Part shown: one piece after another, positions 1 to 64,000 of the stretch
Layout: each line of letters opens with the position of its first letter
Position numbering within the stretch: position 1 is the first letter of the stretch
Made by a program: the position numbers and the translations under genes
The notes under the pieces: model-generated
The model's input: only the letters and a program-made list of their open reading frames with translations
Databases searched by the model: none
What the model was told of the DNA's origin: nothing
Assembly: GCA_947497315.1 (NCBI GenBank)
Contig: CANMFX010000002.1
Coordinates: forward strand, 496,001 to 560,000
DNA from: an uncultured Sphingomonadaceae bacterium
GTDB lineage: Bacteria; Pseudomonadota; Alphaproteobacteria; Sphingomonadales; Sphingomonadaceae
Length of the DNA: 64,000 nucleotides
Direction of reading: 5' to 3'

Positions 1-474
1 TGCTTTTCCAAACAGGTCACGGACATCATCATTATAAGTTGGCCAACCGGTAATCCAACCTCCGACAAAACCGTGGGCATGAATGGCATGAATCACGTTC
101 ATCGAAAATGCACCGCAGCTCAGTTCCTGTTCCCAAAGCGGTATTTTGGTCGATGTAACGGGGGAAAACAGGACAACCAGCAAGGTCGGCGCCTGATGCG
201 CCATTGTTTCCAGGGATTCCAGCTCCAAACGCCCGGCATCCGGCTTTTCGCTCTGATAAGCTTTGGTCAATTCCTCAGCCAAAAGGCGGCGCTGATAGCT
301 ATCTACCCGAATGACGCGCCATGGGGCCAGCTTCCCATGATCTGGCGTTCGAAGCGCGGTTGTGACGATATCTTCAATCTGTTCGTTGCTCGGCCCCGGA
401 GCGATCATGTTGCGTGGCCGGCCGGAACGGCGGGAGGATAAATAGCTGTTGAGGCTGGAAAGGTCATTGAACAT
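1..474 (-). CDS. Nitroreductase family protein (3' end cut by window edge)
   Basis: The ATG is the reverse complement of 472-474, and the reading frame stays open to base 1, giving 158 N-terminal residues. The start of the protein has the arrangement of FMN-dependent nitroreductases of the YdjA type: a short helix with an S-R-R-S motif near residues 14-17, then a T-P-D-H-G-K-L-A-P-W stretch around residues 43-52 that binds the flavin phosphate, and a G-W-I-T-G-W segment near 140 for the second flavin contact. Such enzymes are homodimers that pass electrons from NAD(P)H to nitro- or quinone-like substrates in the cytoplasm; the substrate here is unknown. It is transcribed away from the peptide symporter, with a 160-bp divergent spacer. 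The C-terminal part is outside the window. Family assignment is firm, function is not. Confidence 0.85.
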   Translation of the reverse strand, partial: MFNDLSSLNSYLSSRRSGRPRNMIAPGPSNEQIEDIVTTALRTPDHGKLAPWRVIRVDSYQRRLLAEELTKAYQSEKPDAGRLELESLETMAHQAPTLLVVLFSPVTSTKIPLWEQELSCGAFSMNVIHAIHAHGFVGGWITGWPTYNDDVRDLFGKA

Positions 475-634
475 GTTTTTAATCTTGTAGTGACGGCCAA
501 TGATTGCAACGCTTTTTGTTCACAAACTGGTCACAAGTGCAACAATATGCTTCACACGCGATCATTTTTGACTAGGGTGCGGTTCAACTGGGCTGCGATC
601 GACAGCTCGCACAACTATTAGGGAGGCCGATTTA

Positions 635-2230
635 ATGGCTAGTGGGTATCAAGAAGCGGGAGACGCAAGGGGAACTTTCCTCGGTCATCCCAAAGGTCTG
701 TTTGTTCTGTTTTTTGCCGAGATGTGGGAGCGTTTTTCCTATTACGGCATGCGGGCGCTTCTTATATTTTACCTCACCAAGCACTGGCTCTTCTCCGATA
801 GCGAATCTGGTATCATTTATGGCGCCTATACAGCGCTAGTTTACATTACACCGGTGGTCGGCGGGTATCTCGCAGATAAATATCTGGGTCAGCGAAAGGC
901 GGTATTGTTTGGTGCCGTTCTCTTGACCCTTGGGCACTTCTTCATGGCCTTTGAAGGGGATGCGGCCTTTGGTCATGATAGCAATCCGGTCATCAATGTC
1001 TTCTGGCTGGCTCTCGCTTTGATCATAGTCGGATCGGGCTTTCTGAAGGCCAATATTTCGGTCATTGTTGGCCAGCTCTATCCAAGAACGGATGTTCGCC
1101 GCGATGGTGCTTATACGATCTTCTATATGGGGATTAACCTTGGCGCAGCGCTGGGTTCACTGCTTTGCGGCTATATTGGTGAAACCTACGGTTGGGCCTA
1201 TGGCTTTGGTCTGGCTGGCATCGGCATGTTGTTTGGGCTCATCGTATTCATTTGGGGCAAGCCATTGCTGCTTGGCCGTGGCGAGCCGTCTGATCCAGAA
1301 AAACTGAAACAGCCCGTTGCCGGTCTGAAACTGGAATGGTGGATGTATATTGCTGGTCTTGCGATGGTTGGCATTTGTTGGCTCGCCATTCAATATCAGG
1401 ATCTGGTCGGTTATGTTCTGGGCGTTTTCGGTGGCGGTCTGGTTCTTTATGTCCTCTACACCGCCGTTTCCAAGCTTTCCTCGGAAGATCGGGACCGCAT
1501 CTTTGCGGCGATGTTCCTGATCGTCACTTCGATCATTTTCTGGGCTTTGTTTGAACAGGCGGGTTCCTCGCTGAACCTGTTTACTGACCGACATGTTGAT
1601 CGTGCAGGGGTTCCGGCATCAACGTTCCAGTCAATCAATGCGATATACATCATCCTGCTTGCGCCGGTATTTGCGACCGTTTGGACGGTTCTGGGACGCA
1701 AGGGGATGGAACCGTCTGCGCCATTCAAGTTCGGCCTTGGGGTTGTCCAGGTTGGCCTCGGCTTTCTGGTACTTGTCTGGGGCGCGCAGGCTGCCGGACT
1801 GGAAAATGCAACGCCCGTAATCTTCATCTTCCTTATCTATCTGCTTCACACCACCGGCGAGCTGTGTCTGTCTCCGGTTGGGCTTTCTGCGATGAACCGG
1901 TTGGCGCCGGCCCACATGGCCAGCTTGATCATGGGTACGTGGTTCTTCGCTTCGGCTACCGGCAACTTTGCCGCTGGTTTGATTGCTTCTGCGACTGGCG
2001 CAGAAGGGGTTGGCCAGGAAGCCGGCAAGCAGGTGGTCCTTGATGTCTATTCAACTGTAGGCTGGGTCGCAGTCGCAGTAGGATTTGGCGTTCTGGTAAT
2101 CTCTCCATTGATCAAGAAATTGATGCACCTTGATACGCTTCAGGATGAAAACATCGGCGATGATCTGGAAGGTCAAAGAGAATTTGGTGAGCCAGCGGCT
2201 GCTGGTATTCATCCGACGACAAAATCTTGA
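635..2230 (+). CDS. POT-family peptide:proton symporter
   Basis: A 531-aa integral membrane protein with about 14 hydrophobic helices. The POT/PTR signature is clear: E29-x-x-E32-R33-F34 followed by S-Y-Y-G in the first helix (proton coupling and peptide carboxylate recognition in this family), and a G-E-L-C-L-S-P-V-G motif late in the protein. Members import di- and tripeptides with protons across the inner membrane. The start ATG at 635 follows a good GGGAGG ribosome site at 621-626. Two secreted amidohydrolases follow 29 bp downstream on the same strand, so the group may act in uptake and processing of peptides or peptide-like compounds; that link is inference. The specific substrate cannot be read from the sequence. 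Confidence 0.93.
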   Translation: MASGYQEAGDARGTFLGHPKGLFVLFFAEMWERFSYYGMRALLIFYLTKHWLFSDSESGIIYGAYTALVYITPVVGGYLADKYLGQRKAVLFGAVLLTLGHFFMAFEGDAAFGHDSNPVINVFWLALALIIVGSGFLKANISVIVGQLYPRTDVRRDGAYTIFYMGINLGAALGSLLCGYIGETYGWAYGFGLAGIGMLFGLIVFIWGKPLLLGRGEPSDPEKLKQPVAGLKLEWWMYIAGLAMVGICWLAIQYQDLVGYVLGVFGGGLVLYVLYTAVSKLSSEDRDRIFAAMFLIVTSIIFWALFEQAGSSLNLFTDRHVDRAGVPASTFQSINAIYIILLAPVFATVWTVLGRKGMEPSAPFKFGLGVVQVGLGFLVLVWGAQAAGLENATPVIFIFLIYLLHTTGELCLSPVGLSAMNRLAPAHMASLIMGTWFFASATGNFAAGLIASATGAEGVGQEAGKQVVLDVYSTVGWVAVAVGFGVLVISPLIKKLMHLDTLQDENIGDDLEGQREFGEPAAAGIHPTTKS

Positions 2231-2259
2231 ATGGGCAAATTTTAACGTAGAGGTCGAAT

Positions 2260-3660
2260 ATGAAATGGAAGGATTTGCTGGCAGTCGCTGCTGCCGGAGC
2301 ATTGGTCACGGGTTGCGCAGCCACGGCGGCTGAAACGGAAACCGCGAGTGCATCGGCAAGCGGTCCGAGCAAGAGCTCGGCAAAAGCAGTATTTCCTTCC
2401 ACCTACAAACGCTATCCGTCTGACAATGTAGTTATCACTGGGGCGACGATATTTGATGGCGAAGGCCAGCAGATTGACAATGGCGTAATCTTTATGTCGG
2501 CGGGTGAGATCGTCTCGGTTGGTGGTCCCGACACCGCAATACCCACCGATAGCACCATCATCGACGGAACTGGCAAATATGTAACGCCGGGCATTATCGA
2601 CATTCACAGTCATTTGGGTGATTATCCGACGCCCAGTGTCCCTGCGCATAGCGACGGGAACGAGGCCACTTCACCTGTCACACCGGAAGTCTGGGCGGAG
2701 CATAGCGTCTGGCCGCAGGACCCTGGCTTTTCCCGAGCTTTGGCCAATGGCGGGATAACGTCATTGCAAATCCTTCCCGGTTCGGCAAACCTGTTCGGCG
2801 GTCGAGCGGTGACGCTCAAAAACGTACCGGCTCGTACGGTGCAGGCGATGAAATTTCCCGGTGCGCCTTACGGCATGAAAATGGCCTGCGGTGAGAATCC
2901 CAAGCGGGTTTATGGTAACCGAAACCGCAAGCCTGCGACACGAATGGGTAGCCTGTCACTAACCCGTCAGACATGGATTAACGCGCAGGACTATCGCAAG
3001 AAAAGCAAGGGGACTAAACCGCCGAAGCGCGATTTGGCGATGGAAACGCTGGTCGGTGTTCTGGACGGCGACATATTGGTCCATAATCATTGCTATCGCG
3101 CTGATGAACTCAACCAGATCATCGATATGTCGAAGGAATTCGGGTATAAAGTGACTGCTTTCCATCATGCTGTTGAAAGCTACAAAATTGCCGATATCCT
3201 TGCCAAAGAAGATATCTGTTCAGCGATCTGGGCGGACTGGTGGGGCTTCAAGATGGAGGCCTATGATGCGATACCGGAGAACGCAGCGCTATTGCAGCAG
3301 GCAGGCGCCTGCGTCGTCATTCACTCTGATGATGAAAACCAGATTCAGCGACTGAACCAAGAAGCCTCCAAGGCACTTGCCGATGGCCGGGCAATGGGTA
3401 TCGAAATTAGCGATGCGACAGCAATCCAGTGGATTACCTATAATCCCGCCAAGGCCATGGGCATATCCGATCAAACCGGTAGCCTGAAGTCCGGTAAAAT
3501 GGCGGATGTGGTGTTATGGAATGGCAATCCGCTGAGCGTTTATGCCCGTCCGGAAAAAGTCTGGATTGATGGTGCGATGCTTTACGATGCCAATGATCCA
3601 GGTCGTAGACCGGTGAGTGATTTTGAACTCGGCCAGCCGGGTGAAGGAGACGTGAAATGA
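2260..3660 (+). CDS. Amidohydrolase family lipoprotein (metal-dependent)
   Basis: This 466-aa protein starts with a lipoprotein signal: a hydrophobic stretch ending in V-T-G-C with C19 as the lipidated cysteine, then a Ser/Ala/Thr-rich linker of about 25 residues. The mature part is an amidohydrolase (TIM-barrel) domain. The metal ligands are recognisable: H116-x-H118 after the first strand, H275/H277, H302 or H303, and an H355-S-D357 motif. It ends with the usual beta-sandwich region (G-K-M-A-D-V-V-L-W). The family includes imidazolonepropionase-like hydrolases and prolidase-like enzymes. The stop codon overlaps the start of the next gene (ATGA at 3657-3660), which implies coupled translation with its metal-free paralogue. 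Location is likely the periplasmic face of a membrane. Substrate unknown. Confidence 0.88.
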   Translation: MKWKDLLAVAAAGALVTGCAATAAETETASASASGPSKSSAKAVFPSTYKRYPSDNVVITGATIFDGEGQQIDNGVIFMSAGEIVSVGGPDTAIPTDSTIIDGTGKYVTPGIIDIHSHLGDYPTPSVPAHSDGNEATSPVTPEVWAEHSVWPQDPGFSRALANGGITSLQILPGSANLFGGRAVTLKNVPARTVQAMKFPGAPYGMKMACGENPKRVYGNRNRKPATRMGSLSLTRQTWINAQDYRKKSKGTKPPKRDLAMETLVGVLDGDILVHNHCYRADELNQIIDMSKEFGYKVTAFHHAVESYKIADILAKEDICSAIWADWWGFKMEAYDAIPENAALLQQAGACVVIHSDDENQIQRLNQEASKALADGRAMGIEISDATAIQWITYNPAKAMGISDQTGSLKSGKMADVVLWNGNPLSVYARPEKVWIDGAMLYDANDPGRRPVSDFELGQPGEGDVK

Positions 3661-4952
3661 AGCACTTCGCTAAAATTCTTGTCTCTTCTTTGGCTCTGAT
3701 GGCGGCTCCTGCTGCGGCTGAAACCATTGCGATTACTGGCGGAAAGGTAGTTGTCGGTGACGGCAGCGCACCAATGGACAATGCGACGGTTGTTATCCGG
3801 AACGGCCGCGTGGTGGCGGCTGGCGGCAATGTCACCGTTCCGGCCAATGCGCGCCGTATTGATGCGTCAGGAAAATGGGTGACGCCCGGTATATTTGCAG
3901 GCTTCAGCCGTATTGGCCTGGTCGAAGTCGGTGCGGTTCGTTCGACCAACGATACTCGCGCGGCGGACTCGGTTTTCTCTGCGGCGCTTGATGTTCAATA
4001 TGCCGTTAATCCTTTCGCTGCGCCAGTGGCAGTAAACCGCGCTGCCGGTGTAACCCGAGCAGTTGTTTCCCCGAGTACAGGCAATTCCATGTTTGGCGGC
4101 TATGGCGCGATTGTTGATCTGGGTCAGGACAGCGATCCCATTACCAAAGCGCGCGCTTTTCAATTTGTTGAATTCGGTGAAACCGGTCACAGCCGGGCAG
4201 GGGGCAGCCGTGCCGCAGCGCATATCCTGTTCCGTGCTATGCTAGAAGAAGCAAGAACATATTCGCGCAGTCCGTCGCTCTTCGACAGTGATCTGATGAA
4301 GGCATCCGATGCCAAGGCTCTATTGCCGGTGATTAACGGCTCCACGCGACTTATGGTGCATGTGAATAGTGCCAATGATATTTTGAAAGTACTCGACCTG
4401 CGCAAGGATTTTCCATCGCTGAAGCTGGTGCTGGTCGGGGCGCATGAAGGATGGCGGGTGGCCAATGCCATCGCGGCAGCCAAAGTTCCGGTACTGGCGT
4501 CGGCGCTTACCGATCTGCCGGAAGGGTTTGAGGAACTGGCCGCCACGCAATCCAATATTGGCCGGATGAAACAGGCAGGCGTGCAGGTCGGCATCGGAAT
4601 GATCAACGACCGCGATGCGCATCAACTGCGCTACTCAATGCAATATGCCGGCAATCTGGTTGCCCTGAACAGGATTCCCCGCGCGGCGGGATTGAGTTGG
4701 GACGAAGCCTTTGCGGCAATCAGTTCCAAACCGGCCGAGATTATGGGTATGGGCGCGAAGCTGGGATCGTTGAAGGCGGGACGGCAGGGCGATGTGGTCA
4801 TCTGGACCGGCGATCCGCTGGAGCTATCCACACAGGTAGAAACCGTGTTCATCGATGGTGTCGAGCAATCGCTTTCCAATCGGCAGGAACGTCTGCGTGA
4901 ACGCTATCGTAATCCGGCACCGGGGGCGCTCCCCAAGGCTTATGATCGGTAG
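3657..4952 (+). CDS. Secreted amidohydrolase-like protein lacking metal ligands
   Basis: A 431-aa protein with a Sec signal peptide (cleavage probably near A20-A21, after A-A-P-A-A-A). It has the N-terminal amidohydrolase beta-sandwich (I-A-I-T-G-G-K-V-V-V-G-D-G) and the conserved V-T-P-G turn, but where catalytic members have H-x-H it reads F-A-G-F-S (residues 80-84). The region matching the partner's H-S-D-D reads G-I-M-N-D-R-D-A. The C-terminal sandwich (G-R-Q-G-D-V-V-I-W) is intact. It is therefore probably a non-catalytic or differently catalytic partner of the upstream lipoprotein, to which it is translationally coupled by a 4-bp overlap. That pairing suggests a heteromer; this is inference. 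No gene follows closely on the same strand. Confidence 0.85.
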   Translation: MKHFAKILVSSLALMAAPAAAETIAITGGKVVVGDGSAPMDNATVVIRNGRVVAAGGNVTVPANARRIDASGKWVTPGIFAGFSRIGLVEVGAVRSTNDTRAADSVFSAALDVQYAVNPFAAPVAVNRAAGVTRAVVSPSTGNSMFGGYGAIVDLGQDSDPITKARAFQFVEFGETGHSRAGGSRAAAHILFRAMLEEARTYSRSPSLFDSDLMKASDAKALLPVINGSTRLMVHVNSANDILKVLDLRKDFPSLKLVLVGAHEGWRVANAIAAAKVPVLASALTDLPEGFEELAATQSNIGRMKQAGVQVGIGMINDRDAHQLRYSMQYAGNLVALNRIPRAAGLSWDEAFAAISSKPAEIMGMGAKLGSLKAGRQGDVVIWTGDPLELSTQVETVFIDGVEQSLSNRQERLRERYRNPAPGALPKAYDR

Positions 4953-4962
4953 TGGGGTCAGG

Positions 4963-4985
4963 TTCAAAGTTCACACAAATCACAC
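4963..4985 (+). repeat. Dispersed short repeat, copy 1
   Basis: The 15-mer TTCAAAGTTCACACA at 4963-4977 is followed by two bases and then TCAC. The same 15-mer plus NNTCAC recurs at 48531-48551. Both copies lie just after the stop codon of a gene (10-25 bp downstream). A chance exact match of this length in 64 kb is unlikely, so it looks like a dispersed intergenic element; its nature is unknown. Confidence 0.5.
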
Positions 4986-5086
4986 CCGATGATGATTATT
5001 ATTCCAAACTGAAAAAGAGTATTGGTTAGAATATCATAGCGAGAGCCTTGCCGGAAAGTGACATCTGCCCGAATGACCGGCTTTCG

Positions 5087-6079
5087 TCAGAGTCGAACCA
5101 TGGCCATCATCGCTTCGCCATAGCGCGGGCCAGAGGTGCCGCCGACGGGTGCCGCCTTTTCCAGCTCGTCGAGATCCGTATCCGTTAGGGCAACGTCTAC
5201 GGCTGCCATACTGTCCTCCAATGTCGCACGGCGTTTGGAACCAGGGATAGGGACAATGAAGTCACCTTGAGCCAACAGCCATGCCAGCGCGATTTGCGCC
5301 GGGGAAACGCCATGGCGCACTGCCACCTGCTTGACGACATCGACCATTTTCAGGTTCTGATCGAAATTCTCTTCCGAGTAGCGGGGATCGCGCAAGCGAT
5401 AATCATCGGCATCGAGATCATCGCGACTGGTAATCTGTCCGGTAAGGAATCCGCGGCCCAATGGGCTATATGGAACGAAACCGATGTTCAGATCCTGACA
5501 GATCGGCAGGATTTCTTCCTCAATACTGCGTTCCCATAGGGAATATTCCGATTGGAGCGCCGCAATAGGGTGAACGGCATGAGCACGTTTTATGGTGTCG
5601 GCTCCAGCCTCTGACAGGCCAAGGTAGCGAACCTTACCGGCCTGGACGAGTTCTGCCATTGCCCCGACCGTATCCTCAATCGGTACATCGGGGTCTACAC
5701 GATGCTGATAAAACAGGTCGATGACATCAACCCCCAAACGCCGGAGAGAGGCATCACAGGCGCGGCGTACATTTTTAGGGGATGAATCTGTTCCGATATT
5801 CGGCATGTCAGTGAGATCAAAGCCGAATTTGGTGGCAATGACCAAACGGTCGCGCCGTCCCCTTATCGCCTGACCCAGAAGTTCTTCATTCTTGTAGGGT
5901 CCATAGACTTCGGCGGTGTCGAAAAAGGTCACCCCCAATTCTATCGCGCGGTCGAGAGTTGCCAGGCTTTCGGCCATATCGGCCTGACCATACATGCCGC
6001 TGCCGATGCCGAACATTGGCATGCAGCCAAGGCCCAATGCCGATATTTCCAGTTCTTTACCGAGCTTGCGATATTTCAT
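5087..6079 (-). CDS. Aldo/keto reductase
   Basis: A 330-aa (alpha/beta)8 oxidoreductase. I chose the ATG at 6079 because it has an AGAGGAA ribosome site about 8 bases upstream and begins at the conserved K-Y-R-K-L-G strand; a longer frame to 6151 lies inside the upstream gene and has no family similarity. The catalytic tetrad of the family is visible: Asp and Tyr in F-F-D-T-A-E-V-Y-G, Lys in A-T-K-F-G-F, His in Y-Q-H-R-V-D. The C-terminal P-I-P-G-S-K-R motif binds NADPH. The layout resembles the YajO/Tas/pyridoxal-reductase branch that reduces aldehydes and ketones. The start overlaps the 3' end of the upstream symporter gene by 23 bp, so the two are co-transcribed. Natural substrate unknown. 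Confidence 0.92.
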
Positions 6080-7469
6080 TATGCAGTTCCTCTGATGGCA
6101 ACTTTTGTTTGTCCAAATAGCCGAAAATCTCTCGTTTGATCTCCGGCGCAAAAATGTAGAGCGCGATGATATTGGGAATGGCCATCAGGAAAAAGGCACT
6201 GTCGACCAGCTTGATGACCTGCCCCAATTCCAGCATCGCGCCAATCGGTAGGCATATAACATAGACAAACTTATAAGACCAAATCGCCGCCTTGTTGTGC
6301 CCGAACAAATAGCACCAGGCCTGCTGACCATAAAAACCCCAGGCGCAGAGTGTGGAAAAGCCGAACAGGAAAACGGCGACGGCGAGTAGATAGGGGAACC
6401 AGTTTGCGACAGTGGCGAACGCCGCGGATGTAATCTCGATACCCTCGACATCGCCGACATAGGTGCCAGCAACAACCATCGCGATTGCGCCCAGAGAACA
6501 GATGACAACCGTATCGATAAAGGGCTCCAGCAAAGCAACCAGCCCTTCCGAGGCCGGTTCATCAGTACGTGCCTGGGTATGCGCAATAACCGCGGAACCG
6601 ATACCTGCTTCAGAGGAATAGACCGCGCGGCGCATGCCCACAACAAAGGCGCCGATGGCTCCACCAGCAGCAGCTTCGCCGGTGAAGGCGTCTGAGACAA
6701 TCAGCGCGATGGCCGCCGGAACCTGTTCGAAATTAATCGCAAGTATCGCAAAGATGCCGCCCAGATAAACAAGGCCCATGGCAGGGACGACTGATGCCGT
6801 TACACGGGCCAGCCAGCCCACTCCGTTAATCACCACCAACCCGACGAGAGCCGCCATGATGATTCCGTAGATCAGCGGTTCGGTGAAACCGGTGACATGG
6901 GCCACCTGCGCATAGCTCTGGTTTACCTGAATCAGGGGAATTGCCCCAAACAAGGCGAGAAACGCGTAAATTCCGCCAATGACAAGGCCGATTTTGGCGA
7001 ACCCTTTTGCAGCCAGTCCATTTTTTAGCGTGTACATGGGCCCGCCGCGAACCTCGCCATTGGGCTGAACTTCACGATATTTGAGGCCGAGGGTAACCTC
7101 TGCACATTTCAAGGTCATCGCGACCCAACCGATTATGAACATCCAGAAGGCCGCGCCAGGCCCGCCGGTTGAAAGGGCGATCGCGACGCCGGCGATATTC
7201 CCCAGACCCACAGTGCCCGACAACGCCGTGGTAAGCGCAGCAAAGGGTGACATGTTGCCCGGTTGGTCTGGGCTAGTGAACTTCCCCCGCAGCGCCCGGA
7301 AACCGGCCCCCATACCACGCAGATTGATAAATCCCAGATAGGCAGTGAAGAACAGCATAGGGATAGCCAACCACAAGACCACAAGCTCAATATCAATGCC
7401 GAATGTATGGGTTTTATAAAAAACCATGTCGGACAGGCGGTCGATAAGACCATTTAGAATTTCAATCAT
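6057..7469 (-). CDS. AGCS-family sodium:alanine/glycine symporter
   Basis: A 470-aa inner-membrane protein with roughly ten or eleven hydrophobic helices. The family signature [16 protein letters not shown] sits at residues 81-96, followed by the G-G-P-G-A-A-F-W-M segment. A cytoplasmic loop with K-Y-R-E and G-G-P-M-Y matches AGCS transporters such as DagA/AlsT, which import alanine or glycine with sodium. The N-terminus has a short hydrophilic lead (about 28 residues) before the first helix. The gene is divergent from glmM with about 117 bp between the two starts. The downstream aldo/keto reductase overlaps its last 23 bp. The ion is assigned from family knowledge, not from the sequence. Confidence 0.92.
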
Positions 7470-7586
7470 TTTACCGCTTTGTTCCCTGTTTCGGCTTTAT
7501 ACTGTTCGGGCCAGACGCTAAGGCTTAACCAAACGCAATGCCAACCTTTAATTGGCAGGCGTACCAATTGGAGAATGCAGCCTGTT

Positions 7587-8927
7587 ATGACTAAAAAGTT
7601 TTTTGGAACCGACGGCATCCGCGGACTGACCAACCAAAGTCCGATGACCGCCGAAATTGCCATGAAGGTAGGGCAGGCAGCGGGTCGGCATTTTTTGCGC
7701 GGTGAGCATCGTCACCGGGTTGTGATCGGAAAGGATACACGGCTTTCCGGCTATATGATGGAAAACGCTTTGGTCGCGGGTTTTACCAGCGTTGGCATGG
7801 ATGTTGTGCAGGTTGGTCCAATGCCGACACCGGCGGTTGCCTTGCTAACACGTTCGATGCGGGCTGACCTGGGCGTAATGATTTCAGCCAGTCACAATCC
7901 CTATTATGACAATGGCATCAAACTGTTTGGCCCCGATGGTTTTAAACTGTCTGACGAGGACGAACTGAAGATCGAAGGCTATCTCTCGGAGGACGCCAAG
8001 CTGGCGCCTGCTGAGGATATTGGCCGCGCAAAACGCTTTGAAGATGCACGTGGCCGCTATATTCACGCGGTCAAAATGTCGCTGCCCGATCATATCCGAC
8101 TGGATGGACTGAAGATGGTGGTCGATTGTGCGAATGGAGCTGCCTATCAGGTCGCACCCTCGGCTTTTTGGGAGCTGGGCGCCGAAGTTATCACCATCGG
8201 TGTCGAACCCAATGGCAAAAATATCAATCATAAATGCGGTTCCACCGATGTCGCTACCTTGCAGGAAAGTGTTGTCGCCAGCGGGGCACATATTGGCATA
8301 GCGCTTGATGGTGATGCCGACCGGCTGATCGTGGTTGATGAGAAAGGCCAGATTGTCGATGGCGACCAGCTGATGGCGCTGATCGGGTCCAGCTGGAGCC
8401 GCAATGGTTTGCTACGCGGAAATGGGATTGTCGCGACAGTCATGTCCAATCTCGGGCTGGAGCGGTTCTTGACGTCGCAAGACCTGACCCTTGTGCGTTC
8501 CAAGGTGGGCGACCGCTATGTGCTGGAAGAGATGAAAAAAGGCGGCTTCAATGTCGGCGGCGAGCAATCCGGCCACATGATCATGCTGGACCATGGTACG
8601 ACCGGTGACGGCACTATCGCTGCCTTGCAGGTTTTGCGCGAACTGGTGGAAAGTGGAAAGCCCGCGAGCGAACTTTTGCATTTGTTCGACCCGGTTCCGC
8701 AACTACTGAAGAATGTCCGATATTCCGGCGGTGCACCGCTTGATGATGACAGTGTTAAATCGGTCATTGCCGAAGCAGAAAAAGAGCTGAACGGCACAGG
8801 GCGGCTGGTGATCCGTGCTTCCGGAACGGAACCCCTGATCCGGGTCATGGCAGAGGGCGATAATAGCGATCAGGTTAATCAGGTCGTCGATCGCATCTGC
8901 AATGTGGTAGCGGAGGTCGCGGCTTAA
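7587..8927 (+). CDS. glmM: Phosphoglucosamine mutase
   Basis: A 446-aa enzyme that converts glucosamine-6-phosphate to glucosamine-1-phosphate, the step before UDP-GlcNAc for peptidoglycan and lipopolysaccharide. The length matches the family. The active-site loop S-A-S-H-N-P places the phosphorylated serine at S102. The magnesium loop is D-G-D-A-D-R, and the C-terminal phosphate loop is R-A-S-G-T-E-P. I start at ATG 7587 ([10 protein letters not shown]) because the family begins there; an ATG at 7575 is also possible, and the weak GGAG at 7570 does not settle it. It heads a chain of five genes joined by 1-4 bp overlaps or short gaps, running to rnhB. Confidence 0.97.
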
Positions 8928-9154
8928 TGCTGGAGATGCGCCCCGACTGTGAAAGCTGCGGCAAGGATTTGGCGGCCAGCGAGAGCGGTGCGCATATCTG
9001 TTCGTTCGAATGCACTTTTTGTGATGATTGCAATACGACCATGCACAAAGGCACATGCCCAAATTGCGGTGGCATCTTGCTGCCGAGGCCCACGCGGTCT
9101 ATGGCCCTTTTAGAGAAATTTCCGGCTTCTACCGAGCGGAAATATAAAGGCTGA
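8927..9154 (+). CDS. DUF1272 zinc-ribbon-like small protein
   Basis: A 75-aa soluble protein with eight cysteines arranged as C-x2-C, then C-x3-C-x2-C-x2-C, then C-x2-C, closely matching DUF1272: an N-terminal L-E-M-R-P-D-C-E-S-C, an H-I-C-S-F-E-C-T-F-C core, and C-P-N-C-G-G before a basic R-P-T-R tail. The spacing suggests bound zinc, structurally a rubredoxin-like or treble-clef fold. The start overlaps the glmM stop by one base (TAATG), so translation is coupled to glmM. The biological function of DUF1272 proteins is not known to me. Confidence 0.88.
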   Translation: MLEMRPDCESCGKDLAASESGAHICSFECTFCDDCNTTMHKGTCPNCGGILLPRPTRSMALLEKFPASTERKYKG

Positions 9155-9166
9155 TCGGGGTTTTCC

Positions 9167-9343
9167 ATGATATTTCTGGCGATCATTGTCATGTTGCTAT
9201 TCGTACCGGTTGCGATTGGTCTGGGCTTGTTCATAATTGCACCGGACTGGTCCCAGGAAAATCGGCAAACCATCATTATCAGCATCGGAATTGTTGATTT
9301 TCTGCTGTTTGCAGCAGTTATCTTGTTATTTTTCGCGGTATGA
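9167..9343 (+). CDS. Small two-helix membrane protein (58 aa)
   Basis: A 58-aa frame starts at ATG 9167, 12 bp after the DUF1272 stop, with a GGGG tract at 9157-9160 as a possible ribosome site. Its stop overlaps the thiD start (ATGA at 9340-9343). The protein is two hydrophobic segments (about residues 2-25 and 36-58) joined by a polar hinge around P26-D-W-S-Q-E-N-R. That hairpin shape, the lack of a signal peptide and the tight fit between two real genes with a coupled stop/start argue that it is expressed. I do not recognise a family. A role in the inner membrane is the only safe statement. Confidence 0.7.
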   Translation: MIFLAIIVMLLFVPVAIGLGLFIIAPDWSQENRQTIIISIGIVDFLLFAAVILLFFAV

Positions 9344-10092
9344 AGGCGGATTGCCCGCGGGTCCTGTCCATAGCAGGTTCTGACAGCGGCGGCGGCGCGG
9401 GGATACAGGCGGATATCCGGACAATAACCAATCTCGGCGGCCATGCCATGACCGCGATCACTGCTGTTACCGCTCAAAATAGCGCGGGTGTGACAGCTGT
9501 CGAGTTGATGACGCCAGATATGGTGCTGGCTCAGATTTGGGCTGTGATGGATGATTTTGACGCTGATGCGATTAAGATCGGCATGCTGGGATCTCCGGAA
9601 ATTGCTCTTGCGGTTGCAGGGTTTCTGAAATCCGTGCGGAACAAGCCGGTTATTCTTGACCCGGTCATGGTGGCCACCAGCGGCGCGACACTGGCGGATG
9701 AACGCACGATTGCAGCATTTGAAAAGATCATTCCGCTGAGCAGCCTTGTTACGCCCAATCTTTACGAAATGGATCGTTTGGGCGGCGATGGTGCTATCTC
9801 TGGTTATCAAGTGCCGTTTCTGGTCAAGGGTGGCCACGGGCCGGATGAGATTTTGGTCGATAGACTGGTCGGCGCCGATGGCGAGATCGAACGCTGGGAA
9901 GGTCGCCGGATAGATACGCGCCACAACCACGGAACAGGCTGTACCTTGTCCTCGGCCATCGCGACCTATCTGGCACAAGGATACGAACTGGCTGCCGCGA
10001 TCGGTAAGGCGCGTAACTATGTCAGAGCGAGCCTTGAGGCTGCACCGGGCTTTGGTGCCGGACATGGCCCAATGGGTGTGCCGAAGACATGA
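9340..10092 (+). CDS. thiD: Hydroxymethylpyrimidine/phosphomethylpyrimidine kinase
   Basis: A 250-aa ribokinase-fold enzyme that phosphorylates HMP and HMP-P in thiamine synthesis. The N-terminal [13 protein letters not shown] motif (residues 13-25) and the C-terminal [10 protein letters not shown] anion-hole motif (near 208-217) are both complete. The middle has the P-V-M-V-A-T-S-G and T-P-N-L-Y-E strands usual in ThiD. The start overlaps the upstream small membrane protein by four bases and the stop overlaps the rnhB start by four (ATGA at 10089), so all three are coupled. There is no other thiamine gene in the window and no thiamine riboswitch is apparent upstream of the chain. Confidence 0.96.
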
Positions 10093-10658
10093 TGATCACT
10101 TTGACGGCCGGGATTGATGAAGCGGGCAGGGGGCCGCTGGCCGGACCGGTGGTCGCCGCTGCTGTGATATTGCCAGAGGGACATGGAATCAAAGGGTTGG
10201 ATGACAGCAAGAAACTGACCGCGAAAAAGCGCGCATCGCTTGAAGCTGAAATTTTAGAAAAAACGTTATTTAATATATCATTATGCGAAGAATCAGAGAT
10301 TGATTCTATCAATATATTGCAGGCAACCATGTTGGCGATGACGCGCGCAGCAGACGGCTTGTCACAAAAGCCTGATCATATATTGGTTGACGGCAACCGC
10401 TTGCCGAAATGGGATTACCAGGCAGAGGCGGTGATTGGCGGTGATGCCATTCATGCCTGTATTTCAGCGGCCTCAATCCTGGCTAAAGAGCATCGCGACA
10501 GGATGATGATCGCGGCTGCCGAGAAATATCCCGAATATGGTTGGGAGAGAAACAAGGGCTATGGCACGGCCGAACATCTGGCAGCGCTCCGAAAATATGG
10601 GCCAACCCCTTTGCATCGCAAAAGCTTTGCTCCAGTCGCCCAGTTTTCCTTGCTTTAG
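10089..10658 (+). CDS. rnhB: Ribonuclease HII
   Basis: A 189-aa enzyme that cleaves the RNA strand of RNA:DNA hybrids and single ribonucleotides in DNA. The RNase HII signature [13 protein letters not shown] gives catalytic D10 and E11; a third acidic residue is D101 in I-L-V-D-G-N. The motif S-I-L-A-K-E-H-R-D and the G-Y-G-T-A-E-H tail region are also present. It is the last gene of the glmM chain. Its stop overlaps the stop of the convergent desaturase gene by four bases. In several alphaproteobacteria rnhB lies next to ccrM (from memory); here only the desaturase separates them. Confidence 0.96.
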
Positions 10659-11734
10659 ACGACTTGTTTTGCCGGATTTTTGAGTTTTTCCTGCACCCAC
10701 TCGCCATTTTCATCCTTGATATAGCGCGGCGCCCATTTGACGTTCCACACAAGCCCCATTTTTTCCCACAGTCGGATAATGTTGGCGCAAGGATCAAATT
10801 CCCACCAGACGACACCCGATGTGGCCGAACGGGGATGTTGATGATGGTTATTATGCCATCCGTCACCCATGGTGAGGATATTGATCAGCAGGTTATTCCT
10901 GGCCGTATCGTGACCTTTGAACCTTTGGGAACCAAATAGATGGCAAACGCTGTTGACGCTCTGCAACACGGTAAGCACGGCAAAAATCCTAAGGAAACCG
11001 GCGATTAAAATCGTTCCGATAATCGCCTCGGGACCCGCAAAGGCCAGAGCCCAGAGCGCCGGAAAAACAATCGCGGAGACAAAATACCAGAACCACCGGG
11101 TGCGATGGGCGAACATGACGATTTCGTCATCGACCAGGCCCTTGCCATAGATGCTGAGATCAGTCGTCGTTCGGTCAAACAGCCAGCCGACATGGCTGTG
11201 ATGGAATTTGGCGAAACCTTTAAGCGGTTTGCCATAGCCATCAAAATGGGGGCTATGCGCGTCGCCGACCTTGTCGGTCATTGCGTGATGGCGGCGGTGA
11301 TTGGCCGCCCAGTGCAGCGCAGAACCTTGTGCTGCCGACTGGGTCAATATCGCAATGAATATGCCCATTGGTTTGGAAGTTTCAAAAGCGCGGTGCGAGA
11401 AATAGCGGTGATAACCGACTATACATCCGACCATGGACAGGAAATATCCGACCAGAAAGGCGGACCATTCGACCCATCCTGAACCGTAAGCGAACATCCA
11501 ATAGATTGCGGCGATGGAGCCGCCGATCTTGGTCGTCGACAATATGGCATGTTCCCGCAGCTTCGCACGCGCCGCGCGGCCACCATATTTGGCGCCAAAT
11601 GGTACGGTTACCGTCTCATTTTCGGGTTGCAGCAGCCCTTGCTCTGTATGGTTGGAATCTGCTTTGAAGAGATTTTTTTCAGCCGGTGCATCCACCGTAT
11701 CGGTCATGTTTTTAACATTGGTATCGATAGTCAT
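10655..11734 (-). CDS. Acyl-CoA/acyl-lipid delta-9-type fatty acid desaturase
   Basis: With the start at ATG 11734 the protein has 359 aa; a frame to 11836 is open, but its extra residues look non-coding, and 11707 is a third option. The three histidine boxes of membrane di-iron desaturases are complete: H-R-Y-F-S-H (about 109-114), H-R-R-H-H (146-150) and H-N-N-H-H (294-298), between four main hydrophobic helices. The enzyme inserts a cis double bond in saturated acyl chains, adjusting membrane fluidity. A hydrophilic N-terminal region of about 60 residues precedes the first helix. It is convergent with rnhB and divergent from ccrM, so its promoter shares the GANTC-rich spacer. Confidence 0.9.
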
Positions 11735-13258
<1,524 letters not shown>

Positions 13259-13268
13259 GAAGGCTATC

Positions 13269-14387
13269 ATGGTGGATGCTGTCGGTCCGGATGCAAAAAT
13301 CTATCTGAAGCCTGTCGGATTTCTCGACAGCCCACAATATTTTAATGATCAAAATACACGTTTAAACAATAGCTTGTTGTGGTTTTCTCAAGTTGAATAT
13401 TCGATATTTGAAGATGGTAAGCCAACGATCCGAAATCTGGCTCCGGTGGAATTGTGGGACAAGATTGCATCGCGATTGCCAGAGCCCGTGCAAGAGCGGG
13501 CTGCCGCATTATTTGCCAATCTGACCAAGACCCATGCACCGCTGCAATGTGGCGAGCGGGTGCTGCGTTTTGATCAACCCCATGTGATGGGCATCCTCAA
13601 CATGACGCCGGACAGTTTTTCCGATGGCGGCAAGCATGAGGGCGACCCGCAAAACGCAGCCGATGCAGGTTTCAATATGGCGACGGCAGGGGCTTCGATT
13701 ATCGATATTGGCGGAGAGTCAACGCGGCCCGGTGCAGAAACCGTTTGGGAGGGCGACGAGATCAAACGAGTTGTGCCGGTAATCGAAAAACTCGCACAAT
13801 GTGGAGCTGCGCTGTCGATCGACACCCGCAAGGCCGCAGTGATGGAAGCAGCGATTACAGCGGGCGCGCACATTATCAATGATGTCTCTGCTTTGCTGCA
13901 TGACAAACGTTCGTTGGAAGTCGCCGGCGTGTCAAGCCGGCCCGTTGTGCTGATGCATGCGCCATCCAGCGGCAAGGACCCGCACAAAGGCAAGGGTTAT
14001 GGCAATGTTGTAGCCGATACGTTCGACTGGCTGGAACAACGCGTCGCGGATGTTGTGGAAGCCGGTTTTGAGCGGGAAAAGATCATCGTTGATCCGGGTC
14101 TTGGCTTTGGCAAGTCGCTGTCTGATAATCTGGCTTTGATGAACAATATTGCTCTGTTTCACGCGCTTGGTCAGCCGCTGCTGATTGGGGCGAGCCGCAA
14201 ACGCATGATCGGCGCGCTGTCGAAGGAAGCGCCGGTAGGCCAACGCCTGGGCGGTTCCATCGCCTTTGCCCACCATGCTATCCAGCAAGGGGCACAGATC
14301 GTGCGTGTCCACGATGTGCCGGAAACAGTGCAAGCCGCGCAAGTCTGGCGCGGAATGCGTGATGCCGGGGTCACAGCGCGGGTTTAA
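13269..14387 (+). CDS. folP: Dihydropteroate synthase with N-terminal extension
   Basis: The ATG at 13269 is preceded by AGGAAGG at the end of ccrM, giving 372 aa. The DHPS TIM barrel begins near residue 105 with M-G-I-L-N-M-T-P-D-S-F-S-D-G (107-120), continues with D-I-G-G-E-S-T-R-P-G, S-I-D-T-R-K, D-P-G-L-G-F-G-K and ends with G-A-S-R-K-R, all pterin or pABA contacts. The enzyme condenses pABA with dihydropterin pyrophosphate for folate. The first ~100 residues are an extra region not found in the ~280-aa enterobacterial enzyme; it is not a FolK-like kinase by eye. The 10-bp gap suggests read-through from ccrM, and S9 peptidase follows after about 90 bp. Confidence 0.94.
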   Translation: MVDAVGPDAKIYLKPVGFLDSPQYFNDQNTRLNNSLLWFSQVEYSIFEDGKPTIRNLAPVELWDKIASRLPEPVQERAAALFANLTKTHAPLQCGERVLRFDQPHVMGILNMTPDSFSDGGKHEGDPQNAADAGFNMATAGASIIDIGGESTRPGAETVWEGDEIKRVVPVIEKLAQCGAALSIDTRKAAVMEAAITAGAHIINDVSALLHDKRSLEVAGVSSRPVVLMHAPSSGKDPHKGKGYGNVVADTFDWLEQRVADVVEAGFEREKIIVDPGLGFGKSLSDNLALMNNIALFHALGQPLLIGASRKRMIGALSKEAPVGQRLGGSIAFAHHAIQQGAQIVRVHDVPETVQAAQVWRGMRDAGVTARV

Positions 14388-14479
14388 CAGCGTCATCGAT
14401 CTCAATCTAAAATAATGTAAATTCCCGCTGGCAAAGCGCACGTGTCGCCCATAGGTTGGACGAAACGAAGGGAATTGTA

Positions 14480-16549
14480 ATGAAAACACGCTATTTGCTC
14501 GCCGCCTGCTCGCTTCTTTCCGTCACTAGCGCAGGGTTGGCAGAAACACCCGATGACGCGAGCAAATTTACATCCGAGCGTGTTTTTGACCTGGAATATG
14601 CCGATGATCCGCAGATATCTCCGGACGGCAAAACCATCGTTTATGCTCGCAAATCAATGAATAAACGTAGCGACCGTGTCATCGGTGATCTGTGGGCAAT
14701 CACGACGCAAAATGGGGAGCACAGACCTCTGGTGTCAGGAGAGGGGTCCAGCTCCTCGGTACGCTGGTCACCTGATGGAGATCGGTTGGTCTATCTCACG
14801 ACGACAAATGGTAAGCCCGACTTGCGGGTCCTATATATGGATAGCGGCGAGAGCTTTTCACTTGCGCAGTTGGGGGTAAATCCCTCTGCACCAACCTGGT
14901 CTCCCGATGGTAAGTCAATTGCCTTTTCCATGTTCGTGCCGGACAAGCCTGCGACCTTTACCAAGCCACCCAAGGGACCGAAAGACTCAGAATGGGCAAA
15001 GCCAGTCAGGGTGTTCGATGATCTGGTCTTCCGTTTTGATGGTGCCGGTTATCTTCCCAAAGGAAAAAGCCATGTCTTTGTATTGAGTGCTGAAGGCGGC
15101 ACACCGCGGCAGGTGACCAAAGGCAAAAATGGGTTCAGTTCGCCTGAGTGGTTAGGCAATGGCGTGCTTCTGGTGACGGGTAATGATGTTGAAGACGCCT
15201 ATCTCGACCCGATTGAAAGTGAAATTTACCGAGTCGATCTCTCGGACCTGTCAATGACCGCTTTGACACAGCGCGATGGTCCTGATTTTGCGCCCAAGGT
15301 CTCACCCAAGGGATCACAAATCGCCTATCTTGGCTATGATGACAAACTGAAGTCCTATCAACATACCGAACTCTACGTGATGGGCACCGATGGCACAGGT
15401 TCACGCAACCTGACGGTCAATTTTGATCGGTCCATTGATACGATGCAGTGGCGTGCCGACGGAAAGGCTCTGATTGCTCAGGCAGAAGTAAACGGTTTGC
15501 TCACCCTGTTGTCGATTGATTTGTCAGGAAATGTCAAAACCCTTGTTCGCGATATAGGTGGAACGGCAATCGGGCGTCCCTATGCTTCGGGCAGTTTCTC
15601 AGTTGCGAGAAAGGCCGGTGGTAGTTCACCTGTCATTGCTTACACTAAGGCAAGCACAGATCGTCCGGCTGAAGTTGCGTTCTCCCGCGGCGGTAAAACC
15701 GGCCGGGTTCTGACCAATCTGAACGATGATGCGCTGGGTCATCTTCAACTGGCCAAAGTGGAAGAAATTACCACCAAATCGACGCACGACGGACGGGATA
15801 TTCAGGCTTGGGTTGCCCTTCCTCCCGGGTTTAAGGCGGACGGATCCTATCCCATGATCCTGGAAATCCATGGCGGGCCTTATGCTATGTACGGTCCGTT
15901 TTTTGCCGCTGAAATTCAGCGCTTTGCGGCGGAAGGCTATGTGACGGTTTACGTCAATCCGCGAGGCTCTACCGGCTATGGCGAAGCGTTCGCTCAGCTT
16001 ATTGATCTCGACTATCCGGGGAAAGATCATGATGACCTGATGTCTGTTGTCGATGCTCTGGTTGCGAAAAACTATGTCAGCAAAGATCGTTTGTTCATAA
16101 CTGGCGGCTCGGGTGGCGGCATATTGACGGCATGGGCGGTTGGGAAAACCGACCGTTTTGCCGCTGCTGCATCCATCAAGCCCGTGATTAACTGGACCAC
16201 GATGGCGCTGGCGGCGGATATTTCGCGATTTGTCAGCCGTCACTGGTTCCGAGCACAACCTTGGGAACAGCCGGAAGAATATTGGCGGCGGTCGCCTCTG
16301 TCTATCGTGAACAACGCAAAGACGCCTACGATGCTGATGGTCGGAGAGGCGGATTGGCGCACGCCCGCTTGGGAGGCAGAACAGTTCTATACGGCCTTGA
16401 AGGTCCAGAATGTCGATACCGTGCTGGTGAAAATTCCAGACGCGCCGCATTTAATCGCCGGTCGGCCCAGCAACCTGATTGCCAAAGTGGATAACATAAT
16501 GGGCTGGTTCGCAAAATATGATCCGGTCAAAGCTGACAAGAAGAAGTGA
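14480..16549 (+). CDS. S9-family (acylaminoacyl/dipeptidyl) peptidase, secreted
   Basis: A 689-aa protein starting at ATG 14480 behind a GAAGGGA ribosome site. A Sec signal peptide ends near A-G-L-A-E (residues 16-20). An N-terminal beta-propeller follows, with repeated W-S-P-D-G-K blades, and then an alpha/beta-hydrolase domain. The catalytic triad by position is S544 (G-G-S-G-G-G), D625 (E-A-D-W-R-T-P) and H657 (D-A-P-H-L-I). Such enzymes release dipeptides or N-acylated residues from short peptides in the periplasm, which fits with the peptide symporter elsewhere in the window. The gene converges with ilvA over a 25-bp gap that contains a short CCCC/GGGG inverted repeat. Confidence 0.93.
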   Translation: MKTRYLLAACSLLSVTSAGLAETPDDASKFTSERVFDLEYADDPQISPDGKTIVYARKSMNKRSDRVIGDLWAITTQNGEHRPLVSGEGSSSSVRWSPDGDRLVYLTTTNGKPDLRVLYMDSGESFSLAQLGVNPSAPTWSPDGKSIAFSMFVPDKPATFTKPPKGPKDSEWAKPVRVFDDLVFRFDGAGYLPKGKSHVFVLSAEGGTPRQVTKGKNGFSSPEWLGNGVLLVTGNDVEDAYLDPIESEIYRVDLSDLSMTALTQRDGPDFAPKVSPKGSQIAYLGYDDKLKSYQHTELYVMGTDGTGSRNLTVNFDRSIDTMQWRADGKALIAQAEVNGLLTLLSIDLSGNVKTLVRDIGGTAIGRPYASGSFSVARKAGGSSPVIAYTKASTDRPAEVAFSRGGKTGRVLTNLNDDALGHLQLAKVEEITTKSTHDGRDIQAWVALPPGFKADGSYPMILEIHGGPYAMYGPFFAAEIQRFAAEGYVTVYVNPRGSTGYGEAFAQLIDLDYPGKDHDDLMSVVDALVAKNYVSKDRLFITGGSGGGILTAWAVGKTDRFAAAASIKPVINWTTMALAADISRFVSRHWFRAQPWEQPEEYWRRSPLSIVNNAKTPTMLMVGEADWRTPAWEAEQFYTALKVQNVDTVLVKIPDAPHLIAGRPSNLIAKVDNIMGWFAKYDPVKADKKK

Positions 16550-16574
16550 CTTCCCCCTATCGGGGTGGGTGTGA

Positions 16575-17816
16575 TCAGTCCGCTAACTCCACCTGCCGCA
16601 CATCATAGCCGGCTTTGTTGAGATCAGCGATCAAGCCATCCAGTTGTTCTTTGTCCTTGGCCTCGCACTCGATGTCGGTAATTAAGCCCTTGGCGGGAAG
16701 GTTGGTGAAAACGCGCTGGTGATAGACCTCGATGATGTTGACTTCGTGCTCGGCAAATTGCTTCACAACATTATAGAGCGCGCCTGGCTGATCGCGCAGA
16801 TGCAGACGGAGGCGAGCGAGGCGGCCGGAGCGGGCTAAGTCACGGAGCAGAACGTTGGCGAGTAAGCGTGTGTCGATATTACCGCCGCACAGCACTAGGC
16901 CGACTTTTTCTCCGGCAAATTTGTCCTTGTTACCAAGCAGGGCGGCAAGGCCGGCAGCGCCAGCGCCCTCGACGACGGTTTTTTCTATCTGGAGCAGCAG
17001 GCTGACTGCGCCTTCCAGTTGCGCTTCGCCGACCAACAGGATTTCATCAACATATTTCTTGATCACCGCGGCGGTAAATTCGGACGGATTGCGCACGGCA
17101 ATGCCCTCGGCCAGCGTATCGCCACCAGCTGTTACGTCTTTGCCATTCAGTTTGCCGTACATGCTGGGATAAAGTGTGGCCTGCACACCGGTCATTTTGA
17201 TATCCGGCTTCATTGCATGTGCAGCTGTCGCCATGCCGGAGAATAACCCGCCGCCGCCAATCGGAATGATCAACCGGCCAAGATCGGGAACGGCCTCAAG
17301 CATTTCAATCGCCACTGTACCCTGACCAGCAGCCACATGTGGGTCATCAAAGGCGTGGATATAAGTCAGGCCGCATGTCTTAGCGAGCTCCAGCGCGTGC
17401 GAATAGGCTTCATCATAATTGCCGCCCGCCATGACAATTTCCGCTCCATGGCCGCGCGTTTGTTCCACTTTGACCATTGGCGTGGTCGTAGGCATGACGA
17501 TGGTAGCTGGAATACCGAGATTCTTGGCATTGTACGCGAGACCTTGCGCATGGTTACCTGCCGAGGCCGCGATGACACCGGCAGTGCGTTTGTCTTCATC
17601 CATCAGCAGTAAGGCGTTTAAAGCGCCGCGCTCCTTGTAAGCGGCAGTAAACTGAAGATTCTCGAATTTCAGAAAGACTTCCGCGCCAGCCATTTCGGAA
17701 AGAGTGATGCTCTTTAATGTCGGCGTCTGCACGACGCGGTCACGAATGCGGGCATGGGCCGCACGGACATCTGCATAAGTGAAGGACGGAAGTGAACTGG
17801 TATCTTGATCGGTCAT
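16575..17816 (-). CDS. ilvA: Threonine ammonia-lyase with ACT domain
   Basis: A 413-aa PLP enzyme that deaminates threonine to 2-oxobutyrate, the first step towards isoleucine. The PLP lysine is K61 in F-T-A-A-Y-K-E-R-G-A, the phosphate-binding loop is G-G-G-G at 187-190 (I-P-I-G-G-G-G-L-F-S-G), and S-A-G-N-H-A-Q-G lies near 85-92. A single C-terminal ACT domain (about 337-411, starting R-L-H-L-R-D-Q-P-G-A-L) indicates ligand-controlled activity. One ACT domain and this length resemble the shorter IlvA/TdcB-like enzymes rather than the 514-aa E. coli IlvA. A serine dehydratase activity cannot be excluded. It stands alone on its strand between two plus-strand genes. Confidence 0.93.
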   Translation of the reverse strand: MTDQDTSSLPSFTYADVRAAHARIRDRVVQTPTLKSITLSEMAGAEVFLKFENLQFTAAYKERGALNALLLMDEDKRTAGVIAASAGNHAQGLAYNAKNLGIPATIVMPTTTPMVKVEQTRGHGAEIVMAGGNYDEAYSHALELAKTCGLTYIHAFDDPHVAAGQGTVAIEMLEAVPDLGRLIIPIGGGGLFSGMATAAHAMKPDIKMTGVQATLYPSMYGKLNGKDVTAGGDTLAEGIAVRNPSEFTAAVIKKYVDEILLVGEAQLEGAVSLLLQIEKTVVEGAGAAGLAALLGNKDKFAGEKVGLVLCGGNIDTRLLANVLLRDLARSGRLARLRLHLRDQPGALYNVVKQFAEHEVNIIEVYHQRVFTNLPAKGLITDIECEAKDKEQLDGLIADLNKAGYDVRQVELAD

Positions 17817-17888
17817 AGTGCCAAAGCCCCTAACTCATCTGGTCTTTCAGGGAAACAATGATTATGCGGGCCCTAAGGATAATAAAGT

Positions 17889-18764
17889 ATGGCAAAAATT
17901 GCATTTATCGGAATTGGCGTGATGGGCGGCCCCATGGCAGCCCACCTTGCCCGAGCCGGGCATGACCTTACAGTCTATAATCGCACCCAATCGAAAGCGG
18001 AAAAATGGGTTGCGGAACATGGCGGAGATTTTGCGCTCAGTCCTGCGGAAGCGGCCAAAGAGGCCCAGATTGTGATCAGCTGTGTTGGCAATGACGATGA
18101 TTTAAGTGCGGTTACCATGGGCCGTGACGGCGCTTTTGGTGCAATGCAAAACGGTGGTCTGTTTATCGATCATACCACTGTCTCTGCCCAGATTGCCCGA
18201 CAATTGTCGGTTGAGGCGCAAGGGCGCAGCATCCATGTGGTTGATGCGCCGGTTTCCGGCGGACAGGCGGGTGCCGAAAATGGCAAATTGTCCATCATGT
18301 GCGGCGGTAGTAAAGAGGCCTTCGCCGCAGCGGAAAATATCATGTCGGTTTATGCAGCACGCATTGTTCATGTGGGTGGGCCGGGTGCCGGGCAAACTAC
18401 AAAAATGTGCAATCAGATCGCTATTGCCGGGGTTTTGGAAGGCCTATCTGAAGCTCTGCGTTTTGCTCAGGCAAGCAAACTGGATCTGGACAAGGTCTAT
18501 GATGCCATTTCGGGCGGAGCAGCGCAAAGCTGGCAAATGGATAACCGCTGGGCCACCATGGCCAACGACGAGTTTGATTTTGGCTTTGCGGTTGACTGGA
18601 TGCGTAAGGATCTCGGACTGGCACTTGCAGAAGCACGGACCAACGGATCGACCTTGCCCGTCGCGGCATTGGTCGATCAGTTTTATGCTGAAGTTCAGGC
18701 GGCGGGCGGCGGTCGGCATGACACAAGTTCGCTGGTTTCAAGAATTGCCAAGAGCAGAGTGTAG
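17889..18764 (+). CDS. Beta-hydroxyacid dehydrogenase (3-hydroxyisobutyrate dehydrogenase family)
   Basis: A 291-aa NAD(P)-dependent dehydrogenase. The Rossmann motif G-I-G-V-M-G-G-P-M is at residues 8-16, the substrate loop D-A-P-V-S-G-G at 119-125, and the catalytic lysine is K172 in G-Q-T-T-K-M-C-N-Q. The family includes HIBADH, tartronate semialdehyde reductase and 2-hydroxy-3-oxopropionate reductase, and the substrate cannot be separated by eye; the valine catabolic genes that usually surround mmsB are absent here. The next gene, an amidohydrolase, starts 30 bp downstream and may be co-transcribed. Confidence 0.88.
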   Translation: MAKIAFIGIGVMGGPMAAHLARAGHDLTVYNRTQSKAEKWVAEHGGDFALSPAEAAKEAQIVISCVGNDDDLSAVTMGRDGAFGAMQNGGLFIDHTTVSAQIARQLSVEAQGRSIHVVDAPVSGGQAGAENGKLSIMCGGSKEAFAAAENIMSVYAARIVHVGGPGAGQTTKMCNQIAIAGVLEGLSEALRFAQASKLDLDKVYDAISGGAAQSWQMDNRWATMANDEFDFGFAVDWMRKDLGLALAEARTNGSTLPVAALVDQFYAEVQAAGGGRHDTSSLVSRIAKSRV

Positions 18765-18794
18765 TTTTCAGGGATTGATTTTCGGGGGATAGTG

Positions 18795-20480
18795 ATGCGT
18801 ATTTTTTCATCAGTAGCGAAAGCGTGCGCGGCCTTATGGGCTGCCGCTATGATTGTCGGAGCTCCGGTTCAGGCCGACAGCTTGATTGAGAACGTCAATG
18901 GAATAACGCTGAATGAAGAAGGGAAAGTTGTCCGGTTTGCTGCGATGGTTATCGACGACGATGGTCGGGTAAAGGAGTTGCTCGACCGGAAAGACAAGCG
19001 TCCCAAGGATGTTGATTTCCAATTTGACGGTAAAGGTAAAACCCTGATTCCCGGATTTGTCGATGCTCATGGGCATGTTATGGGATTGGGCTTCGCCGCT
19101 CTGACACTGGACCTTTCGCAGACAAAGACTCTTGCTGAGGCACAAGAAGCGTTGCGCGCATATGCAGCCAAATACCCCAATCGACGGTGGATTATCGGTG
19201 GTGGATGGAATCAGGAAGTTTGGGGCTTGGGGCGTTTTCCGACGGCTGCGGAGCTTGACACTGTTGTTCCGGACCGGCCAGTTTATCTCGAGCGCGTCGA
19301 CGGCCATGCGGCCTGGGTCAACAGCGCAGGTATGAAGGCTGCAGGTATCACCTCCGCAACCAAGGCACCTCCGGGCGGTGCAATCGAAAGAGCGGGCGGT
19401 AAACCAACCGGTATCTTCGTCGACAAAGCACAGGGACTGTTCAGCAAATCCATTCCGGCGCCGCGCCCTGTGGAAAAAGACCTTGCTCTCATGAAGGCTC
19501 AAGAAATACTGCTTTCCCAGGGAGTAACCGCGATTGCTGATATGGGGACCACGATGTCCGATTGGCAGAGTTTCCGAAGGGCAGGAGACAAAGGGCAACT
19601 GAAAGTTCGGATCATCTCTTATGCCGGTGAAATCGAAAATATGATTGCAATTGGCGGACCGGGACCGTCGCCATGGCTTTATGATGATCATCTGAAACTA
19701 GCGGGCGTAAAGCTTTATATAGATGGAGCGTTGGGATCACGTGGTGCGTTGTTGAAGGAACCCTATGCCGACAAACCGGGAGAGAAAGGATTGGAGCTCC
19801 TGTCCCCTGCGCAACTTAAAAACAAGATGAGCCGTGCGGCGATGGATCGTTTTCAAACAGCCGTGCATGCGATTGGCGACCAAGCCAATGAAGAGATTTT
19901 ATCTGCCGTTGAAGAATTGCAATATACTTTCAAGGGGGACCGACGCTGGCGGATCGAGCACGCACAGATTGTTGATCCTATGGACTTGCCAAGAATTGCT
20001 CGCACCGGAACAATTGCATCGATGCAACCGGTTCATCAGACGTCGGATCGATTAATGGCAGAGGCACGACTGGGACCCGACCGCCTGGACGGTGCTTATG
20101 CTTGGAAATCGATTCTCGAATCGGGCGCGAAATTGGCCTTTGGAACCGATGTTCCTGTTGAATCGTCCAATCCGTTTCCCGGATTGTCGGCTGCAATGAC
20201 GCGCGAAGATGCAAATGGACAACCTTTTGGCGGATGGTTGCCGGGAGAGCGGTTGGCTCGTGAGGAAGCATGGTACGCCTACACCATAGGAGCGGCTTAT
20301 GCCTCGTTTGCCGAGGATCGGATCGGCAGTCTCACTAAGGGGAAGCGCGCAGACTTCCTGATCATTCAGGAAGACATTATGTTGGTTGCGCCACAAGCGA
20401 TCAGGAATATCAAGGTTGAGCAAACGTGGGTTGGGGGACGACCGGTTTTTGTAAACGAGGCGATACCACCAGTAAAATAA
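18795..20480 (+). CDS. YtcJ-like secreted amidohydrolase
   Basis: A 561-aa protein. ATG 18795 is 5 bp after GGGGGA; a GTG three bases earlier is also in frame, but the spacing favours ATG. A signal peptide of about 27 residues ends near P-V-Q-A-D. The metal-binding H92-x-H94 lies in F-V-D-A-H-G-H, and later metal ligands are in V-H-A-I-G-D-Q-A and R-I-E-H-A-Q, with F-G-T-D-V-P carrying the catalytic aspartate. This arrangement is the YtcJ/AepA branch of exported amidohydrolases with metal active sites. The natural substrate is unknown. It follows the beta-hydroxyacid dehydrogenase by 30 bp. Confidence 0.9.
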   Translation: MRIFSSVAKACAALWAAAMIVGAPVQADSLIENVNGITLNEEGKVVRFAAMVIDDDGRVKELLDRKDKRPKDVDFQFDGKGKTLIPGFVDAHGHVMGLGFAALTLDLSQTKTLAEAQEALRAYAAKYPNRRWIIGGGWNQEVWGLGRFPTAAELDTVVPDRPVYLERVDGHAAWVNSAGMKAAGITSATKAPPGGAIERAGGKPTGIFVDKAQGLFSKSIPAPRPVEKDLALMKAQEILLSQGVTAIADMGTTMSDWQSFRRAGDKGQLKVRIISYAGEIENMIAIGGPGPSPWLYDDHLKLAGVKLYIDGALGSRGALLKEPYADKPGEKGLELLSPAQLKNKMSRAAMDRFQTAVHAIGDQANEEILSAVEELQYTFKGDRRWRIEHAQIVDPMDLPRIARTGTIASMQPVHQTSDRLMAEARLGPDRLDGAYAWKSILESGAKLAFGTDVPVESSNPFPGLSAAMTREDANGQPFGGWLPGERLAREEAWYAYTIGAAYASFAEDRIGSLTKGKRADFLIIQEDIMLVAPQAIRNIKVEQTWVGGRPVFVNEAIPPVK

Positions 20481-20665
20481 CCTATGTTTGCGTCATATTA
20501 ACTGAAATTGCCTTTTAATACTTGCGTTTGATGGGGCTTGGCCGTAAAAAACCAACGATAGCGGATGCACCCCCATAAAGAGTCGCGCAGCGTTATTGGC
20601 ATATCAGAAGGTCGGGGCTTCGACTTTGTCCTTTGGTAACTAAATTATTCTGATTGGAGTAAATA

Positions 20666-20908
20666 ATGAAGTTAAAAAAATTGGCCGCTTCCGTAGCAGC
20701 TGTATCCCTCATCACCGCTCCTGCAATGGCTCAAGCTGTGCAGAGCACCGCTCCAGTTGCAGAACGCATTGGCGCTTCTTCTGATTCCGAAGCTGAAAAG
20801 CTTGAAGGTAGCACCGGCATCATCATCGGTGTTTTGGCTGCTGCAGCTGTAATCGCCGGCATTATCATCATTGCTGATGACGATGACGATGAGCCAACAA
20901 GTCCCTGA
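20666..20908 (+). CDS. Small exported/membrane peptide with acidic tail (80 aa)
   Basis: An 80-aa protein with a clear Sec signal peptide (M-K-L-K-K-L then a hydrophobic core, cleavage near A-M-A-Q), a polar stretch of about 27 residues, a single hydrophobic helix (about 50-69, G-I-I-I-G-V-L-A-A-A-A-V-I) and a tail of five consecutive aspartates (D-D-D-D-D-E-P). If the first segment is cleaved, the product is a single-pass peptide with a charged end. I do not know a named family, though similar small proteins seem common in sphingomonads. The gene is monocistronic, with its own strong terminator 25 bp downstream, which argues for real and substantial expression. Confidence 0.75.
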   Translation: MKLKKLAASVAAVSLITAPAMAQAVQSTAPVAERIGASSDSEAEKLEGSTGIIIGVLAAAAVIAGIIIIADDDDDEPTSP

Positions 20909-20932
20909 GATCTAAAAAGATATTCAAAAAAT

Positions 20933-20960
20933 AACGGGGCGTTATCGTCCCGTTTTTTTT
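20933..20960 (+). terminator. Rho-independent terminator of the 80-aa peptide gene
   Basis: A 9-bp stem (20933-20941 with 20946-20954, one G-T wobble) with a TTAT loop runs directly into a run of eight T residues, ending at 20960. Confidence 0.9.
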
Positions 20961-21090
20961 GCCCAATGATGATGGATTAGACGCAGTTGGGCCGTCGATC
21001 TTGCATCATGGTAAATTGCCTTTTCATAAGTGACAGCACAAGGCATATTGGGTTTACTGATTCTTAACGTAGAAGATAAGGCTCTCATCT

Positions 21091-21849
21091 GTGACTGCAC
21101 CTGTTCGCTTTCCGCGATTTTTTGTTACAAATCCTAGCCCGTGCCCTTACTTGCCCGGCAAAAGCGAACGGAAAGTCTTCACCGAGCTGAGTGGTCCTCA
21201 TACTGACGAACTCAATGATGCATTGGGACGAATCGGATTTCGTCGTAGTCAAAACGTCGCATACCGGCCAAGCTGCCTTGACTGTAAAGCTTGCGTTTCG
21301 GTTAGGGTATTGGTCAATGAGTTTCGACCCAATGCCACGCAACGAAAATTATTGCGGCGCAATCAGGATCTGGTCGTCGAGGCTTGCGAGCCATGGGCGA
21401 CCGAGGAACAATTTTCTTTGCTGCAAAAATATCTCTCTAAACGGCATCCAGGTGGGGGAATGACCGAGATGGATGAGATGGACTATTCCGACATGATTGA
21501 ACAGTCGCCGGTAAAAAGCTATGTCATCGAATATCGCGAACCAACCGTTAGTGGCGTGAAGGGGCGACTGGTTGGTGCCTGTCTGACCGACCAACAAGGC
21601 GATGGCTTGTCGATGATTTACAGTTTTTTTGATGCCGATCATCCAGACCGGGCCGGCCTCGGCAATTTCATTATCATGGATCACATATTGCGGGCGCGCA
21701 AAGCGGGGTTACCCTATGTCTATCTTGGATATTGGGTCAACGGATCGAGCCGGATGGAATATAAAGTCCGTTTTCAACCGCTGGAGCAACTTGGCCCCGA
21801 AGGATGGCGGCGATTTAATCGGGAAGTAGACGCCAAGAAGACGGTCTGA
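21091..21849 (+). CDS. bpt: Aspartate/glutamate leucyltransferase (N-end rule)
   Basis: A 252-aa aminoacyl-tRNA-protein transferase of the Bpt/Ate1 family, which adds leucine from Leu-tRNA to proteins with N-terminal Asp or Glu so that ClpS/ClpAP degrade them. The conserved start [16 protein letters not shown], the [12 protein letters not shown] segment with C-L-D-C-K-A-C, and the late [13 protein letters not shown] motif are all typical. The start is GTG at 21091, since the conserved N-terminus begins there and there is no in-frame ATG near. It is monocistronic; a strong hairpin follows. Confidence 0.95.
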
Positions 21850-21893
21850 TTTACCGAGAGAAATTCCCCGCAAACCGTTAGCTTATAAATAGA

Positions 21894-21927
21894 AAAGCCC
21901 GCCAATCATTTTTGATCAGCGGGCTTT
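21894..21927. terminator. Bidirectional terminator between bpt and the glycine-zipper gene
   Basis: AAAGCCCGC at 21894-21902 pairs perfectly with GCGGGCTTT at 21919-21927, with an inner ATCA/TGAT pairing. It lies between two convergent genes. The stem ends are A/T-rich on both sides, so it can work for both strands. Confidence 0.8.
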
Positions 21928-21957
21928 CGTCAATCTAGTGGATGTTCCATTGCGATA

Positions 21958-23382
21958 TCAGCAGTGGGCCTGCTGGCAACCTTTCAAGGGGCCAGGGTCA
22001 TATTTTTTCGGTTTGGGTTTCCACACTTTTTTTGGAGCGGCCTTCCAGCGTTTCTTGGCCGGTTTGGCTTTTGTGTAGATGACTTCTTCATCGATGTAGG
22101 TTGTCGTGGTCGTTGTCGTAACCGGCGTAGATTCGATCACCACAGTGGTCACCATTGGTTGGGCATGCGTGTAGTAATAGGCGGGATAATAATATCCGCC
22201 ATGCCAGCCACTGGGATAACGTTGATGCGCCCGGTATTGTGGCTGCCGGGCAGGAACACTGTATTCAGGAGCACGATAGTCTACTCCCGGAGCACGGGAA
22301 TATTGCTCACGTTCCTGATAATCCTGCCCATATTTCTTTAGGAGCTTGCGGCATCGATCCGTGCCCTGATCAATTGCGGCACCGGCCAAAGCGCCAACGC
22401 CGCCACCAATTAAGGAGCCACCCAAGCGGTTCCCGCGTCCGGCAATACGATTCCCTGCCAAAGCGCCTATAGCACCTCCGACAACGGCTCCGCCGATGCC
22501 GCTGCTTTTCTTACAGCGCTCCAGATAGGCCAGTTCTTCAGCGCGGCTGTCATAGCCCCGGTCTTCGTAGCGCTGTTGTCGATAGTAAGGGTCGTCGCGG
22601 ACAGGTCCGTCGCTGCTCCAATGCGGACCATCAGCATAGTTGACGCCGGCCTGTGAAACATCGCCATCACCAATGAATGTACCGGAATATTGTCCTTTAT
22701 AAACCTTGCCTTCGGCGTCGCGATACGTTCCCTGCCAATCGCCTTTGTAACTGCCATCTTCGCGATATGCCCCGTCCCAGTCACCTTGATAGATTGTCGA
22801 TCCGCCATGCGCGCCCGATGGCGTTGCAATAACCCGGTCATCATTCATCAGGATGCTTTTATCATAGGTTACCTGACCAGCGCGGTAACCGTCATTATAA
22901 CCTTGGTTATAACGATCCCAATCGAGATTATTGACGCTGTCATAGACTACACCGCGGCGATCAGTCAGAACCGCATCATCATAATAGCGCGACCAGCCAT
23001 AGCCAGCAGTGGGCCGGTGAAGGCCATAATGACCATAGTTGGCGATAAAGAAGCTGGGCCTGATGAAAGTCCTCGGCAGCCGGAAACCACGGTGCGGCCG
23101 CTTATACCCTTTGCGATATCCCATGCGTCCCATCCGGACTTTTGCACCGTCGCGAAAATGGCGCCCGCCGCGCATGGCATGCCGCATATGTTTGCCGCCC
23201 ATGCGGTTCATCGTCTTCTTGGCGCCTTGCACACCAGAGGCAAGCGCAGTGACAGAGGCAAAAGACATATCCACCGGTGCCTGCGCTGCGGTGCTGCCCG
23301 GCACCGAGTCGATGGCGGCGGATGCCGCTGCTGGCGTCATCGCCATAGCGCCAGCCAAGCCAGCAAATAGAAGGGTCTTCAT
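21958..23382 (-). CDS. Glycine-zipper envelope protein with MORN-like repeats
   Basis: A 474-aa protein. ATG 23382 has AGGGAG 9 bases upstream, and a signal peptide follows (K-T-L-L-F-A-G-L-A-G-A-M, cleavage near A-A-A-S-A-A). After a His/Arg/Gly-rich basic part (about 60-115) comes a Tyr/Gly/Asp-rich part with repeats of the form Y-x-G-D-W-x-G-x-Y, similar to MORN repeats (about 205-250). A glycine-zipper 2TM segment (G-I-G-G-A-V-V-G-G-A-I-G-A-L-A-G and a second copy) lies near 295-345. The tail is Pro/Lys/Trp-rich and ends in C-Q-Q-A-H-C. Glycine-zipper 2TM proteins such as the 17-kDa antigen insert in the outer membrane or envelope. Function unknown; the mixed composition makes further domain calls uncertain. 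Confidence 0.82.
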   Translation of the reverse strand: MKTLLFAGLAGAMAMTPAAASAAIDSVPGSTAAQAPVDMSFASVTALASGVQGAKKTMNRMGGKHMRHAMRGGRHFRDGAKVRMGRMGYRKGYKRPHRGFRLPRTFIRPSFFIANYGHYGLHRPTAGYGWSRYYDDAVLTDRRGVVYDSVNNLDWDRYNQGYNDGYRAGQVTYDKSILMNDDRVIATPSGAHGGSTIYQGDWDGAYREDGSYKGDWQGTYRDAEGKVYKGQYSGTFIGDGDVSQAGVNYADGPHWSSDGPVRDDPYYRQQRYEDRGYDSRAEELAYLERCKKSSGIGGAVVGGAIGALAGNRIAGRGNRLGGSLIGGGVGALAGAAIDQGTDRCRKLLKKYGQDYQEREQYSRAPGVDYRAPEYSVPARQPQYRAHQRYPSGWHGGYYYPAYYYTHAQPMVTTVVIESTPVTTTTTTTYIDEEVIYTKAKPAKKRWKAAPKKVWKPKPKKYDPGPLKGCQQAHC

Positions 23383-23441
23383 GGTTAACAACTCCCTGTT
23401 TCGGACCGTACGATTGGCACGCCCCACCGTATAATGGTTAA
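23381..23441 (-). promoter_or_regulatory. Two TTAACCAT (CtrA half-site-like) sequences at the glycine-zipper gene start
   Basis: On the minus strand TTAACCAT occurs at 23381-23388 (its CAT... end overlaps the start codon) and at 23434-23441, 53 bp apart, in a short AT-rich leader. CtrA half sites in alphaproteobacteria have this form and ctrA is in this window. No full TTAA-N7-TTAA is present, so binding is only a suggestion. Confidence 0.35.
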
Positions 23442-23543
23442 CACATAGTTACCATTTTAGGCGTTGTTTGACCATTAGTAGCTTGTAAAATAGGGTAGAT
23501 TTAGAACACTGTCTCGAAATGGGGCAATATAGTTACGGCGCTG

Positions 23544-24029
23544 TTAACCAAGCCCGTTAGCAATGGCTGCAACCAGATTTGTCATGCCTGTCTCGTCCGC
23601 TGCCGTGAACCGATCGGGCAGGGGGCTGTCCAAATCTAGTACCGCTATAACCCGGCCGTCTTTGCATACAGGCACCACCAGTTCGCTACGGCTATCCGCA
23701 TCACAGGCTATGTGACCAGGAAACGCGTGTACATCGGCGACCCGCTGCACCTGATTGGTTGCTGCGGCGGTTCCGCAAACGCCTTTGCCTATTGCAATCC
23801 GGATACATGCACTTTTGCCCTGAAACGGACCGAGCACCAGTTCGTCCTCCATTACACGGTAAAAGCCGGCCCAATTCAGATCCGGAACATATTGCCAGAT
23901 TAGCGCCGAGACATTGGCCATATTGGCGATCGCGTCGGGCTCACCATCTGTGAGTGCACGTGCGGCTGTCGTTAGGTCGTCATATAGTATGTCCGGGGAC
24001 TGGTCTGCTGAGATGGAGAAATCATACAT
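23544..24029 (-). CDS. msrC: Free methionine-(R)-sulfoxide reductase (GAF domain)
   Basis: A 161-aa single GAF-domain protein. Three cysteines at C75, C85 and C109 have exactly the spacing of the catalytic and resolving cysteines of E. coli fRMsr (10 and 24 residues apart). The surrounding motifs G-P-F-Q-G-K-x-A-C-I-R-I, G-K-G-V-C-G and H-I-A-C-D-A-D-S-R-S-E-L are the fRMsr signature, including the glutamate that binds the sulfoxide. The enzyme reduces free Met-R-SO in the cytoplasm with thioredoxin. It is monocistronic. About 220 bp without evident genes separate it from the TetR gene's end. Confidence 0.93.
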   Translation of the reverse strand: MYDFSISADQSPDILYDDLTTAARALTDGEPDAIANMANVSALIWQYVPDLNWAGFYRVMEDELVLGPFQGKSACIRIAIGKGVCGTAAATNQVQRVADVHAFPGHIACDADSRSELVVPVCKDGRVIAVLDLDSPLPDRFTAADETGMTNLVAAIANGLG

Positions 24030-24250
24030 AAGGAGCCCGGTATCAGTTCATGGGGCAGGCATTCAAGACGATATCTTTGCACGGCATTCATTCATTCGGT
24101 TAAAGTATTGTTCTAGAAAGATTAGTTGATAATATCCATTGTCTGTTTCCAGGGATTTCTTCCGCTGCCACCTAGAAAGGCTGAAAATCCACGCAAATAT
24201 TTGTCACCGAAAGTCTAAAAGAGCGACATGGTCGATGTCCGTTGAGCTTT

Positions 24251-24883
24251 CTATATCTGCCGCTGGCCCAATGCTGCCTCGAACTCACGTCGTGCAGAGA
24301 CTTTCAGATACGGAAACAGCACGGCGAGGTGATGTTGAATACCGCGCTTCTGATCGGTCCAACTGACCTGCTCAAGTCCTTCGAGTTCCCGCAGATAGTC
24401 AACCCAATAGCGGCTGACGATCCACAGTGACCGGGCCAGGACATCAATGTTCTGTTCGTTATCTCTCAAGAAGAGACCTTCTTCGTCAATTCGCTTGAGT
24501 AAGTCGACAAGCCCCTCATAATCTGCGGTTAGTTCAGAATCCGGTCGCTGACCAACTGGTGCGCCGGCATAATGTATTCGATCACGCAGAAGGAAGCGGT
24601 AGCGCCATGTCAGCTGCATCCCGAATAGTAAGTGGTCGATATAGTTGTCAGCCAATGACCCGTTTTTCTTGGTTAAGCGATATTCTCTCATCGACAATAT
24701 TGCATCGTCCTCCAGCGCGATCGCCAGGTCGCGCTTCGTCGGAAAATGATAAGTTAAATTCCCTTGGGACATGTCCAAGGAAGCCGCGATTTCAGTAACT
24801 GACGTTGCTGCATATCCCTTTTCGTTGAAGGCTTTGCGACTGGCCTCCAATATGCGGTCCGCGGTGTGAGAACGCGCTTTCAT
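24251..24883 (-). CDS. TetR-family repressor of the divergent glutathione-linked operon
   Basis: A 210-aa protein starting at ATG 24883, with AGGAAA just upstream; a longer frame to 24922 would start at TTG inside the operator. The N-terminal helix-turn-helix is standard (R-I-L-E-A-S-R-K-A-F-N-E-K-G-Y, then S-V-T-E-I-A-A-S-L and N-L-T-Y-H-F-P-T-K). The C-terminal region is helical with many Trp and Arg and no recognisable ligand motif. It is divergent from the GMC oxidoreductase gene. Two perfect TAGGT-N6-ACCTA palindromes lie between the genes, so it very likely controls itself and the operon. The inducer is unknown and is probably a substrate or intermediate of that pathway. Confidence 0.9.
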   Translation of the reverse strand: MKARSHTADRILEASRKAFNEKGYAATSVTEIAASLDMSQGNLTYHFPTKRDLAIALEDDAILSMREYRLTKKNGSLADNYIDHLLFGMQLTWRYRFLLRDRIHYAGAPVGQRPDSELTADYEGLVDLLKRIDEEGLFLRDNEQNIDVLARSLWIVSRYWVDYLRELEGLEQVSWTDQKRGIQHHLAVLFPYLKVSARREFEAALGQRQI

Positions 24884-24924
24884 TTTTCCTATTTTCCTTC
24901 CCGGAGACAACAAACTTGTCAAAT

Positions 24925-24960
24925 TAGGTTTTATAACCTAATAATAGGTAATGCAACCTA
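24925..24960. promoter_or_regulatory. Two tandem TetR operators, TAGGT-N6-ACCTA
   Basis: Operator 1 is 24925-24940 (extended arms TTAGGTT/AACCTAA at 24924-24941) and operator 2 is 24945-24960. Both fit TAGGT-N6-ACCTA exactly, and their centres are 20 bp apart, i.e. two helical turns on one DNA face. On the plus strand a TTGTCA at 24916 with TAATAA/AATAAT at 24939-24945 would put a promoter across the operators. Confidence 0.8.
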
Positions 24961-24987
24961 ATTAGCGATTCTTGAAGCAGGAACAAG

Positions 24988-26487
24988 GTGAGGCGAGCAA
25001 CGATAGTGGAGCAAAATCTCAAACATATTATCATTGTCGGTGGCGGCACTGCTGGATCAGTTCTTGCTGCACGGCTCAGTGAAAGCCCTGCAATATATGT
25101 AACGCTGCTAGAAGCGGGCCCCAATGATACGACCTATGATTCCGCAATTCTCAATCCTGCACGGGCCGCTGATGCATGGCAGGGCGCTGTTCCAATCGCG
25201 ACGACCGTCATGAAAACGCAAAGCGCTGCCATTCCGATATTGCAGGGGCGGATACTGGGCGGGACATCTGCGGCCAATGGGTTGGCCACCTTGAGAGGGC
25301 TACCAGAAGATTATGACGGTTGGGCCGCTTCAGGACTGGACGGATGGGGCTGGAACGATGTTGCAGAAACTTTCATAGCCGCAGAAAGCGATCTGGATTT
25401 TGGGTCTAGTCCGATCCACGGCGATTCAGGTCCTCTTACGGTTCGCCGCTGGCGCCGCGATGAGATGAGCCATGCACAAATTGCGTTCCATGACGGCATG
25501 ACCGAAGTCGGTAATGCGATTGTTCAAGACATTAATGATCCTGACCAATTGCCAGGCATCGGTATTTTTCCGGTTACTGTTGATAAAGACACCAATCGAT
25601 TGTCGACCAGCCTTGCCTATTTGACTGATAGGGTAAGGCAGCGGGAAAATCTTGAGATCCGAACCAATGCCAAGGTTGCCGCGCTGCAAATTGAGAAATG
25701 CAGAGCGACAGGCGTTACGTTAGAGAGCGGTGAGCAGATTGAGGGCGATGAAGTGGTCGTGTCGGTCGGCGCTCTATGGTCTCCCGCTCTGCTCATGCGA
25801 TCCGGCGTTGGTCCGGCTTCTCACCTTGCTGACCATGATATAGTTGTTCAAGCTGATTTGCCAGTTGGTGAGACCATGGCCGATCATCTGGGGCCATCTG
25901 TGCCCTACACTCATGAAGGACCGCGTGGCGGCACCGCCGGACCGGCGCAGTCTCTTTACATCGGCGCATCCAATGGCAAAGACGTTGACTATCATTTGTT
26001 CCCAATAGCACCCGCACCGACGGACGATCTAACCAACTTTGTGATGGCGGCTTTCTTGATGCACTCTCCCGGCAACGGCAAGGTGCGGCTGAGCGATAGT
26101 GTGGACTCCGATCCTGTCGTGACCGCTCCCAATCTACCCGAAGACGGTATCAATCGGTTGCGGCATGCTTTTCAGAAAATTGCAGAATGGGAGGCGTCGG
26201 AAGCCTTCAGACAGTCTGGATGCCGGCCGTTGATACCCTATGACCTTACCAAAAAAGAAGCGGTATCTGTCGCGCTGGATCGTGGGATTGTCAGCTATGG
26301 TCATATGACCAGCACCTGCCCGATGGGAACGGTGCTGGATGCCGATTGTCGGGTCCGGGGTATTGCCCGGCTGCGTGTGGTCGATGCTTCGGTTATGCCT
26401 ACTATCCCGGCGGGTAACACATATCTGGGCTGTGTTATGATTGCAGAACGGATTGCCCGCAAAATGAAAGCGGAACTGGACCAATGA
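24988..26487 (+). CDS. GMC-family FAD oxidoreductase (choline-dehydrogenase-like)
   Basis: The start is GTG at 24988 with AGGA 5 bases upstream; GTG 25006 is an alternative. The 499-aa protein has the FAD-binding I-I-I-V-G-G-G-T-A-G-S-V-L-A-A-R-L near residues 14-30, the flavin-loop G-R-I-L-G-G-T-S-A-A-N-G, the GMC signature around W-S-P-A-L-L-M-R-S-G-V-G, and the C-terminal G-H-M-T-S-T-C-P-M-G and P-A-G-N-T-Y-L-G motifs that carry the active-site His and Asn. Family members oxidise alcohols (choline, benzyl or polyethylene-glycol alcohols, cyclic alcohols) to carbonyls. It is the first gene of a four-gene operon with glutathione-linked partners and TetR control. Substrate not readable. Confidence 0.9.
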   Translation: MRRATIVEQNLKHIIIVGGGTAGSVLAARLSESPAIYVTLLEAGPNDTTYDSAILNPARAADAWQGAVPIATTVMKTQSAAIPILQGRILGGTSAANGLATLRGLPEDYDGWAASGLDGWGWNDVAETFIAAESDLDFGSSPIHGDSGPLTVRRWRRDEMSHAQIAFHDGMTEVGNAIVQDINDPDQLPGIGIFPVTVDKDTNRLSTSLAYLTDRVRQRENLEIRTNAKVAALQIEKCRATGVTLESGEQIEGDEVVVSVGALWSPALLMRSGVGPASHLADHDIVVQADLPVGETMADHLGPSVPYTHEGPRGGTAGPAQSLYIGASNGKDVDYHLFPIAPAPTDDLTNFVMAAFLMHSPGNGKVRLSDSVDSDPVVTAPNLPEDGINRLRHAFQKIAEWEASEAFRQSGCRPLIPYDLTKKEAVSVALDRGIVSYGHMTSTCPMGTVLDADCRVRGIARLRVVDASVMPTIPAGNTYLGCVMIAERIARKMKAELDQ

Positions 26488-26516
26488 TAATCTCAAAAAG
26501 AACTGAAAGGTAAAAA

Positions 26517-27170
26517 ATGGCCAACACCATTGATGTTTTCTGGTCGTTCAGAAGCCCATATTCCTATCTGGTGACGCCAGACTTATTGCGACTGCGCGAG
26601 GATTATGCGGTGAGCGTCTCGCTTCGTCCAGTATTACCGATTGCTTTACGTGCTAAATCAACGGTGTTCGATGCCGCGGACAAAAAGCGGCCGCGCTATA
26701 TTGTAATGGATTCCATGCGGCGAGCGGCGTTTCTGGGATTGCCGTTTGTCTGGCCCAAGCCGGATCCGGTCGTTCAGGACCTGGAGACTTTCGAGGTTCC
26801 CGAAGACCAGCCTTATATCTGGCGATTGTCGATGCTCGGTGTTGAGGCAGAACGGCAAGGAAAGGGTATAGATTTCGCATATCATGTAGCCGCTCTTTTG
26901 TGGGGTGGAACCAAAAACTGGGACAAAGGCGAATATTTGACGCTTGCTGCTGAACGCGCGGGCCTAGATCTCTCTGAGATGGAAAGTGTTTTCGCGCATT
27001 ATGATGTCAAGGCTGAGATAGAGAAAAACCATATGTTGCTAGAACAATCTGGTCATTGGGGCGTACCGACAATGGTCTTCAAGGGTGAACCGTTTTTTGG
27101 TCAGGACCGGATCGATACGCTGCGTTGGCGGCTCGATGAGGCGGGACTGCGGCGCAGTCCGTCCAAGTAA
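26517..27170 (+). CDS. DsbA-family / 2-hydroxychromene-2-carboxylate isomerase-like protein
   Basis: A 217-aa protein of the thioredoxin-fold DsbA/GST-kappa group. The N-terminal F-W-S-F-R-S-P-Y-S-Y-L near residues 9-19 is the glutathione-activating region of HCCA isomerases and kappa GSTs, where a serine replaces the CxxC of DsbA. The helical insert is typical (residues about 60-170), and the C-terminal G-V-P-T-M-V-F-K-G is the cis-Pro loop that contacts glutathione. NahD-like members isomerise an aromatic catabolic intermediate with bound GSH; others conjugate or reduce. The gene lies 29 bp after the GMC gene and 47 bp before the SDR gene. Confidence 0.85.
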   Translation: MANTIDVFWSFRSPYSYLVTPDLLRLREDYAVSVSLRPVLPIALRAKSTVFDAADKKRPRYIVMDSMRRAAFLGLPFVWPKPDPVVQDLETFEVPEDQPYIWRLSMLGVEAERQGKGIDFAYHVAALLWGGTKNWDKGEYLTLAAERAGLDLSEMESVFAHYDVKAEIEKNHMLLEQSGHWGVPTMVFKGEPFFGQDRIDTLRWRLDEAGLRRSPSK

Positions 27171-27217
27171 CCAACAGAACGAACAAGCCATATCTAACAA
27201 CAAAGGGGGACTAACAA

Positions 27218-28012
27218 ATGGATCTTCAGATCAAAGGCAAAAAGGCCATTATGGCAGGCGGCAGTGCTGGTATGGGAAGAGCAACTGCTGAACGCCTTGC
27301 CGAGGCAGGAGCGGAGCTAATCATTTCTGCCCGTGGCGAAGCTCGATTACAAAAAGCCGCAGAGCAAATCGCGGAGACATACGGCGTACCGGTAACACCG
27401 GTTGTTGCAGATTCCTCAACCGAGGCGGGTCGAGAGGCGTTATTCGCTGCCTGTCCTGATCCCGATATTCTTGCGATTACGATAAAGCCGCCCGATCCCA
27501 ACGGAGATTTTTTGGATGTATCGGCCGAAATGTGGCGCGATTCAGTGGAGACAGCCTTGATCGGGCCGATCGAAATCATGCGAAATTATATCCCCGCAAT
27601 GAAGAAGAAAGGCTGGGGCAGGATCGTCAACATCGCTACCTTCTCTGCCAAGAACCCGATGATCTGGCGGTTGATGTCGGGTCCAGCTCGGTCCGCTTTA
27701 CTCAATTACACGGCAAGCGTTTCACGGGAAATTGCCCCGCATGGCGTTATCATGAACAATCTTCTGCCTGGCATGTTTGCGACTGAGGGCGCATCGGAAA
27801 TTATGGGTGCCTATGCCGATGCCTTCGGCCTTGAACGCAAACCAGAAATCGTAAGGGCGCACTTCAAGGAACATAACCACATTCCCGCTGGCTTTATGGG
27901 TGATGCCGACGATCTCGCGCCGATGGCTGCTTTCCTGTGCAGTTCCCTGGCAAGATTTATCGTCGGTCAGAATATTGTGATCGACGGTGGGCAACACAAC
28001 TCCATTTTCTGA
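27218..28012 (+). CDS. Atypical SDR-family protein without YxxxK
   Basis: A 264-aa Rossmann-fold SDR with strong ribosome site AAAGGGGGA. The cofactor motif is G-G-S-A-G-M-G near residues 14-20. The canonical NNAG is replaced by I-T-I-K-P-P, and the catalytic Y-x3-K by S154-G-P-A-R158; the strand before it reads N-I-A-T-F-S. A known SDR subgroup, the FabG-like reductases with S-N-A-A-R, also has S-x3-R at this place, but the NNAG loss is an additional change. The C-terminal V-I-D-G-G is normal. NAD(P) binding is likely; whether it catalyses hydride transfer is open. It sits between the isomerase-like and GST genes of the operon. Confidence 0.87.
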   Translation: MDLQIKGKKAIMAGGSAGMGRATAERLAEAGAELIISARGEARLQKAAEQIAETYGVPVTPVVADSSTEAGREALFAACPDPDILAITIKPPDPNGDFLDVSAEMWRDSVETALIGPIEIMRNYIPAMKKKGWGRIVNIATFSAKNPMIWRLMSGPARSALLNYTASVSREIAPHGVIMNNLLPGMFATEGASEIMGAYADAFGLERKPEIVRAHFKEHNHIPAGFMGDADDLAPMAAFLCSSLARFIVGQNIVIDGGQHNSIF

Positions 28013-28057
28013 TGAATAGATCGAACGAGAAGACCGGAAGAATATGAGGAGGGGCAT

Positions 28058-29134
28058 ATGATAGTCTACGGATCGCGTATTTCTTACTATACGGGCAAAC
28101 TTGAAGCCTATTTGCGCTATAAGAATATTGCTTATACGCCTTTGCCGACACCTTATGGCAACGCCCAGATGCTAAAGGAAAAGGTGGGCGCGGTGCAGAT
28201 GCCAATTGTCGATGATGATGGAAAGTGGATGTCAGATACGACACCTATCATCATGCATCTTGAGGATGAGCATCCAGATAACCCTATCTTGCCGGACGAT
28301 CCGGTCGTTAATTTCATTTCACATCTTATCGAAGATTATGGGGATGAATGGCTTTGGCGGTCAGCAATGTACTATCGTTGGTGGTATGACTGTGACAGGC
28401 TGCTTGCCTCCAACGTTCTGACTGATGAGGTTACTGGACATTTAAAATTGCCTCGGTGGATGAGACTAAAGATGATAGTTCGCCGACAGGTTCGTCACTA
28501 TGTCAAACGAGATGGTGTCACAGAAGAAACACGCAAACATATCGAGCAAACATATCACAGTGCGCTAGCTGGCATGACAGCGATGTTGGAGAATCGCCCG
28601 TTTCTTCTCGGTAGTGCGCCATCACTGGCCGATTTTGGAATGATGGGGCCTATGTTCCGTCATTATGGTCAAGACCCCACGCCGCAGGAAATAATGCGCA
28701 ACACCGCGCCGGCAGTTTTTGAATGGGTTGCCCGGATGTGGCATGGTCAGAACCAAGATCAGCCAAAGTTTGTTACCCAAATACCAAGTGATGCTGCACC
28801 ATTGTTGAAAGAAATCTGTGAAACGCATTTGGTTCAATTGACGGCTAATGCAGAAGCTTTTGCTAGGGATGAGGAGCGCTTTGATATGACGGTTCAAGGC
28901 TGCGATTATCAGGATATCGCTGTATCAAGATATCGTGTTTGGTGCCTCGAAGAGTTGCGTCACCGTTTTGACTTGCTGTCCGCAGATCAGCAAAAAACGG
29001 TCAAAGCGTTACTTCCCTTTGGTAATGCGGAAGTTCTTTGGGATACACAGGTTCTGGCACAATCCGATTATAACCGCGATAATCATCTACCCTTTGGAAG
29101 GGCCATGAACGTATTCAATGGCGGACTCCCATAA
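28058..29134 (+). CDS. Glutathione S-transferase-like protein, long form
   Basis: A 358-aa protein starting 5 bp after a strong GAGGAGG site. The N-terminal thioredoxin-fold domain (about 1-80) has S-Y-Y-T-G-K-L-E-A-Y-L where GSTs have the glutathione-activating Tyr/Ser and first helix, then V-Q-M-P-I-V-D-D-D and S-D-T-T-P-I-I-M-H-L for the cis-Pro loop and glutamyl contact. The C-terminal helical domain carries the usual S-L-A-D-F-G motif (about 188-193). At 358 aa it is well above the usual 200-230 aa and has an extra ~120-residue C-terminal part that I do not recognise. Last gene of the TetR-controlled operon; a conjugation or thiolytic step is inferred. Confidence 0.85.
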   Translation: MIVYGSRISYYTGKLEAYLRYKNIAYTPLPTPYGNAQMLKEKVGAVQMPIVDDDGKWMSDTTPIIMHLEDEHPDNPILPDDPVVNFISHLIEDYGDEWLWRSAMYYRWWYDCDRLLASNVLTDEVTGHLKLPRWMRLKMIVRRQVRHYVKRDGVTEETRKHIEQTYHSALAGMTAMLENRPFLLGSAPSLADFGMMGPMFRHYGQDPTPQEIMRNTAPAVFEWVARMWHGQNQDQPKFVTQIPSDAAPLLKEICETHLVQLTANAEAFARDEERFDMTVQGCDYQDIAVSRYRVWCLEELRHRFDLLSADQQKTVKALLPFGNAEVLWDTQVLAQSDYNRDNHLPFGRAMNVFNGGLP

Positions 29135-29204
29135 TATTTTGTGAAGTGCATATTATGTACAAAAAACAACGTGAGTAGTCGTCCCATGCCAATGCCTGTC
29201 GTGG

Positions 29205-29606
29205 TCAGTCCAAAGCTGGTTTCCCACGCATCTTTTTGACGTTTGATTTCTTCTTCTTGGAATCAACACGTCTTGCCTTGGCGGCACGGCTAGGTTTGGT
29301 CTTTATCCGGCGAACGTCACGTTTGTGCGCGTCGACCAGCATGTCTTCTATCCGTTTCCGGGCTTCTGAGCGGTTGGCTTCCCGCGTACGATGCTCTCGC
29401 ACCGTGATGACAAGTTCGCCGCCGCTGGTCATTTTACGGCCTGCCATGTCCCGCAATTTTCGAAATGCAAACGGGGGTAGGCGCAGAGCGTAGATGTTAA
29501 CGCGCATCTGCACCGCCGTCTCGACCTTGTTAACATTCTGACCGCCCGGACCTGATGCGGCAAGGAAGGTTTCACTGATCGCGCTTTCGGGAATATCGAA
29601 TGACAT
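29205..29606 (-). CDS. arfB: Alternative ribosome-rescue release factor
   Basis: A 133-aa protein with the release-factor signature S-G-P-G-G-Q-N-V-N-K-V, G21-G22-Q23 being the catalytic GGQ. Domain 2 of the class-I factors, which reads stop codons, is absent. The C-terminus is long and very basic (K-T-K-P-S-R-A-A-K-A-R-R and K-K-K-K-S-N-V-K-K-M-R), as in ArfB/YaeJ, whose tail enters the empty mRNA channel of stalled ribosomes. It therefore hydrolyses peptidyl-tRNA on non-stop complexes. It is convergent with the GST gene and divergent from ctrA, with a 361-bp regulatory spacer before the latter. Confidence 0.93.
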   Translation of the reverse strand: MSFDIPESAISETFLAASGPGGQNVNKVETAVQMRVNIYALRLPPFAFRKLRDMAGRKMTSGGELVITVREHRTREANRSEARKRIEDMLVDAHKRDVRRIKTKPSRAAKARRVDSKKKKSNVKKMRGKPALD

Positions 29607-29967
29607 CGGGCGTCTCTACTCAATTAATGGTGGTCGGCATAGAGGGTGGTCGCCGGTTTGATGCGTTACCATTCGCTGGCATAAACGGTGCGATTTGCGA
29701 CAAAAAAGACACTGAAAATCATCTGCTTCGCCAATTCAAGGTGGTTTTTATGAGAAAAAGTTAATTTTTTTTCGGAGGTTGCCAGAGTCCTGAAACGACT
29801 CATTTCTGCGGCTTACAGAGTCACGGCGCTGCCTGCGACTCGTGCTTTATCCTACATTAATTGAAAATTAACCTTTTACGTTCATCTGTCTTATGGTTAA
29901 TAAATGATCGAGGGGTTTCGGGAGTGTACCCGTTGCCGGTGCGTAAATTAAGAAAAGGGGCTGCCCA
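29607..29967 (+). promoter_or_regulatory. ctrA upstream region: four GANTC sites, a CtrA box and a half site
   Basis: This 361-bp spacer holds no gene. GANTC sites are at 29785-29789, 29797-29801, 29818-29822 and 29837-29841, four in 57 bp. At 29857-29871 is TTAATTGAAAATTAA, an exact TTAA-N7-TTAA CtrA box, followed by CC. An inverted TTAACCAT (ATGGTTAA) is at 29893-29900. In Caulobacter, ctrA P1 is turned off by full methylation of a GANTC and CtrA acts on both promoters; the same elements are visible here. The exact transcription starts are not determined. Confidence 0.85.
29857..29871 (+). promoter_or_regulatory. CtrA box upstream of ctrA
   Basis: TTAATTGAAAATTAA is an exact match to the TTAA-N7-TTAA consensus, 97 bp before the ctrA start codon, downstream of the GANTC cluster. 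A second, inverted half site ATGGTTAA lies at 29893-29900. Autoregulation is implied by the family's behaviour. Confidence 0.7.
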
Positions 29968-30675
29968 ATGCGTGTGCTGCTGATTGAAGATGAGCCAACA
30001 ACTGCAAAGGCAATTGAGCTGATGCTGACGACTGAAGGCTTTAACGTATACACAACGGATTTGGGCGAAGAAGGCCTCGATCTGGGTAAGCTCTATGATT
30101 ACGATATCATTTGCCTGGACCTCAACCTGCCGGACATGCATGGTTATGACGTTCTGAAAAAACTGCGTGTTGCCAAGGTGCAGACACCAGTACTTATTCT
30201 TTCCGGTATCAGCGAAATGGACAGCAAAGTGCGGTCCTTTGGCTTTGGTGCCGATGATTATGTGACCAAGCCTTTCCACCGCGAAGAGCTCGTTGCCCGC
30301 ATTCACGCTGTTGTGCGCCGTTCCAAAGGCCACTCGCAGTCGGTTATCCGAACCGGCAAGCTTGCCGTGAACCTTGATGCCAAGACAGTTGAAGTCGATG
30401 GCAACCGCGTTCATCTGACCGGCAAAGAATATGCGATGCTTGAGCTGCTCTCCCTGCGCAAGGGTACGACGCTCACCAAGGAAATGTTCCTGAACCATCT
30501 TTATGGCGGCATGGACGAGCCGGAACTCAAGATTATCGACGTGTTTATTTGTAAGTTGCGTAAAAAGCTGGCTCTCGCTTGCGGTGGCGAAAACTACATC
30601 GAAACTGTATGGGGCCGCGGCTATGTCCTTCGCGACATGGAAGAAGAAGTCGGACCGGAAGTTCAGGTCGCTTAA
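29968..30675 (+). CDS. ctrA: Cell-cycle master response regulator
   Basis: A 235-aa OmpR-type response regulator. The receiver domain has D8/E9-type acidic residues (L-I-E-D-E-P), the phospho-acceptor D51 in C-L-D-L-N-L-P-D, and the Lys in Y-V-T-K-P-F-H. The winged-helix domain follows (about 125-220) with [12 protein letters not shown] and a C-terminal hairpin R-G-Y-V-L-R-D. Length and the N-terminal M-R-V-L-L-I-E-D are those of alphaproteobacterial CtrA, which controls division, replication and, in many species, motility. The protein ends in V-Q-V-A; Caulobacter CtrA needs a terminal A-A for ClpXP, so turnover may differ here. Its upstream region carries a CtrA box and four GANTC sites. Confidence 0.95.
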
Positions 30676-30706
30676 GACTTTTCAGCTCACTACCCAAAAA
30701 ACCAGC

Positions 30707-30738
30707 GGCGGGACCCTCAAAGGTTCCGCCGTTTTTTT
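30707..30738 (+). terminator. Terminator of ctrA
   Basis: GGCGGGACC at 30707-30715 pairs with GGTTCCGCC at 30722-30730 around the loop CTCAAA; one G-T wobble. Seven T residues follow at 30732-30738. It also separates ctrA from the convergent phosphatase gene, which ends at 30745. Confidence 0.88.
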
Positions 30739-30744
30739 GCCTGA

Positions 30745-31518
30745 TTATTGCGAGGCCGCTGTGTCGAGATACCAGCGTTGATTGCCTTCCAACGCCAGAG
30801 CGGTAAGCTTTTCGCTATAATAGGCCCCGGTATCAATGCCGATCCGATTACCTTTTTCGACAACGTCATCATTGATCGTGTGGCCGTAGACAATGACTTT
30901 CTCGTGCGGTTCCTTCACGGACAGGAATTCTTCCCTGATCCACCGCAAGTCCTTTATTTTTTGCTCATCAAGCGATACACCGGGGCGAATTCCGGCATGT
31001 ACAAACGCATAGTCGCCGATCACAATCTGGTTTTCGAAGGCTTTGATGAAATCAATATGATGCTCGGGGATCAGGCCAGGCAAGCGCTGTGCCAGAGCAG
31101 CATTGTCGAGATCCATATATTCCCGGATGCTGATCTCATAGCTGAGGATGGTTTCCTTGCCGCCGATACGGTTGAAAAAGCGGGTTGCCTTTTCGTCTCC
31201 CGTTGCAGCTTTCAAATAAACTTCCTCATGATTGCCCATCAGGAACCGGACGTCTCCTAACTCGCGTTTGAGCTGCATCGCGGTTTCAATGACACCGGCG
31301 CTGTCAGGGCCGCGGTCTACCAGATCGCCAAGGAAGATAATCTCGCTATTGACATCTCCGCGTTTCGCATCGTCATCGATAATCTTTTCGATCAGCTGCT
31401 GCAGCAAATCGTTGCGACCATGAATATCGCCAATAGCATAGACCCGCCGACCTTCCGGCACGCAGGCGGTATCCAAAGGACAGACTTTCGATTTTTTGTT
31501 AAACAGGCGCTTCAACAT
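30745..31518 (-). CDS. PPP-type metallophosphoesterase (serine/threonine phosphatase-like)
   Basis: A 257-aa protein with all metal and phosphate motifs of the PPP family in order: G-D-I-H-G (about 30-34), G-D-L-V-D-R-G (64-70), G-N-H-E (94-97), and H-A-G plus Y-G-H-T in the second half. The fold coordinates two divalent metals. The size and the absence of extra domains match bacterial PrpA/PrpE or symmetrical bis(nucleosyl)-tetraphosphatase-like enzymes; substrate cannot be fixed. A short basic lead with K-K-S-K precedes the domain. Cytoplasmic; monocistronic; convergent with ctrA, so shared function with CtrA should not be assumed. Confidence 0.88.
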   Translation of the reverse strand: MLKRLFNKKSKVCPLDTACVPEGRRVYAIGDIHGRNDLLQQLIEKIIDDDAKRGDVNSEIIFLGDLVDRGPDSAGVIETAMQLKRELGDVRFLMGNHEEVYLKAATGDEKATRFFNRIGGKETILSYEISIREYMDLDNAALAQRLPGLIPEHHIDFIKAFENQIVIGDYAFVHAGIRPGVSLDEQKIKDLRWIREEFLSVKEPHEKVIVYGHTINDDVVEKGNRIGIDTGAYYSEKLTALALEGNQRWYLDTAASQ

Positions 31519-31554
31519 CGTGCCGACGAACTTTATTCCATTCCATCAAAATTC

Positions 31555-31587
31555 AAGAGGCAGACGCTATTTCAGCGCCCGCCTCTT
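31555..31587 (-). terminator. Probable terminator of the saccharopine-dehydrogenase-like gene
   Basis: AAGAGGC at 31555-31561 pairs with GCCTCTT at 31581-31587, with an inner CGCT/AGCG stem. It lies 53 bp beyond the 3' end of the minus-strand gene. The T-run on that strand is only partial, so the call is moderate. Confidence 0.5.
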
Positions 31588-31639
31588 TGTCCATATAGCA
31601 TTTTTACCTGAACAGGTAATGTAGAGAATTGGCTTTGGT

Positions 31640-32833
31640 CTAGCTTTCTACCGTAAAGCTGAGGCCGGCATTGGCTTCCAGACGCTTGATCAGCTTTTTG
31701 CCCATCAATGCACCGGGTGTCCAAATACCGCCGCCATGTTTATTGCCGTCCTGCGCAATACAAAGCGCCGCCTCTGCAATCATCTTGGAAGTTGAACCAT
31801 AACCGGGGTCTTTGTCGCCTTTGACGCAAAGGCTTGCAGTCTCACCATCCGCGGTTTCACCCAGGAAAATGACGTCATAATAGCCATTTTCCCGCTCTTC
31901 CTTGGTCGGCCCTTCACCGGGCTTTGGTGCATCATCACCGCTTAGCGGATTGGCTTTGGCCAGCATCTCTGCCGCCTGTTTACCCATCTCGCCGGGGCTT
32001 GTGACGACCATCTCATCATATTTGAAATCTTTGCTATAGGGGAAATCCAAAAGGAAGTTGGTACGATGCACATTCTTGGTGTTGATCGGTGCCATGATAA
32101 ACGGTGCAACCCAGCTATCTAGCGTTTTATCAACTTTCGGGATCATCATATTAGGCTGATCCGGTCCTTCAAAGCCAGGGGTTAGACCAAAGCTGCTGGC
32201 CAGAATTTTGACCAGGCCCGGGTTTTTGGCAATAGCCTTCATCGTCTCTTTCAGACTAGCCGCAGTTCCGCCAGAGAATGTGCCTTCCATGGCGCGGACA
32301 CGACCTTTGACGCGGATCGCCGGTTTGCCAAAGCGCTTGTCCATCTCTTTTTGCAGCGCCAACACGCCCAAGTCGAAGGGTATGGAGTCAAAACCGCAGG
32401 AAAAACAGATTTGTGCACCTGATTTTTCAGCCGCTTCCTGATGCTCGTCGATCTTCTCGCGCATCCAGCCGGGTTCGCCGCAAAGGTCGACATAATGAGT
32501 ACCATGCTGAACACAGGCAGCGACCAGTCCGTCGCCATAAAGTTGATAAGGACCCACCGTTGTCAGGATGACACTGGCTCGGCTCGCCATCATATCGATG
32601 GAGGACGCATCATCGGAATCCGCCACAACCAATGGTGTTTCCTTGGGAGCACCAATCAGGTCCCGGACTTCTTCCAGCTTTTCCATCGAACGCCCGGCCA
32701 TGGCCCATTTCGGTGCGTCGTCGCCGCCAGAATTGGCGACGCCATATTGTTTGGCCATATATTCGGCAACCAGACGACCTGTATAGCCCGTTGATCCATA
32801 TATTATGACATCAAATTCCCGTGCATCGGACAT
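31640..32833 (-). CDS. Saccharopine dehydrogenase-like NAD(P)-binding oxidoreductase
   Basis: A 397-aa protein. The N-terminal Rossmann motif I-I-Y-G-S-T-G-Y-T-G-R-L (about 9-20) and the later T-T-V-G-P-Y-Q-L-Y-G-D (about 89-99), C-G-E-P and C-G-F-D-S-I-P-F-D are those of the saccharopine dehydrogenase NAD(P)-binding family that includes mycobacterial trans-acting enoyl reductases (Rv2449c/Rv2953 type). The protein therefore may reduce an acyl or lipid substrate rather than act in lysine metabolism. No lysine or polyketide genes are near. It is preceded by dcd on the same strand with a 47-bp gap, so the two may be co-transcribed. Confidence 0.85.
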   Translation of the reverse strand: MSDAREFDVIIYGSTGYTGRLVAEYMAKQYGVANSGGDDAPKWAMAGRSMEKLEEVRDLIGAPKETPLVVADSDDASSIDMMASRASVILTTVGPYQLYGDGLVAACVQHGTHYVDLCGEPGWMREKIDEHQEAAEKSGAQICFSCGFDSIPFDLGVLALQKEMDKRFGKPAIRVKGRVRAMEGTFSGGTAASLKETMKAIAKNPGLVKILASSFGLTPGFEGPDQPNMMIPKVDKTLDSWVAPFIMAPINTKNVHRTNFLLDFPYSKDFKYDEMVVTSPGEMGKQAAEMLAKANPLSGDDAPKPGEGPTKEERENGYYDVIFLGETADGETASLCVKGDKDPGYGSTSKMIAEAALCIAQDGNKHGGGIWTPGALMGKKLIKRLEANAGLSFTVES

Positions 32834-32879
32834 CGCAGCCCTCCTTATTATCAGTTTTGTTTCGAAACGATCTTATGAC

Positions 32880-33434
32880 TTAGAGCTTTGGCAGAGTCAC
32901 GCCTCTTTGCCCCATATATTTGCCAGCGCGCTCAGCGTAGCTGGTTTCGCACGGTTCGTTGCCTTTCAGGAATAGAAACTGGCATGCGCCTTCATTAGCA
33001 TAGATTTTGGCGGGCAGCGGGGTAGTGTTGGAAAATTCCAGCGTAACATGGCCTTCCCAGCCTGGTTCCAACGGCGTGACGTTCACTATGATACCGCAGC
33101 GGGCATAAGTAGACTTCCCAAGGCAGATCACCAAAACATCGCGCGGGATGCGGAAATACTCGACCGTGCGGGCGAGTGCAAAGCTGTTGGGCGGAATGAT
33201 GCAACAATCGGTTTTCCGGTCGACCAGACTATCGGCATCAAACTTCTTTGGATCAACGACAGCGCTGTTCACGTTAGTGAAAATCTTGAATTCATCGGCC
33301 ACGCGGGCGTCATAGCCGTAAGAAGACAAGCCATAGCTGATACAGCCATCACGCTTCTGGCCCTCGACGAAGGGTTCGATCATTGCGCTATTCTCGGCTT
33401 CCTGGCGAATCCATCTGTCGGATAATATGCTCAT
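32880..33434 (-). CDS. dcd: dCTP deaminase
   Basis: A 184-aa trimeric enzyme that converts dCTP to dUTP for dTTP synthesis. The conserved [23 protein letters not shown] and [12 protein letters not shown] motifs are complete, the last containing the catalytic glutamate. The length is slightly below the 193-aa E. coli protein, as is usual in alphaproteobacteria. ATG 33434 has a GGAGAAAG site. The product acts with dut and thyA, which are not in the window. Confidence 0.96.
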
Positions 33435-33490
33435 ATTTCTCTTTCTCCGGGAATTGGGCTCAAGACGTTTCTCGCTTCATGCCAGCAAGC

Positions 33491-34183
33491 TTAGGGCCGC
33501 ACAACATTCCAGTTAACCGGACCATCGATACCGCTGATCCGCCGCATATTGGATGCGCGCCACATGACCCATGGCTTAGTTGCATAATCGGGCGGAAAGA
33601 AGTTGCCTTCCAGCCAGAATGTGCGGCTGATGCCGCTGCTGATGCCGTAATCTTCCTCAAACTCTTTCGAAACGATGATGACAGCGGGTTTGCCGCTATG
33701 CCCTTCAATCTGGTTGAGAAAAGTATTGAGCTCACTCAACACCAAAGCACGTCCCGGCCTATCCTTACAGCCATTGTCATAGGCGAGCCGCACAGCAGGC
33801 GGCAGGATGTTTTCTTCCCGAGGAACAGTGGTCACAAACATGGTCGCCTGATCAGTGGCCAGACGGCACAAACTATATTCATGGACAGCGCCATAGCGGA
33901 TGCCTGCATCGCGTGCGCCCTTGAGATTAGCGGCGAAATTGGCGTCCCGTTCTTCCGCTCCATTGGTTGCCAGAATATAGGCGAAATCGACGCCTGTGGC
34001 ACCGGCGACATGCCAGGTAATCTGACCATGACTGGCATCTACTGAAACACCCTGAACCGGATACTGGTCTCTTGGCGGTGCCCAGCCGACCGCTATATTG
34101 CGCAGGACAAAGGCAATGATCAGCAGGACAATGATGATCAGGCCGAACCGCAGCACGGTATTTTTTCTATTTTGTGTGGACAC
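33491..34183 (-). CDS. GH25-like (lysozyme-fold) membrane-anchored protein, catalytic residues altered
   Basis: The 230-aa protein starts at GTG 34183 behind AGGGA. A single N-terminal anchor (about 12-30) places the rest in the periplasm. The remainder follows the GH25 pattern: G-V-S-V-D-A-S-H-G-Q-I-T-W, A-x-x-G-A-E-E-R-D-A-N-F-A-A-N, then A-R-D-A-G-I-R-Y-G-A-V-H. However, the usual A-T-E-G is A-T-N-G, and the L-P-x-x-L-D-x-E catalytic region reads L-P-P-A-V-R-L-A-Y. Two acidic residues expected to cleave the glycan are thus missing, so it may bind rather than cut peptidoglycan. It lies 56 bp upstream of dcd on the same strand. Confidence 0.75.
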   Translation of the reverse strand: MSTQNRKNTVLRFGLIIIVLLIIAFVLRNIAVGWAPPRDQYPVQGVSVDASHGQITWHVAGATGVDFAYILATNGAEERDANFAANLKGARDAGIRYGAVHEYSLCRLATDQATMFVTTVPREENILPPAVRLAYDNGCKDRPGRALVLSELNTFLNQIEGHSGKPAVIIVSKEFEEDYGISSGISRTFWLEGNFFPPDYATKPWVMWRASNMRRISGIDGPVNWNVVRP

Positions 34184-34248
34184 CCTATTTCCCTGACGCG
34201 TTACGCAACTGGACGATTGAACAACTGCACCAACGGGCAGAGAATCGA

Positions 34249-34731
34249 CTAATTCTTGATATGCAATACACAGATCAAAGTGAAGAGGCGACGGGCGGTT
34301 TTAAAATCAACTTCGATTTTACCATCAAGCCGTTCGGTAAGCAGTTCGGCACCGTGATCATGCACGCCGCGCCGCGCCATATCAATCGTCTCGATCTCTT
34401 GGGCAGTGGCCTTGCGAATAGCTTGATAATAGCTGTCGCAAATTGCGAAATAATCGCGGATCGGCCGGCGAAACCTGCCTAATGCGAGGATCAGGGTTTC
34501 AAGCGGCTCGCCATCTTCACGCGCAATGGAGATAACCAATCGGCCTTCCTGCACACTGAGGTGCAGTTTATAGGGACCGACATAGCCATCATCATGTTCG
34601 CGCAAAGGCTTAAAGTGGTTTTCTTCGATCAGATCGAAGATCGCAATACGCCTTTCCTGCTCGATATCGGCATTGCGCCACAAGATGGTGGCTTCGTCAA
34701 GTTCAACATTTATGATGCGCGGATCAGACAT
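34249..34731 (-). CDS. UPF0262 family protein
   Basis: A 160-aa soluble protein that matches UPF0262 throughout: an N-terminal I-I-N-V-E-L-D-E, a central D-L-I-E-E-N-H-F-K, the G-P-Y-K-L-H-L-S-V segment, L-G-R-F-R-R-P-I-R-D-Y and the C-terminal R-R-L-F-T-L-I-C-V-L-H. The family is alphaproteobacterial and its function is unknown to me; no catalytic motif stands out. The gene is divergent from dnaB with about 155 bp between the two starts, and runs towards the GH25-like gene. Confidence 0.92.
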   Translation of the reverse strand: MSDPRIINVELDEATILWRNADIEQERRIAIFDLIEENHFKPLREHDDGYVGPYKLHLSVQEGRLVISIAREDGEPLETLILALGRFRRPIRDYFAICDSYYQAIRKATAQEIETIDMARRGVHDHGAELLTERLDGKIEVDFKTARRLFTLICVLHIKN

Positions 34732-34887
34732 TCAGGCTCTGTTGCCGCAGCACTGGGGCTAGGACAAGTTTTTTTGCAGTGCGGTAGAAAATCAGAAGGC
34801 ATTTATCCACAAGACTGTCCCCGCCTGATTTAAAAATTTACCGGGAACGGACTTGCCCTTAACCGCCTGAGCGTGGATGATAAGACT

Positions 34888-36387
34888 ATGGCCGAGCTAG
34901 TTCGTTTTGATGCAGTAGAAGAAGAATCCCAGCGCCTGCCGCGCAATGTCGAGGCAGAGGCAACGTTTCTGGGTGCGTTGTTGATTGACAACCGCGTGGC
35001 CGAAGACGTTCAAATTAAATTGCGGCCAGAGCATTTTTATGAACCGCTGCATGGTCGAATATACGAACAGGCACTGAAACTTCTCGATCGTAACATGGTC
35101 GTTACGCCGGTCACGCTAAAACCTTATTTTGAGGCCGATGAGGCGATGAAAGTGTTGGGCGGCCCATCCTATCTTGCCAAGTTGACTGGCGACGGGGCAG
35201 GCTTGATTGGTGCGCGCGATTTTGCCGATCAGATATATGATCTGGCTCTGCTGCGTGAATTGGTCAATGTCGGTCGAACCTTGGTCGACAATGCACTGGA
35301 CACCAGCGAGACGGTTGACCCCAAAACCCAGATTGAGGAAGCGGAATCGTCTCTCTACCGCGTTTCCGAGGGCGAAGCGCAGGAAGGTGGTGTCAAATCC
35401 TTCCTCGCTGCCTCCACTGAGGCACTAAATAACGTGGAACGCGCGTTTAATAGTGGCGGCAAGGTTTCGGGTATCACTACTGGTTTGACCGATCTCAATG
35501 CAAAAATGGGTGGTTTGCACAAATCGGATTTGCTGATTTTGGCGGGGCGCCCCGGTATGGGCAAAACCTCGCTTGCTACCAATATCGCGTTTAATGCCGC
35601 TAATCGCTATCGCCGCGATGTTCAGGACGGAATTGAACCTGAAGATTCGCTAGGCGCCAAGACCGCTTTTTTCAGTCTGGAAATGTCGGCAGATCAGCTG
35701 GCAACCAGGATCCTCTCCGAACAGGCTGAAATCAGTTCAGAAAAACTGCGTATGGGCAGTATCAGTCGAGACGAGATGCATCGGCTAGCTCTGGCGTCTC
35801 GGGAATTGCAGGATTTGCCGCTCTATATCGATGATACGCCCGGATTGACGATTGCAGCCCTGCGAACGCGCGCGCGGCGTCTGCAGCGGCGCAGTGGCAT
35901 CAACCTGATTGTGGTCGATTATTTGCAACTGTTGCAAGGGTCCGGCCGTGCCAATGATAATCGCGTCAACGAAATTTCGGAGATTAGCCGAGGTCTGAAA
36001 ACTCTCGCCAAGGAACTGAATTGTCCAGTGGTCGCGCTCTCCCAACTTTCGCGTCAGGTGGAAAGCCGCGAAGACAAGCGCCCTCAGCTATCCGATTTGC
36101 GTGAATCCGGTTCGATCGAGCAGGACGCCGATATTGTGATGTTCATCTATCGCGATGAATATTATCATCTTGCCGTAAAACCGGATGACCCGGATGAGAA
36201 TTCAACCGAGGAGCAGAAAGCGAAATATCTCGCTTGGGAAACCGATCATCAAAGCAAGGTGGGCAAAGCGACCGTTATTGTTGCCAAAAATCGCCAAGGC
36301 TCGACTGGCAACATTCAGCTGAGTTTCCTCAGCGAGTTTACCAAATTTGGTGACCTGGCCTATGGCGATGCGCCGGATGATTATTGA
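34888..36387 (+). CDS. dnaB: Replicative DNA helicase
   Basis: A 499-aa hexameric helicase. ATG 34888 (M-A-E-L-V) gives the usual sphingomonad N-terminus; a GTG at 34873 is also in frame and cannot be excluded. The N-terminal helical collar domain (about 15-120) is followed by a linker and a RecA-like domain with Walker A G-R-P-G-M-G-K-T-S at 220-228, the S-L-E-M-S motif, the Walker B strand L-I-V-V-D-Y-L-Q-L and a Q-L-S-R-Q-V-E-S-R sensor/arginine-finger region. Compared with E. coli, a short acidic insert (near Q-D-G-I-E-P-E-D-S-L) sits after Walker A, as is common in alphaproteobacteria. It unwinds DNA at the fork with DnaG. Divergent from UPF0262. Confidence 0.97.
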   Translation: MAELVRFDAVEEESQRLPRNVEAEATFLGALLIDNRVAEDVQIKLRPEHFYEPLHGRIYEQALKLLDRNMVVTPVTLKPYFEADEAMKVLGGPSYLAKLTGDGAGLIGARDFADQIYDLALLRELVNVGRTLVDNALDTSETVDPKTQIEEAESSLYRVSEGEAQEGGVKSFLAASTEALNNVERAFNSGGKVSGITTGLTDLNAKMGGLHKSDLLILAGRPGMGKTSLATNIAFNAANRYRRDVQDGIEPEDSLGAKTAFFSLEMSADQLATRILSEQAEISSEKLRMGSISRDEMHRLALASRELQDLPLYIDDTPGLTIAALRTRARRLQRRSGINLIVVDYLQLLQGSGRANDNRVNEISEISRGLKTLAKELNCPVVALSQLSRQVESREDKRPQLSDLRESGSIEQDADIVMFIYRDEYYHLAVKPDDPDENSTEEQKAKYLAWETDHQSKVGKATVIVAKNRQGSTGNIQLSFLSEFTKFGDLAYGDAPDDY

Positions 36388-36430
36388 CCGGCGAGCAGCG
36401 TGGCAGACCAAAAAGGATGAGCAAACTTTT

Positions 36431-37177
36431 CTAGAGCTTCACGGCGGCGTTTCCCCCATCCGCCCAAAGCGCGGATCCAGCTACGAAGCTTGCCATATCA
36501 CTGGCCAAAAATAGGGCGGCCCTTGCTATTTCTTCCGGTTCTGCGATCCGCTTCATGGCATGCAAGCCAGCCGCCCACTCCCGTTGGGCAGAGTCTCCAG
36601 CCATGGCCGTCGCTGTTCCGCCAGGTAATAAAGCGTTGGCGCGGATTTTTTGCGCCGCGTAATCAGCAGTGATGCCCCGTACGAGTCCCATTAGTCCGGC
36701 CTTTGCTGTTGCATATGCGGACATTCCGGGAAGACCCACGCTATTCCCGACAAAGCTGCTTGTGAAGATGATGGAACCACCTCCTCGTTTCAGCATCGCG
36801 GGAATTTGCGCCCGCGCTCCGAGATATGCTGCATTCAGGTTGATTTCGATAACGTCTTTCCATTCAGACATCGAGATTTCCGCAAGTGGCTTCGTGGTGC
36901 CAACCATACCGGCATTATTGAAGCCAATGTCCAAACCGCCATAAACTTTATGAGCGGTGGCTATAAGCGCATTTTGTGTATCTTCTAAGGATGCATCTCC
37001 GTGTACTGCGACGGCCTTTCCATGATTTGAAACTATCTCTGCAACCAATTGCTCGAGCGGTTCCGAGCGACGAGCATTAACCACCAGCCTTGCTCCAGCA
37101 TCTGCGAATATATGTGCGGCGGCCCGGCCTATACCGGAGCTGGCACCAGTAATTATTGCAATTTTTCCCGATAGCAT
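36431..37177 (-). CDS. Classical SDR-family oxidoreductase
   Basis: The start at 37177 (M-L-S-G-K-I) has GAGGAT 9 bases upstream; a longer frame to 37258 lacks support. This 248-aa SDR has all canonical sites: T-G-A-S-S-G-I-G (cofactor), N-N-A-G, a Ser strand I-F-T-S-S, Y-A-T-A-K as the catalytic Y-x3-K, and a late P-G-G-T-A. The C-terminal G-S-A-L-W-A-D-G-G-N is usual. These enzymes interconvert alcohols and ketones with NAD(P)H. It is convergent with dnaB with a 44-bp gap. Substrate unknown. Confidence 0.9.
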   Translation of the reverse strand: MLSGKIAIITGASSGIGRAAAHIFADAGARLVVNARRSEPLEQLVAEIVSNHGKAVAVHGDASLEDTQNALIATAHKVYGGLDIGFNNAGMVGTTKPLAEISMSEWKDVIEINLNAAYLGARAQIPAMLKRGGGSIIFTSSFVGNSVGLPGMSAYATAKAGLMGLVRGITADYAAQKIRANALLPGGTATAMAGDSAQREWAAGLHAMKRIAEPEEIARAALFLASDMASFVAGSALWADGGNAAVKL

Positions 37178-37291
37178 CTGATTTGATCCTCTAACTCGCT
37201 GTTGTGATAACCGGTTAGGCGGACACTTGTCTGAGGGCTTCCCGTAACTTGCGATCAAATCAAATTTTTGTTTGTGCGATCGGCTTGTTTC

Positions 37292-37468
37292 TCACTCCGC
37301 AGGCCGAGCTATTCGCTTGCCTTTTGTTCGGCTCGTCAGGTGGAATTTTTGGCATCGATCGCAACGATAAGGTCTGAGCGGAAAGTCGGCACGCTCGGCG
37401 GCAACCAATGCATCGTCTTCGGACTGGTAACGTTTTTTCTTGGCGCAGATACTCAGCCTTGTGCGCAT
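37292..37468 (-). CDS. Small basic cysteine-containing protein (58 aa)
   Basis: A 58-aa frame starts at ATG 37468; the codon immediately upstream is the stop TAG, and GGAAAG lies 7 bases before, so the start is fixed. The stop is at 37292-37294. The sequence has K-K-K-R-Y and A-x-x-A-A-E-R-A then L-R-P-Y-R-C-D-R-C-x-x-F-H-L-T-S-R, with C8, C36 and C39. It resembles a zinc-knuckle-like peptide found as unannotated in sphingomonads; that comparison is from memory. The R/K content suggests nucleic-acid contact. It lies between the SDR and cysH genes on the same strand as both. A frame of 76 codons on the same strand in a different phase (37260-37490) is not credible. Confidence 0.7.
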   Translation of the reverse strand: MRTRLSICAKKKRYQSEDDALVAAERADFPLRPYRCDRCQKFHLTSRTKGKRIARPAE

Positions 37469-37502
37469 CTATCGCTTTCCGGCATGGCAATTTTCCGGTG
37501 GA

Positions 37503-38291
37503 CTAGAAAATCGGATCGTTCGCGCCACTTTCATCGTCATCCTTGACCGGTAATGGCGTGAGATCCTCATGGATACCGCATTCGGTTTTGTCCCAACCCC
37601 GCCAGCGGCCTGCACGTGGGTCTTCTCCAGGCTTGACTTTGGAAGTGCACGGAGCGCAGCCGACCGAGAGATAGCCTTGCGCTTCCAGCGGATGGCGGGG
37701 CAGGTTGTGTTCTTTGAAATAGGCTTCGAGATCATCCTTGACCCAGTCACCCAGCGGATTGATTTTCAACCGGCCGTCCTCGACTTCAAAGCGGGGGAGA
37801 TTCTGCCGGGTGACAGATTGAAACGCCTTGCGACCGGAAATCCAGCTGTTGAGACCGGATTTGGCGCGCGCCAAAGGCTCGACCTTGCGGATTTCGCAGC
37901 AACCATCGGGGTCAAAGGACCAGCGCAGTTCATTCTCGTCCTTGGCGGCGAGAACGACTGGATCCGGCTTTACCACTTTTGGATTTTCAATGCCCAGTGT
38001 CTCAATCAACGTCTCGCGATATTCCAGCGTTTCGGGAAACATTCTTAGCGTATCGACAAAGGTCACCGGAATAGAGGGATCTGCCTGTGCAACCAGATGC
38101 AGCAGGACCGCACTTTCGGTACCGAAAGAAGAAACAACTGCCACTTCGCCGAGATTGCCCTCCTCGAACAGGGCCTTCAGCATGGTCGAGGCATGTACAC
38201 CTTCAAAACGTACATTCAGGGCATCGGCATCTGCCTGCGTAAAATCAGGACGTGCGTCGATTACATCTATTTTGCGAGCTGGCTCACCCAT
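37503..38291 (-). CDS. cysH: Assimilatory APS reductase, [4Fe-4S] type
   Basis: A 262-aa enzyme that reduces adenylyl-sulfate (or PAPS) to sulfite with thioredoxin. I start at ATG 38291, which overlaps the upstream DUF934 stop by 8 bp; the longer frame to 38531 lies over that gene. The PAPS-reductase fold has S-S-F-G-T-E-S-A-V at 54-62. The cysteines C131-C132 and C212-x-x-C215 are the [4Fe-4S] ligands, and C238 (E-C-G-I-H) is the catalytic cysteine. The CC plus CxxC pair marks the APS-using bacterial/plant type; enterobacterial PAPS reductases lack it. Last gene of the sulfur operon. Confidence 0.95.
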   Translation of the reverse strand: MGEPARKIDVIDARPDFTQADADALNVRFEGVHASTMLKALFEEGNLGEVAVVSSFGTESAVLLHLVAQADPSIPVTFVDTLRMFPETLEYRETLIETLGIENPKVVKPDPVVLAAKDENELRWSFDPDGCCEIRKVEPLARAKSGLNSWISGRKAFQSVTRQNLPRFEVEDGRLKINPLGDWVKDDLEAYFKEHNLPRHPLEAQGYLSVGCAPCTSKVKPGEDPRAGRWRGWDKTECGIHEDLTPLPVKDDDESGANDPIF

Positions 38292-38709
38292 GACGGCGTT
38301 TCCAGATGGGCGTACGGCTGTCTGTTGTGCCCTGATATACCTCTTCATAGAGTTCCAGTGCCTTGTCCATGACCCTGGCATCAATGGGAGCATCCGGTGC
38401 GAAGGCATCAAAACCGCAACGCCGCATGTAGGCGATCTGATCGACCAGCACGTCACCACTGGCCCGCAATTCGCCCTTGTAGCCTGCTTCACGCAATATC
38501 TGAGCAGCAGAGTAGCCGCGACCGTCGCCAAAGACGGGGAAGTCGACTTCGATCAATGCCAAGCGATCCAATAGCGGAAGCAGCAGCCGGGCGTCTTCGC
38601 CTGCCTCTATCCGAACGGCGGTGGCGTTTGACTGATCCAGAAATGCATCCAGCGAAACCGCTGGTTCTTCATGCACGTCGTCGTCGCGAAAACGGATTGC
38701 CTCAACCAT
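38284..38709 (-). CDS. DUF934 protein of the sulfite-reductase operon
   Basis: A 141-aa protein starting at ATG 38709 with a perfect AAGGAGG seven bases upstream; it overlaps the cysI stop by 8 bp and its own stop overlaps the cysH start by 8 bp. It matches DUF934: an acidic-polar N-terminus (R-F-R-D-D-D-V), a beta-alpha core I-E-V-D-F-P-V-F-G-D-G-R-G-Y-S-x-A and Q-I-A-Y-M-R-R-C-G-F-D-A-F-A. Family members always sit between cysI and cysH or next to sulfite reductase; the biochemical role is not known to me. A function in sulfate reduction or in electron transfer to CysI is inferred from the context only. Confidence 0.92.
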   Translation of the reverse strand: MVEAIRFRDDDVHEEPAVSLDAFLDQSNATAVRIEAGEDARLLLPLLDRLALIEVDFPVFGDGRGYSAAQILREAGYKGELRASGDVLVDQIAYMRRCGFDAFAPDAPIDARVMDKALELYEEVYQGTTDSRTPIWKRRHG

Positions 38710-40333
38710 AGATAGCCTCCTTGAAAGCAGCCATGCCGACACGGCGATAGGTGTCGATAAATCGCTCATCCTCTTGCCGTTCTTTCAGATACAGGTCGGT
38801 TACGGTTTCAATGGCGTCGATCACGCCGTCTTCATCAAAGCCTGGGCCGGTGATTTTGGCGAGGCTAGTGTCCTCGGCAGCAGAGCCGCCCAACAGCAAC
38901 TGATAATTTTCCGTGCCTTTCCGGTCGACACCCAATATACCGATATGACCGGCATGGTGATGTCCGCAGGCATTGATGCAGCCGGAGATTTTCAGCTTCA
39001 ACTCCCCCAGTTCGCGTTGACGACCAAGATCGGCAAAGCGCTCGCTGATCTTCTGCGCCAATGGAATGGAGCGTGCATTGGCAAGGCTGCAATAATCCAG
39101 ACCGGGGCAGGCGATGCTGTCGGTGATCAGGTGGAGGTTGGCAGGTGCCAAATCAGCTTCATCCAGTTTCTGCCACAGAGCATATAGATCGCTCTTCTTG
39201 ACATGCGGCAGAACGATGTTCTGACTATGGGTGACGCGCATTTCATCAAAACTATATTGCTCCGCCAGATCGGCCATCAGATCAATCTGCGCCGATGAAG
39301 CATCGCCGGGGATGCCGCCTTTCGGCTTCAGGCTGATCGTCGCGATAGCATAGCCGGGTTGTTTGTGCGCAACCGTATTTTGATCGACCCAAAGTTTGAA
39401 ATCGGGATCCGAAAGATCGAGATCATCGCTAGCGCCGGTATCGAAGGCCGGATCAGCAAAATATTGCGTAATCCGCGCCAGTTCTTCTACTGGCGGGTTC
39501 AGGCCCAATGTCTTCATGTGAGCGAATTCTTCTTCAACCTGGCGGGTATATTCTTCCTTGCCCAGTTCGTGGACGAGGATTTTAATGCGCGCCTTGTACT
39601 TGTTATCGCGCCGACCGTAACGGTTATAGACCCGCAGGCAGGCTTCGGCATAGCTGATCAGTTCATCCGCTGGCACAAAGTCGCGGATTTCAGGAGCGAT
39701 CATTGGTGTTCGGCCCATGCCGCCGCCGACATAGAATTTCGCGCCCAGCTCGCCGTCTTTGTGAACGAGCTGGATACCGATATCGTGAAGGCGCATCGCC
39801 GCGCGATCGTCGTCGCTTGCAATAACGGCAATCTTGAATTTGCGAGGGAGGTAAGAGAATTCCGGGTGGAAGCTCGACCATTGACGCAGGATTTCTGCCC
39901 AAGGGCGTGGATCGGCAATTTCGTCGGCCGCTGCGCCAGCATATTGGTCAGAGGAGATATTGCGGATGCAGTTGCCGCTGGTCTGGATCGCGTGCATCTC
40001 GACAGAAGCAAGGTCGGCCAGAATGTCGGGTGCATCTTCCAGCTTGATCCAGTTATATTGAATATTCTGACGGGTGGTAAAATGCCCGTAATCACGGTCA
40101 TATTTGCGGGCGATGTGGCCCAGCATCCGCATCTGTTTGCTGTTCAGCGTGCCATAGGGAATGGCCACGCGCAGCATATAGGCGTGCAGCTGCAGATAGA
40201 GCCCGTTCATCAAACGTAGGGGTTTGAACTGGTCTTCCGTCAATTCACCGGCAAGGCGCCGTTCGACCTGATCGCGGAATTCCGCAACCCGTGTATCGAC
40301 CATTTGCTGGTCATATTTGTCATATTGATACAT
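38702..40333 (-). CDS. cysI: Sulfite reductase hemoprotein (siroheme, [4Fe-4S])
   Basis: A 543-aa siroheme protein that reduces sulfite to sulfide in the cytoplasm. Two homologous halves are present. The siroheme/[4Fe-4S] ligands are C409 and C415 (A-C-P-G-L-D-Y-C) and C452 and C456 (G-C-I-N-A-C). The N-terminal half has R-L-M-N-G-L-Y-L-Q and H-F-T-T-R-Q-N-I-Q. A nitrite reductase is a possible alternative by sequence alone, but the adjoining cysH and cobA genes favour sulfite. The electron donor (NADPH-flavoprotein CysJ or ferredoxin) is not in this window. It starts 2 bp after the DUF2849 stop and overlaps DUF934. Confidence 0.94.
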   Translation of the reverse strand: MYQYDKYDQQMVDTRVAEFRDQVERRLAGELTEDQFKPLRLMNGLYLQLHAYMLRVAIPYGTLNSKQMRMLGHIARKYDRDYGHFTTRQNIQYNWIKLEDAPDILADLASVEMHAIQTSGNCIRNISSDQYAGAAADEIADPRPWAEILRQWSSFHPEFSYLPRKFKIAVIASDDDRAAMRLHDIGIQLVHKDGELGAKFYVGGGMGRTPMIAPEIRDFVPADELISYAEACLRVYNRYGRRDNKYKARIKILVHELGKEEYTRQVEEEFAHMKTLGLNPPVEELARITQYFADPAFDTGASDDLDLSDPDFKLWVDQNTVAHKQPGYAIATISLKPKGGIPGDASSAQIDLMADLAEQYSFDEMRVTHSQNIVLPHVKKSDLYALWQKLDEADLAPANLHLITDSIACPGLDYCSLANARSIPLAQKISERFADLGRQRELGELKLKISGCINACGHHHAGHIGILGVDRKGTENYQLLLGGSAAEDTSLAKITGPGFDEDGVIDAIETVTDLYLKERQEDERFIDTYRRVGMAAFKEAIYG

Positions 40334-40335
40334 GC

Positions 40336-40632
40336 TTAAATCACCCAGTTTCCAGCCTCAGGGTCGGCTGGCTTTAGTGTTAAATCCGGTCTTACGGTTG
40401 GTCCTAGTGCGCGCACCCGGTCTTTAATATGAGCGGGACGAGGGCCGTCTTCGGTCATCTCCGCTTCAATCGCATAGGGAACATTGACCCGGCGGGCCGC
40501 TTCCTCCTCATGCAGGATAGCTTCGAAATTCTCGCCGACATCAACGGCATCTTCGACATGGCGCGACCAGTCGCTGCCGGTCCACCAGGTGACGTCTCCT
40601 GTTTTCAGGTCATTTCCCGTCAGTATTTTCAA
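40336..40632 (-). CDS. DUF2849 protein
   Basis: A 98-aa protein starting at 40632, where its ATGA overlaps the stop of the upstream methyltransferase. It matches DUF2849: an N-terminal I-L-T-G-N-D-L-K-T-G-D-V-x-W, a W-S-R-H central motif, a V-P-Y-A-I-E-A-E strand and a C-terminal R-P-x-H-I-K-D-R-V-R-A-L-G-P-T-V-R-P-D-L. It appears in alphaproteobacterial sulfite-reductase operons between cobA/cysG and cysI, as here, but has no catalytic motif I recognise. A role as a small partner of siroheme assembly or of CysI is only a guess from placement. Confidence 0.9.
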   Translation of the reverse strand: MKILTGNDLKTGDVTWWTGSDWSRHVEDAVDVGENFEAILHEEEAARRVNVPYAIEAEMTEDGPRPAHIKDRVRALGPTVRPDLTLKPADPEAGNWVI

Positions 40633-41432
40633 AATTCAACTCCCGCCATTTGCGCATATTCAAGAAATTTATCCGTTGCATCGCCGTAGCGTGCGACTTC
40701 GCCAACCACCAACAGGGCAGGGCTCTTCACTTGTTCCCGTTGAACAAGATCACCAAGATCAGTCAGTAATGTCTGAAGCGCCCTGAAATTGTCCCGCGTT
40801 CCGTTTTCCAACACGGCAACCGGCAGGTCGGGCGCGGCGCCGTCTGCGATCAGTTTTTCAACAATCGCTTCGGCATTGGCAACGCCCATATAGATAACCA
40901 GCGTGCGTCCTTTGCCGGCCAATCCTGACCAGTTTTGATCCGATAAGCCTTTGCACTGGCCAGCGACAAACGAGACAGCGCTGGATGCATCACGATGGGT
41001 GAGGGGCATTTTTGCCTGTGCGGCACAGCCGAGAGCCGCGCTAATGCCAGGAACAACTTCTACTCTTACACCGGCTTTGACGCAGTCGCTGGCCTCTTCA
41101 CCACCGCGACCAAAGATAAACGGATCTCCACCTTTCAGCCGAACGACCTTGTGACCCTTTTTCGCTTCGGCAATAAGCAACGCGTTGATTTGATCTTGTG
41201 CCATGCTGTGGCGGGACCGCTGCTTGGCAACGGATACCCGTTGGGTTGTCGCTGGCGCCATATCAAGTATGTCGGCGCTCACCAGACCATCATGAACGAT
41301 GATATCAGCTTCGGACAACAGACGCGCAGCGCGCAGGGTCAGCAGCTCCGGATCACCGGGGCCGGCGCCAACGAGATAGACTGTGCCATCGACAGACTGG
41401 GCTTGCGGCATAGAAGGTTCTTTGGTTTCCAT
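40629..41432 (-). CDS. cobA: Uroporphyrinogen-III C-methyltransferase
   Basis: A 267-aa SUMT enzyme (CysG methyltransferase part) that methylates uroporphyrinogen III to precorrin-2 for siroheme. The conserved V-G-A-G-P-G-D-P-E-L-L-T, V-R-L-K-G-G-D-P-F-I-F-G-R-G-G-E-E and P-G-I-S-A-A-L motifs are complete. The dehydrogenase/ferrochelatase half found in E. coli CysG is absent, so that step must be elsewhere. The start may be 41432 or the Met at 41411; neither has a strong ribosome site. It heads the cobA-DUF2849-cysI-DUF934-cysH operon and supplies the siroheme needed by CysI. Confidence 0.94.
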   Translation of the reverse strand: METKEPSMPQAQSVDGTVYLVGAGPGDPELLTLRAARLLSEADIIVHDGLVSADILDMAPATTQRVSVAKQRSRHSMAQDQINALLIAEAKKGHKVVRLKGGDPFIFGRGGEEASDCVKAGVRVEVVPGISAALGCAAQAKMPLTHRDASSAVSFVAGQCKGLSDQNWSGLAGKGRTLVIYMGVANAEAIVEKLIADGAAPDLPVAVLENGTRDNFRALQTLLTDLGDLVQREQVKSPALLVVGEVARYGDATDKFLEYAQMAGVEF

Positions 41433-41498
41433 GAAACCGATATGCTCGGATAAGCGGCGATTTTCAAAGCAGAAGTTTTTTTAGCGACCTAAGATATA

Positions 41499-42950
41499 CT
41501 ATTGGCCAGAGACTTCAGCTGTGCTTTCGGTTTCTGTCCGGTCTTCGTCTTTCAATCCGATGCCAATGGATGCCCGCGTTTGCTCGGCTTCCATCGAAAC
41601 TACCGGATAAGCGCAATAGTCGGCTGCATAATAAGCACTTGGCCGGTGATTGCCGGAAAGGCCGATGCCGCCAAACGGGGCTTCGGAGGACGCTCCAACC
41701 GTCATCTTGTTCCAGTTTACAATTCCGGCGCGGCTATTGGACCAGAATTGATCATATTGCGTCGCTGTTCCGCCGACAAGGGCGGCGGACAGGCCGTATC
41801 GCGTATTATTCGCTTCTGCGATTGCCTCCTCAAAGTCCGCGACGCGAATGACCTGTAATATCGGGCCGAACAGCTCGATATCCAGGCGTTCTTCCATCGC
41901 CGTAACATCTATGATTCCGGGGGTCAGAAACGGGCGATCATCCAATGGTCGTGCCATATGCTTGATTGGGCTGCCGCCATGGCTCATCAGCGTCAGGAAA
42001 CTTTCGGTCAGACCATCAGCAACATCATTGTCTATTACTGGACCCATAAATGGCGCCGGCTTACTGAAAGGTTCGTCAATGATCAGCCTGTCTGCAATTC
42101 GTTTAACTTCTTTAACCACGCGGTCATAGAGTTCGTCTTTGACAATCATCCGGCTTGCCGCGGAGCAACGCTGCCCGGCGGACAGGAAAGCGGATTGCAC
42201 AACCAATACCGCTGCACTGTGAATATCATCCGTGTCCCAGACAATGATCGGATTATTGCCACCCATTTCGAGCGCCAATATCTTGTTGGGTCGATTGGCA
42301 AACTGCCGATTGAGAGCAACGCCGGTTTGGGCGGAACCGGTGAATAACAAACCATCAATATCATCGTTGGCGGTAAGCTGTTTGCCAACATCAGGCCCGC
42401 CTTGCACAATGTTGACGACGCCACTTGGTAGCCCCGCTTTCTTAAAAGCATCGAACAGGAACTGTCCCACCGCCGGTGTTTTTTCTGACGGTTTGAACAC
42501 GACTGTGTTTCCGGCGATAAGGGCTGGAACAATATGCCCGTTCGGCAGGTGGGCAGGGAAGTTATAGGGGCCAAGTACAGCCAATACTCCATGCGGCTTG
42601 TGCCGTAGGGCCGCACGCATATTAGGCTGGCTGGACAGCTGGCGTTGCGGAGTGCGTTCTGCATAGGCCGTGACCGAGATATCAATCTTTTTGACGACCG
42701 ATTCCACCTCCGTTCGTGATTCCCAAATAGGCTTACCGGTTTCGCGGGAAATCAGCTCAGCCAGTTCTTCTGCCTGTCCGCGAATGTGATTGGCATAGCG
42801 ACGCACGGCCTCGATACGTTTGGTAACCGGAAGAGCTGCCCATGTCGGCCAAGCCGTCCTCGCATCCGCGACCGCCGCATCAGCATCGCCAGATTGCCCT
42901 TTCCACAAAATCGCGCCAGTGGCTGGTTCTATTGATGTAAATTCAGTCAC
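41499..42950 (-). CDS. astD: Succinylglutamate-semialdehyde dehydrogenase
   Basis: I start at GTG 42950 (M-T-E-F-T-S-I-E-P) behind GGAACG; the frame continues upstream to 43013 but has no coherent similarity. The 483-aa enzyme belongs to the aldehyde dehydrogenase superfamily, catalytic C262 (S-A-G-Q-R-C-S) and E228 (L-E-M-G-G-N-N). The N-P-x-T-G-x-x-L-W start and the C-terminal N-W-N-K-M-T-V-G-A match AstD, the fourth enzyme of arginine catabolism by the succinyl pathway. The other ast genes are not in this window, so the gene stands alone here. Another semialdehyde substrate is possible. Confidence 0.88.
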   Translation of the reverse strand: MTEFTSIEPATGAILWKGQSGDADAAVADARTAWPTWAALPVTKRIEAVRRYANHIRGQAEELAELISRETGKPIWESRTEVESVVKKIDISVTAYAERTPQRQLSSQPNMRAALRHKPHGVLAVLGPYNFPAHLPNGHIVPALIAGNTVVFKPSEKTPAVGQFLFDAFKKAGLPSGVVNIVQGGPDVGKQLTANDDIDGLLFTGSAQTGVALNRQFANRPNKILALEMGGNNPIIVWDTDDIHSAAVLVVQSAFLSAGQRCSAASRMIVKDELYDRVVKEVKRIADRLIIDEPFSKPAPFMGPVIDNDVADGLTESFLTLMSHGGSPIKHMARPLDDRPFLTPGIIDVTAMEERLDIELFGPILQVIRVADFEEAIAEANNTRYGLSAALVGGTATQYDQFWSNSRAGIVNWNKMTVGASSEAPFGGIGLSGNHRPSAYYAADYCAYPVVSMEAEQTRASIGIGLKDEDRTETESTAEVSGQ

Positions 42951-43092
42951 AATCGTTCCGATACAATATTCAAGCAGGCAAGCGGAATGTCGCTTTGTTA
43001 GTTGCAATACCAACTAGCTGATACAGCTTAAAAATCCAGTAACTATAGATCTGTTTTTATTCGCTTCGTCTCATACGAACGGTTACTTCGCT

Positions 43093-44493
43093 TTACAGTC
43101 CCCGTAATGCCTTGCCCATATCTCGAATTGCCTCAACTTTTCTGGTTAATGGGTGCCAATCATCTTTTTGATCAATGGCATCCCAGATTGTTTCGACCTC
43201 TTCGATATGCATCGAGCAGGGAGTATCCGATTGCCAATATTGATGATCAGATGATCGTGTGCGCTTCCGTTTGATCATCTCTTCCCGAAAAGGCGCGAAT
43301 TCGTTGGACTCATAACTTTCGTTTTCCGGGACAGAATCCTGACCCCAGTCGAAAAAGAACTGATCAATTGTTACGGTTTTTTGGGTTAAGGCCTGTTCTG
43401 CAGCCATGACCAGGGGTTTGTCATTGTCAAAGCCTTCACTTTCCACGCCGAGGCGCCAGCAGAAATGTTCGGTAAATGCCGTGCCATATGCTTTGGGGAA
43501 ACCTTCCAGTGTCTCAACCAATGGATCGCTGTCGCAGACCAATCTCAGCGCACTTGCCAGTTGCGCAAGGTTCCAGTGCAGCGCCTCCGGTTGCCGGGCG
43601 AAGCAATAGAGCCCTTCATGATCGAAATAGGCGGCAGTAAAACCGGGCTCCCAATAGGGCGTGAACCGCCAGGGGCCATAGTCAAAGCTCTCACCGGTAA
43701 TATTGATGTTGTCGGTGTTGAGTACGCCATGCACAAATCCGGACGTCATATAACTGGCGGCCAGCTGGGCGGCTTTGGTGGCGACATTTTGAAATAGCTC
43801 GACCGCCGGATGATTAGTTTTTGCACCATCGTAGAAATGGGTAAGGCAATAATCGACCAGCGCGTGCATCAGTCCTTCATTTTGCTCCACCGCGATGCGC
43901 TGCAATGTACCGAACCGAATATGACTGTGACTCAACCGGGTCATGACCGCAGATCGGGTTGGAGAGGGTTCGTCATCGCGATAAAGGTCTTCTCCGGTCT
44001 CTATCAGCGAGAAGGTTTTGGATGTGTCCACACCCAAAGCTTCCAGCATTTCGGTAGCGAGTATCTCGCGAACCCCGCCCTTCAGTGTTAGCTTGCCATC
44101 GCCGGAACGGCTCCATGGAGTGGTGCCGGATCCTTTGGTGGCGAGATCCATCAGACGATCTTCATGGTCACGCAACTGTGCGAGCAGAAACCCGCGTCCA
44201 TCGCCTATCTCCGGATTGTAGTTGCGAAACTGATGGCCATGATAGCGCAGGGCCAAGGGCGGGTTGAGATTGTCGGGAAGGGGCTCGAAACGACCGAAAT
44301 GAGCGATCCACTCGTCATCGCTCAGGTCGGAAAGGCCAACAGTCTGATCCCAGCGATCATTGCGGAAGCGCAGCTCGTGGCGCGGAAATTCGGCAGCCTG
44401 AACCGGATCGCCAATTTTTTCACCCAACTGGGTTATCTTTACATCTGGGCGATAGGGTGATTTTGCCGGTTCAGCTTGCGGTTTATATGCCAT
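43093..44493 (-). CDS. selO: SelO-family protein adenylyltransferase (YdiU)
   Basis: A 466-aa pseudokinase-fold enzyme of the SelO family that AMPylates protein substrates. Typical motifs are present: G-H-Q-F-x-x-Y-N-P-E-I-G-D-G-R-G, L-K-G-G-V-R-E, M-H-A-L-V-D, G-F-V-H-G-V-L-N-T-D-N-I-N-I-T-G and D-Y-G-P-W, which includes the metal-binding N and D. The catalytic inversion of ATP is known for this family, so AMP rather than phosphate is transferred. The last residues lack the Sec/Cys redox motif of eukaryotic SelO. It is divergent from the alpha/beta hydrolase gene. Confidence 0.94.
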   Translation of the reverse strand: MAYKPQAEPAKSPYRPDVKITQLGEKIGDPVQAAEFPRHELRFRNDRWDQTVGLSDLSDDEWIAHFGRFEPLPDNLNPPLALRYHGHQFRNYNPEIGDGRGFLLAQLRDHEDRLMDLATKGSGTTPWSRSGDGKLTLKGGVREILATEMLEALGVDTSKTFSLIETGEDLYRDDEPSPTRSAVMTRLSHSHIRFGTLQRIAVEQNEGLMHALVDYCLTHFYDGAKTNHPAVELFQNVATKAAQLAASYMTSGFVHGVLNTDNINITGESFDYGPWRFTPYWEPGFTAAYFDHEGLYCFARQPEALHWNLAQLASALRLVCDSDPLVETLEGFPKAYGTAFTEHFCWRLGVESEGFDNDKPLVMAAEQALTQKTVTIDQFFFDWGQDSVPENESYESNEFAPFREEMIKRKRTRSSDHQYWQSDTPCSMHIEEVETIWDAIDQKDDWHPLTRKVEAIRDMGKALRGL

Positions 44494-44555
44494 TGCTCAA
44501 TAGTGGGGATGAACAGAGAGCGCGGCAAGTAAGAACCGGGGGACGCACGACATTT

Positions 44556-45419
44556 ATGATCGATCAGGGCGGCTATGACGACAAATACTGGGAATCCGAA
44601 GATGGTTTGAAGCTGCATTATCGTGACTATCCCGGCGATGATACGCAAATACCGGTAATCTGTGTTCCCGGGCTGACACGCAATGTTCGGGACTTTGAGC
44701 ATCTTGGCGATTGGCTTAGTGGAAAACGCCGGATCATCATGATCAATCTGCGCGGGCGGGGCGAGAGCGAATACGCCAAGGATAGCGCAAGCTATAATGC
44801 GAAAACCTATGTCGCCGATGTTGTCAGACTTATGGACGATATCGAACTGCCAACGGCAATATTTTTCGGCACGTCACTGGGCGGGATTGTCACTATGATC
44901 ATGGCGTCCCGGCATCCGGAACGGGTAGCCGGTGCATTATTGAATGATATCGGTCCTGATGTTGATCAACGCGGATTGGACCGTATCGGTGAAAGTCTTG
45001 GACAAGGCCGCAGTTTCGAAACCTGGGCACATGCCGCGCGCGACAAGGCCGAGGAAAGTCGCGGTATTCATCCCGACTACAGCTTGAAGGACTGGATAGC
45101 CTTTTCAAAGAAACTCTATCGGATGAATAGCTCCGGCCGGATTAAGCTGGATTATGATATGAAGATATCGGAGCCATTTGAAGGCAAAGGCGGCGGCAAT
45201 GAAGCGATCTGGCGTGCACTGGAGGCGCTCGAAAACGTGCCGACGCTCATCTTGCGAGGAGCGTTGTCCGATCTGTTTAGCGAGGCGACCGCCCAGAAAA
45301 TGCTCGGTAAACTGAACAAAGCGGAGCTGGTCACGGTCCCGCGGGTAGGGCATGCGCCGACATTGGAGGAGCAGGCATCGCTTGACGCGATTGCCGCGTT
45401 GCTCCAACGGGTCGATTGA
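44556..45419 (+). CDS. Alpha/beta hydrolase
   Basis: The ATG at 44556 (M-I-D-Q-G-G-Y) gives 287 aa; an upstream frame to 44457 overlaps the selO 5' end and its residues look non-coding, so I chose the later start, though the ribosome site GGGGGA is distant. The hydrolase has an oxyanion H-x-G-x stretch (V-C-V-P-G-L-T-R), a nucleophile Ser in F-G-T-S-L-G-G, an Asp in L-S-D-L-F-S and a His in V-G-H-A-P-T. This is the alpha/beta-hydrolase 1 (epoxide-hydrolase/esterase) shape, with a 40-70-residue cap around R-I-G-E-S-L-G. The substrate is unknown. GT4 gene follows 34 bp downstream. Confidence 0.85.
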   Translation: MIDQGGYDDKYWESEDGLKLHYRDYPGDDTQIPVICVPGLTRNVRDFEHLGDWLSGKRRIIMINLRGRGESEYAKDSASYNAKTYVADVVRLMDDIELPTAIFFGTSLGGIVTMIMASRHPERVAGALLNDIGPDVDQRGLDRIGESLGQGRSFETWAHAARDKAEESRGIHPDYSLKDWIAFSKKLYRMNSSGRIKLDYDMKISEPFEGKGGGNEAIWRALEALENVPTLILRGALSDLFSEATAQKMLGKLNKAELVTVPRVGHAPTLEEQASLDAIAALLQRVD

Positions 45420-45453
45420 TTTCTTCTGACGTTAAAGATAGCCGGCATAATCA

Positions 45454-46590
45454 ATGAAACCCTCCAGAATTTTGCATTTGCACAGCACGTTCAATCTTGG
45501 CGGCAAAGAAGCGCGGGCGGTCAGGCTGATGAACCATTTTGGAGCGCAGGCGCAGCATACTATTCTTTCCGCTGAACCCGATAATCTGTCCGCGCGCGAT
45601 GTGATTGATAGCAAAATCAAGGTCAGCTTTCCAACGGATGCGCCACTATTGTCGGGCAAACCATCATTGAAGCGCTATCGTGAACTGGTTGACTATTATC
45701 GGCAATTTGATCTGATTCTGTCTTATAACTGGGGATCAATGGACGGCGTTATGGCGCGGACTCTCTTCGCCCGGGTCGAAGGATTGCCTCCGCTGATCCA
45801 CCATGAAGATGGCTTCAACGAAGATGAGCGAAAAAAGCTAAACTGGAAGCGTAACTTGTTTCGGAAATTTGCACTGGGTGGGAGCCAGGCGCTGGTGGTG
45901 CCATCTGAGCGACTTCAGAATATCGCGCAAACAGTTTGGAAACAGCCCGAAGACAAAGTGCACCGTATTCCCAACGGTATTGATGTGAAGCGTTTCGATA
46001 AAAAACCGCAACGCGGTGCGCTTCCAGGATTCAAAAAGGCAAAAGACGAAGTCGTCGTTGGGACGCTGGCGGGACTTCGGGCGGTCAAAAACTTGCCGCG
46101 GCTGGTGCGAGCCTGCGCCGAAGCGGGAGACAATGTCCGGCTTGTGATTGTTGGTGAGGGGCCTGAAAAAGAAGCCATTCTGGCAGAGGCGCAGCAGTGC
46201 GGAATGGCCGATCGTCTGTTAATGCCCGGATTTCAGGCGGATCCCGCACGCTATATCGGACTATTCGACATTTTTGCGTTGTCCTCTGACAGTGAGCAAT
46301 TTCCTATATCTCTGATCGAAGCGATGGCCGCTGGCCTGCCCGTTGCGGCTACAGATGTTGGAGATGTGAAATCTATGGTATGTCAGGCCAATCAGGGCTT
46401 TATAAAGCCGGTCGAAGACGAAGCTCAGTTCGCTGAAGCCTTGACGACATTGGTTCAGCACGAGCAGTTGCGGCAGGATATTGGCGCGCAAAACCGGATG
46501 AAGGCTCAGGCGGAGTACAATGAAAGCAAGATGTTGGCACGTTATGCGCTGCTATATGGTCATGCGCTCGGGCGACCAAAATTTGCTTAG
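45454..46590 (+). CDS. GT4-family glycosyltransferase
   Basis: A 378-aa GT-B glycosyltransferase. The N-terminal domain begins I-L-H-L-H-S-T-F-N-L-G-G-K-E (about 6-19), typical of GT4. The C-terminal domain has V-I-V-G-E-G-P-E and the E-x7-E motif E-Q-F-P-I-S-L-I-E (near 287-295), which binds the sugar nucleotide. Linkage and acceptor cannot be predicted; candidates are exopolysaccharide or lipid-linked glycans. No other polysaccharide genes adjoin. The end is a T-A-G at 46588-46590, followed by a 100-bp spacer before the nitronate-monooxygenase-like gene. Confidence 0.87.
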   Translation: MKPSRILHLHSTFNLGGKEARAVRLMNHFGAQAQHTILSAEPDNLSARDVIDSKIKVSFPTDAPLLSGKPSLKRYRELVDYYRQFDLILSYNWGSMDGVMARTLFARVEGLPPLIHHEDGFNEDERKKLNWKRNLFRKFALGGSQALVVPSERLQNIAQTVWKQPEDKVHRIPNGIDVKRFDKKPQRGALPGFKKAKDEVVVGTLAGLRAVKNLPRLVRACAEAGDNVRLVIVGEGPEKEAILAEAQQCGMADRLLMPGFQADPARYIGLFDIFALSSDSEQFPISLIEAMAAGLPVAATDVGDVKSMVCQANQGFIKPVEDEAQFAEALTTLVQHEQLRQDIGAQNRMKAQAEYNESKMLARYALLYGHALGRPKFA

Positions 46591-46690
46591 GATTTTATAA
46601 TGAAAAATAGTTTTGGGTATTCGCTGATTTTTTCGCACAATTTGACATGCGCCGTCTATAAGACGCGCTTGGGGTATATAGGAGAGTATA

Positions 46691-48094
46691 TTGTTTAAAG
46701 GGGTCAAACCTATCCAGTATAATGGCCGTGAAGTTTGGCCATTGATTGAGGGCGGAAAAGGGGTTGCCGCGACCAATCATGCCAGTTCCGGGGCCTGGGC
46801 AGCTGCTGGCGGTATCGGTACTGTTTCGGCCGTTAATGCGGACAGCTATGATGCGGACGGTAATGTCATCCCGCAAACCTACCATGGCAAAACCCGCGGT
46901 GCGCGGCATGAAGAGCTTGTCAAATATGCGATTGATGGCGCGGTTGCGCAAGTGACGAAGGCCTTTGAGATATCCAATGGCAAAGGCGCGATCAATATCA
47001 ACGTTCTGTGGGAAATGGGCGGTGCGCAACAAGTGCTGCATGGCGTTTTGGAGCAGACCAAAGGCATGGTAGCTGGCGTGACTTGCGGTGCTGGCATGCC
47101 TTACAAGCTTTCGGAAATTGCCCAACAATATGGCGTCAATTATCTCCCGATTATAAGCTCCGCTCGTGCATTTCGTGCCTTGTGGAAGCGCGCCTATCAT
47201 AAAGTGTCCGATCTTATGGCTGCAGTTGTCTATGAAGATCCGTGGTTGGCTGGTGGGCACAATGGTCTCAGCAATGCTGAAGACCCTCGTAAACCGGAAG
47301 ATCCCTATCCGCGGGTCAAGGCGCTACGTGAGACCATGCGCGGTGAAGGAATTGCAGATAGCGTTCCGATCATCATGGCAGGCGGTGTTTGGGCTCTAAA
47401 GGACTGGGACAACTGGATCGATAATGATGAGCTGGGGCAGATCGCTTTCCAATTCGGCACCCGTCCTCTTCTCACAAAAGAAAGTCCGATCCCTGACAGC
47501 TGGAAGAATGAGTTGATCAAAATCAAGGAAGGCGATGTCTTGCTGCACAAATTTTCGCCCACCGGTTTCTATTCATCGGCGGTGCGAAATGAGTTTCTTC
47601 GCAGTCTGGAAGCACGGTCCGAACGTCAGATTCCCTATTCGACCGAGAAAGCAGGCGAACATACCCATCAACTGGATGTCGGTGTGAAGGGCAAGAACTT
47701 CTGGGTCACGCGCAATGACCTGCTCCGTGCCCGGGAATGGGATGGATTGGGATTCACCATGGCGCTGAAGACGCCGGACAACACGATCGTCTTCACCACG
47801 CCTGAGGAAGCCAAAATGATCCGGAAGGATCAGGCCGATTGTATGGGTTGTTTGTCCCATTGCGGTTTTTCTTCCTGGAAAGACCATGATAATTTTAGCA
47901 CCGGGCGACTCGCGGACCCGCGAAGTTTTTGTATTCAAAAGTCACTGCAGGAGATTGTTCATGGATCCCCGGTGGAGGAGCATTTAATGTTCGCCGGGCA
48001 CGGAGCTTATAATTTCGGCAAAGATCCTTTCTATTCCAATGGCTTTGTTCCAACGGTTAAACAACTGGTCGATCGCATCCTGACCGGGGAATAG
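46691..48094 (+). CDS. Nitronate monooxygenase-like FMN protein with C-terminal Cys cluster
   Basis: A 467-aa protein. The start is TTG at 46691, with GGAGAG at 46681-46686; no in-frame ATG is near. The N-terminal two thirds follow the NMO/2-nitropropane dioxygenase TIM barrel, with G-G-I-G-T-V, I-N-I-N-V-L-W-E, G-V-T-C-G-A-G-M-P and the FMN loop I-M-A-G-G-V-W. The C-terminal third is longer than in ordinary NMOs and has the cluster C384-x2-C387-x3-C391 in D-C-M-G-C-L-S-H-C. This looks more like a Fe-S or zinc site than part of an NMO. The FMN role is inferred from the fold. It is not closely linked to any gene of known nitro-metabolism. Confidence 0.82.
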   Translation: MFKGVKPIQYNGREVWPLIEGGKGVAATNHASSGAWAAAGGIGTVSAVNADSYDADGNVIPQTYHGKTRGARHEELVKYAIDGAVAQVTKAFEISNGKGAININVLWEMGGAQQVLHGVLEQTKGMVAGVTCGAGMPYKLSEIAQQYGVNYLPIISSARAFRALWKRAYHKVSDLMAAVVYEDPWLAGGHNGLSNAEDPRKPEDPYPRVKALRETMRGEGIADSVPIIMAGGVWALKDWDNWIDNDELGQIAFQFGTRPLLTKESPIPDSWKNELIKIKEGDVLLHKFSPTGFYSSAVRNEFLRSLEARSERQIPYSTEKAGEHTHQLDVGVKGKNFWVTRNDLLRAREWDGLGFTMALKTPDNTIVFTTPEEAKMIRKDQADCMGCLSHCGFSSWKDHDNFSTGRLADPRSFCIQKSLQEIVHGSPVEEHLMFAGHGAYNFGKDPFYSNGFVPTVKQLVDRILTGE

Positions 48095-48179
48095 TCATGC
48101 TTTAGCGCCGTTAACCTTTTGATACCTTTTTCCATTTACCTGTGGATACAGGTGGGTGGAAATTGGCAGGAGGGTAGAC

Positions 48180-48509
48180 GTGGCGTTAAAGTCGACAAGA
48201 TACCGTAGAGTGGAGCCGGCAGCATTAAACCGGCGTGCTGTGCCCCGTCATGAGGTGACTGTTTCCAGTGCATCGCTGAAACGCAGCGGGAATAAGTCCA
48301 TCGTCGCTACGCTGCTGGATATCTCAATATACGGATGCCGATTTGAAGCCGACGCCGTATTTCAGGAAGGCGAGAAAGTAACGGTCACCGTCGACAAGCA
48401 TGTACCCGTCAAAGCCACTTTGGTTTGGCAGAAAACAAAGCAGGCCGGGTGCCGCTTTGCTGATGCTTTGGATACAGAAATTCTGCGGACCCTGACACTG
48501 ACGTCTTAA
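48180..48509 (+). CDS. PilZ-domain c-di-GMP-binding protein
   Basis: The start is GTG 48180, with a strong AGGAGG at 48169; an earlier GTG at 48156 lies in frame but the AGGAGG is inside its reading. The 109-aa protein is one PilZ domain: R-A-V-P-R (the R-x3-R motif, near 19-23) and D-I-S-I-Y-G (D-x-S-x-x-G, near 47-52), the two c-di-GMP contacts, then the beta-barrel strands ending in A-T-L-V-W-Q. A short basic lead of about 20 residues precedes the domain. No enzyme or second domain is attached, so it acts as a diffusible effector. It is monocistronic. Confidence 0.9.
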   Translation: MALKSTRYRRVEPAALNRRAVPRHEVTVSSASLKRSGNKSIVATLLDISIYGCRFEADAVFQEGEKVTVTVDKHVPVKATLVWQKTKQAGCRFADALDTEILRTLTLTS

Positions 48510-48530
48510 ACCGCGATGCAGCTTTCTCGT

Positions 48531-48551
48531 TTCAAAGTTCACACAGGTCAC
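48531..48551 (+). repeat. Dispersed short repeat, copy 2
   Basis: TTCAAAGTTCACACA at 48531-48545 followed by GGTCAC. It repeats the 15-mer at 4963-4977, where AATCAC follows. It lies about 20 bp after the PilZ gene. See copy 1. Confidence 0.5.
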
Positions 48552-48688
48552 GCTGCATTTTGAGCTATTTGGAACGCTATATGTACCAGCAGGTCGGCCG
48601 TGTAACAATCAGAAACAATTGATTTGAACTGTCCAAGTGCTCGAACTGCATATATCATCGCGGACGATATTAGGAAAGCGCTCGACTT

Positions 48689-49144
48689 ATGGAAATTCGA
48701 CCAGATGATCTGACAGGGCAGGCGGTTCAGGATCTGCTGGCCATCCATCTGTCCGACATGCACAAAAATTCTCCCGCAGGCAGCGTCTATGCGCTTGACC
48801 TTTCCGGCCTGAAGGCATCTGATGTCACCGTGTGGACCGCATGGGAGCGGGATGTTCTCTTGGGCGTTGGCGCGCTGAAACAACTGTCTGGCACAGCTGG
48901 TGAAATCAAATCTATGCGAACGGATCCGAAGCACGTTCGAAAAGGTGTGGGTTTGTCAATTCTCAACCACATAATTGCCGAAGCAAAACGGTGCGGATAT
49001 AGAACGCTGAGCCTTGAAACGGGATCGGGGAAAGAGTTTGAGCCAGCTCTTCGCCTCTATCGCAAACGCGGTTTTGAGAATGGGCCCGCTTTTGGTGATT
49101 ATATTGCGAGTCCATTTAATCAGTTTTTGCATATGACACTATAA
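48689..49144 (+). CDS. GNAT-family acetyltransferase
   Basis: A 151-aa GCN5-type N-acetyltransferase. The acetyl-CoA pyrophosphate-binding R/Q-x-x-G-x-G/A motif is R-K-G-V-G-L-S, in the middle of the usual E-I-K-S-M-R-T strand and helix. The C-terminal G-F-x-x-G-P-A-F-G-D-Y is the usual final strand with a Tyr near the catalytic general base. It resembles the YjaB/putative phosphinothricin or L-methionine acyltransferase-like group, too loosely to assign a substrate. A membrane-protein gene follows after 17 bp and the two may be co-transcribed. Confidence 0.88.
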   Translation: MEIRPDDLTGQAVQDLLAIHLSDMHKNSPAGSVYALDLSGLKASDVTVWTAWERDVLLGVGALKQLSGTAGEIKSMRTDPKHVRKGVGLSILNHIIAEAKRCGYRTLSLETGSGKEFEPALRLYRKRGFENGPAFGDYIASPFNQFLHMTL

Positions 49145-49161
49145 CAAGCGGGAGCGGTATC

Positions 49162-49524
49162 ATGTTGGAACGGGCTTGTTGGATTGTTCTGGGCATTCTT
49201 ATCCACTTGCCGCCATTTGCTGCCTTTTTTGCTCCGTCACTGATCACTCACCTATATGGCGTAGCGCCAAGTGATATGAATTTCGCATTGTTACAGCATC
49301 GCGCTGCTTTGTTCGGAGTGATAGTTGTCGCCTGTCTATGGGCCGCTTTTGATCCGGATGTACGCAAGTTGGCAGTCACTCTAACGGCGCTTTCGATGAT
49401 CAGCTTTCTCGCCATCTATGGCATCTACGGCCAACCTGACACTTTGCGCGCGATTGCCATTGCCGACCTGATTGGCCTGCCATTTCTGGCTTATGTCGGC
49501 TGGAAGGCCTTTTCGGTCAATTAG
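49162..49524 (+). CDS. Small four-helix integral membrane protein
   Basis: A 120-aa protein that is almost entirely hydrophobic helices (about 5-28, 45-64, 70-88 and 98-116), with short polar loops such as Y-G-V-A-P-S-D-M-N and G-Q-P-D-T-L. There is no signal peptide separate from the first helix. I do not recognise a family with certainty; similar ~120-aa proteins are common in sphingomonads without known function. The gene starts 17 bp after the GNAT gene and ends 65 bp before the converging amtB. Confidence 0.7.
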   Translation: MLERACWIVLGILIHLPPFAAFFAPSLITHLYGVAPSDMNFALLQHRAALFGVIVVACLWAAFDPDVRKLAVTLTALSMISFLAIYGIYGQPDTLRAIAIADLIGLPFLAYVGWKAFSVN

Positions 49525-49589
49525 CACAAGATGTTCGTTCCGTTGATCAGCGAAGCTGGTCACCAGTTTTCAGTTTTTGGCTTAGATCC

Positions 49590-50903
49590 TCAGTCCAAGT
49601 CCCAAGCCCGTTCACCGTGGCTGGCAATGTCCAAACCATCGCGTTCGTCATCTTCATTGACCCGCATTGGCAGGATGAAGCTGATACCATAGCCGAGGAT
49701 CGCAGTAGCGACCGCAGACCAGATCGCGACTACACCGACACCGATAAGCTGGGCAACAAACTGGCTGCCAAAGGTCATGTCATCGCCATAGCCCGTGCCG
49801 CCAAGGCCTTCGCTGATGAAAAGAGCGAGCATCAGTGAGCCGAGCATACCGCCAACGCCGTGAACTGCGAAAACGTCGAGGCTGTCGTCGATCTTAAAGC
49901 CGTTTTTGACCAAGCCAACCGCAAAGAAGCAGACGAAACCTGCTACCGCACCAATTACTATGGACGCTCCCGGGCCGACGAAACCAGCCGCCGGAGTGAT
50001 GGTGGCAAGGCCCGCAATCGCGCCGGTTGCGACACCAACAGCGGTTGATTTTCCGACCTTGATCCGCTCGATCAAAATCCAGACCAAGGCGGCCATGGAG
50101 GCCGCGACATGGGTATTGATTATCGCAGAAGATGCATCGTCTGTCGCAGTAAGGGCCGAACCACCGTTAAATCCGAACCAACCAACCCAGAGCAAGCCTG
50201 CACCCGCGACGGTCAACGCAGGGCTGTGTGGCAGCATCAGTGTTTTAGGCCAGCCAATCCGCTTGCCCATCATGATTGCGACCACGAGCGCTGACACGCC
50301 CGCCGTGGTGTGGACCACGATACCGCCAGCGAAGTCGAGCACGCCAAGACCAGAAAGCCAGCCGCCGCCCCAAACCCAATGGGTAACGGGTGCATATACT
50401 ACCAGCAGCCAGAGCGAACAGAAAGCCACGACCCAGCCGAAGCGCGCACGATCAACCCAGGCACCAACCATAAGGGCAGGGGTAATCACCGCAAAAGTCA
50501 TCTGGAACATGGCAAAGGCGGATTCCGGTATGGTAGTTCCTTCACGAACATTGCCAAGATTACCAAACATCCAATTGATGCCATTGCCTAAAATACCATT
50601 TGTAACTTGACCAAATGCCAGTGTGTAACCGGCGATAACCCACAAAACGGAGGTGATACCGGCCACGGCCATGCATTGTATAAGCACCGAGAGGAAGTTC
50701 TTGGACCTGACCAGCCCACCATAAAACAAGGCGAGACCAGGAAGCGTCATCAGCAACACAAGCGCGGTAGAGGTTAATATCCAGGCAGTATCACCACTAT
50801 TAGCAACATCCGTGGCTGGATCGACGACTTCTTGTGCTGCTGCCGGAACGTTTGCCAGAACGGCCGCTAAGCCAGCAATGAGAATTTTACTCAGATATTT
50901 CAT
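49590..50903 (-). CDS. amtB: Ammonium transporter
   Basis: A 437-aa Amt/Rh-family channel with an N-terminal signal-like segment (A-A-V-L-A-N-V-P-A-A-A-Q) followed by eleven membrane helices. The selectivity region is visible: W-I-L-T-S-T-A-L-V-L-L-M-T-L-P-G-L-A-L-F-Y-G-G in helix 1, F-A-G-G-I-V-V-H-T-T-A-G (first of the twin pore histidines, H in V-V-H-T) and D-x-F-A-V-H-G-V-G-G (second histidine). The protein carries NH3/NH4+ into the cell. A glnK gene, usually its partner, is not next to it; it is alone between the small membrane protein and the hydroxyacid dehydrogenase. Confidence 0.95.
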   Translation of the reverse strand: MKYLSKILIAGLAAVLANVPAAAQEVVDPATDVANSGDTAWILTSTALVLLMTLPGLALFYGGLVRSKNFLSVLIQCMAVAGITSVLWVIAGYTLAFGQVTNGILGNGINWMFGNLGNVREGTTIPESAFAMFQMTFAVITPALMVGAWVDRARFGWVVAFCSLWLLVVYAPVTHWVWGGGWLSGLGVLDFAGGIVVHTTAGVSALVVAIMMGKRIGWPKTLMLPHSPALTVAGAGLLWVGWFGFNGGSALTATDDASSAIINTHVAASMAALVWILIERIKVGKSTAVGVATGAIAGLATITPAAGFVGPGASIVIGAVAGFVCFFAVGLVKNGFKIDDSLDVFAVHGVGGMLGSLMLALFISEGLGGTGYGDDMTFGSQFVAQLIGVGVVAIWSAVATAILGYGISFILPMRVNEDDERDGLDIASHGERAWDLD

Positions 50904-51025
50904 GAAGTCCCCCGAACACGGTATTTTATTACGCCAACCCGCTTCTGCGAATCATATTTTGAGATTTTCTAGTCGTGAACGGAGCAGGACTCAACCGCGA
51001 ACTATGGTGGACGGCGGGTAGGAAC

Positions 51026-52039
51026 TCAGGCCCAGCCTTCCAGTACCTGATCTGGCGGTCGGTGTCCGTCGGCCCATACGCGGATATTGGCAATGACTCG
51101 CTCGCCTGATGCTTCTCGTCCTTCAAAAGTAGCGCTACCCATATGGGGCAGCAGCACAACATTTTTTAGCGTCAGAAAGCGCTCGTCGACCGCGGGCTCT
51201 TGCGTATAAACATCCAGGCCTGCGCCGCTTATGTTCTCTTTCTGGAGTGCTTCGATCAACGCGTTTTCATCAATCAGTTCACCGCGAGCCGTGTTGATCA
51301 GATATGTCGATGGCTTCATCATGGCAATCCGCTCGGCGTTGATCAATTCATGTGTTTGGGGGGTGTGCGGGCAATGGATGGTGATAATGTCACAGATACG
51401 GATCAGTTCATCCAAATCATCGATATAGCTAGCGTTGAGTGACTCTTCGACCGCCGGCGGCAATTGACGCCGGTTGTGGTAGACGACCGACAGCCCGAAA
51501 CCGGAAGCCCGGCGCGCAACCGCCTGGCCAATACGGCCCATGCCGATGATGCCGAGCTTTTTGCCGCCGATGCAATGGCCAAGCATGCCTGAAGGCTTCC
51601 AGCCCTTCCATTGTCCAGACCGCATGAGCTTTTCGCCCTCTGCCAAACGCCGCGGGACAGATAGGATAAGCGCCATGGTCATGTCGGCCGTATCTTCGGT
51701 AAATACCCCCGGAGTATTGGTAACAAGAATTTTGCGTGCACGTGCGGCTGCCAGATCAATATGGTCAACACCAGCGCCAAAGCTGGCGATCAGCTTGAGC
51801 CGTTCTGGTGCGCCGGCTATCATCTCGGCATCAATATGATCGGTGACCGTTGGGACCAGCACATCGCAGTCGGCCATGGCAGCGATGAGATCTTCACGGG
51901 TAAAGGCGCGGTCGGTCAAATTCGGGACGACATCAAACAGCTCGCCCATTCGGTCGTGGATCGCATCGGCTAGTTCACGTGTCACAATGACGCGCGGTTT
52001 TGCGGGGCGGAGTGTCTCAGTTTGGGATGTTTCAACCAT
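51026..52039 (-). CDS. D-2-hydroxyacid dehydrogenase (glyoxylate/hydroxypyruvate reductase type)
   Basis: A 337-aa dehydrogenase. The Rossmann motif L-G-I-I-G-M-G-R-I-G-Q-A is near residues 160-171, followed by Y-H-N-R-R-Q. The catalytic R-E/D-H triad is present as T-A-R-G-E-L-I-D-E, D-V-Y-T-Q-E-P and L-P-H-M-G-S-A-T. N-terminal and C-terminal substrate-binding parts flank it. The R-R after the Y-H-N suggests NADP(H) preference, a family-based guess. Members act on glyoxylate, hydroxypyruvate or 2-oxo acids such as phenylpyruvate. It sits 122 bp upstream of amtB. Confidence 0.9.
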   Translation of the reverse strand: MVETSQTETLRPAKPRVIVTRELADAIHDRMGELFDVVPNLTDRAFTREDLIAAMADCDVLVPTVTDHIDAEMIAGAPERLKLIASFGAGVDHIDLAAARARKILVTNTPGVFTEDTADMTMALILSVPRRLAEGEKLMRSGQWKGWKPSGMLGHCIGGKKLGIIGMGRIGQAVARRASGFGLSVVYHNRRQLPPAVEESLNASYIDDLDELIRICDIITIHCPHTPQTHELINAERIAMMKPSTYLINTARGELIDENALIEALQKENISGAGLDVYTQEPAVDERFLTLKNVVLLPHMGSATFEGREASGERVIANIRVWADGHRPPDQVLEGWA

Positions 52040-52149
52040 AGGGCCATCGCTATGCCTGAATTTTACATGAGGTCAAGCAGGTGGCGCTTGATGATCGCTC
52101 GTCTTTCAGTTTATGGCCTATGCTGTGGGGGATTGTAAAAGTTAAAAGC

Positions 52150-52641
52150 ATGCGTAACCTTGATTTGAAAATACTATTCGTTTTTGGTGCTCTGGCTTCG
52201 GTCTTAGTGATGTCCTCCCCGGCACTGGCACAACAGGAACCACCATATTGGGCATCTATCGATGAACCGGAGGCGCGGATGCGTACCGGGCCAAGCACGG
52301 AATATCCGACCATGTGGATATACAAGCGGGAACGCCTGCCGATTAAAATTCTGGCACGCTACAAGGCATGGCGAAAGGTGGAGGATCCTGACGGTGCACA
52401 GGGATGGATGCACGCGCGGCTATTGAGCGCCTCAAGGACTGCTATAGTGCTGGGCGAAAAAGGGCAGGCACAACCTTTGCGGAGTAATCCTGAACGAGAT
52501 GCCAAGGTTATCTGGCGTGTTGAGACTGGTGTTGTAGGCAAGATCACGCAATGCGAGAGTGGATGGTGTCTGTTGGATGTTACCGGTCGGCGGGGCTACA
52601 TCGATCAAGATGTTATCTGGGGTGATGAGCCTCTGAAGTAG
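52150..52641 (+). CDS. Exported protein with bacterial SH3 domains
   Basis: The frame is open from GTG 52081, but the ATG at 52150 gives a standard signal peptide (N-L-D-L-K-I-L-F-V-F-G then M-S-S-P-A-L-A-Q, cleavage near A-L-A), so I use it; length 163 aa. The mature part is two SH3_4-like modules (R-M-R-T-G-P-S-T-E-Y-P and later L-R-S-N-P-E-R-D-A-K-V), with W-R-K-V-E-D-P-D-G-x-x-G-W-M typical of the fold. Bacterial SH3 proteins bind peptidoglycan or mediate envelope contacts. Convergent with the thiolase gene with a terminator between. Confidence 0.82.
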   Translation: MRNLDLKILFVFGALASVLVMSSPALAQQEPPYWASIDEPEARMRTGPSTEYPTMWIYKRERLPIKILARYKAWRKVEDPDGAQGWMHARLLSASRTAIVLGEKGQAQPLRSNPERDAKVIWRVETGVVGKITQCESGWCLLDVTGRRGYIDQDVIWGDEPLK

Positions 52642-52676
52642 AAACGGTGGCGGACAATTCGAAGGCCGTAATAAAA

Positions 52677-52706
52677 AGGGACGGAAAAACGATGTTCTCC
52701 GTCCCT
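52677..52706. terminator. Terminator between the SH3 protein gene and the thiolase gene
   Basis: AGGGACGGA at 52677-52685 pairs with TCCGTCCCT at 52698-52706 around a 12-base loop. On the minus strand the stem runs directly into TTTTTAT, ideal for the thiolase transcript; on the plus strand a weaker T-run follows. Confidence 0.82.
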
Positions 52707-52729
52707 CTAATATTTTTCTAAATTGGGAT

Positions 52730-53920
52730 CTAGTCGGCTAGCTCTATGGCAACGGCCGTTGCTTCACCGCCGCCAATACACAACGCTGCAACGCCTTTCT
52801 TAAGGCCTTGTTTTTTGAGCGCTGCAACCAGCGTAACCATAATGCGTGCACCACTGGCACCAATCGGATGGCCCAGGGCCGTTGCGCCGCCGTTTATATT
52901 AAGCTTGTCGCGCGAGATGCCTATATCCTGCATCGCAAACATGGCTACGCAGGCGAACGCTTCATTAACCTCCCACAAATCAACATCACCGACATCCCAA
53001 CCAGCTTTTTCCAGGACTTTCTGAATGGCAGAAACAGGAGCCGTGGTGAACTTTGCAGGTGCGTGTGCATGGGCTGCATGAGCAACAATACGCGCCACAG
53101 GCTTCAGACCCTTCGCATCGGCGACACTGGCGCGGGTTAGTACCATTGCAGCTGAACCGTCCGAGATCGAAGAAGCATTAGCGGCGGTGATTGTACCGTC
53201 TTTGGCAAATGCGGGACGCAATTGCGGAATCTTGTCTGGATTGCCTTTCAGAGGCTGCTCGTCCTTGTCTACCGTGACGTTGCCTTTGCGGGTCTTGATC
53301 TCAACGGCCACGACTTCGTCATCAAATGCATCGCCCTCCACCGCTGCCTTGGCGCGAGCCAGGGATTCAATTGCATATTCATCCTGCGCTTCACGGGTTA
53401 GCTGATATTCACCGGCTGTTTCCTCGGCAAAGCTGCCCATGGCCCGGCCTTTGTCATAGGCATCTTCAAGGCCGTCCAGGAACATATGGTCCATTGCTTG
53501 CGCATGTCCCAATCGGGCTCCGCCGCGCATTTTGGGAAGCAGATAGGGCGCATTGGTCATACTCTCCATCCCGCCGGTGACTATGATATCCACAGAACCG
53601 GCTGCTAGCGCCTCTGCTCCCATGATTGCGGTCTGCATGCCTGATCCACACATTTTGTTGACGGTGGTAGCTTCGACCGATTCCGGCAATCCGCCCAATA
53701 TAGCTGCTTGGCGGGCAGGGGCCTGGCCTTGTCCTGCAGACAGCACGTTACCCATATAGATGCGTTCAACATCTGAACCGTCAATTCCCGCTCGTTCAAC
53801 GGCAGCGCGAACAGATACAGCTCCCAAATCCGGCGCGCTTACGTCGCTCAAGGCACCTTGCATGCCGCCCATCGGTGTGCGGGCGTAGGACAGAATGACG
53901 ACAGGATCAGATTGAGACAT
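52730..53920 (-). CDS. Acetyl-CoA C-acyltransferase (thiolase)
   Basis: A 396-aa thiolase. The N-terminal active-site cysteine is in V-N-K-M-C-G-S-G-M (about 84-92), the catalytic His in G-H-P-I-G-A-S-G-A-R, and the second cysteine in C-I-G-G-G-E-A near the end. The N-E-A-F-A motif is also present. The family makes or cleaves acetoacetyl-CoA or longer 3-ketoacyl-CoA, used in beta-oxidation, PHA or isoprenoid paths. The A-R-T-P-M-G-G-M-Q-G-A-L-S start resembles AtoB/PhaA type thiolases. It stands alone, so the pathway is open. Confidence 0.93.
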   Translation of the reverse strand: MSQSDPVVILSYARTPMGGMQGALSDVSAPDLGAVSVRAAVERAGIDGSDVERIYMGNVLSAGQGQAPARQAAILGGLPESVEATTVNKMCGSGMQTAIMGAEALAAGSVDIIVTGGMESMTNAPYLLPKMRGGARLGHAQAMDHMFLDGLEDAYDKGRAMGSFAEETAGEYQLTREAQDEYAIESLARAKAAVEGDAFDDEVVAVEIKTRKGNVTVDKDEQPLKGNPDKIPQLRPAFAKDGTITAANASSISDGSAAMVLTRASVADAKGLKPVARIVAHAAHAHAPAKFTTAPVSAIQKVLEKAGWDVGDVDLWEVNEAFACVAMFAMQDIGISRDKLNINGGATALGHPIGASGARIMVTLVAALKKQGLKKGVAALCIGGGEATAVAIELAD

Positions 53921-54072
53921 AGGGCTTCCCTTTCAGAGGAAATTTGGGCCGCGTAGGCGGCATTAAACAATTGCTGTTCACATAGGGCGCGTATTCCGCT
54001 TTTTCAATCGCAGCATTGAACATCTGTTGATGTCATGCCAATCGGCAGTCTCGTAATTTGCCGGAGCTTTCG

Positions 54073-54834
54073 TTGCCAGATTATCTCTATCCCATCCTAG
54101 GAGCTGTTCTCGGACTGGTCATCGGCAGCTTTCTGGCGACGATTGTCAGCCGCTGGCCGGAGGGAAAATCGGTTGTTTCGGGACGTTCCCGCTGTGACAG
54201 TTGCAATGAGCCTCTGGGCGCCCTGGATCTGGTTCCGGTACTCAGCTATTTAGCGAGATCAGGTAAATGCGCATATTGCGGCGCGGTGATAAAGTCCGAC
54301 CATCTGTTGATCGAACTTGGCGCAGGTTTGATTGGAGGCTTGGCGCTATTTGTGGCACCGGGAATGGCCGGCCTGCTTGGTGCGATATTTGGATGGATTT
54401 TGCTGACGTTGGCAGCTCTTGATGCCCAACATCATTGGCTGCCCGACCGACTTACGCTGACGTTGGCCGTTGCTGGACTGGCATCGGCTTTCCTCGTCGC
54501 AGAACCGGGTATTGCTGATCGGCTGATCGGAGGATTGTCAGGGTTCTTTGCGCTTTTTCTGGTTGGCTGGAGTTATCATAAATTTCGCGGTCGTGAAGGC
54601 TTGGGAGGCGGTGATCCAAAGCTATTGGGTGCTATTGGCTGCTGGCTTGGATGGTCGGCATTGCCGCTGGTTATTCTGGGAGCAGCGCTGGCGGGATTGC
54701 TGGCTGCCCTGATGATGCGTGTGCGTGGCCAAGTAGTTGTGGCCGACAGCAAGTTACCTTTGGGCGGTTTTATGGCGATCACCGCCTTTCCATTGTGGAT
54801 CATCCAGACAATGACCGGCGGCATTCTCCTTTAA
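54073..54834 (+). CDS. Prepilin peptidase/methyltransferase (A24)
   Basis: I start at TTG 54073, which has CGGAG with a 6-base spacer; the frame also has a TTG at 54058 without a ribosome site. The protein has 253 aa, 7-8 helices, and the two zinc-binding C-x2-C pairs (C-D-S-C and C-A-Y-C) in the N-terminal methylase part. The aspartic protease residues lie in A-L-D-A-Q-H-H-W-L-P-D and G-L-G-G-G-D-P-K. This is a complete PilD/GspO-like enzyme that cleaves and methylates prepilins of type IV pili or type II secretion. It is not linked to pilin genes here. Confidence 0.9.
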   Translation: MPDYLYPILGAVLGLVIGSFLATIVSRWPEGKSVVSGRSRCDSCNEPLGALDLVPVLSYLARSGKCAYCGAVIKSDHLLIELGAGLIGGLALFVAPGMAGLLGAIFGWILLTLAALDAQHHWLPDRLTLTLAVAGLASAFLVAEPGIADRLIGGLSGFFALFLVGWSYHKFRGREGLGGGDPKLLGAIGCWLGWSALPLVILGAALAGLLAALMMRVRGQVVVADSKLPLGGFMAITAFPLWIIQTMTGGILL

Positions 54835-54928
54835 TAAGGAAACGGGCACACAGAGGGTTGCCAGCAAAATTATACTTCGCTAACAGGGCGTCGATTTCGC
54901 AAGTGCCTGTCTGCGGCAATGCAAATCG

Positions 54929-55013
54929 GCCCCTGTGGTGGAATTGGTAGACGCGCTCGACTCAAAATCGAGTTCCGCAAGGAGTGCCCGTTCGAGTCGG
55001 GCCAGGGGCACCA
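54929..55013 (+). tRNA. tRNA-Leu (anticodon CAA)
   Basis: An 85-nt cloverleaf with a seven-base acceptor stem GCCCCTG/CAGGGGC, a D-arm with G-G-T-A-G-A-C, an anticodon stem CTCGA/TCGAG with loop CTCAAAA (anticodon CAA, codon TTG), a variable arm as expected for leucine, a TTCGAGTC T-arm and the encoded 3' ACCA. It lies 94 bp after the prepilin peptidase and before the first TonB receptor; tRNA genes are frequent integration sites, but no direct repeat or integrase is seen. Confidence 0.95.
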
Positions 55014-55211
55014 TCACCTACAATTTTGACAGCTTTGTTGCTTTGCTGCAACGGTTTGGCTGACTTCGCCACAATAATCATACTTACTCCGCTGTAAACC
55101 TTCGGAAATGGTAGACTTGTCTTAGTATTTCTACCAGTAAGGTTGGCAGTTGGAGGACAACTTTTGTTTGAAAGAACCCCGCATAAATAGACGGGTCTCA
55201 CGGAGTACATC

Positions 55212-57794
55212 ATGAAAATAACCAAATTTTTGACCGCTACCGCAGTTGGTGGCCTAATCTCTGCCGTTCCTGCTTATGCGCAGGACGTTCAGGAAGAAGA
55301 AGCAATTGATGACAATGTCATCATCGTGACCGCGACCAAGCGTGAACAGACGCTGCAAGAGATCCCGATTTCGGTTTCTGTGACAACCGGTGAAACGCTT
55401 GAAGCCGCGCAAATTCGGGATGTACTCGACCTGCAAACGGTTGCTCCTTCACTGCGCGTCAGTCAGCTGCAGACCTCTTCTGCTTCAACTTTCATCATTC
55501 GCGGTTTCGGTAACGGCGATAATAACTTCGGTATTGAGCCATCGGTTGGCGTCTTCATTGACGGCGTGTTTCGCTCACGCTCGGCTGCGGCTCTGTCAGA
55601 TCTTCCCAACGTCCAGCGTATCGAGGTGCTGAACGGCCCACAATCGACGCTTTTCGGTAAAAACGCGTCCGCCGGCGTTATCTCAGTGATTACGCGCGAA
55701 CCGCAATTTGAATTTGGTGGCGCGGTTGAGGCCAGCTACGGTAATTTCAATTCGGTTGTCTTGAAGGCTGATGTAACCGGCCCTATCACTGAAAACATCG
55801 CATTCTCTGTCGACGGCAGCTACAACCGCCGTGATGGTTACGCCACCATCGTTAATCTTGATGAAGAGCAGAATGATCGCAACCGTTGGTCCGCACGTGG
55901 ACAGCTGTTGATTGAGGCAACCCCAGATTTGCGTATTCGCGCAATTGCAGATTATTCTCGTATCGACGAGGTTTGCTGTCAGGTGAGTACGGTTGTTTCC
56001 GGGCCGGTTACTGCCGCGATCAATGCAGTGGGCGGACAGCTCAACACTGATTTCTTTAGCGATGAAGCGTTCCTGAACTTTGTGCCAACCAACGAAGTCG
56101 ACAATTATGGCGGTTCGATACAGGTCGATTGGGATACCGGTCCGATCTCAGTTACGTCAATCACCTCTTATCGTGAACTGAAGAACTTCTTCCTGTCAGA
56201 TATTGATTATACCAGCGCTTCCCTTGCGACGGAAACGCGTGATCAGGATGTAGAAACCTTCACCCAGGAAATCCGGATCACTTCTGATTTTGACGGTCCG
56301 ATCAACTTCTTGCTTGGTGGTTACTATTTCGATGAATCCATCTCGCAAGACAGCGCGATTCAAAACGGAAGCGATATCCGTGACGTGTTCGAAATTCTCG
56401 CTGGCGGAAACCCCGCTGATGTGCTGGCTGGCCTGCCTTCAGTGTTTAATGGAGTTGAAGCTGCTCTTGGCTTGCCACAAGAGAGTATCTTTACCACGCC
56501 TTTGCTGACTTCTGAGCAGTTCAGCATGGACAACACATCGTGGTCGATCTTCGGTACCGTTGATTTCGAGCCACTTGACGGGCTCGTATTCACTGGCGGG
56601 TTCAACTATACAGACGATAAAAAGGACTTTGCGCTTGCGCAGCAGTCTTTCGATCCGCTCGGTCAGGTCAATCTGGTTGATGCATTCATTACGGGCGCAA
56701 CCGCAGGTGCCGTCACGACACGTGACCAATTTCAGGCACTGCCGGCTGCAAACCAGGCAGCTCTGCTCGCAGTGGCAACCACGCCATGTACCGCTGCCAC
56801 GCCGGCGCCAAACTGTAATCAGCTGATCGGTCTGGCTGGATTCCAGTTCCAGCCACCATTCTTGACCATTCCAAACGCGGTCGAAGATGGCCGGACCAGG
56901 GATGATAAGTTCACCTATTTGCTGCGCGCTTCATACGAGATTTCTCCGGAAGTGAACGTCTATGCGAGCTATGCAACCGGCTTTAAGGCGAGCTCGGTCA
57001 ACCTCTCGCGTGATAGCCGCCCGTCAAATGACGACTTCGTCGCAGGACCGGGAGGTTCAACCTTCGCCGCTCCGTCATCGCCAATCCTCGATGCTGGTCT
57101 GGCATTGCCAAATCTGGTTTCTGGTTCGCGCTTTGCTGGCCCAGAAGAAGCCGAAGTCTATGAAGTCGGCATCAAAGCCAAATGGCCTGGAATTGGTGTT
57201 AACCTCGCGCTGTTCGATCAGACAATTGAGGGCTTCCAAAGCTTTGCCTTCACCGGAACCGGTTTTGCGCTGCGGAACGCAGGTGAGCAATCAGTTCGTG
57301 GTTTCGAGCTGGATGTTAATGTTCAGCCGACCGACGGACTGGTGTTTACGTTTGCTATGACCCATCTTGATCCGTTGTTTGATGATTTTCCGGGCAGTGT
57401 GCTTGGAGATCTTACCGGTGAGCGCCCAGGCGGCATTCCAGCGTGGGCAATCGCAACTTCGGCGACATACACCCATGAATTCGGTGGTTCGGGCAATCGT
57501 CTGATCACTCGTGTGGATTACAATCACGAGAGCAACACCGACATCAATAACGGTCTGCCGACATTCAATACGGTTGTGGGGAATACCGAGATCTTCCGCC
57601 GCGAAGTTAATCTCGTAAATGCTTCGATGACGCTTGCTCTCGACAATGGTCTTGAAGTTGGTGTGTATGGCCGCAACCTATTCGACGACCGGTATATTTC
57701 GACCGTATTCGATGGTGTTGCACAATCGGGCACGGTTTCCGGTTACCCAAGCGCGCCGCGCACATATGGCGGTGTTGTTCGCTTCAAGTTCTAA
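55212..57794 (+). CDS. TonB-dependent receptor 1
   Basis: An 860-aa outer-membrane protein. Signal peptide M-K-I-T-K-F to A-Y-A-Q (about residue 24). A TonB-box-like D-N-V-I-I-V-T-A-T at 34-42 is followed by a plug domain (about 45-165, with I-E-V-L-N-G-P-Q-S-T-L-F-G-K-N-A) and a 22-strand barrel ending in V-V-R-F-K-F. Loops are rich in Asp and Asn; one has adjacent cysteines (E-V-C-C-Q-V) and another two (T-T-P-C and P-N-C-N), perhaps disulfides. The ligand is not readable; sphingomonads use such receptors for many plant, siderophore or carbohydrate molecules. A paralogue follows 230 bp downstream. Confidence 0.93.
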   Translation: MKITKFLTATAVGGLISAVPAYAQDVQEEEAIDDNVIIVTATKREQTLQEIPISVSVTTGETLEAAQIRDVLDLQTVAPSLRVSQLQTSSASTFIIRGFGNGDNNFGIEPSVGVFIDGVFRSRSAAALSDLPNVQRIEVLNGPQSTLFGKNASAGVISVITREPQFEFGGAVEASYGNFNSVVLKADVTGPITENIAFSVDGSYNRRDGYATIVNLDEEQNDRNRWSARGQLLIEATPDLRIRAIADYSRIDEVCCQVSTVVSGPVTAAINAVGGQLNTDFFSDEAFLNFVPTNEVDNYGGSIQVDWDTGPISVTSITSYRELKNFFLSDIDYTSASLATETRDQDVETFTQEIRITSDFDGPINFLLGGYYFDESISQDSAIQNGSDIRDVFEILAGGNPADVLAGLPSVFNGVEAALGLPQESIFTTPLLTSEQFSMDNTSWSIFGTVDFEPLDGLVFTGGFNYTDDKKDFALAQQSFDPLGQVNLVDAFITGATAGAVTTRDQFQALPAANQAALLAVATTPCTAATPAPNCNQLIGLAGFQFQPPFLTIPNAVEDGRTRDDKFTYLLRASYEISPEVNVYASYATGFKASSVNLSRDSRPSNDDFVAGPGGSTFAAPSSPILDAGLALPNLVSGSRFAGPEEAEVYEVGIKAKWPGIGVNLALFDQTIEGFQSFAFTGTGFALRNAGEQSVRGFELDVNVQPTDGLVFTFAMTHLDPLFDDFPGSVLGDLTGERPGGIPAWAIATSATYTHEFGGSGNRLITRVDYNHESNTDINNGLPTFNTVVGNTEIFRREVNLVNASMTLALDNGLEVGVYGRNLFDDRYISTVFDGVAQSGTVSGYPSAPRTYGGVVRFKF

Positions 57795-57820
57795 TCGAAG
57801 CCAATTTCGTTAAAAATTCA

Positions 57821-57851
57821 AGCCCCGCCGGGAAACTGGCGGGGCTTTTTT
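57821..57851 (+). terminator. Terminator of TonB receptor 1
   Basis: AGCCCCGCC at 57821-57829 pairs perfectly with GGCGGGGCT at 57838-57846, loop GGGAAACT, then six T residues. Nearly identical to the hairpin after receptor 2. Confidence 0.92.
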
Positions 57852-58023
57852 GTGACTGATTTCAAGTCACTTCAGCAACAAAGGTGCAAAAATGTAACGC
57901 ACTGGTGCATTTTTTTTATTTCAGTCTGGACTTAATCGATCGATTAGTTGAAGATCAGAGCATCTGGGGGGATGAGCAAAAGCTACACTCTCCGGAAAAA
58001 TAAATCGGGATTGGGAGAGAAAA

Positions 58024-60939
58024 ATGCGTAAATCGTTACTGTTAGCCGCCACAGCTATAACTGCAGTGGCTTCACCGGCATGGGCACAAGCCGATAGCGA
58101 TGTTGATGATAACGTCATTATCGTGACGGCACAGCGTCAGGCACAAAGCCTTCAGGAGGTGCCAATTGCCGTTTCGGCGTTCGACTCCGAAGCGCTGGAA
58201 GCACAGCAAATTGAAAATGCATCAGATCTACAGTTAACGCTGCCTAACGTCTCTTTCACGAAAAGCAATTTTACCGCGTCGAGCTTCACCATTCGCGGCA
58301 TCGGCGATCTTTGCGTCGGTGTGACGTGTGACTCTGCGACTGCCATCCACTTGAACGATGCCCCGTTGTTCAATACGCGCCTGTTCGAAACAGAATATTT
58401 CGATCTCGAACGGGTAGAGGTCTTGCGTGGTCCGCAGGGCACCCTGTTTGGCCGGAACGCAACATCTGGTGTGGTCAACGTTGTTACAGCCAAGCCAGAG
58501 CTGGGTGAATTTGCTGCATCGCTAGAAGGTGAATATGGCAATTTCCAGTCGGTAAAAGTCAAAGGCATGGTCAACATACCATTGGGCGATACATTGGCAT
58601 TCCGTGCGGCCGGTTTTTATCTGAACCGTGATGGCTATACGACTAACTTGTTTGATGGCTCCGACATTGATGGTCGTGACATGTATGCAGTGCGTGGGTC
58701 CATCAAATGGGAACCAACGCCAGATACGACTGTAAACCTGATGGGTTACTACTTCCGTGAAGACGATGACCGCCTGCGTATCCAGAAACAAAAATGTCAG
58801 ACGGACCCAACAGGTGTTTTGGGCTGCCTCAACAATCGCCTAGACTTCGGCAAGGTCAATACCAACGCGACCTTCACAGGCACTTTGAGTTCTCGAGAGT
58901 TTTTGGCCTCACAAGGCGGTGCTGGTTTTGCTACATTGGGGCTTGGCAGCATTTATGACCCGAATTCCAATGGTCACGCCAACTTCACCGAACCTAATGA
59001 TGTGCGGACGGTCAATACCGACTTCAATCCTGAATATTTTACCGATGAATTGCAATTGCAGGCGCATATTGAACATGATTTTGGACCGATCCAGGTATCC
59101 ATAACCGGTCTGTATCAGGAAACAGAGGTCGACTCCCGACAAGATTATAACCTCTCAGTCCTGTCGCGGACTACCATTGATCCTACATTGGCGACTTTGG
59201 GCGCACTTTCTGGCGTTGGGGGGCCTTTCGAAGCCTTCGCGCCGGTGCTAAATGCTGTGACATCCGGCAACCAGTTATGTACGTCGGATACAGATACGAT
59301 TGGGCTCGGTTCTTTTGGCGGTAACCGTATTTGTGCTGATACGCCAATCTCACTTGATCGTTCCAATCAGGACAATACTAGCTGGTCTATAGAAGGCATC
59401 ATAAGCAGCGATCTGGACGGACCGTTCAATTTCCTTCTGGGTGGTATCTATGCCGAGAATAATCTCGGCCAGAACAGTTATTATGTGAATACCTTCGCTA
59501 TTGACTACATCGCCGGTATCTTGGGCGCTTCCAATGGTGGTTTCCTTGGAACACCATATTTCCGCAACAACACTCGGGAATTCGAACTCGAATCCTACGG
59601 CATTTTTGGTGAAGTTTATTTCGATGTCACCGACAATTTGAAGCTCACAGGCGGCCTGCGCTACAATAATGACAAGAAATTTGTCGAAGCAAGATCTACC
59701 TTGGCGAGCTTCCTTGTACCATTTGGCCAAACAACAGACGCGTTTACTTCGCCATTTGTTGGCGGATTTGATGCCGATCCGGGTACGCCGGGCAATCAGA
59801 TTGTGCAGCAGCGGAGTGTTGCTTTTGACGAGATAACCGGCCGTTTCGTCATTGATTGGCAGTTCACGGATGACAATCTGATCTATGCCTCTTACTCACG
59901 CGGCTACAAGTCCGGTGGTATTAATCCACCTTTGCAGCCGATTTTTGAAGTTCCGGAATCATTCGCTCCCGAGCAGATTGATGCCTTTGAAATCGGTTCG
60001 AAAAATACATTTGCCGATGGTGCTCTCCAACTCAATCTGACGGCCTTCTACTATAAATATAAGGACCTTCAACTGAGCCGTATTATCGCCCGAACAGCGG
60101 TCAACGATACAATTGATGCTGACATTTACGGTGTCGAAATAGAAGGTTTTCTACGACCTGATCCAGATTGGTTGGTTAACCTCGGTTTCAGTTATCTGAA
60201 TACCAAGGTCAAGGGTGATCAGTTCTTCAGCAATCCGCGGGATCCAGGTGGTGGACGCGCGGATGCGGTCATCATCAAGGATATTTCGAACGGTGCCAAT
60301 TGTGCGGTCATACCAACCACTGCGGGTGATGCAGCGACTGCAAACGGTTACGTCAATACGGTTAATACGTTGATAAACGGCGGTCTTGATCTGGATCCCA
60401 CAAGCCCCGGGTTGGAAATTCAACCCGGTGCGAACCTCCAAGGCACAGCTCCATTCCCGGCTGATGGCGGTATCGCATCAACCGGGGCATTCAGTTTCTG
60501 TGGCATATTGGATGCTCTTGCTCCAACGGTTGGCGCAGGGGCCGTTGAAGTACTTAGCCCGGGTGTGCAGGTCAATTTGCGCGGCAATGATCTGCCACAG
60601 GCGCCCAATGTCAAGGTGTCGGCCGGGGTGCAGTATACGCATAACTTTGATAGCGGTTGGTCGTTAGTACCTCGTGTCGATGTTGCTTATACAGGTGATC
60701 AAACGGCGAGCATTTTCAACGGAAATGTGAACAAGATTGAGGGCTTTACACAGGCAAACGCATCGCTGCAGTTAAATGGTACCGATGATAAGTGGTTTGT
60801 TCGGGCATTTGTTCAGAATATCTTCGACAGCAACTCGATTACGGGTCAATATCTGACTGACGCATCTTCTGGATTGTTCACGAATATCTTTACGCTCGAT
60901 CCACGCCGTTATGGCATCGCAGCCGGCATTAAGTTCTAA
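58024..60939 (+). CDS. TonB-dependent receptor 2
   Basis: A 971-aa outer-membrane receptor with GGGAGAG before ATG 58024. Signal peptide ends near A-W-A-Q-A (about residue 24). The TonB-box region D-N-V-I-I-V-T-A-Q and plug with V-E-V-L-R-G-P-Q-G-T-L-F-G-R-N-A are clear; the barrel ends in A-A-G-I-K-F. It has several cysteines in the external loops (G-D-L-C-V-G-V-T-C-D; Q-K-C-Q-T-D-P with G-V-L-G-C; later S-F-C-G-I), pairs that could form disulfides. The sequence is only loosely similar to receptor 1 outside the conserved parts, so the pair is not a recent duplication. Ligand unknown. Confidence 0.93.
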   Translation: MRKSLLLAATAITAVASPAWAQADSDVDDNVIIVTAQRQAQSLQEVPIAVSAFDSEALEAQQIENASDLQLTLPNVSFTKSNFTASSFTIRGIGDLCVGVTCDSATAIHLNDAPLFNTRLFETEYFDLERVEVLRGPQGTLFGRNATSGVVNVVTAKPELGEFAASLEGEYGNFQSVKVKGMVNIPLGDTLAFRAAGFYLNRDGYTTNLFDGSDIDGRDMYAVRGSIKWEPTPDTTVNLMGYYFREDDDRLRIQKQKCQTDPTGVLGCLNNRLDFGKVNTNATFTGTLSSREFLASQGGAGFATLGLGSIYDPNSNGHANFTEPNDVRTVNTDFNPEYFTDELQLQAHIEHDFGPIQVSITGLYQETEVDSRQDYNLSVLSRTTIDPTLATLGALSGVGGPFEAFAPVLNAVTSGNQLCTSDTDTIGLGSFGGNRICADTPISLDRSNQDNTSWSIEGIISSDLDGPFNFLLGGIYAENNLGQNSYYVNTFAIDYIAGILGASNGGFLGTPYFRNNTREFELESYGIFGEVYFDVTDNLKLTGGLRYNNDKKFVEARSTLASFLVPFGQTTDAFTSPFVGGFDADPGTPGNQIVQQRSVAFDEITGRFVIDWQFTDDNLIYASYSRGYKSGGINPPLQPIFEVPESFAPEQIDAFEIGSKNTFADGALQLNLTAFYYKYKDLQLSRIIARTAVNDTIDADIYGVEIEGFLRPDPDWLVNLGFSYLNTKVKGDQFFSNPRDPGGGRADAVIIKDISNGANCAVIPTTAGDAATANGYVNTVNTLINGGLDLDPTSPGLEIQPGANLQGTAPFPADGGIASTGAFSFCGILDALAPTVGAGAVEVLSPGVQVNLRGNDLPQAPNVKVSAGVQYTHNFDSGWSLVPRVDVAYTGDQTASIFNGNVNKIEGFTQANASLQLNGTDDKWFVRAFVQNIFDSNSITGQYLTDASSGLFTNIFTLDPRRYGIAAGIKF

Positions 60940-60961
60940 AGAGATCGTCACGTGGAGAAGA

Positions 60962-60993
60962 AGCCCTGCCGGGAGACTGGCGGGGCTTTTTTT
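60962..60993 (+). terminator. Terminator of TonB receptor 2
   Basis: AGCCCTGCC at 60962-60970 pairs (one T-G) with GGCGGGGCT at 60979-60987, then seven T residues. The hairpin and its loop GGGAGACT differ by two bases from the hairpin after receptor 1. Confidence 0.92.
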
Positions 60994-61029
60994 GTTGGGT
61001 TGCGTTGCCGTGATGTAATAGGGCACTCA

Positions 61030-61048
61030 TCCTGAGCTTGTCGAAGGA
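61030..61048 (+). repeat. REP-like palindromic element (half)
   Basis: TCCTGAGCTTGTCGAAGGA at 61030-61048 is the imperfect palindrome that occurs in many alphaproteobacterial genomes as a REP-type intergenic repeat, usually as part of larger pairs. A single copy is seen here, between receptor 2 and tRNA-Thr. The recognition is from general memory. Confidence 0.55.
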
Positions 61049-61177
61049 CTTTGAGGATTTGGTTAGTGCAGCCCGTAGGATCATTGGTGGTCGTTACTGT
61101 TGTGTACAGCCACCCTTGCTTGCGCTGCAGGATTTTTGCGGGCGTTCGTCCCCCGGACGAACTTTGGTCCGTAAAAA

Positions 61178-61253
61178 TGGTGCCGAATATCCGACTCGAA
61201 CGGATGACCTACCGCTTACAAGGCGGTTGCTCTACCAGCTGAGCTAATTCGGC
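61178..61253 (-). tRNA. tRNA-Thr (anticodon TGT)
   Basis: A 76-nt tRNA on the minus strand with acceptor stem GCCGAAT/ATTCGGC, D-arm with A-G-C-T-C-A-G-C-T-G-G-T-A-G-A-G-C, anticodon stem ACCGC/GCGGT with loop CTTGTAA (anticodon TGT, codon ACA), T-arm with GTTCGAGTC and the encoded 3' ACCA. It lies just downstream of the minus-strand DUF429-like gene. Confidence 0.95.
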
Positions 61254-61294
61254 GCTGGTTTGATGGCTATAGCCACGAACGAGCGCTCTTTGCT

Positions 61295-62167
61295 TCAAAA
61301 AACACCAAAGGTCCAGCCCTCTTTTTGCGCTATTTTCTCTGTAAGCTTTGGTGGATGCCAAAGCTTTGTGTCTTCGCTGGCATTTTTCATCCACGCAGCG
61401 GTAATCAAGGCATCGGTACTATGATCGTCATAGCGTTCCAACTTGGCAGGCAACTCTGTTGTCAGAACATGGAGTGCAGCCTCCAATCCCTTACGATCCC
61501 GTATCTTGCTTTTTCCTTTGGGCAGTCCAGCGGCAAGTGCAGCAATGGTTGTATAGATTTCGATGATCATTGGGCCGCTATCTGGCACGGGATCAAAGGG
61601 CCAAACCGGAATGGCGCCGTGTAACTGGTGCAACATGCGCATACCCGTCAGACTTGATTTTCCGACTTGCGCTGCACCAACAAGATTGAAGCAACTGGCG
61701 CTGTTTGCCTGACCGGTTTCGCGTTGATGCTGTTCGACCAAACGAAGCCGTCCCGTGCCTCCTGTGAACAGATCACCGGTATTGTCACGGTTGTGCCGAA
61801 AATGGCGGGCTGCCTGAGGGTGATCAAGGAAAGACAGGACGTTCAGATAGGGGTCAGCGGCAGAACAGCGTTCTACCAATCCCCAGAGGTCTTTAGCGTT
61901 GGATGGACTGTCATCCCATTCCGGGAAATAGCTTCCAGCGTCATGAAAGGGTAGCGACATCGACAGATCAAAACCGATCAACATATCCTGCTTTGTCCTG
62001 ACGATCCGAAGCAACCAGTCGCGCACATCTGATCGAGACCATCTCGGATCGGGCCGGAGCAGAGCAGGCGGCCCATCCAGCCCAATAGTGGCGACCGCGA
62101 TGCCATTTGGCCGCTCCGTCTTCGCGCCCGACCAGTCAACACAGGTAAAATGAGAGAAGCGCCGCAT
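61295..62167 (-). CDS. DUF429-like predicted nuclease-fold protein
   Basis: A 290-aa protein. It begins with a V-D-W-S-G-A strand, has D-L-S-M-S-L-P in the middle and I-E-I-Y-T, K-S-K-I-R-D and D-A-L-I-T-A-A-W towards the end, in the order and spacing of DUF429 (RNase H-like fold with acidic residues at the end of these strands). A G-K-S-S stretch is not in Walker context. Function in this organism is unknown; no partner is next to it except tRNA-Thr 41 bp downstream, on the same strand. A call at family level is tentative. Confidence 0.6.
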   Translation of the reverse strand: MRRFSHFTCVDWSGAKTERPNGIAVATIGLDGPPALLRPDPRWSRSDVRDWLLRIVRTKQDMLIGFDLSMSLPFHDAGSYFPEWDDSPSNAKDLWGLVERCSAADPYLNVLSFLDHPQAARHFRHNRDNTGDLFTGGTGRLRLVEQHQRETGQANSASCFNLVGAAQVGKSSLTGMRMLHQLHGAIPVWPFDPVPDSGPMIIEIYTTIAALAAGLPKGKSKIRDRKGLEAALHVLTTELPAKLERYDDHSTDALITAAWMKNASEDTKLWHPPKLTEKIAQKEGWTFGVF

Positions 62168-62252
62168 GGATGATCTCTAGCCTATCAAACTGGCAAAAGA
62201 AAAGGGCCGGCCCGCCCGGACCCGCCCTTGTTCTTTTTCAAAGTCAGTTAGT

Positions 62253-63464
62253 TTATTTTTTGGCCGCTGGTTTCCGCGTGGCCGGCGCTTTGGGCTTGGC
62301 AGAACGCATATCTTCCAGCGTTTTTGCTGCCGCATCGCGTCCGCCCAATCCGAAGGCCAGGGCTGCAGCGACTCCGCCACCGATAACCAGTGCACCAAAC
62401 GCCATGTTGATGATGCTATCGGCAAGCCCCATATATTTCAGTCCCATGGCAACAAACAGGACGATGGTTGCATATTTGACGATCTGGCTGCCCATACTGC
62501 CTTCAGATGCACCACCGACGATTCTTGCCAATATGTTGGCGATCATAAAGCCAAGGCCGATAATCACCCCGCCAAAAATAACCTTGCCACCGAGTGCCAA
62601 TACTTCATTCAGGATATTGGTCAGTTCTGGAAATTGCAGCATACGGGTTGCTGCAATCGCTGCGAAAAGCATGATGGCAATGATCACGATTTTGGAAACG
62701 ACGGATGAAACCGTTGTTTTCTCAGGCAGAATGCCAAGTGCATTGACCGAACGATCAACACCAAGGCCAGGCAGTACCTCTTCAATCAAACCGCCAACCC
62801 AGCGTGCAATCATATAGGCGATGCCAAGCAATATTGCAGCACCGATGACCAGCGGGATAGAGGTAAAAATTGTGTTGAGTAGCGATGTTGCCGGTTCAGT
62901 AATGGTCGACATGTTCAGCGCATCAAGAGCCAATATGGCAATGGGAATGATAATCAGAACATAGACTATCGTGCCAATGGTCTTGCTGATCGTGCTGTTA
63001 CCTGTGACTTCTTCGGCACCGGCTTTGTTGGCCCATTTGTCGAGATTTACAGTCATCATCGTGGTTTCGACAATCTGTTTCACAATGTTCGCAACGATCG
63101 AACCGACAAAGAAGATAATACCGGCACCGATGATGTTCGGAATAAAGCCCATTACATCGTCAAGTAGGGTTTGCAGAGGTTCGATGACACTGTTCAGTCC
63201 AAAAGTGGAAAGCACTGCAATCAGACCAAAGAGCCAAATGAGTAAAGAAACGATCTTGCCTAGCGACATTCCGATGGATTCACCTGAACCGGTGTCGCGT
63301 TGCAGTAAACTGATGTTGTCGACAAGCTTAGCAAAGGCCCATTTGGCGGCTTTCGCAACGATCCATGTGAGCAGGAGGATAATAAGCGCGACGCCGATCT
63401 TTTCCCCCCATTCCATCATGAGCTCTGTATCGAGCGCATAGTTTCCTATTCTCAATCCATCCAT
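62253..63464 (-). CDS. MscS-related multi-helix mechanosensitive channel protein
   Basis: I start at ATG 63464 (M-D-G-L-R-I-G), which has AGGGGA six bases upstream; two earlier in-frame Met codons have no such site. The 403-aa protein has about ten hydrophobic segments with repeated G-x-I-x-x-x-x-W-x-F-G-L motifs and small-residue-rich helices such as L-G-G-K-V-I-F-G-G-V-I-I-G-L-G, resembling the conserved TM helix repeats (PF05552) of small-conductance mechanosensitive channel-like proteins. The soluble MscS beta domain is absent. The tail is Lys/Pro/Ala-rich (P-K-A-P-A-T-R-K-P). It is probably involved in osmotic response; not shown by the sequence. Confidence 0.82.
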   Translation of the reverse strand: MDGLRIGNYALDTELMMEWGEKIGVALIILLLTWIVAKAAKWAFAKLVDNISLLQRDTGSGESIGMSLGKIVSLLIWLFGLIAVLSTFGLNSVIEPLQTLLDDVMGFIPNIIGAGIIFFVGSIVANIVKQIVETTMMTVNLDKWANKAGAEEVTGNSTISKTIGTIVYVLIIIPIAILALDALNMSTITEPATSLLNTIFTSIPLVIGAAILLGIAYMIARWVGGLIEEVLPGLGVDRSVNALGILPEKTTVSSVVSKIVIIAIMLFAAIAATRMLQFPELTNILNEVLALGGKVIFGGVIIGLGFMIANILARIVGGASEGSMGSQIVKYATIVLFVAMGLKYMGLADSIINMAFGALVIGGGVAAALAFGLGGRDAAAKTLEDMRSAKPKAPATRKPAAKK

Positions 63465-63587
63465 TTGCATTCCCCTAATTTTGGACATTGTTAAGACTAC
63501 CCAAAGGTTAACACGTTCTCTAGGTGAGATATAGTGTGGAGTAGGCGCGGGATGGGCTTATGATGTAATCATATGTAACATCCTGAT

Positions 63588-64000
63588 TCAGGGCATGATA
63601 TTGATCACGGCCCGTCCAATGACGGCCCGCTGTTCCAGTACTTCTAACGCAGCAGCTGTATCACCCAAAGCAAAGCTATGTGAGATATGCGGGCGCATTA
63701 CTCCTTCTTCTGCCAGCTTGCGGAGCATCGTTTCGCTTCGTTTTGCCAATTCTGGATCGCGCCGTGCACTCTCTCCCGCGCGCAACCCGATAAGGCTGTA
63801 GCCTTTTATCAATGCGTGATTGGCAGGAAAGGACGGAATATCACCGCTTGCAAAACCCACGATAAGATAACGGCCACCCCAGGCAATGGATCGCGTCGCT
63901 TTTATCGCCAGATCACCGCCAACAGGATCAAACACCACATCAACCCCTTTGCCGTCAGTCAGTTCTTTAATTTTAGCGGCAAGGTCCGGATCGGCAGGAT
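63588..64000 (-). CDS. Zinc-less MDR alcohol dehydrogenase / quinone oxidoreductase (5' end cut)
   Basis: The C-terminal 137 residues of a medium-chain dehydrogenase; the frame runs past base 64000 and the start is outside the window. Visible parts are V-D-V-V-F-D-P-V-G-G, G-G-R-Y-L-I-V-G-F-A-S-G, and the C-terminal F-A-L-G-D-T-A-A-A-L-E-V-L and G-R-A-V-I. This is the NADPH:quinone-oxidoreductase (Qor) class, which lacks the catalytic zinc. The substrate is unknown. It lies 123 bp downstream of the MscS-like gene start, so the two are separately started on the same strand. Confidence 0.85.
   Translation of the reverse strand, partial: PADPDLAAKIKELTDGKGVDVVFDPVGGDLAIKATRSIAWGGRYLIVGFASGDIPSFPANHALIKGYSLIGLRAGESARRDPELAKRSETMLRKLAEEGVMRPHISHSFALGDTAAALEVLEQRAVIGRAVINIMP

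Follow-up and report, generated by a model that had tools for sequence, protein, structure and literature searches.

A TetR-linked enzyme cluster with glutathione-type members and a conserved double operator in a Parasphingorhabdus-type genome

Layout and probable regulation of the locus

The locus analyzed here lies in a 64,000-nucleotide stretch of DNA (the window) from a Parasphingorhabdus-type genome, and comprises a TetR-family repressor and four enzyme genes (Table 1). All five open reading frames of the original prediction were located where it had placed them, its intergenic gaps of 29, 47, and 45 bp were the same when re-measured, and each protein scores above its own Pfam cut-off for the family it had been given (TetR, GMC, DsbA, SDR, and GST). 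The repressor had, however, been started at TTG 24922; its start is most likely ATG 24883 instead, because the frame first opens at that position in seven relatives (G013, the second G014 copy, G024, G009, G019, G668, and G567). For the GMC protein, comparison with relatives points to GTG 25006 as a possible start in place of 24988. A plasmid origin was considered and rejected, with one match to the GST (35% identity) and 15 to the DsbA-type protein (24-29%) among 72,556 plasmid records.

Table 1. Features of the five-gene locus, in window coordinates.
Feature	Position	Strand	Basis or remark
TetR-family repressor, 210 aa	24251..24883	-	PF00440 (TetR_N) and PF13972 above cut-off
Sigma-70-like promoter TTGTCA-18-AATAAT	24916..24945	+	10/12 consensus positions; overlaps the operator
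Double operator TAGGT-N6-ACCTA, N4, TAGGT-N6-ACCTA	24925..24960	.	Kept at 14/14 loci with window-type TetR
GMC flavin oxidoreductase, 499 aa	24988..26487	+	PF00732 (GMC_oxred_N) and PF05199 (GMC_oxred_C); start perhaps 25006
DsbA-fold protein, 2-hydroxychromene-2-carboxylate (HCCA) isomerase / GST-kappa type, 217 aa	26517..27170	+	PF01323; match to 2imd
Divergent SDR lacking Tyr/Lys, 264 aa; probably similar to alkene reductases	27218..28012	+	adh_short and adh_short_C2
Long glutathione S-transferase, 358 aa, with C-terminal extension	28058..29134	+	GST_N_3

Between the regulator and the enzyme genes lies a conserved palindrome of the kind expected of a TetR-autoregulated operon, present at all 14 loci with a window-type TetR as a TAGGT-N6-ACCTA doublet over the promoter (exact at 10, with one or two mismatches at the rest). 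This double palindrome is new here, and in the DNA examined its exact form is confined to loci with the window-type TetR. It occurs also at locus L168, which carries TetR, GMC, and GST without DsbA or SDR, while in G567 it precedes the GMC gene, with TetR downstream; in G567 and G535 the promoter ahead of DsbA-SDR looks different. The TetR recognition segment SQGNL[TS]YHF is identical in 12 of 12 aligned rows, the alignment covering 12 of the 14 loci (it omits G454 and also G670, which a contig end truncates). As the operator is conserved, the operon is likely controlled by TetR. The promoter itself should be read as a consensus match only, because the region holds 12 such sites against 5.4 in shuffles. 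Within the window's own genome the double site (up to 3 mismatches) was found once, equal to the reversed-pattern control (1), and the single palindrome gave one further site (C1:1188187) against two in the control; since these counts do not exceed the controls, we claim no further TetR target.

Recurrence across genomes

To follow the gene order in other genomes, as the original prediction had proposed, recurrence was counted from the SDR, whose orthologues (at least 78% identity) occupy 16 loci in 15 genomes. DsbA adjoins 13 of these, directly preceding the SDR, and is absent at three; a window-type TetR is found at 13, an intact GMC at 10 (deleted or absent at the other six), and the window-type GST at seven. 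At the remaining nine loci that GST is unlinked or swapped for another long GST, and one such protein (about 37% identical) stands beside TetR at four of the 16. The core genes are thus co-located elsewhere, but the complete five-gene set was found in four genomes, the window's own included. Other genera, and four further alphaproteobacterial families, carry smaller sets (TetR/GMC-DsbA-SDR, TetR/DsbA-SDR-GST, SDR-GST, and TetR/GMC beside GST). Of the predicted operon, a recurring, TetR-linked and glutathione-flavored association therefore stands, and a fixed set of four enzymes does not.

Of 32 genomes in the genus, 8 contain the SDR, and the same 8 have a strong match to the GST (at least 225 bits), the two being mostly physically linked; in a class-level sample 8 of 11 GST-positive genomes lack the SDR, as does G034 among the relatives. 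In a phylum sample of 299 genomes, Alphaproteobacteria included, an SDR at E <= 1e-60 was found only in the window's own genome. In the genus, class, and phylum samples, scoring was limited to the 6 to 17 top first-look SDR candidates of each genome, so the SDR may be undercounted there. The GST is the most loosely associated member of the module. Among its unlinked neighborhoods (the near-copies of the window, L044/L045, left out) no partner is common to all. A CRP-type regulator recurs there at three pairs of related loci (L155/L170, L168/L169, and L112/L113), and an acyl-CoA-dehydrogenase-like reading frame, named by eye, at the first two. Relatives of the DsbA-type protein (58-65% identity) in G135, G112, G129, G108, and G307 have no other operon genes within 1.5 kb, and three of these five, read more widely, have no such GMC, TetR, or GST within about 9 kb.

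With the gene order repeated outside the genus and the operator kept, the neighborhood is more than a chance arrangement. Chance and shared descent bringing together unrelated stress genes is scarcely credible: the near-identical genomes G000, G014, and G030 do have flanks in common, and DsbA and GST relatives do stand alone elsewhere, but the same combinations recur between unrelated flanks in other genera and families under one operator type at 14 of 14 TetR loci, a recurrence that disfavors chance clustering. The evidence for the locus and its operator is strong; the chemistry of its enzymes we infer.

Families and active sites of the enzymes

The SDR had been predicted to lack its catalytic Tyr and Lys, and Ser and Arg indeed occupy the YxxxK positions in all 16 orthologues. 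The change extends to the rest of the active site, where Ser is replaced by Thr in 16 of 16 and Asn by Ala in 14 and Thr in two, while the nucleotide-binding motif GxxxGxG is kept (AGGSAGMG, 16/16). One alignment row (G013) is without its last residues, leaving the active-site columns unaffected, and the SDR tree omits four ordinary SDRs as well as G014b, where the gene is cut. None of the five nearest solved SDR sequences has the Tyr. Among solved relatives for which a function has been reported, AerF comes closest. It is named in the title of entry 6jh7, which matches over the full length (query residues 1-264, E 1.4e-36), and by its title a second entry, 6jhb, contains AerF together with NADPH and 4-hydroxyphenylpyruvic acid; identity is 28-29%, from the alignment of a low-confidence model. 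That model has a pLDDT of 55, and the VIA-align list, in which many SDRs have tied Z, served solely as a source of entry titles and of the identity to AerF. Another protein without Tyr/Lys, 1o5i, is named 3-oxoacyl-ACP reductase. An ordinary alcohol dehydrogenase activity is unlikely for the operon's SDR. The YxxxK region reads S-G-P-A-R in the operon's SDR and S-G-V-V-N in 6jh7, and with Arg where AerF has Asn, the enzyme could also be inactive or non-redox.

The DsbA-type protein matches PF01323 at 77.1 bits (cut-off 25.6). Among PDB sequences it matches a single one at E <= 0.001, the HCCA isomerase 2imd, at 36 bits with neither stretch significant by itself. An RSPYS serine motif, found in 18 of 18 rows and aligned with 2imd, corresponds to the SP[FY]SYL motif of the HCCA/GST-kappa enzymes, the Ser of which presumably activates glutathione. 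In naphthalene breakdown, HCCA isomerase has a conjugated enone as its product; the operon itself contains neither a ring-hydroxylating dioxygenase nor any other naphthalene gene.

In the GMC protein, the His of HM..TCPMG and the Asn of GNTYLG are kept in 10 of 10 aligned rows. The closest NCBIfam models are MftG (mycofactocin dehydrogenase) and the choline-dehydrogenase-type BetA, and the protein was placed with neither, at 269.7 bits against a curated 387.45 (TIGR03970) and 210.2 against 732.1, respectively.

Similarly, the best NCBIfam models for the GST are a beta-etherase (NF042997) and the isoprene-epoxide GST IsoI (NF049950). At 36.5 bits against a curated 440 and 35.7 against 300, it was assigned to neither; three other long GSTs score 24.8, 44.1, and 48.6 bits with the IsoI model. 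At E <= 0.001 the GST matches a single PDB entry, the beta-etherase 4yam. Residues 234-358 searched alone fall below every Pfam cut-off, and the AlphaFold model, built from four near-identical rows, has a mean pLDDT of 37.5. The isoprene monooxygenase family PF02332 was not found in the window's own genome (0/1), with a control likewise at 0/14.

Proposed function and relation to known systems

We tentatively favor reading the operon as a module of enzymes, shuffled between genomes and under its own regulator, that acts on an alpha,beta-unsaturated carbonyl compound with the aid of glutathione. TetR would bind the operator doublet until the substrate, or else an intermediate, releases it, and the GMC enzyme would convert an alcohol of allylic or benzylic type into an enal or enone. 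The HCCA-isomerase-like protein may then add and remove glutathione, flipping or shifting the conjugated double bond, which the SDR, if AerF-like, would reduce with NADPH; the long GST would add glutathione to the same electrophile or remove it. An isomerase followed by an alkene reductase would explain why DsbA directly precedes the SDR. Two of the operon's enzymes have relatives that act on conjugated carbonyls. The function assignment leans on distant relatives of the SDR and DsbA proteins, and because the SDR loci share no recurring CoA ligase, oxygenase, or transporter, the genes do not reveal a complete pathway.

Detoxification induced by a reactive electrophile (a quinone, enone, or epoxide) that TetR senses, with the GST and isomerase-like protein handling adducts and the SDR quenching the double bond, is possible if somewhat unlikely. 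The set is small and is not accompanied by any recurring CoA ligase, transporter, or oxygenase, the distribution within the genus is patchy, a divergent CRP-type regulator stands beside GST or SDR-GST at six loci, and glyoxalase-superfamily proteins, 65% identical, occur at two. A GMC oxidase, however, tends to create electrophiles rather than remove them, and the acyl-CoA-dehydrogenase-like frame near four GST loci fits breakdown better.

The original prediction, a catabolic operon in which GMC and SDR act as dehydrogenases and the two glutathione enzymes conjugate their product or split it by beta-ether or epoxide chemistry, we consider unlikely. The best GST models and 4yam point that way, as do ALDH genes in the vicinity in G009 and G019 and the isoprene-pathway SDR IsoH, which oxidizes a glutathione adduct (PMC10057887). 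Against it stand the very low GST scores, the SDR's altered catalytic residues, and the operon's lack of an oxygenase; the ALDHs lie near just 2 of 16 SDR loci, and their best models differ. A biosynthetic or tailoring role is very improbable: AerF and YwfH, both related to the SDR, have named roles in natural-product synthesis, but no peptide synthetase was seen at the loci read (from reading-frame starts, by eye), and the GST and isomerase suggest breakdown.

Returning to the glutathione-dependent enone module, a more speculative and rather doubtful extension is that it represents an undescribed pathway, spread across Alphaproteobacteria, in which a kappa-type glutathione isomerase works together with a Tyr-less, alkene-reducing SDR, fed by GMC and regulated through TAGGT-N6-ACCTA. 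We know of no operon in which two such enzymes act in sequence. The suggestion that the system may be undescribed agrees with the open-licence library searched, where we found no operon with this gene set; papers on naphthalene/phenanthrene or on unrelated subjects turned up instead. An anonymous cluster becomes a testable module here, with a defined repressor and operator that open a direct route to the inducer and a recurrent DsbA-SDR pair to assay jointly. Many genomes among the Alphaproteobacteria searched contain relatives of the Tyr-less SDR and long GST, there without assigned function, and a substrate here would aid their annotation.

Several known systems resemble parts of the operon. 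The N-terminal part of the GST is like the lignin beta-etherase 4yam, but the operon's enzyme has a C-terminal extension and no Lig partners. The isoprene cluster isoGHIJ-aldH similarly combines a GST and an SDR in glutathione-linked metabolism; unlike the operon, it has neither a GMC nor an HCCA-type isomerase in the accessible part of its description, where IsoH is an active NAD+ dehydrogenase, in contrast to the Tyr/Lys-less SDR (PMC10057887). MftG and choline-dehydrogenase-type enzymes share the His/Asn pair of the GMC protein. The isomerase 2imd, by sequence of the DsbA/GST-kappa type, has serine and VPT motifs in common with the operon's protein, although the match is weak and the setting here is not a naphthalene-type operon, the neighbors being GMC, SDR, and GST. 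AerF, an NADPH-using alkenal double-bond reductase, is without the usual Tyr like the operon's SDR. Its partner AerE is a cupin isomerase according to a title in the references of PMC10143770. Their cluster makes a natural product and AerE, unlike the operon's isomerase-like protein, is not of the glutathione type, yet the AerE-AerF step of aeruginosin synthesis (and YwfH) would offer a close analogy to what is proposed here, an alkene-reducing, Tyr-less SDR in a pathway with an isomerase.

Layout and operator of the operon

The original prediction had placed a divergent TetR gene before four genes spaced by 29, 47 and 45 bp, and this five-gene arrangement is borne out by the open reading frame positions and by Pfam, which confirmed the family of every gene. 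In seven TetR relatives the reading frame first opens at the equivalent of ATG 24883, leaving TetR and GMC about 100 bp apart. The genome (3.4 Mb, nine contigs) carries a long GST that is 82% identical to its relative in Parasphingorhabdus marina DSM 22363 and 97% identical to those in Sphingorhabdus sp. EL138 and an uncultured Sphingomonadaceae bacterium; the G+C of its gene is 47%, against 52-54% in the three other operon genes and 52.5% in the window, perhaps reflecting a separate origin.

Features of the operon and of the stretch between TetR and GMC (window positions)
Feature	Position	Strand	Remark
TetR		minus	divergent
GMC		plus	
DsbA-type		plus	
SDR		plus	
Long GST	28058-29134	plus	
TAGGTTTTATAACCTA	24925		TetR-GMC intergenic stretch
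TAGGTAATGCAACCTA	24945		TetR-GMC intergenic stretch
TTGTCA-18-AATAAT	24916-24945		sigma-70-like promoter, overlapped by the palindromes

The promoter is a consensus match only, since the region holds 12 sigma-70-like sites versus 5.4 in shuffles. The double operator (TAGGT-N6-ACCTA, twice) is present at all 14 loci with this TetR, with a period of 20 bp (19 in genome G567). It is exact at ten loci (G000, the window's own genome, and G030, G014, G013, G024, G009, G668, G670, G567, G454) and carries one mismatch in G373 and two in G007, G019 and a second G014 copy. The TetRs from the other bacterial families are 53-61% identical, and the recognition segment SQGNL[TS]YHF is identical across 12 aligned rows. 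Outside the TetR loci no exact doublet occurred in 1.42 Mb (redundant) of scanned locus DNA, the site was not found at orphan GSTs or at G306 and G230, and the site scans gave no support for a wider regulon. A different inverted repeat, CTCTCTT-AAACA-AAGAGAG, seen by eye, precedes DsbA-SDR in both G567 (locus L142:7300-7480) and G535 (L143:7780-7940), and apparently belongs to another regulator.

Recurrence and linkage of the genes

Recurrence was anchored on the SDR. Its orthologues occur in 8 of the 147 relatives searched (identity at least 84%), in 6 of 396 order-level genomes (at least 85%), in 5 of 385 class-level genomes (at least 78%) and in 1 of 299 from a phylum sample (E <= 1e-60). 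These counts each include the window's own genome, come from overlapping samples and rest on scoring the best 6-17 candidates per genome. The surrounding DNA was read at 16 loci in 15 genomes. Divergent TetR followed by GMC-DsbA-SDR-GST, as in the window, occurs in G000, G030, G014 and G013, and without GMC in G373, while G024, G009, G019 and G007 have TetR, divergent GMC-DsbA-SDR and, on the TetR side, a second type of long GST, which has 415-421 aa and shares about 37% identity with the window's. SDR-GST stands alone in G306 and G230. In other families we found divergent TetR with GMC-DsbA-SDR (G668) or GMC-SDR (G670, a short contig), GMC-TetR with divergent DsbA-SDR (G567), and DsbA-SDR with another TetR-type gene (G535). 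Overall, DsbA adjoins the SDR at 13 of the 16 loci, this TetR is present at 13 and an intact GMC at 10; seven have the window-type GST, four the other long GST and five neither. The GMC of G007 (L040:11260-11720) comprises only its two ends, residues 8-34 and 435-494, with operator, TetR, DsbA and SDR retained. The second G014 copy, TetR with divergent DsbA-SDR (L128:8158-8766), has an SDR cut near residue 190 and, by eye, two adjoining transposase-like ORFs.

Linkage was also followed from the other genes. In G135, G112, G129, G108 and G307, DsbA relatives (58-65% identity) have no other operon gene within 1.5 kb, nor within about 9 kb on each side in G135, G112 and G307, save a distant SDR (25%) in G135. 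DsbA matches at E <= 1e-35 occur in 167 of 396 genomes, and a second DsbA-type family (45-52% identical) is found in Sphingomonadales (L076:9279-9926; L081:9178-9846, adjoined by an alpha/beta hydrolase). G668, G670, G567 and G535 encode full-length proteins 42-52% identical to the window GST at other places in their genomes. A GST match at E <= 1e-60 is present in 11 of 190 genomes sampled from the class. Three of them (the window's own, G535 and G567) have an SDR orthologue, and the other eight are all absent from the set of 40 genomes that were SDR-positive in the class search. One of these eight, G454, has divergent TetR and GMC (split over two frames) with an adjoining GST and no DsbA or SDR, tying GST to TetR and GMC by an independent route. 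Within the genus, the genomes with the SDR and those with a strong GST match (at least 225 bits) are the same 8 of 32, which is not independent evidence because the genes are physically linked in most of them; outside the genus, G034 has a GST match without the SDR.

Gene histories and neighbouring genes

By path in the SDR tree, the rows nearest to the window's are those of G014, G030 and G013, then G373 and G306, which belong to other genera and lie closer than own-genus G007, G009, G019 and G024. In the DsbA tree G024 falls inside the window's group (99/98) and G373 outside, so the two neighbouring genes have different histories. The second G014 copy and the patchy spread point the same way, to exchange and reshuffling of operon genes, which we rank as likely only, given that several forks in the trees are open.

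Paralogues occur in other settings. G013 (L114:9194-11110) has a 33-35% GST and a 45% SDR side by side on one strand, so SDR-GST pairing exists outside the operon as well. A paralogue of the Tyr-less SDR, 44-46% identical, occurs in alphaproteobacterial genomes of small size, 1.3-1.4 Mb (L145 in G712, L147 in G788). In L145 it adjoins Rieske ring-hydroxylating oxygenases (two tested), a P450 and an FAD_binding_2 flavoprotein; L147 appears similar by eye. Divergent CRP/cNMP-type regulators, 47-96% identical to each other (Pfam run on two), stand beside a long GST or SDR-GST pair at L112, L113, L155, L168, L169 and L170. In G019 (L042:2393-5553) the operon has as neighbours a carotenoid oxygenase resembling lignostilbene dioxygenase and an ALDH resembling succinate-semialdehyde dehydrogenase. 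A glyoxalase-superfamily protein (L080:12210-12776; Pfam run on this one) is encoded 3' of DsbA-SDR-GST in G373; in G587 a protein 65% identical to it is encoded about 4 kb away from the GST (L169:13869-14381).

Enzyme relatives and possible function

Among the nearest solved relatives of the GMC protein are 5-(hydroxymethyl)furfural oxidase and pyridoxine 4-oxidase, and the active-site His and Asn are kept in 10 of 10 rows. The DsbA-type protein matches a single PDB sequence at E <= 0.001, that of HCCA isomerase (2imd; 36 bits in total, neither stretch significant alone), aligned over the SPYSYL and GVPT segments; RSPYS is present in 18 of 18 rows. The SDR has Tyr to Ser, Lys to Arg and Ser to Thr in 16 of 16 rows, and its five closest PDB sequences all lack the Tyr, reading SNGAR (5vps, 5idx, 5va8), SNSAR (1o5i) or SGVVN (6jh7) at the YxxxK place. 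The only PDB match of the GST at E <= 0.001 is beta-etherase 4yam, over residues 5-113.

For two of the four enzymes, the nearest characterised relatives act on substrates with a conjugated C=C-C=O system: the NADPH alkenal double-bond reductase AerF (6jh7) for the SDR, and HCCA isomerase for the DsbA-type protein. Conjugated C=C-C=O systems are also common GST substrates. From these relationships we tentatively propose that the operon may be a module handling an enal or enone, with the DsbA-type isomerase and the SDR reductase as its core. Detoxification, a somewhat doubtful reading, is a close rival, as is catabolism, the role given in the original prediction, which we consider rather unlikely; a biosynthetic role is improbable. 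We found no paper on a cluster of GMC with HCCA isomerase, GST, SDR and TetR in the open-licence literature searched, an absence that is not proof. The isoprene pathway (PMC10057887) was among the known systems used for comparison.
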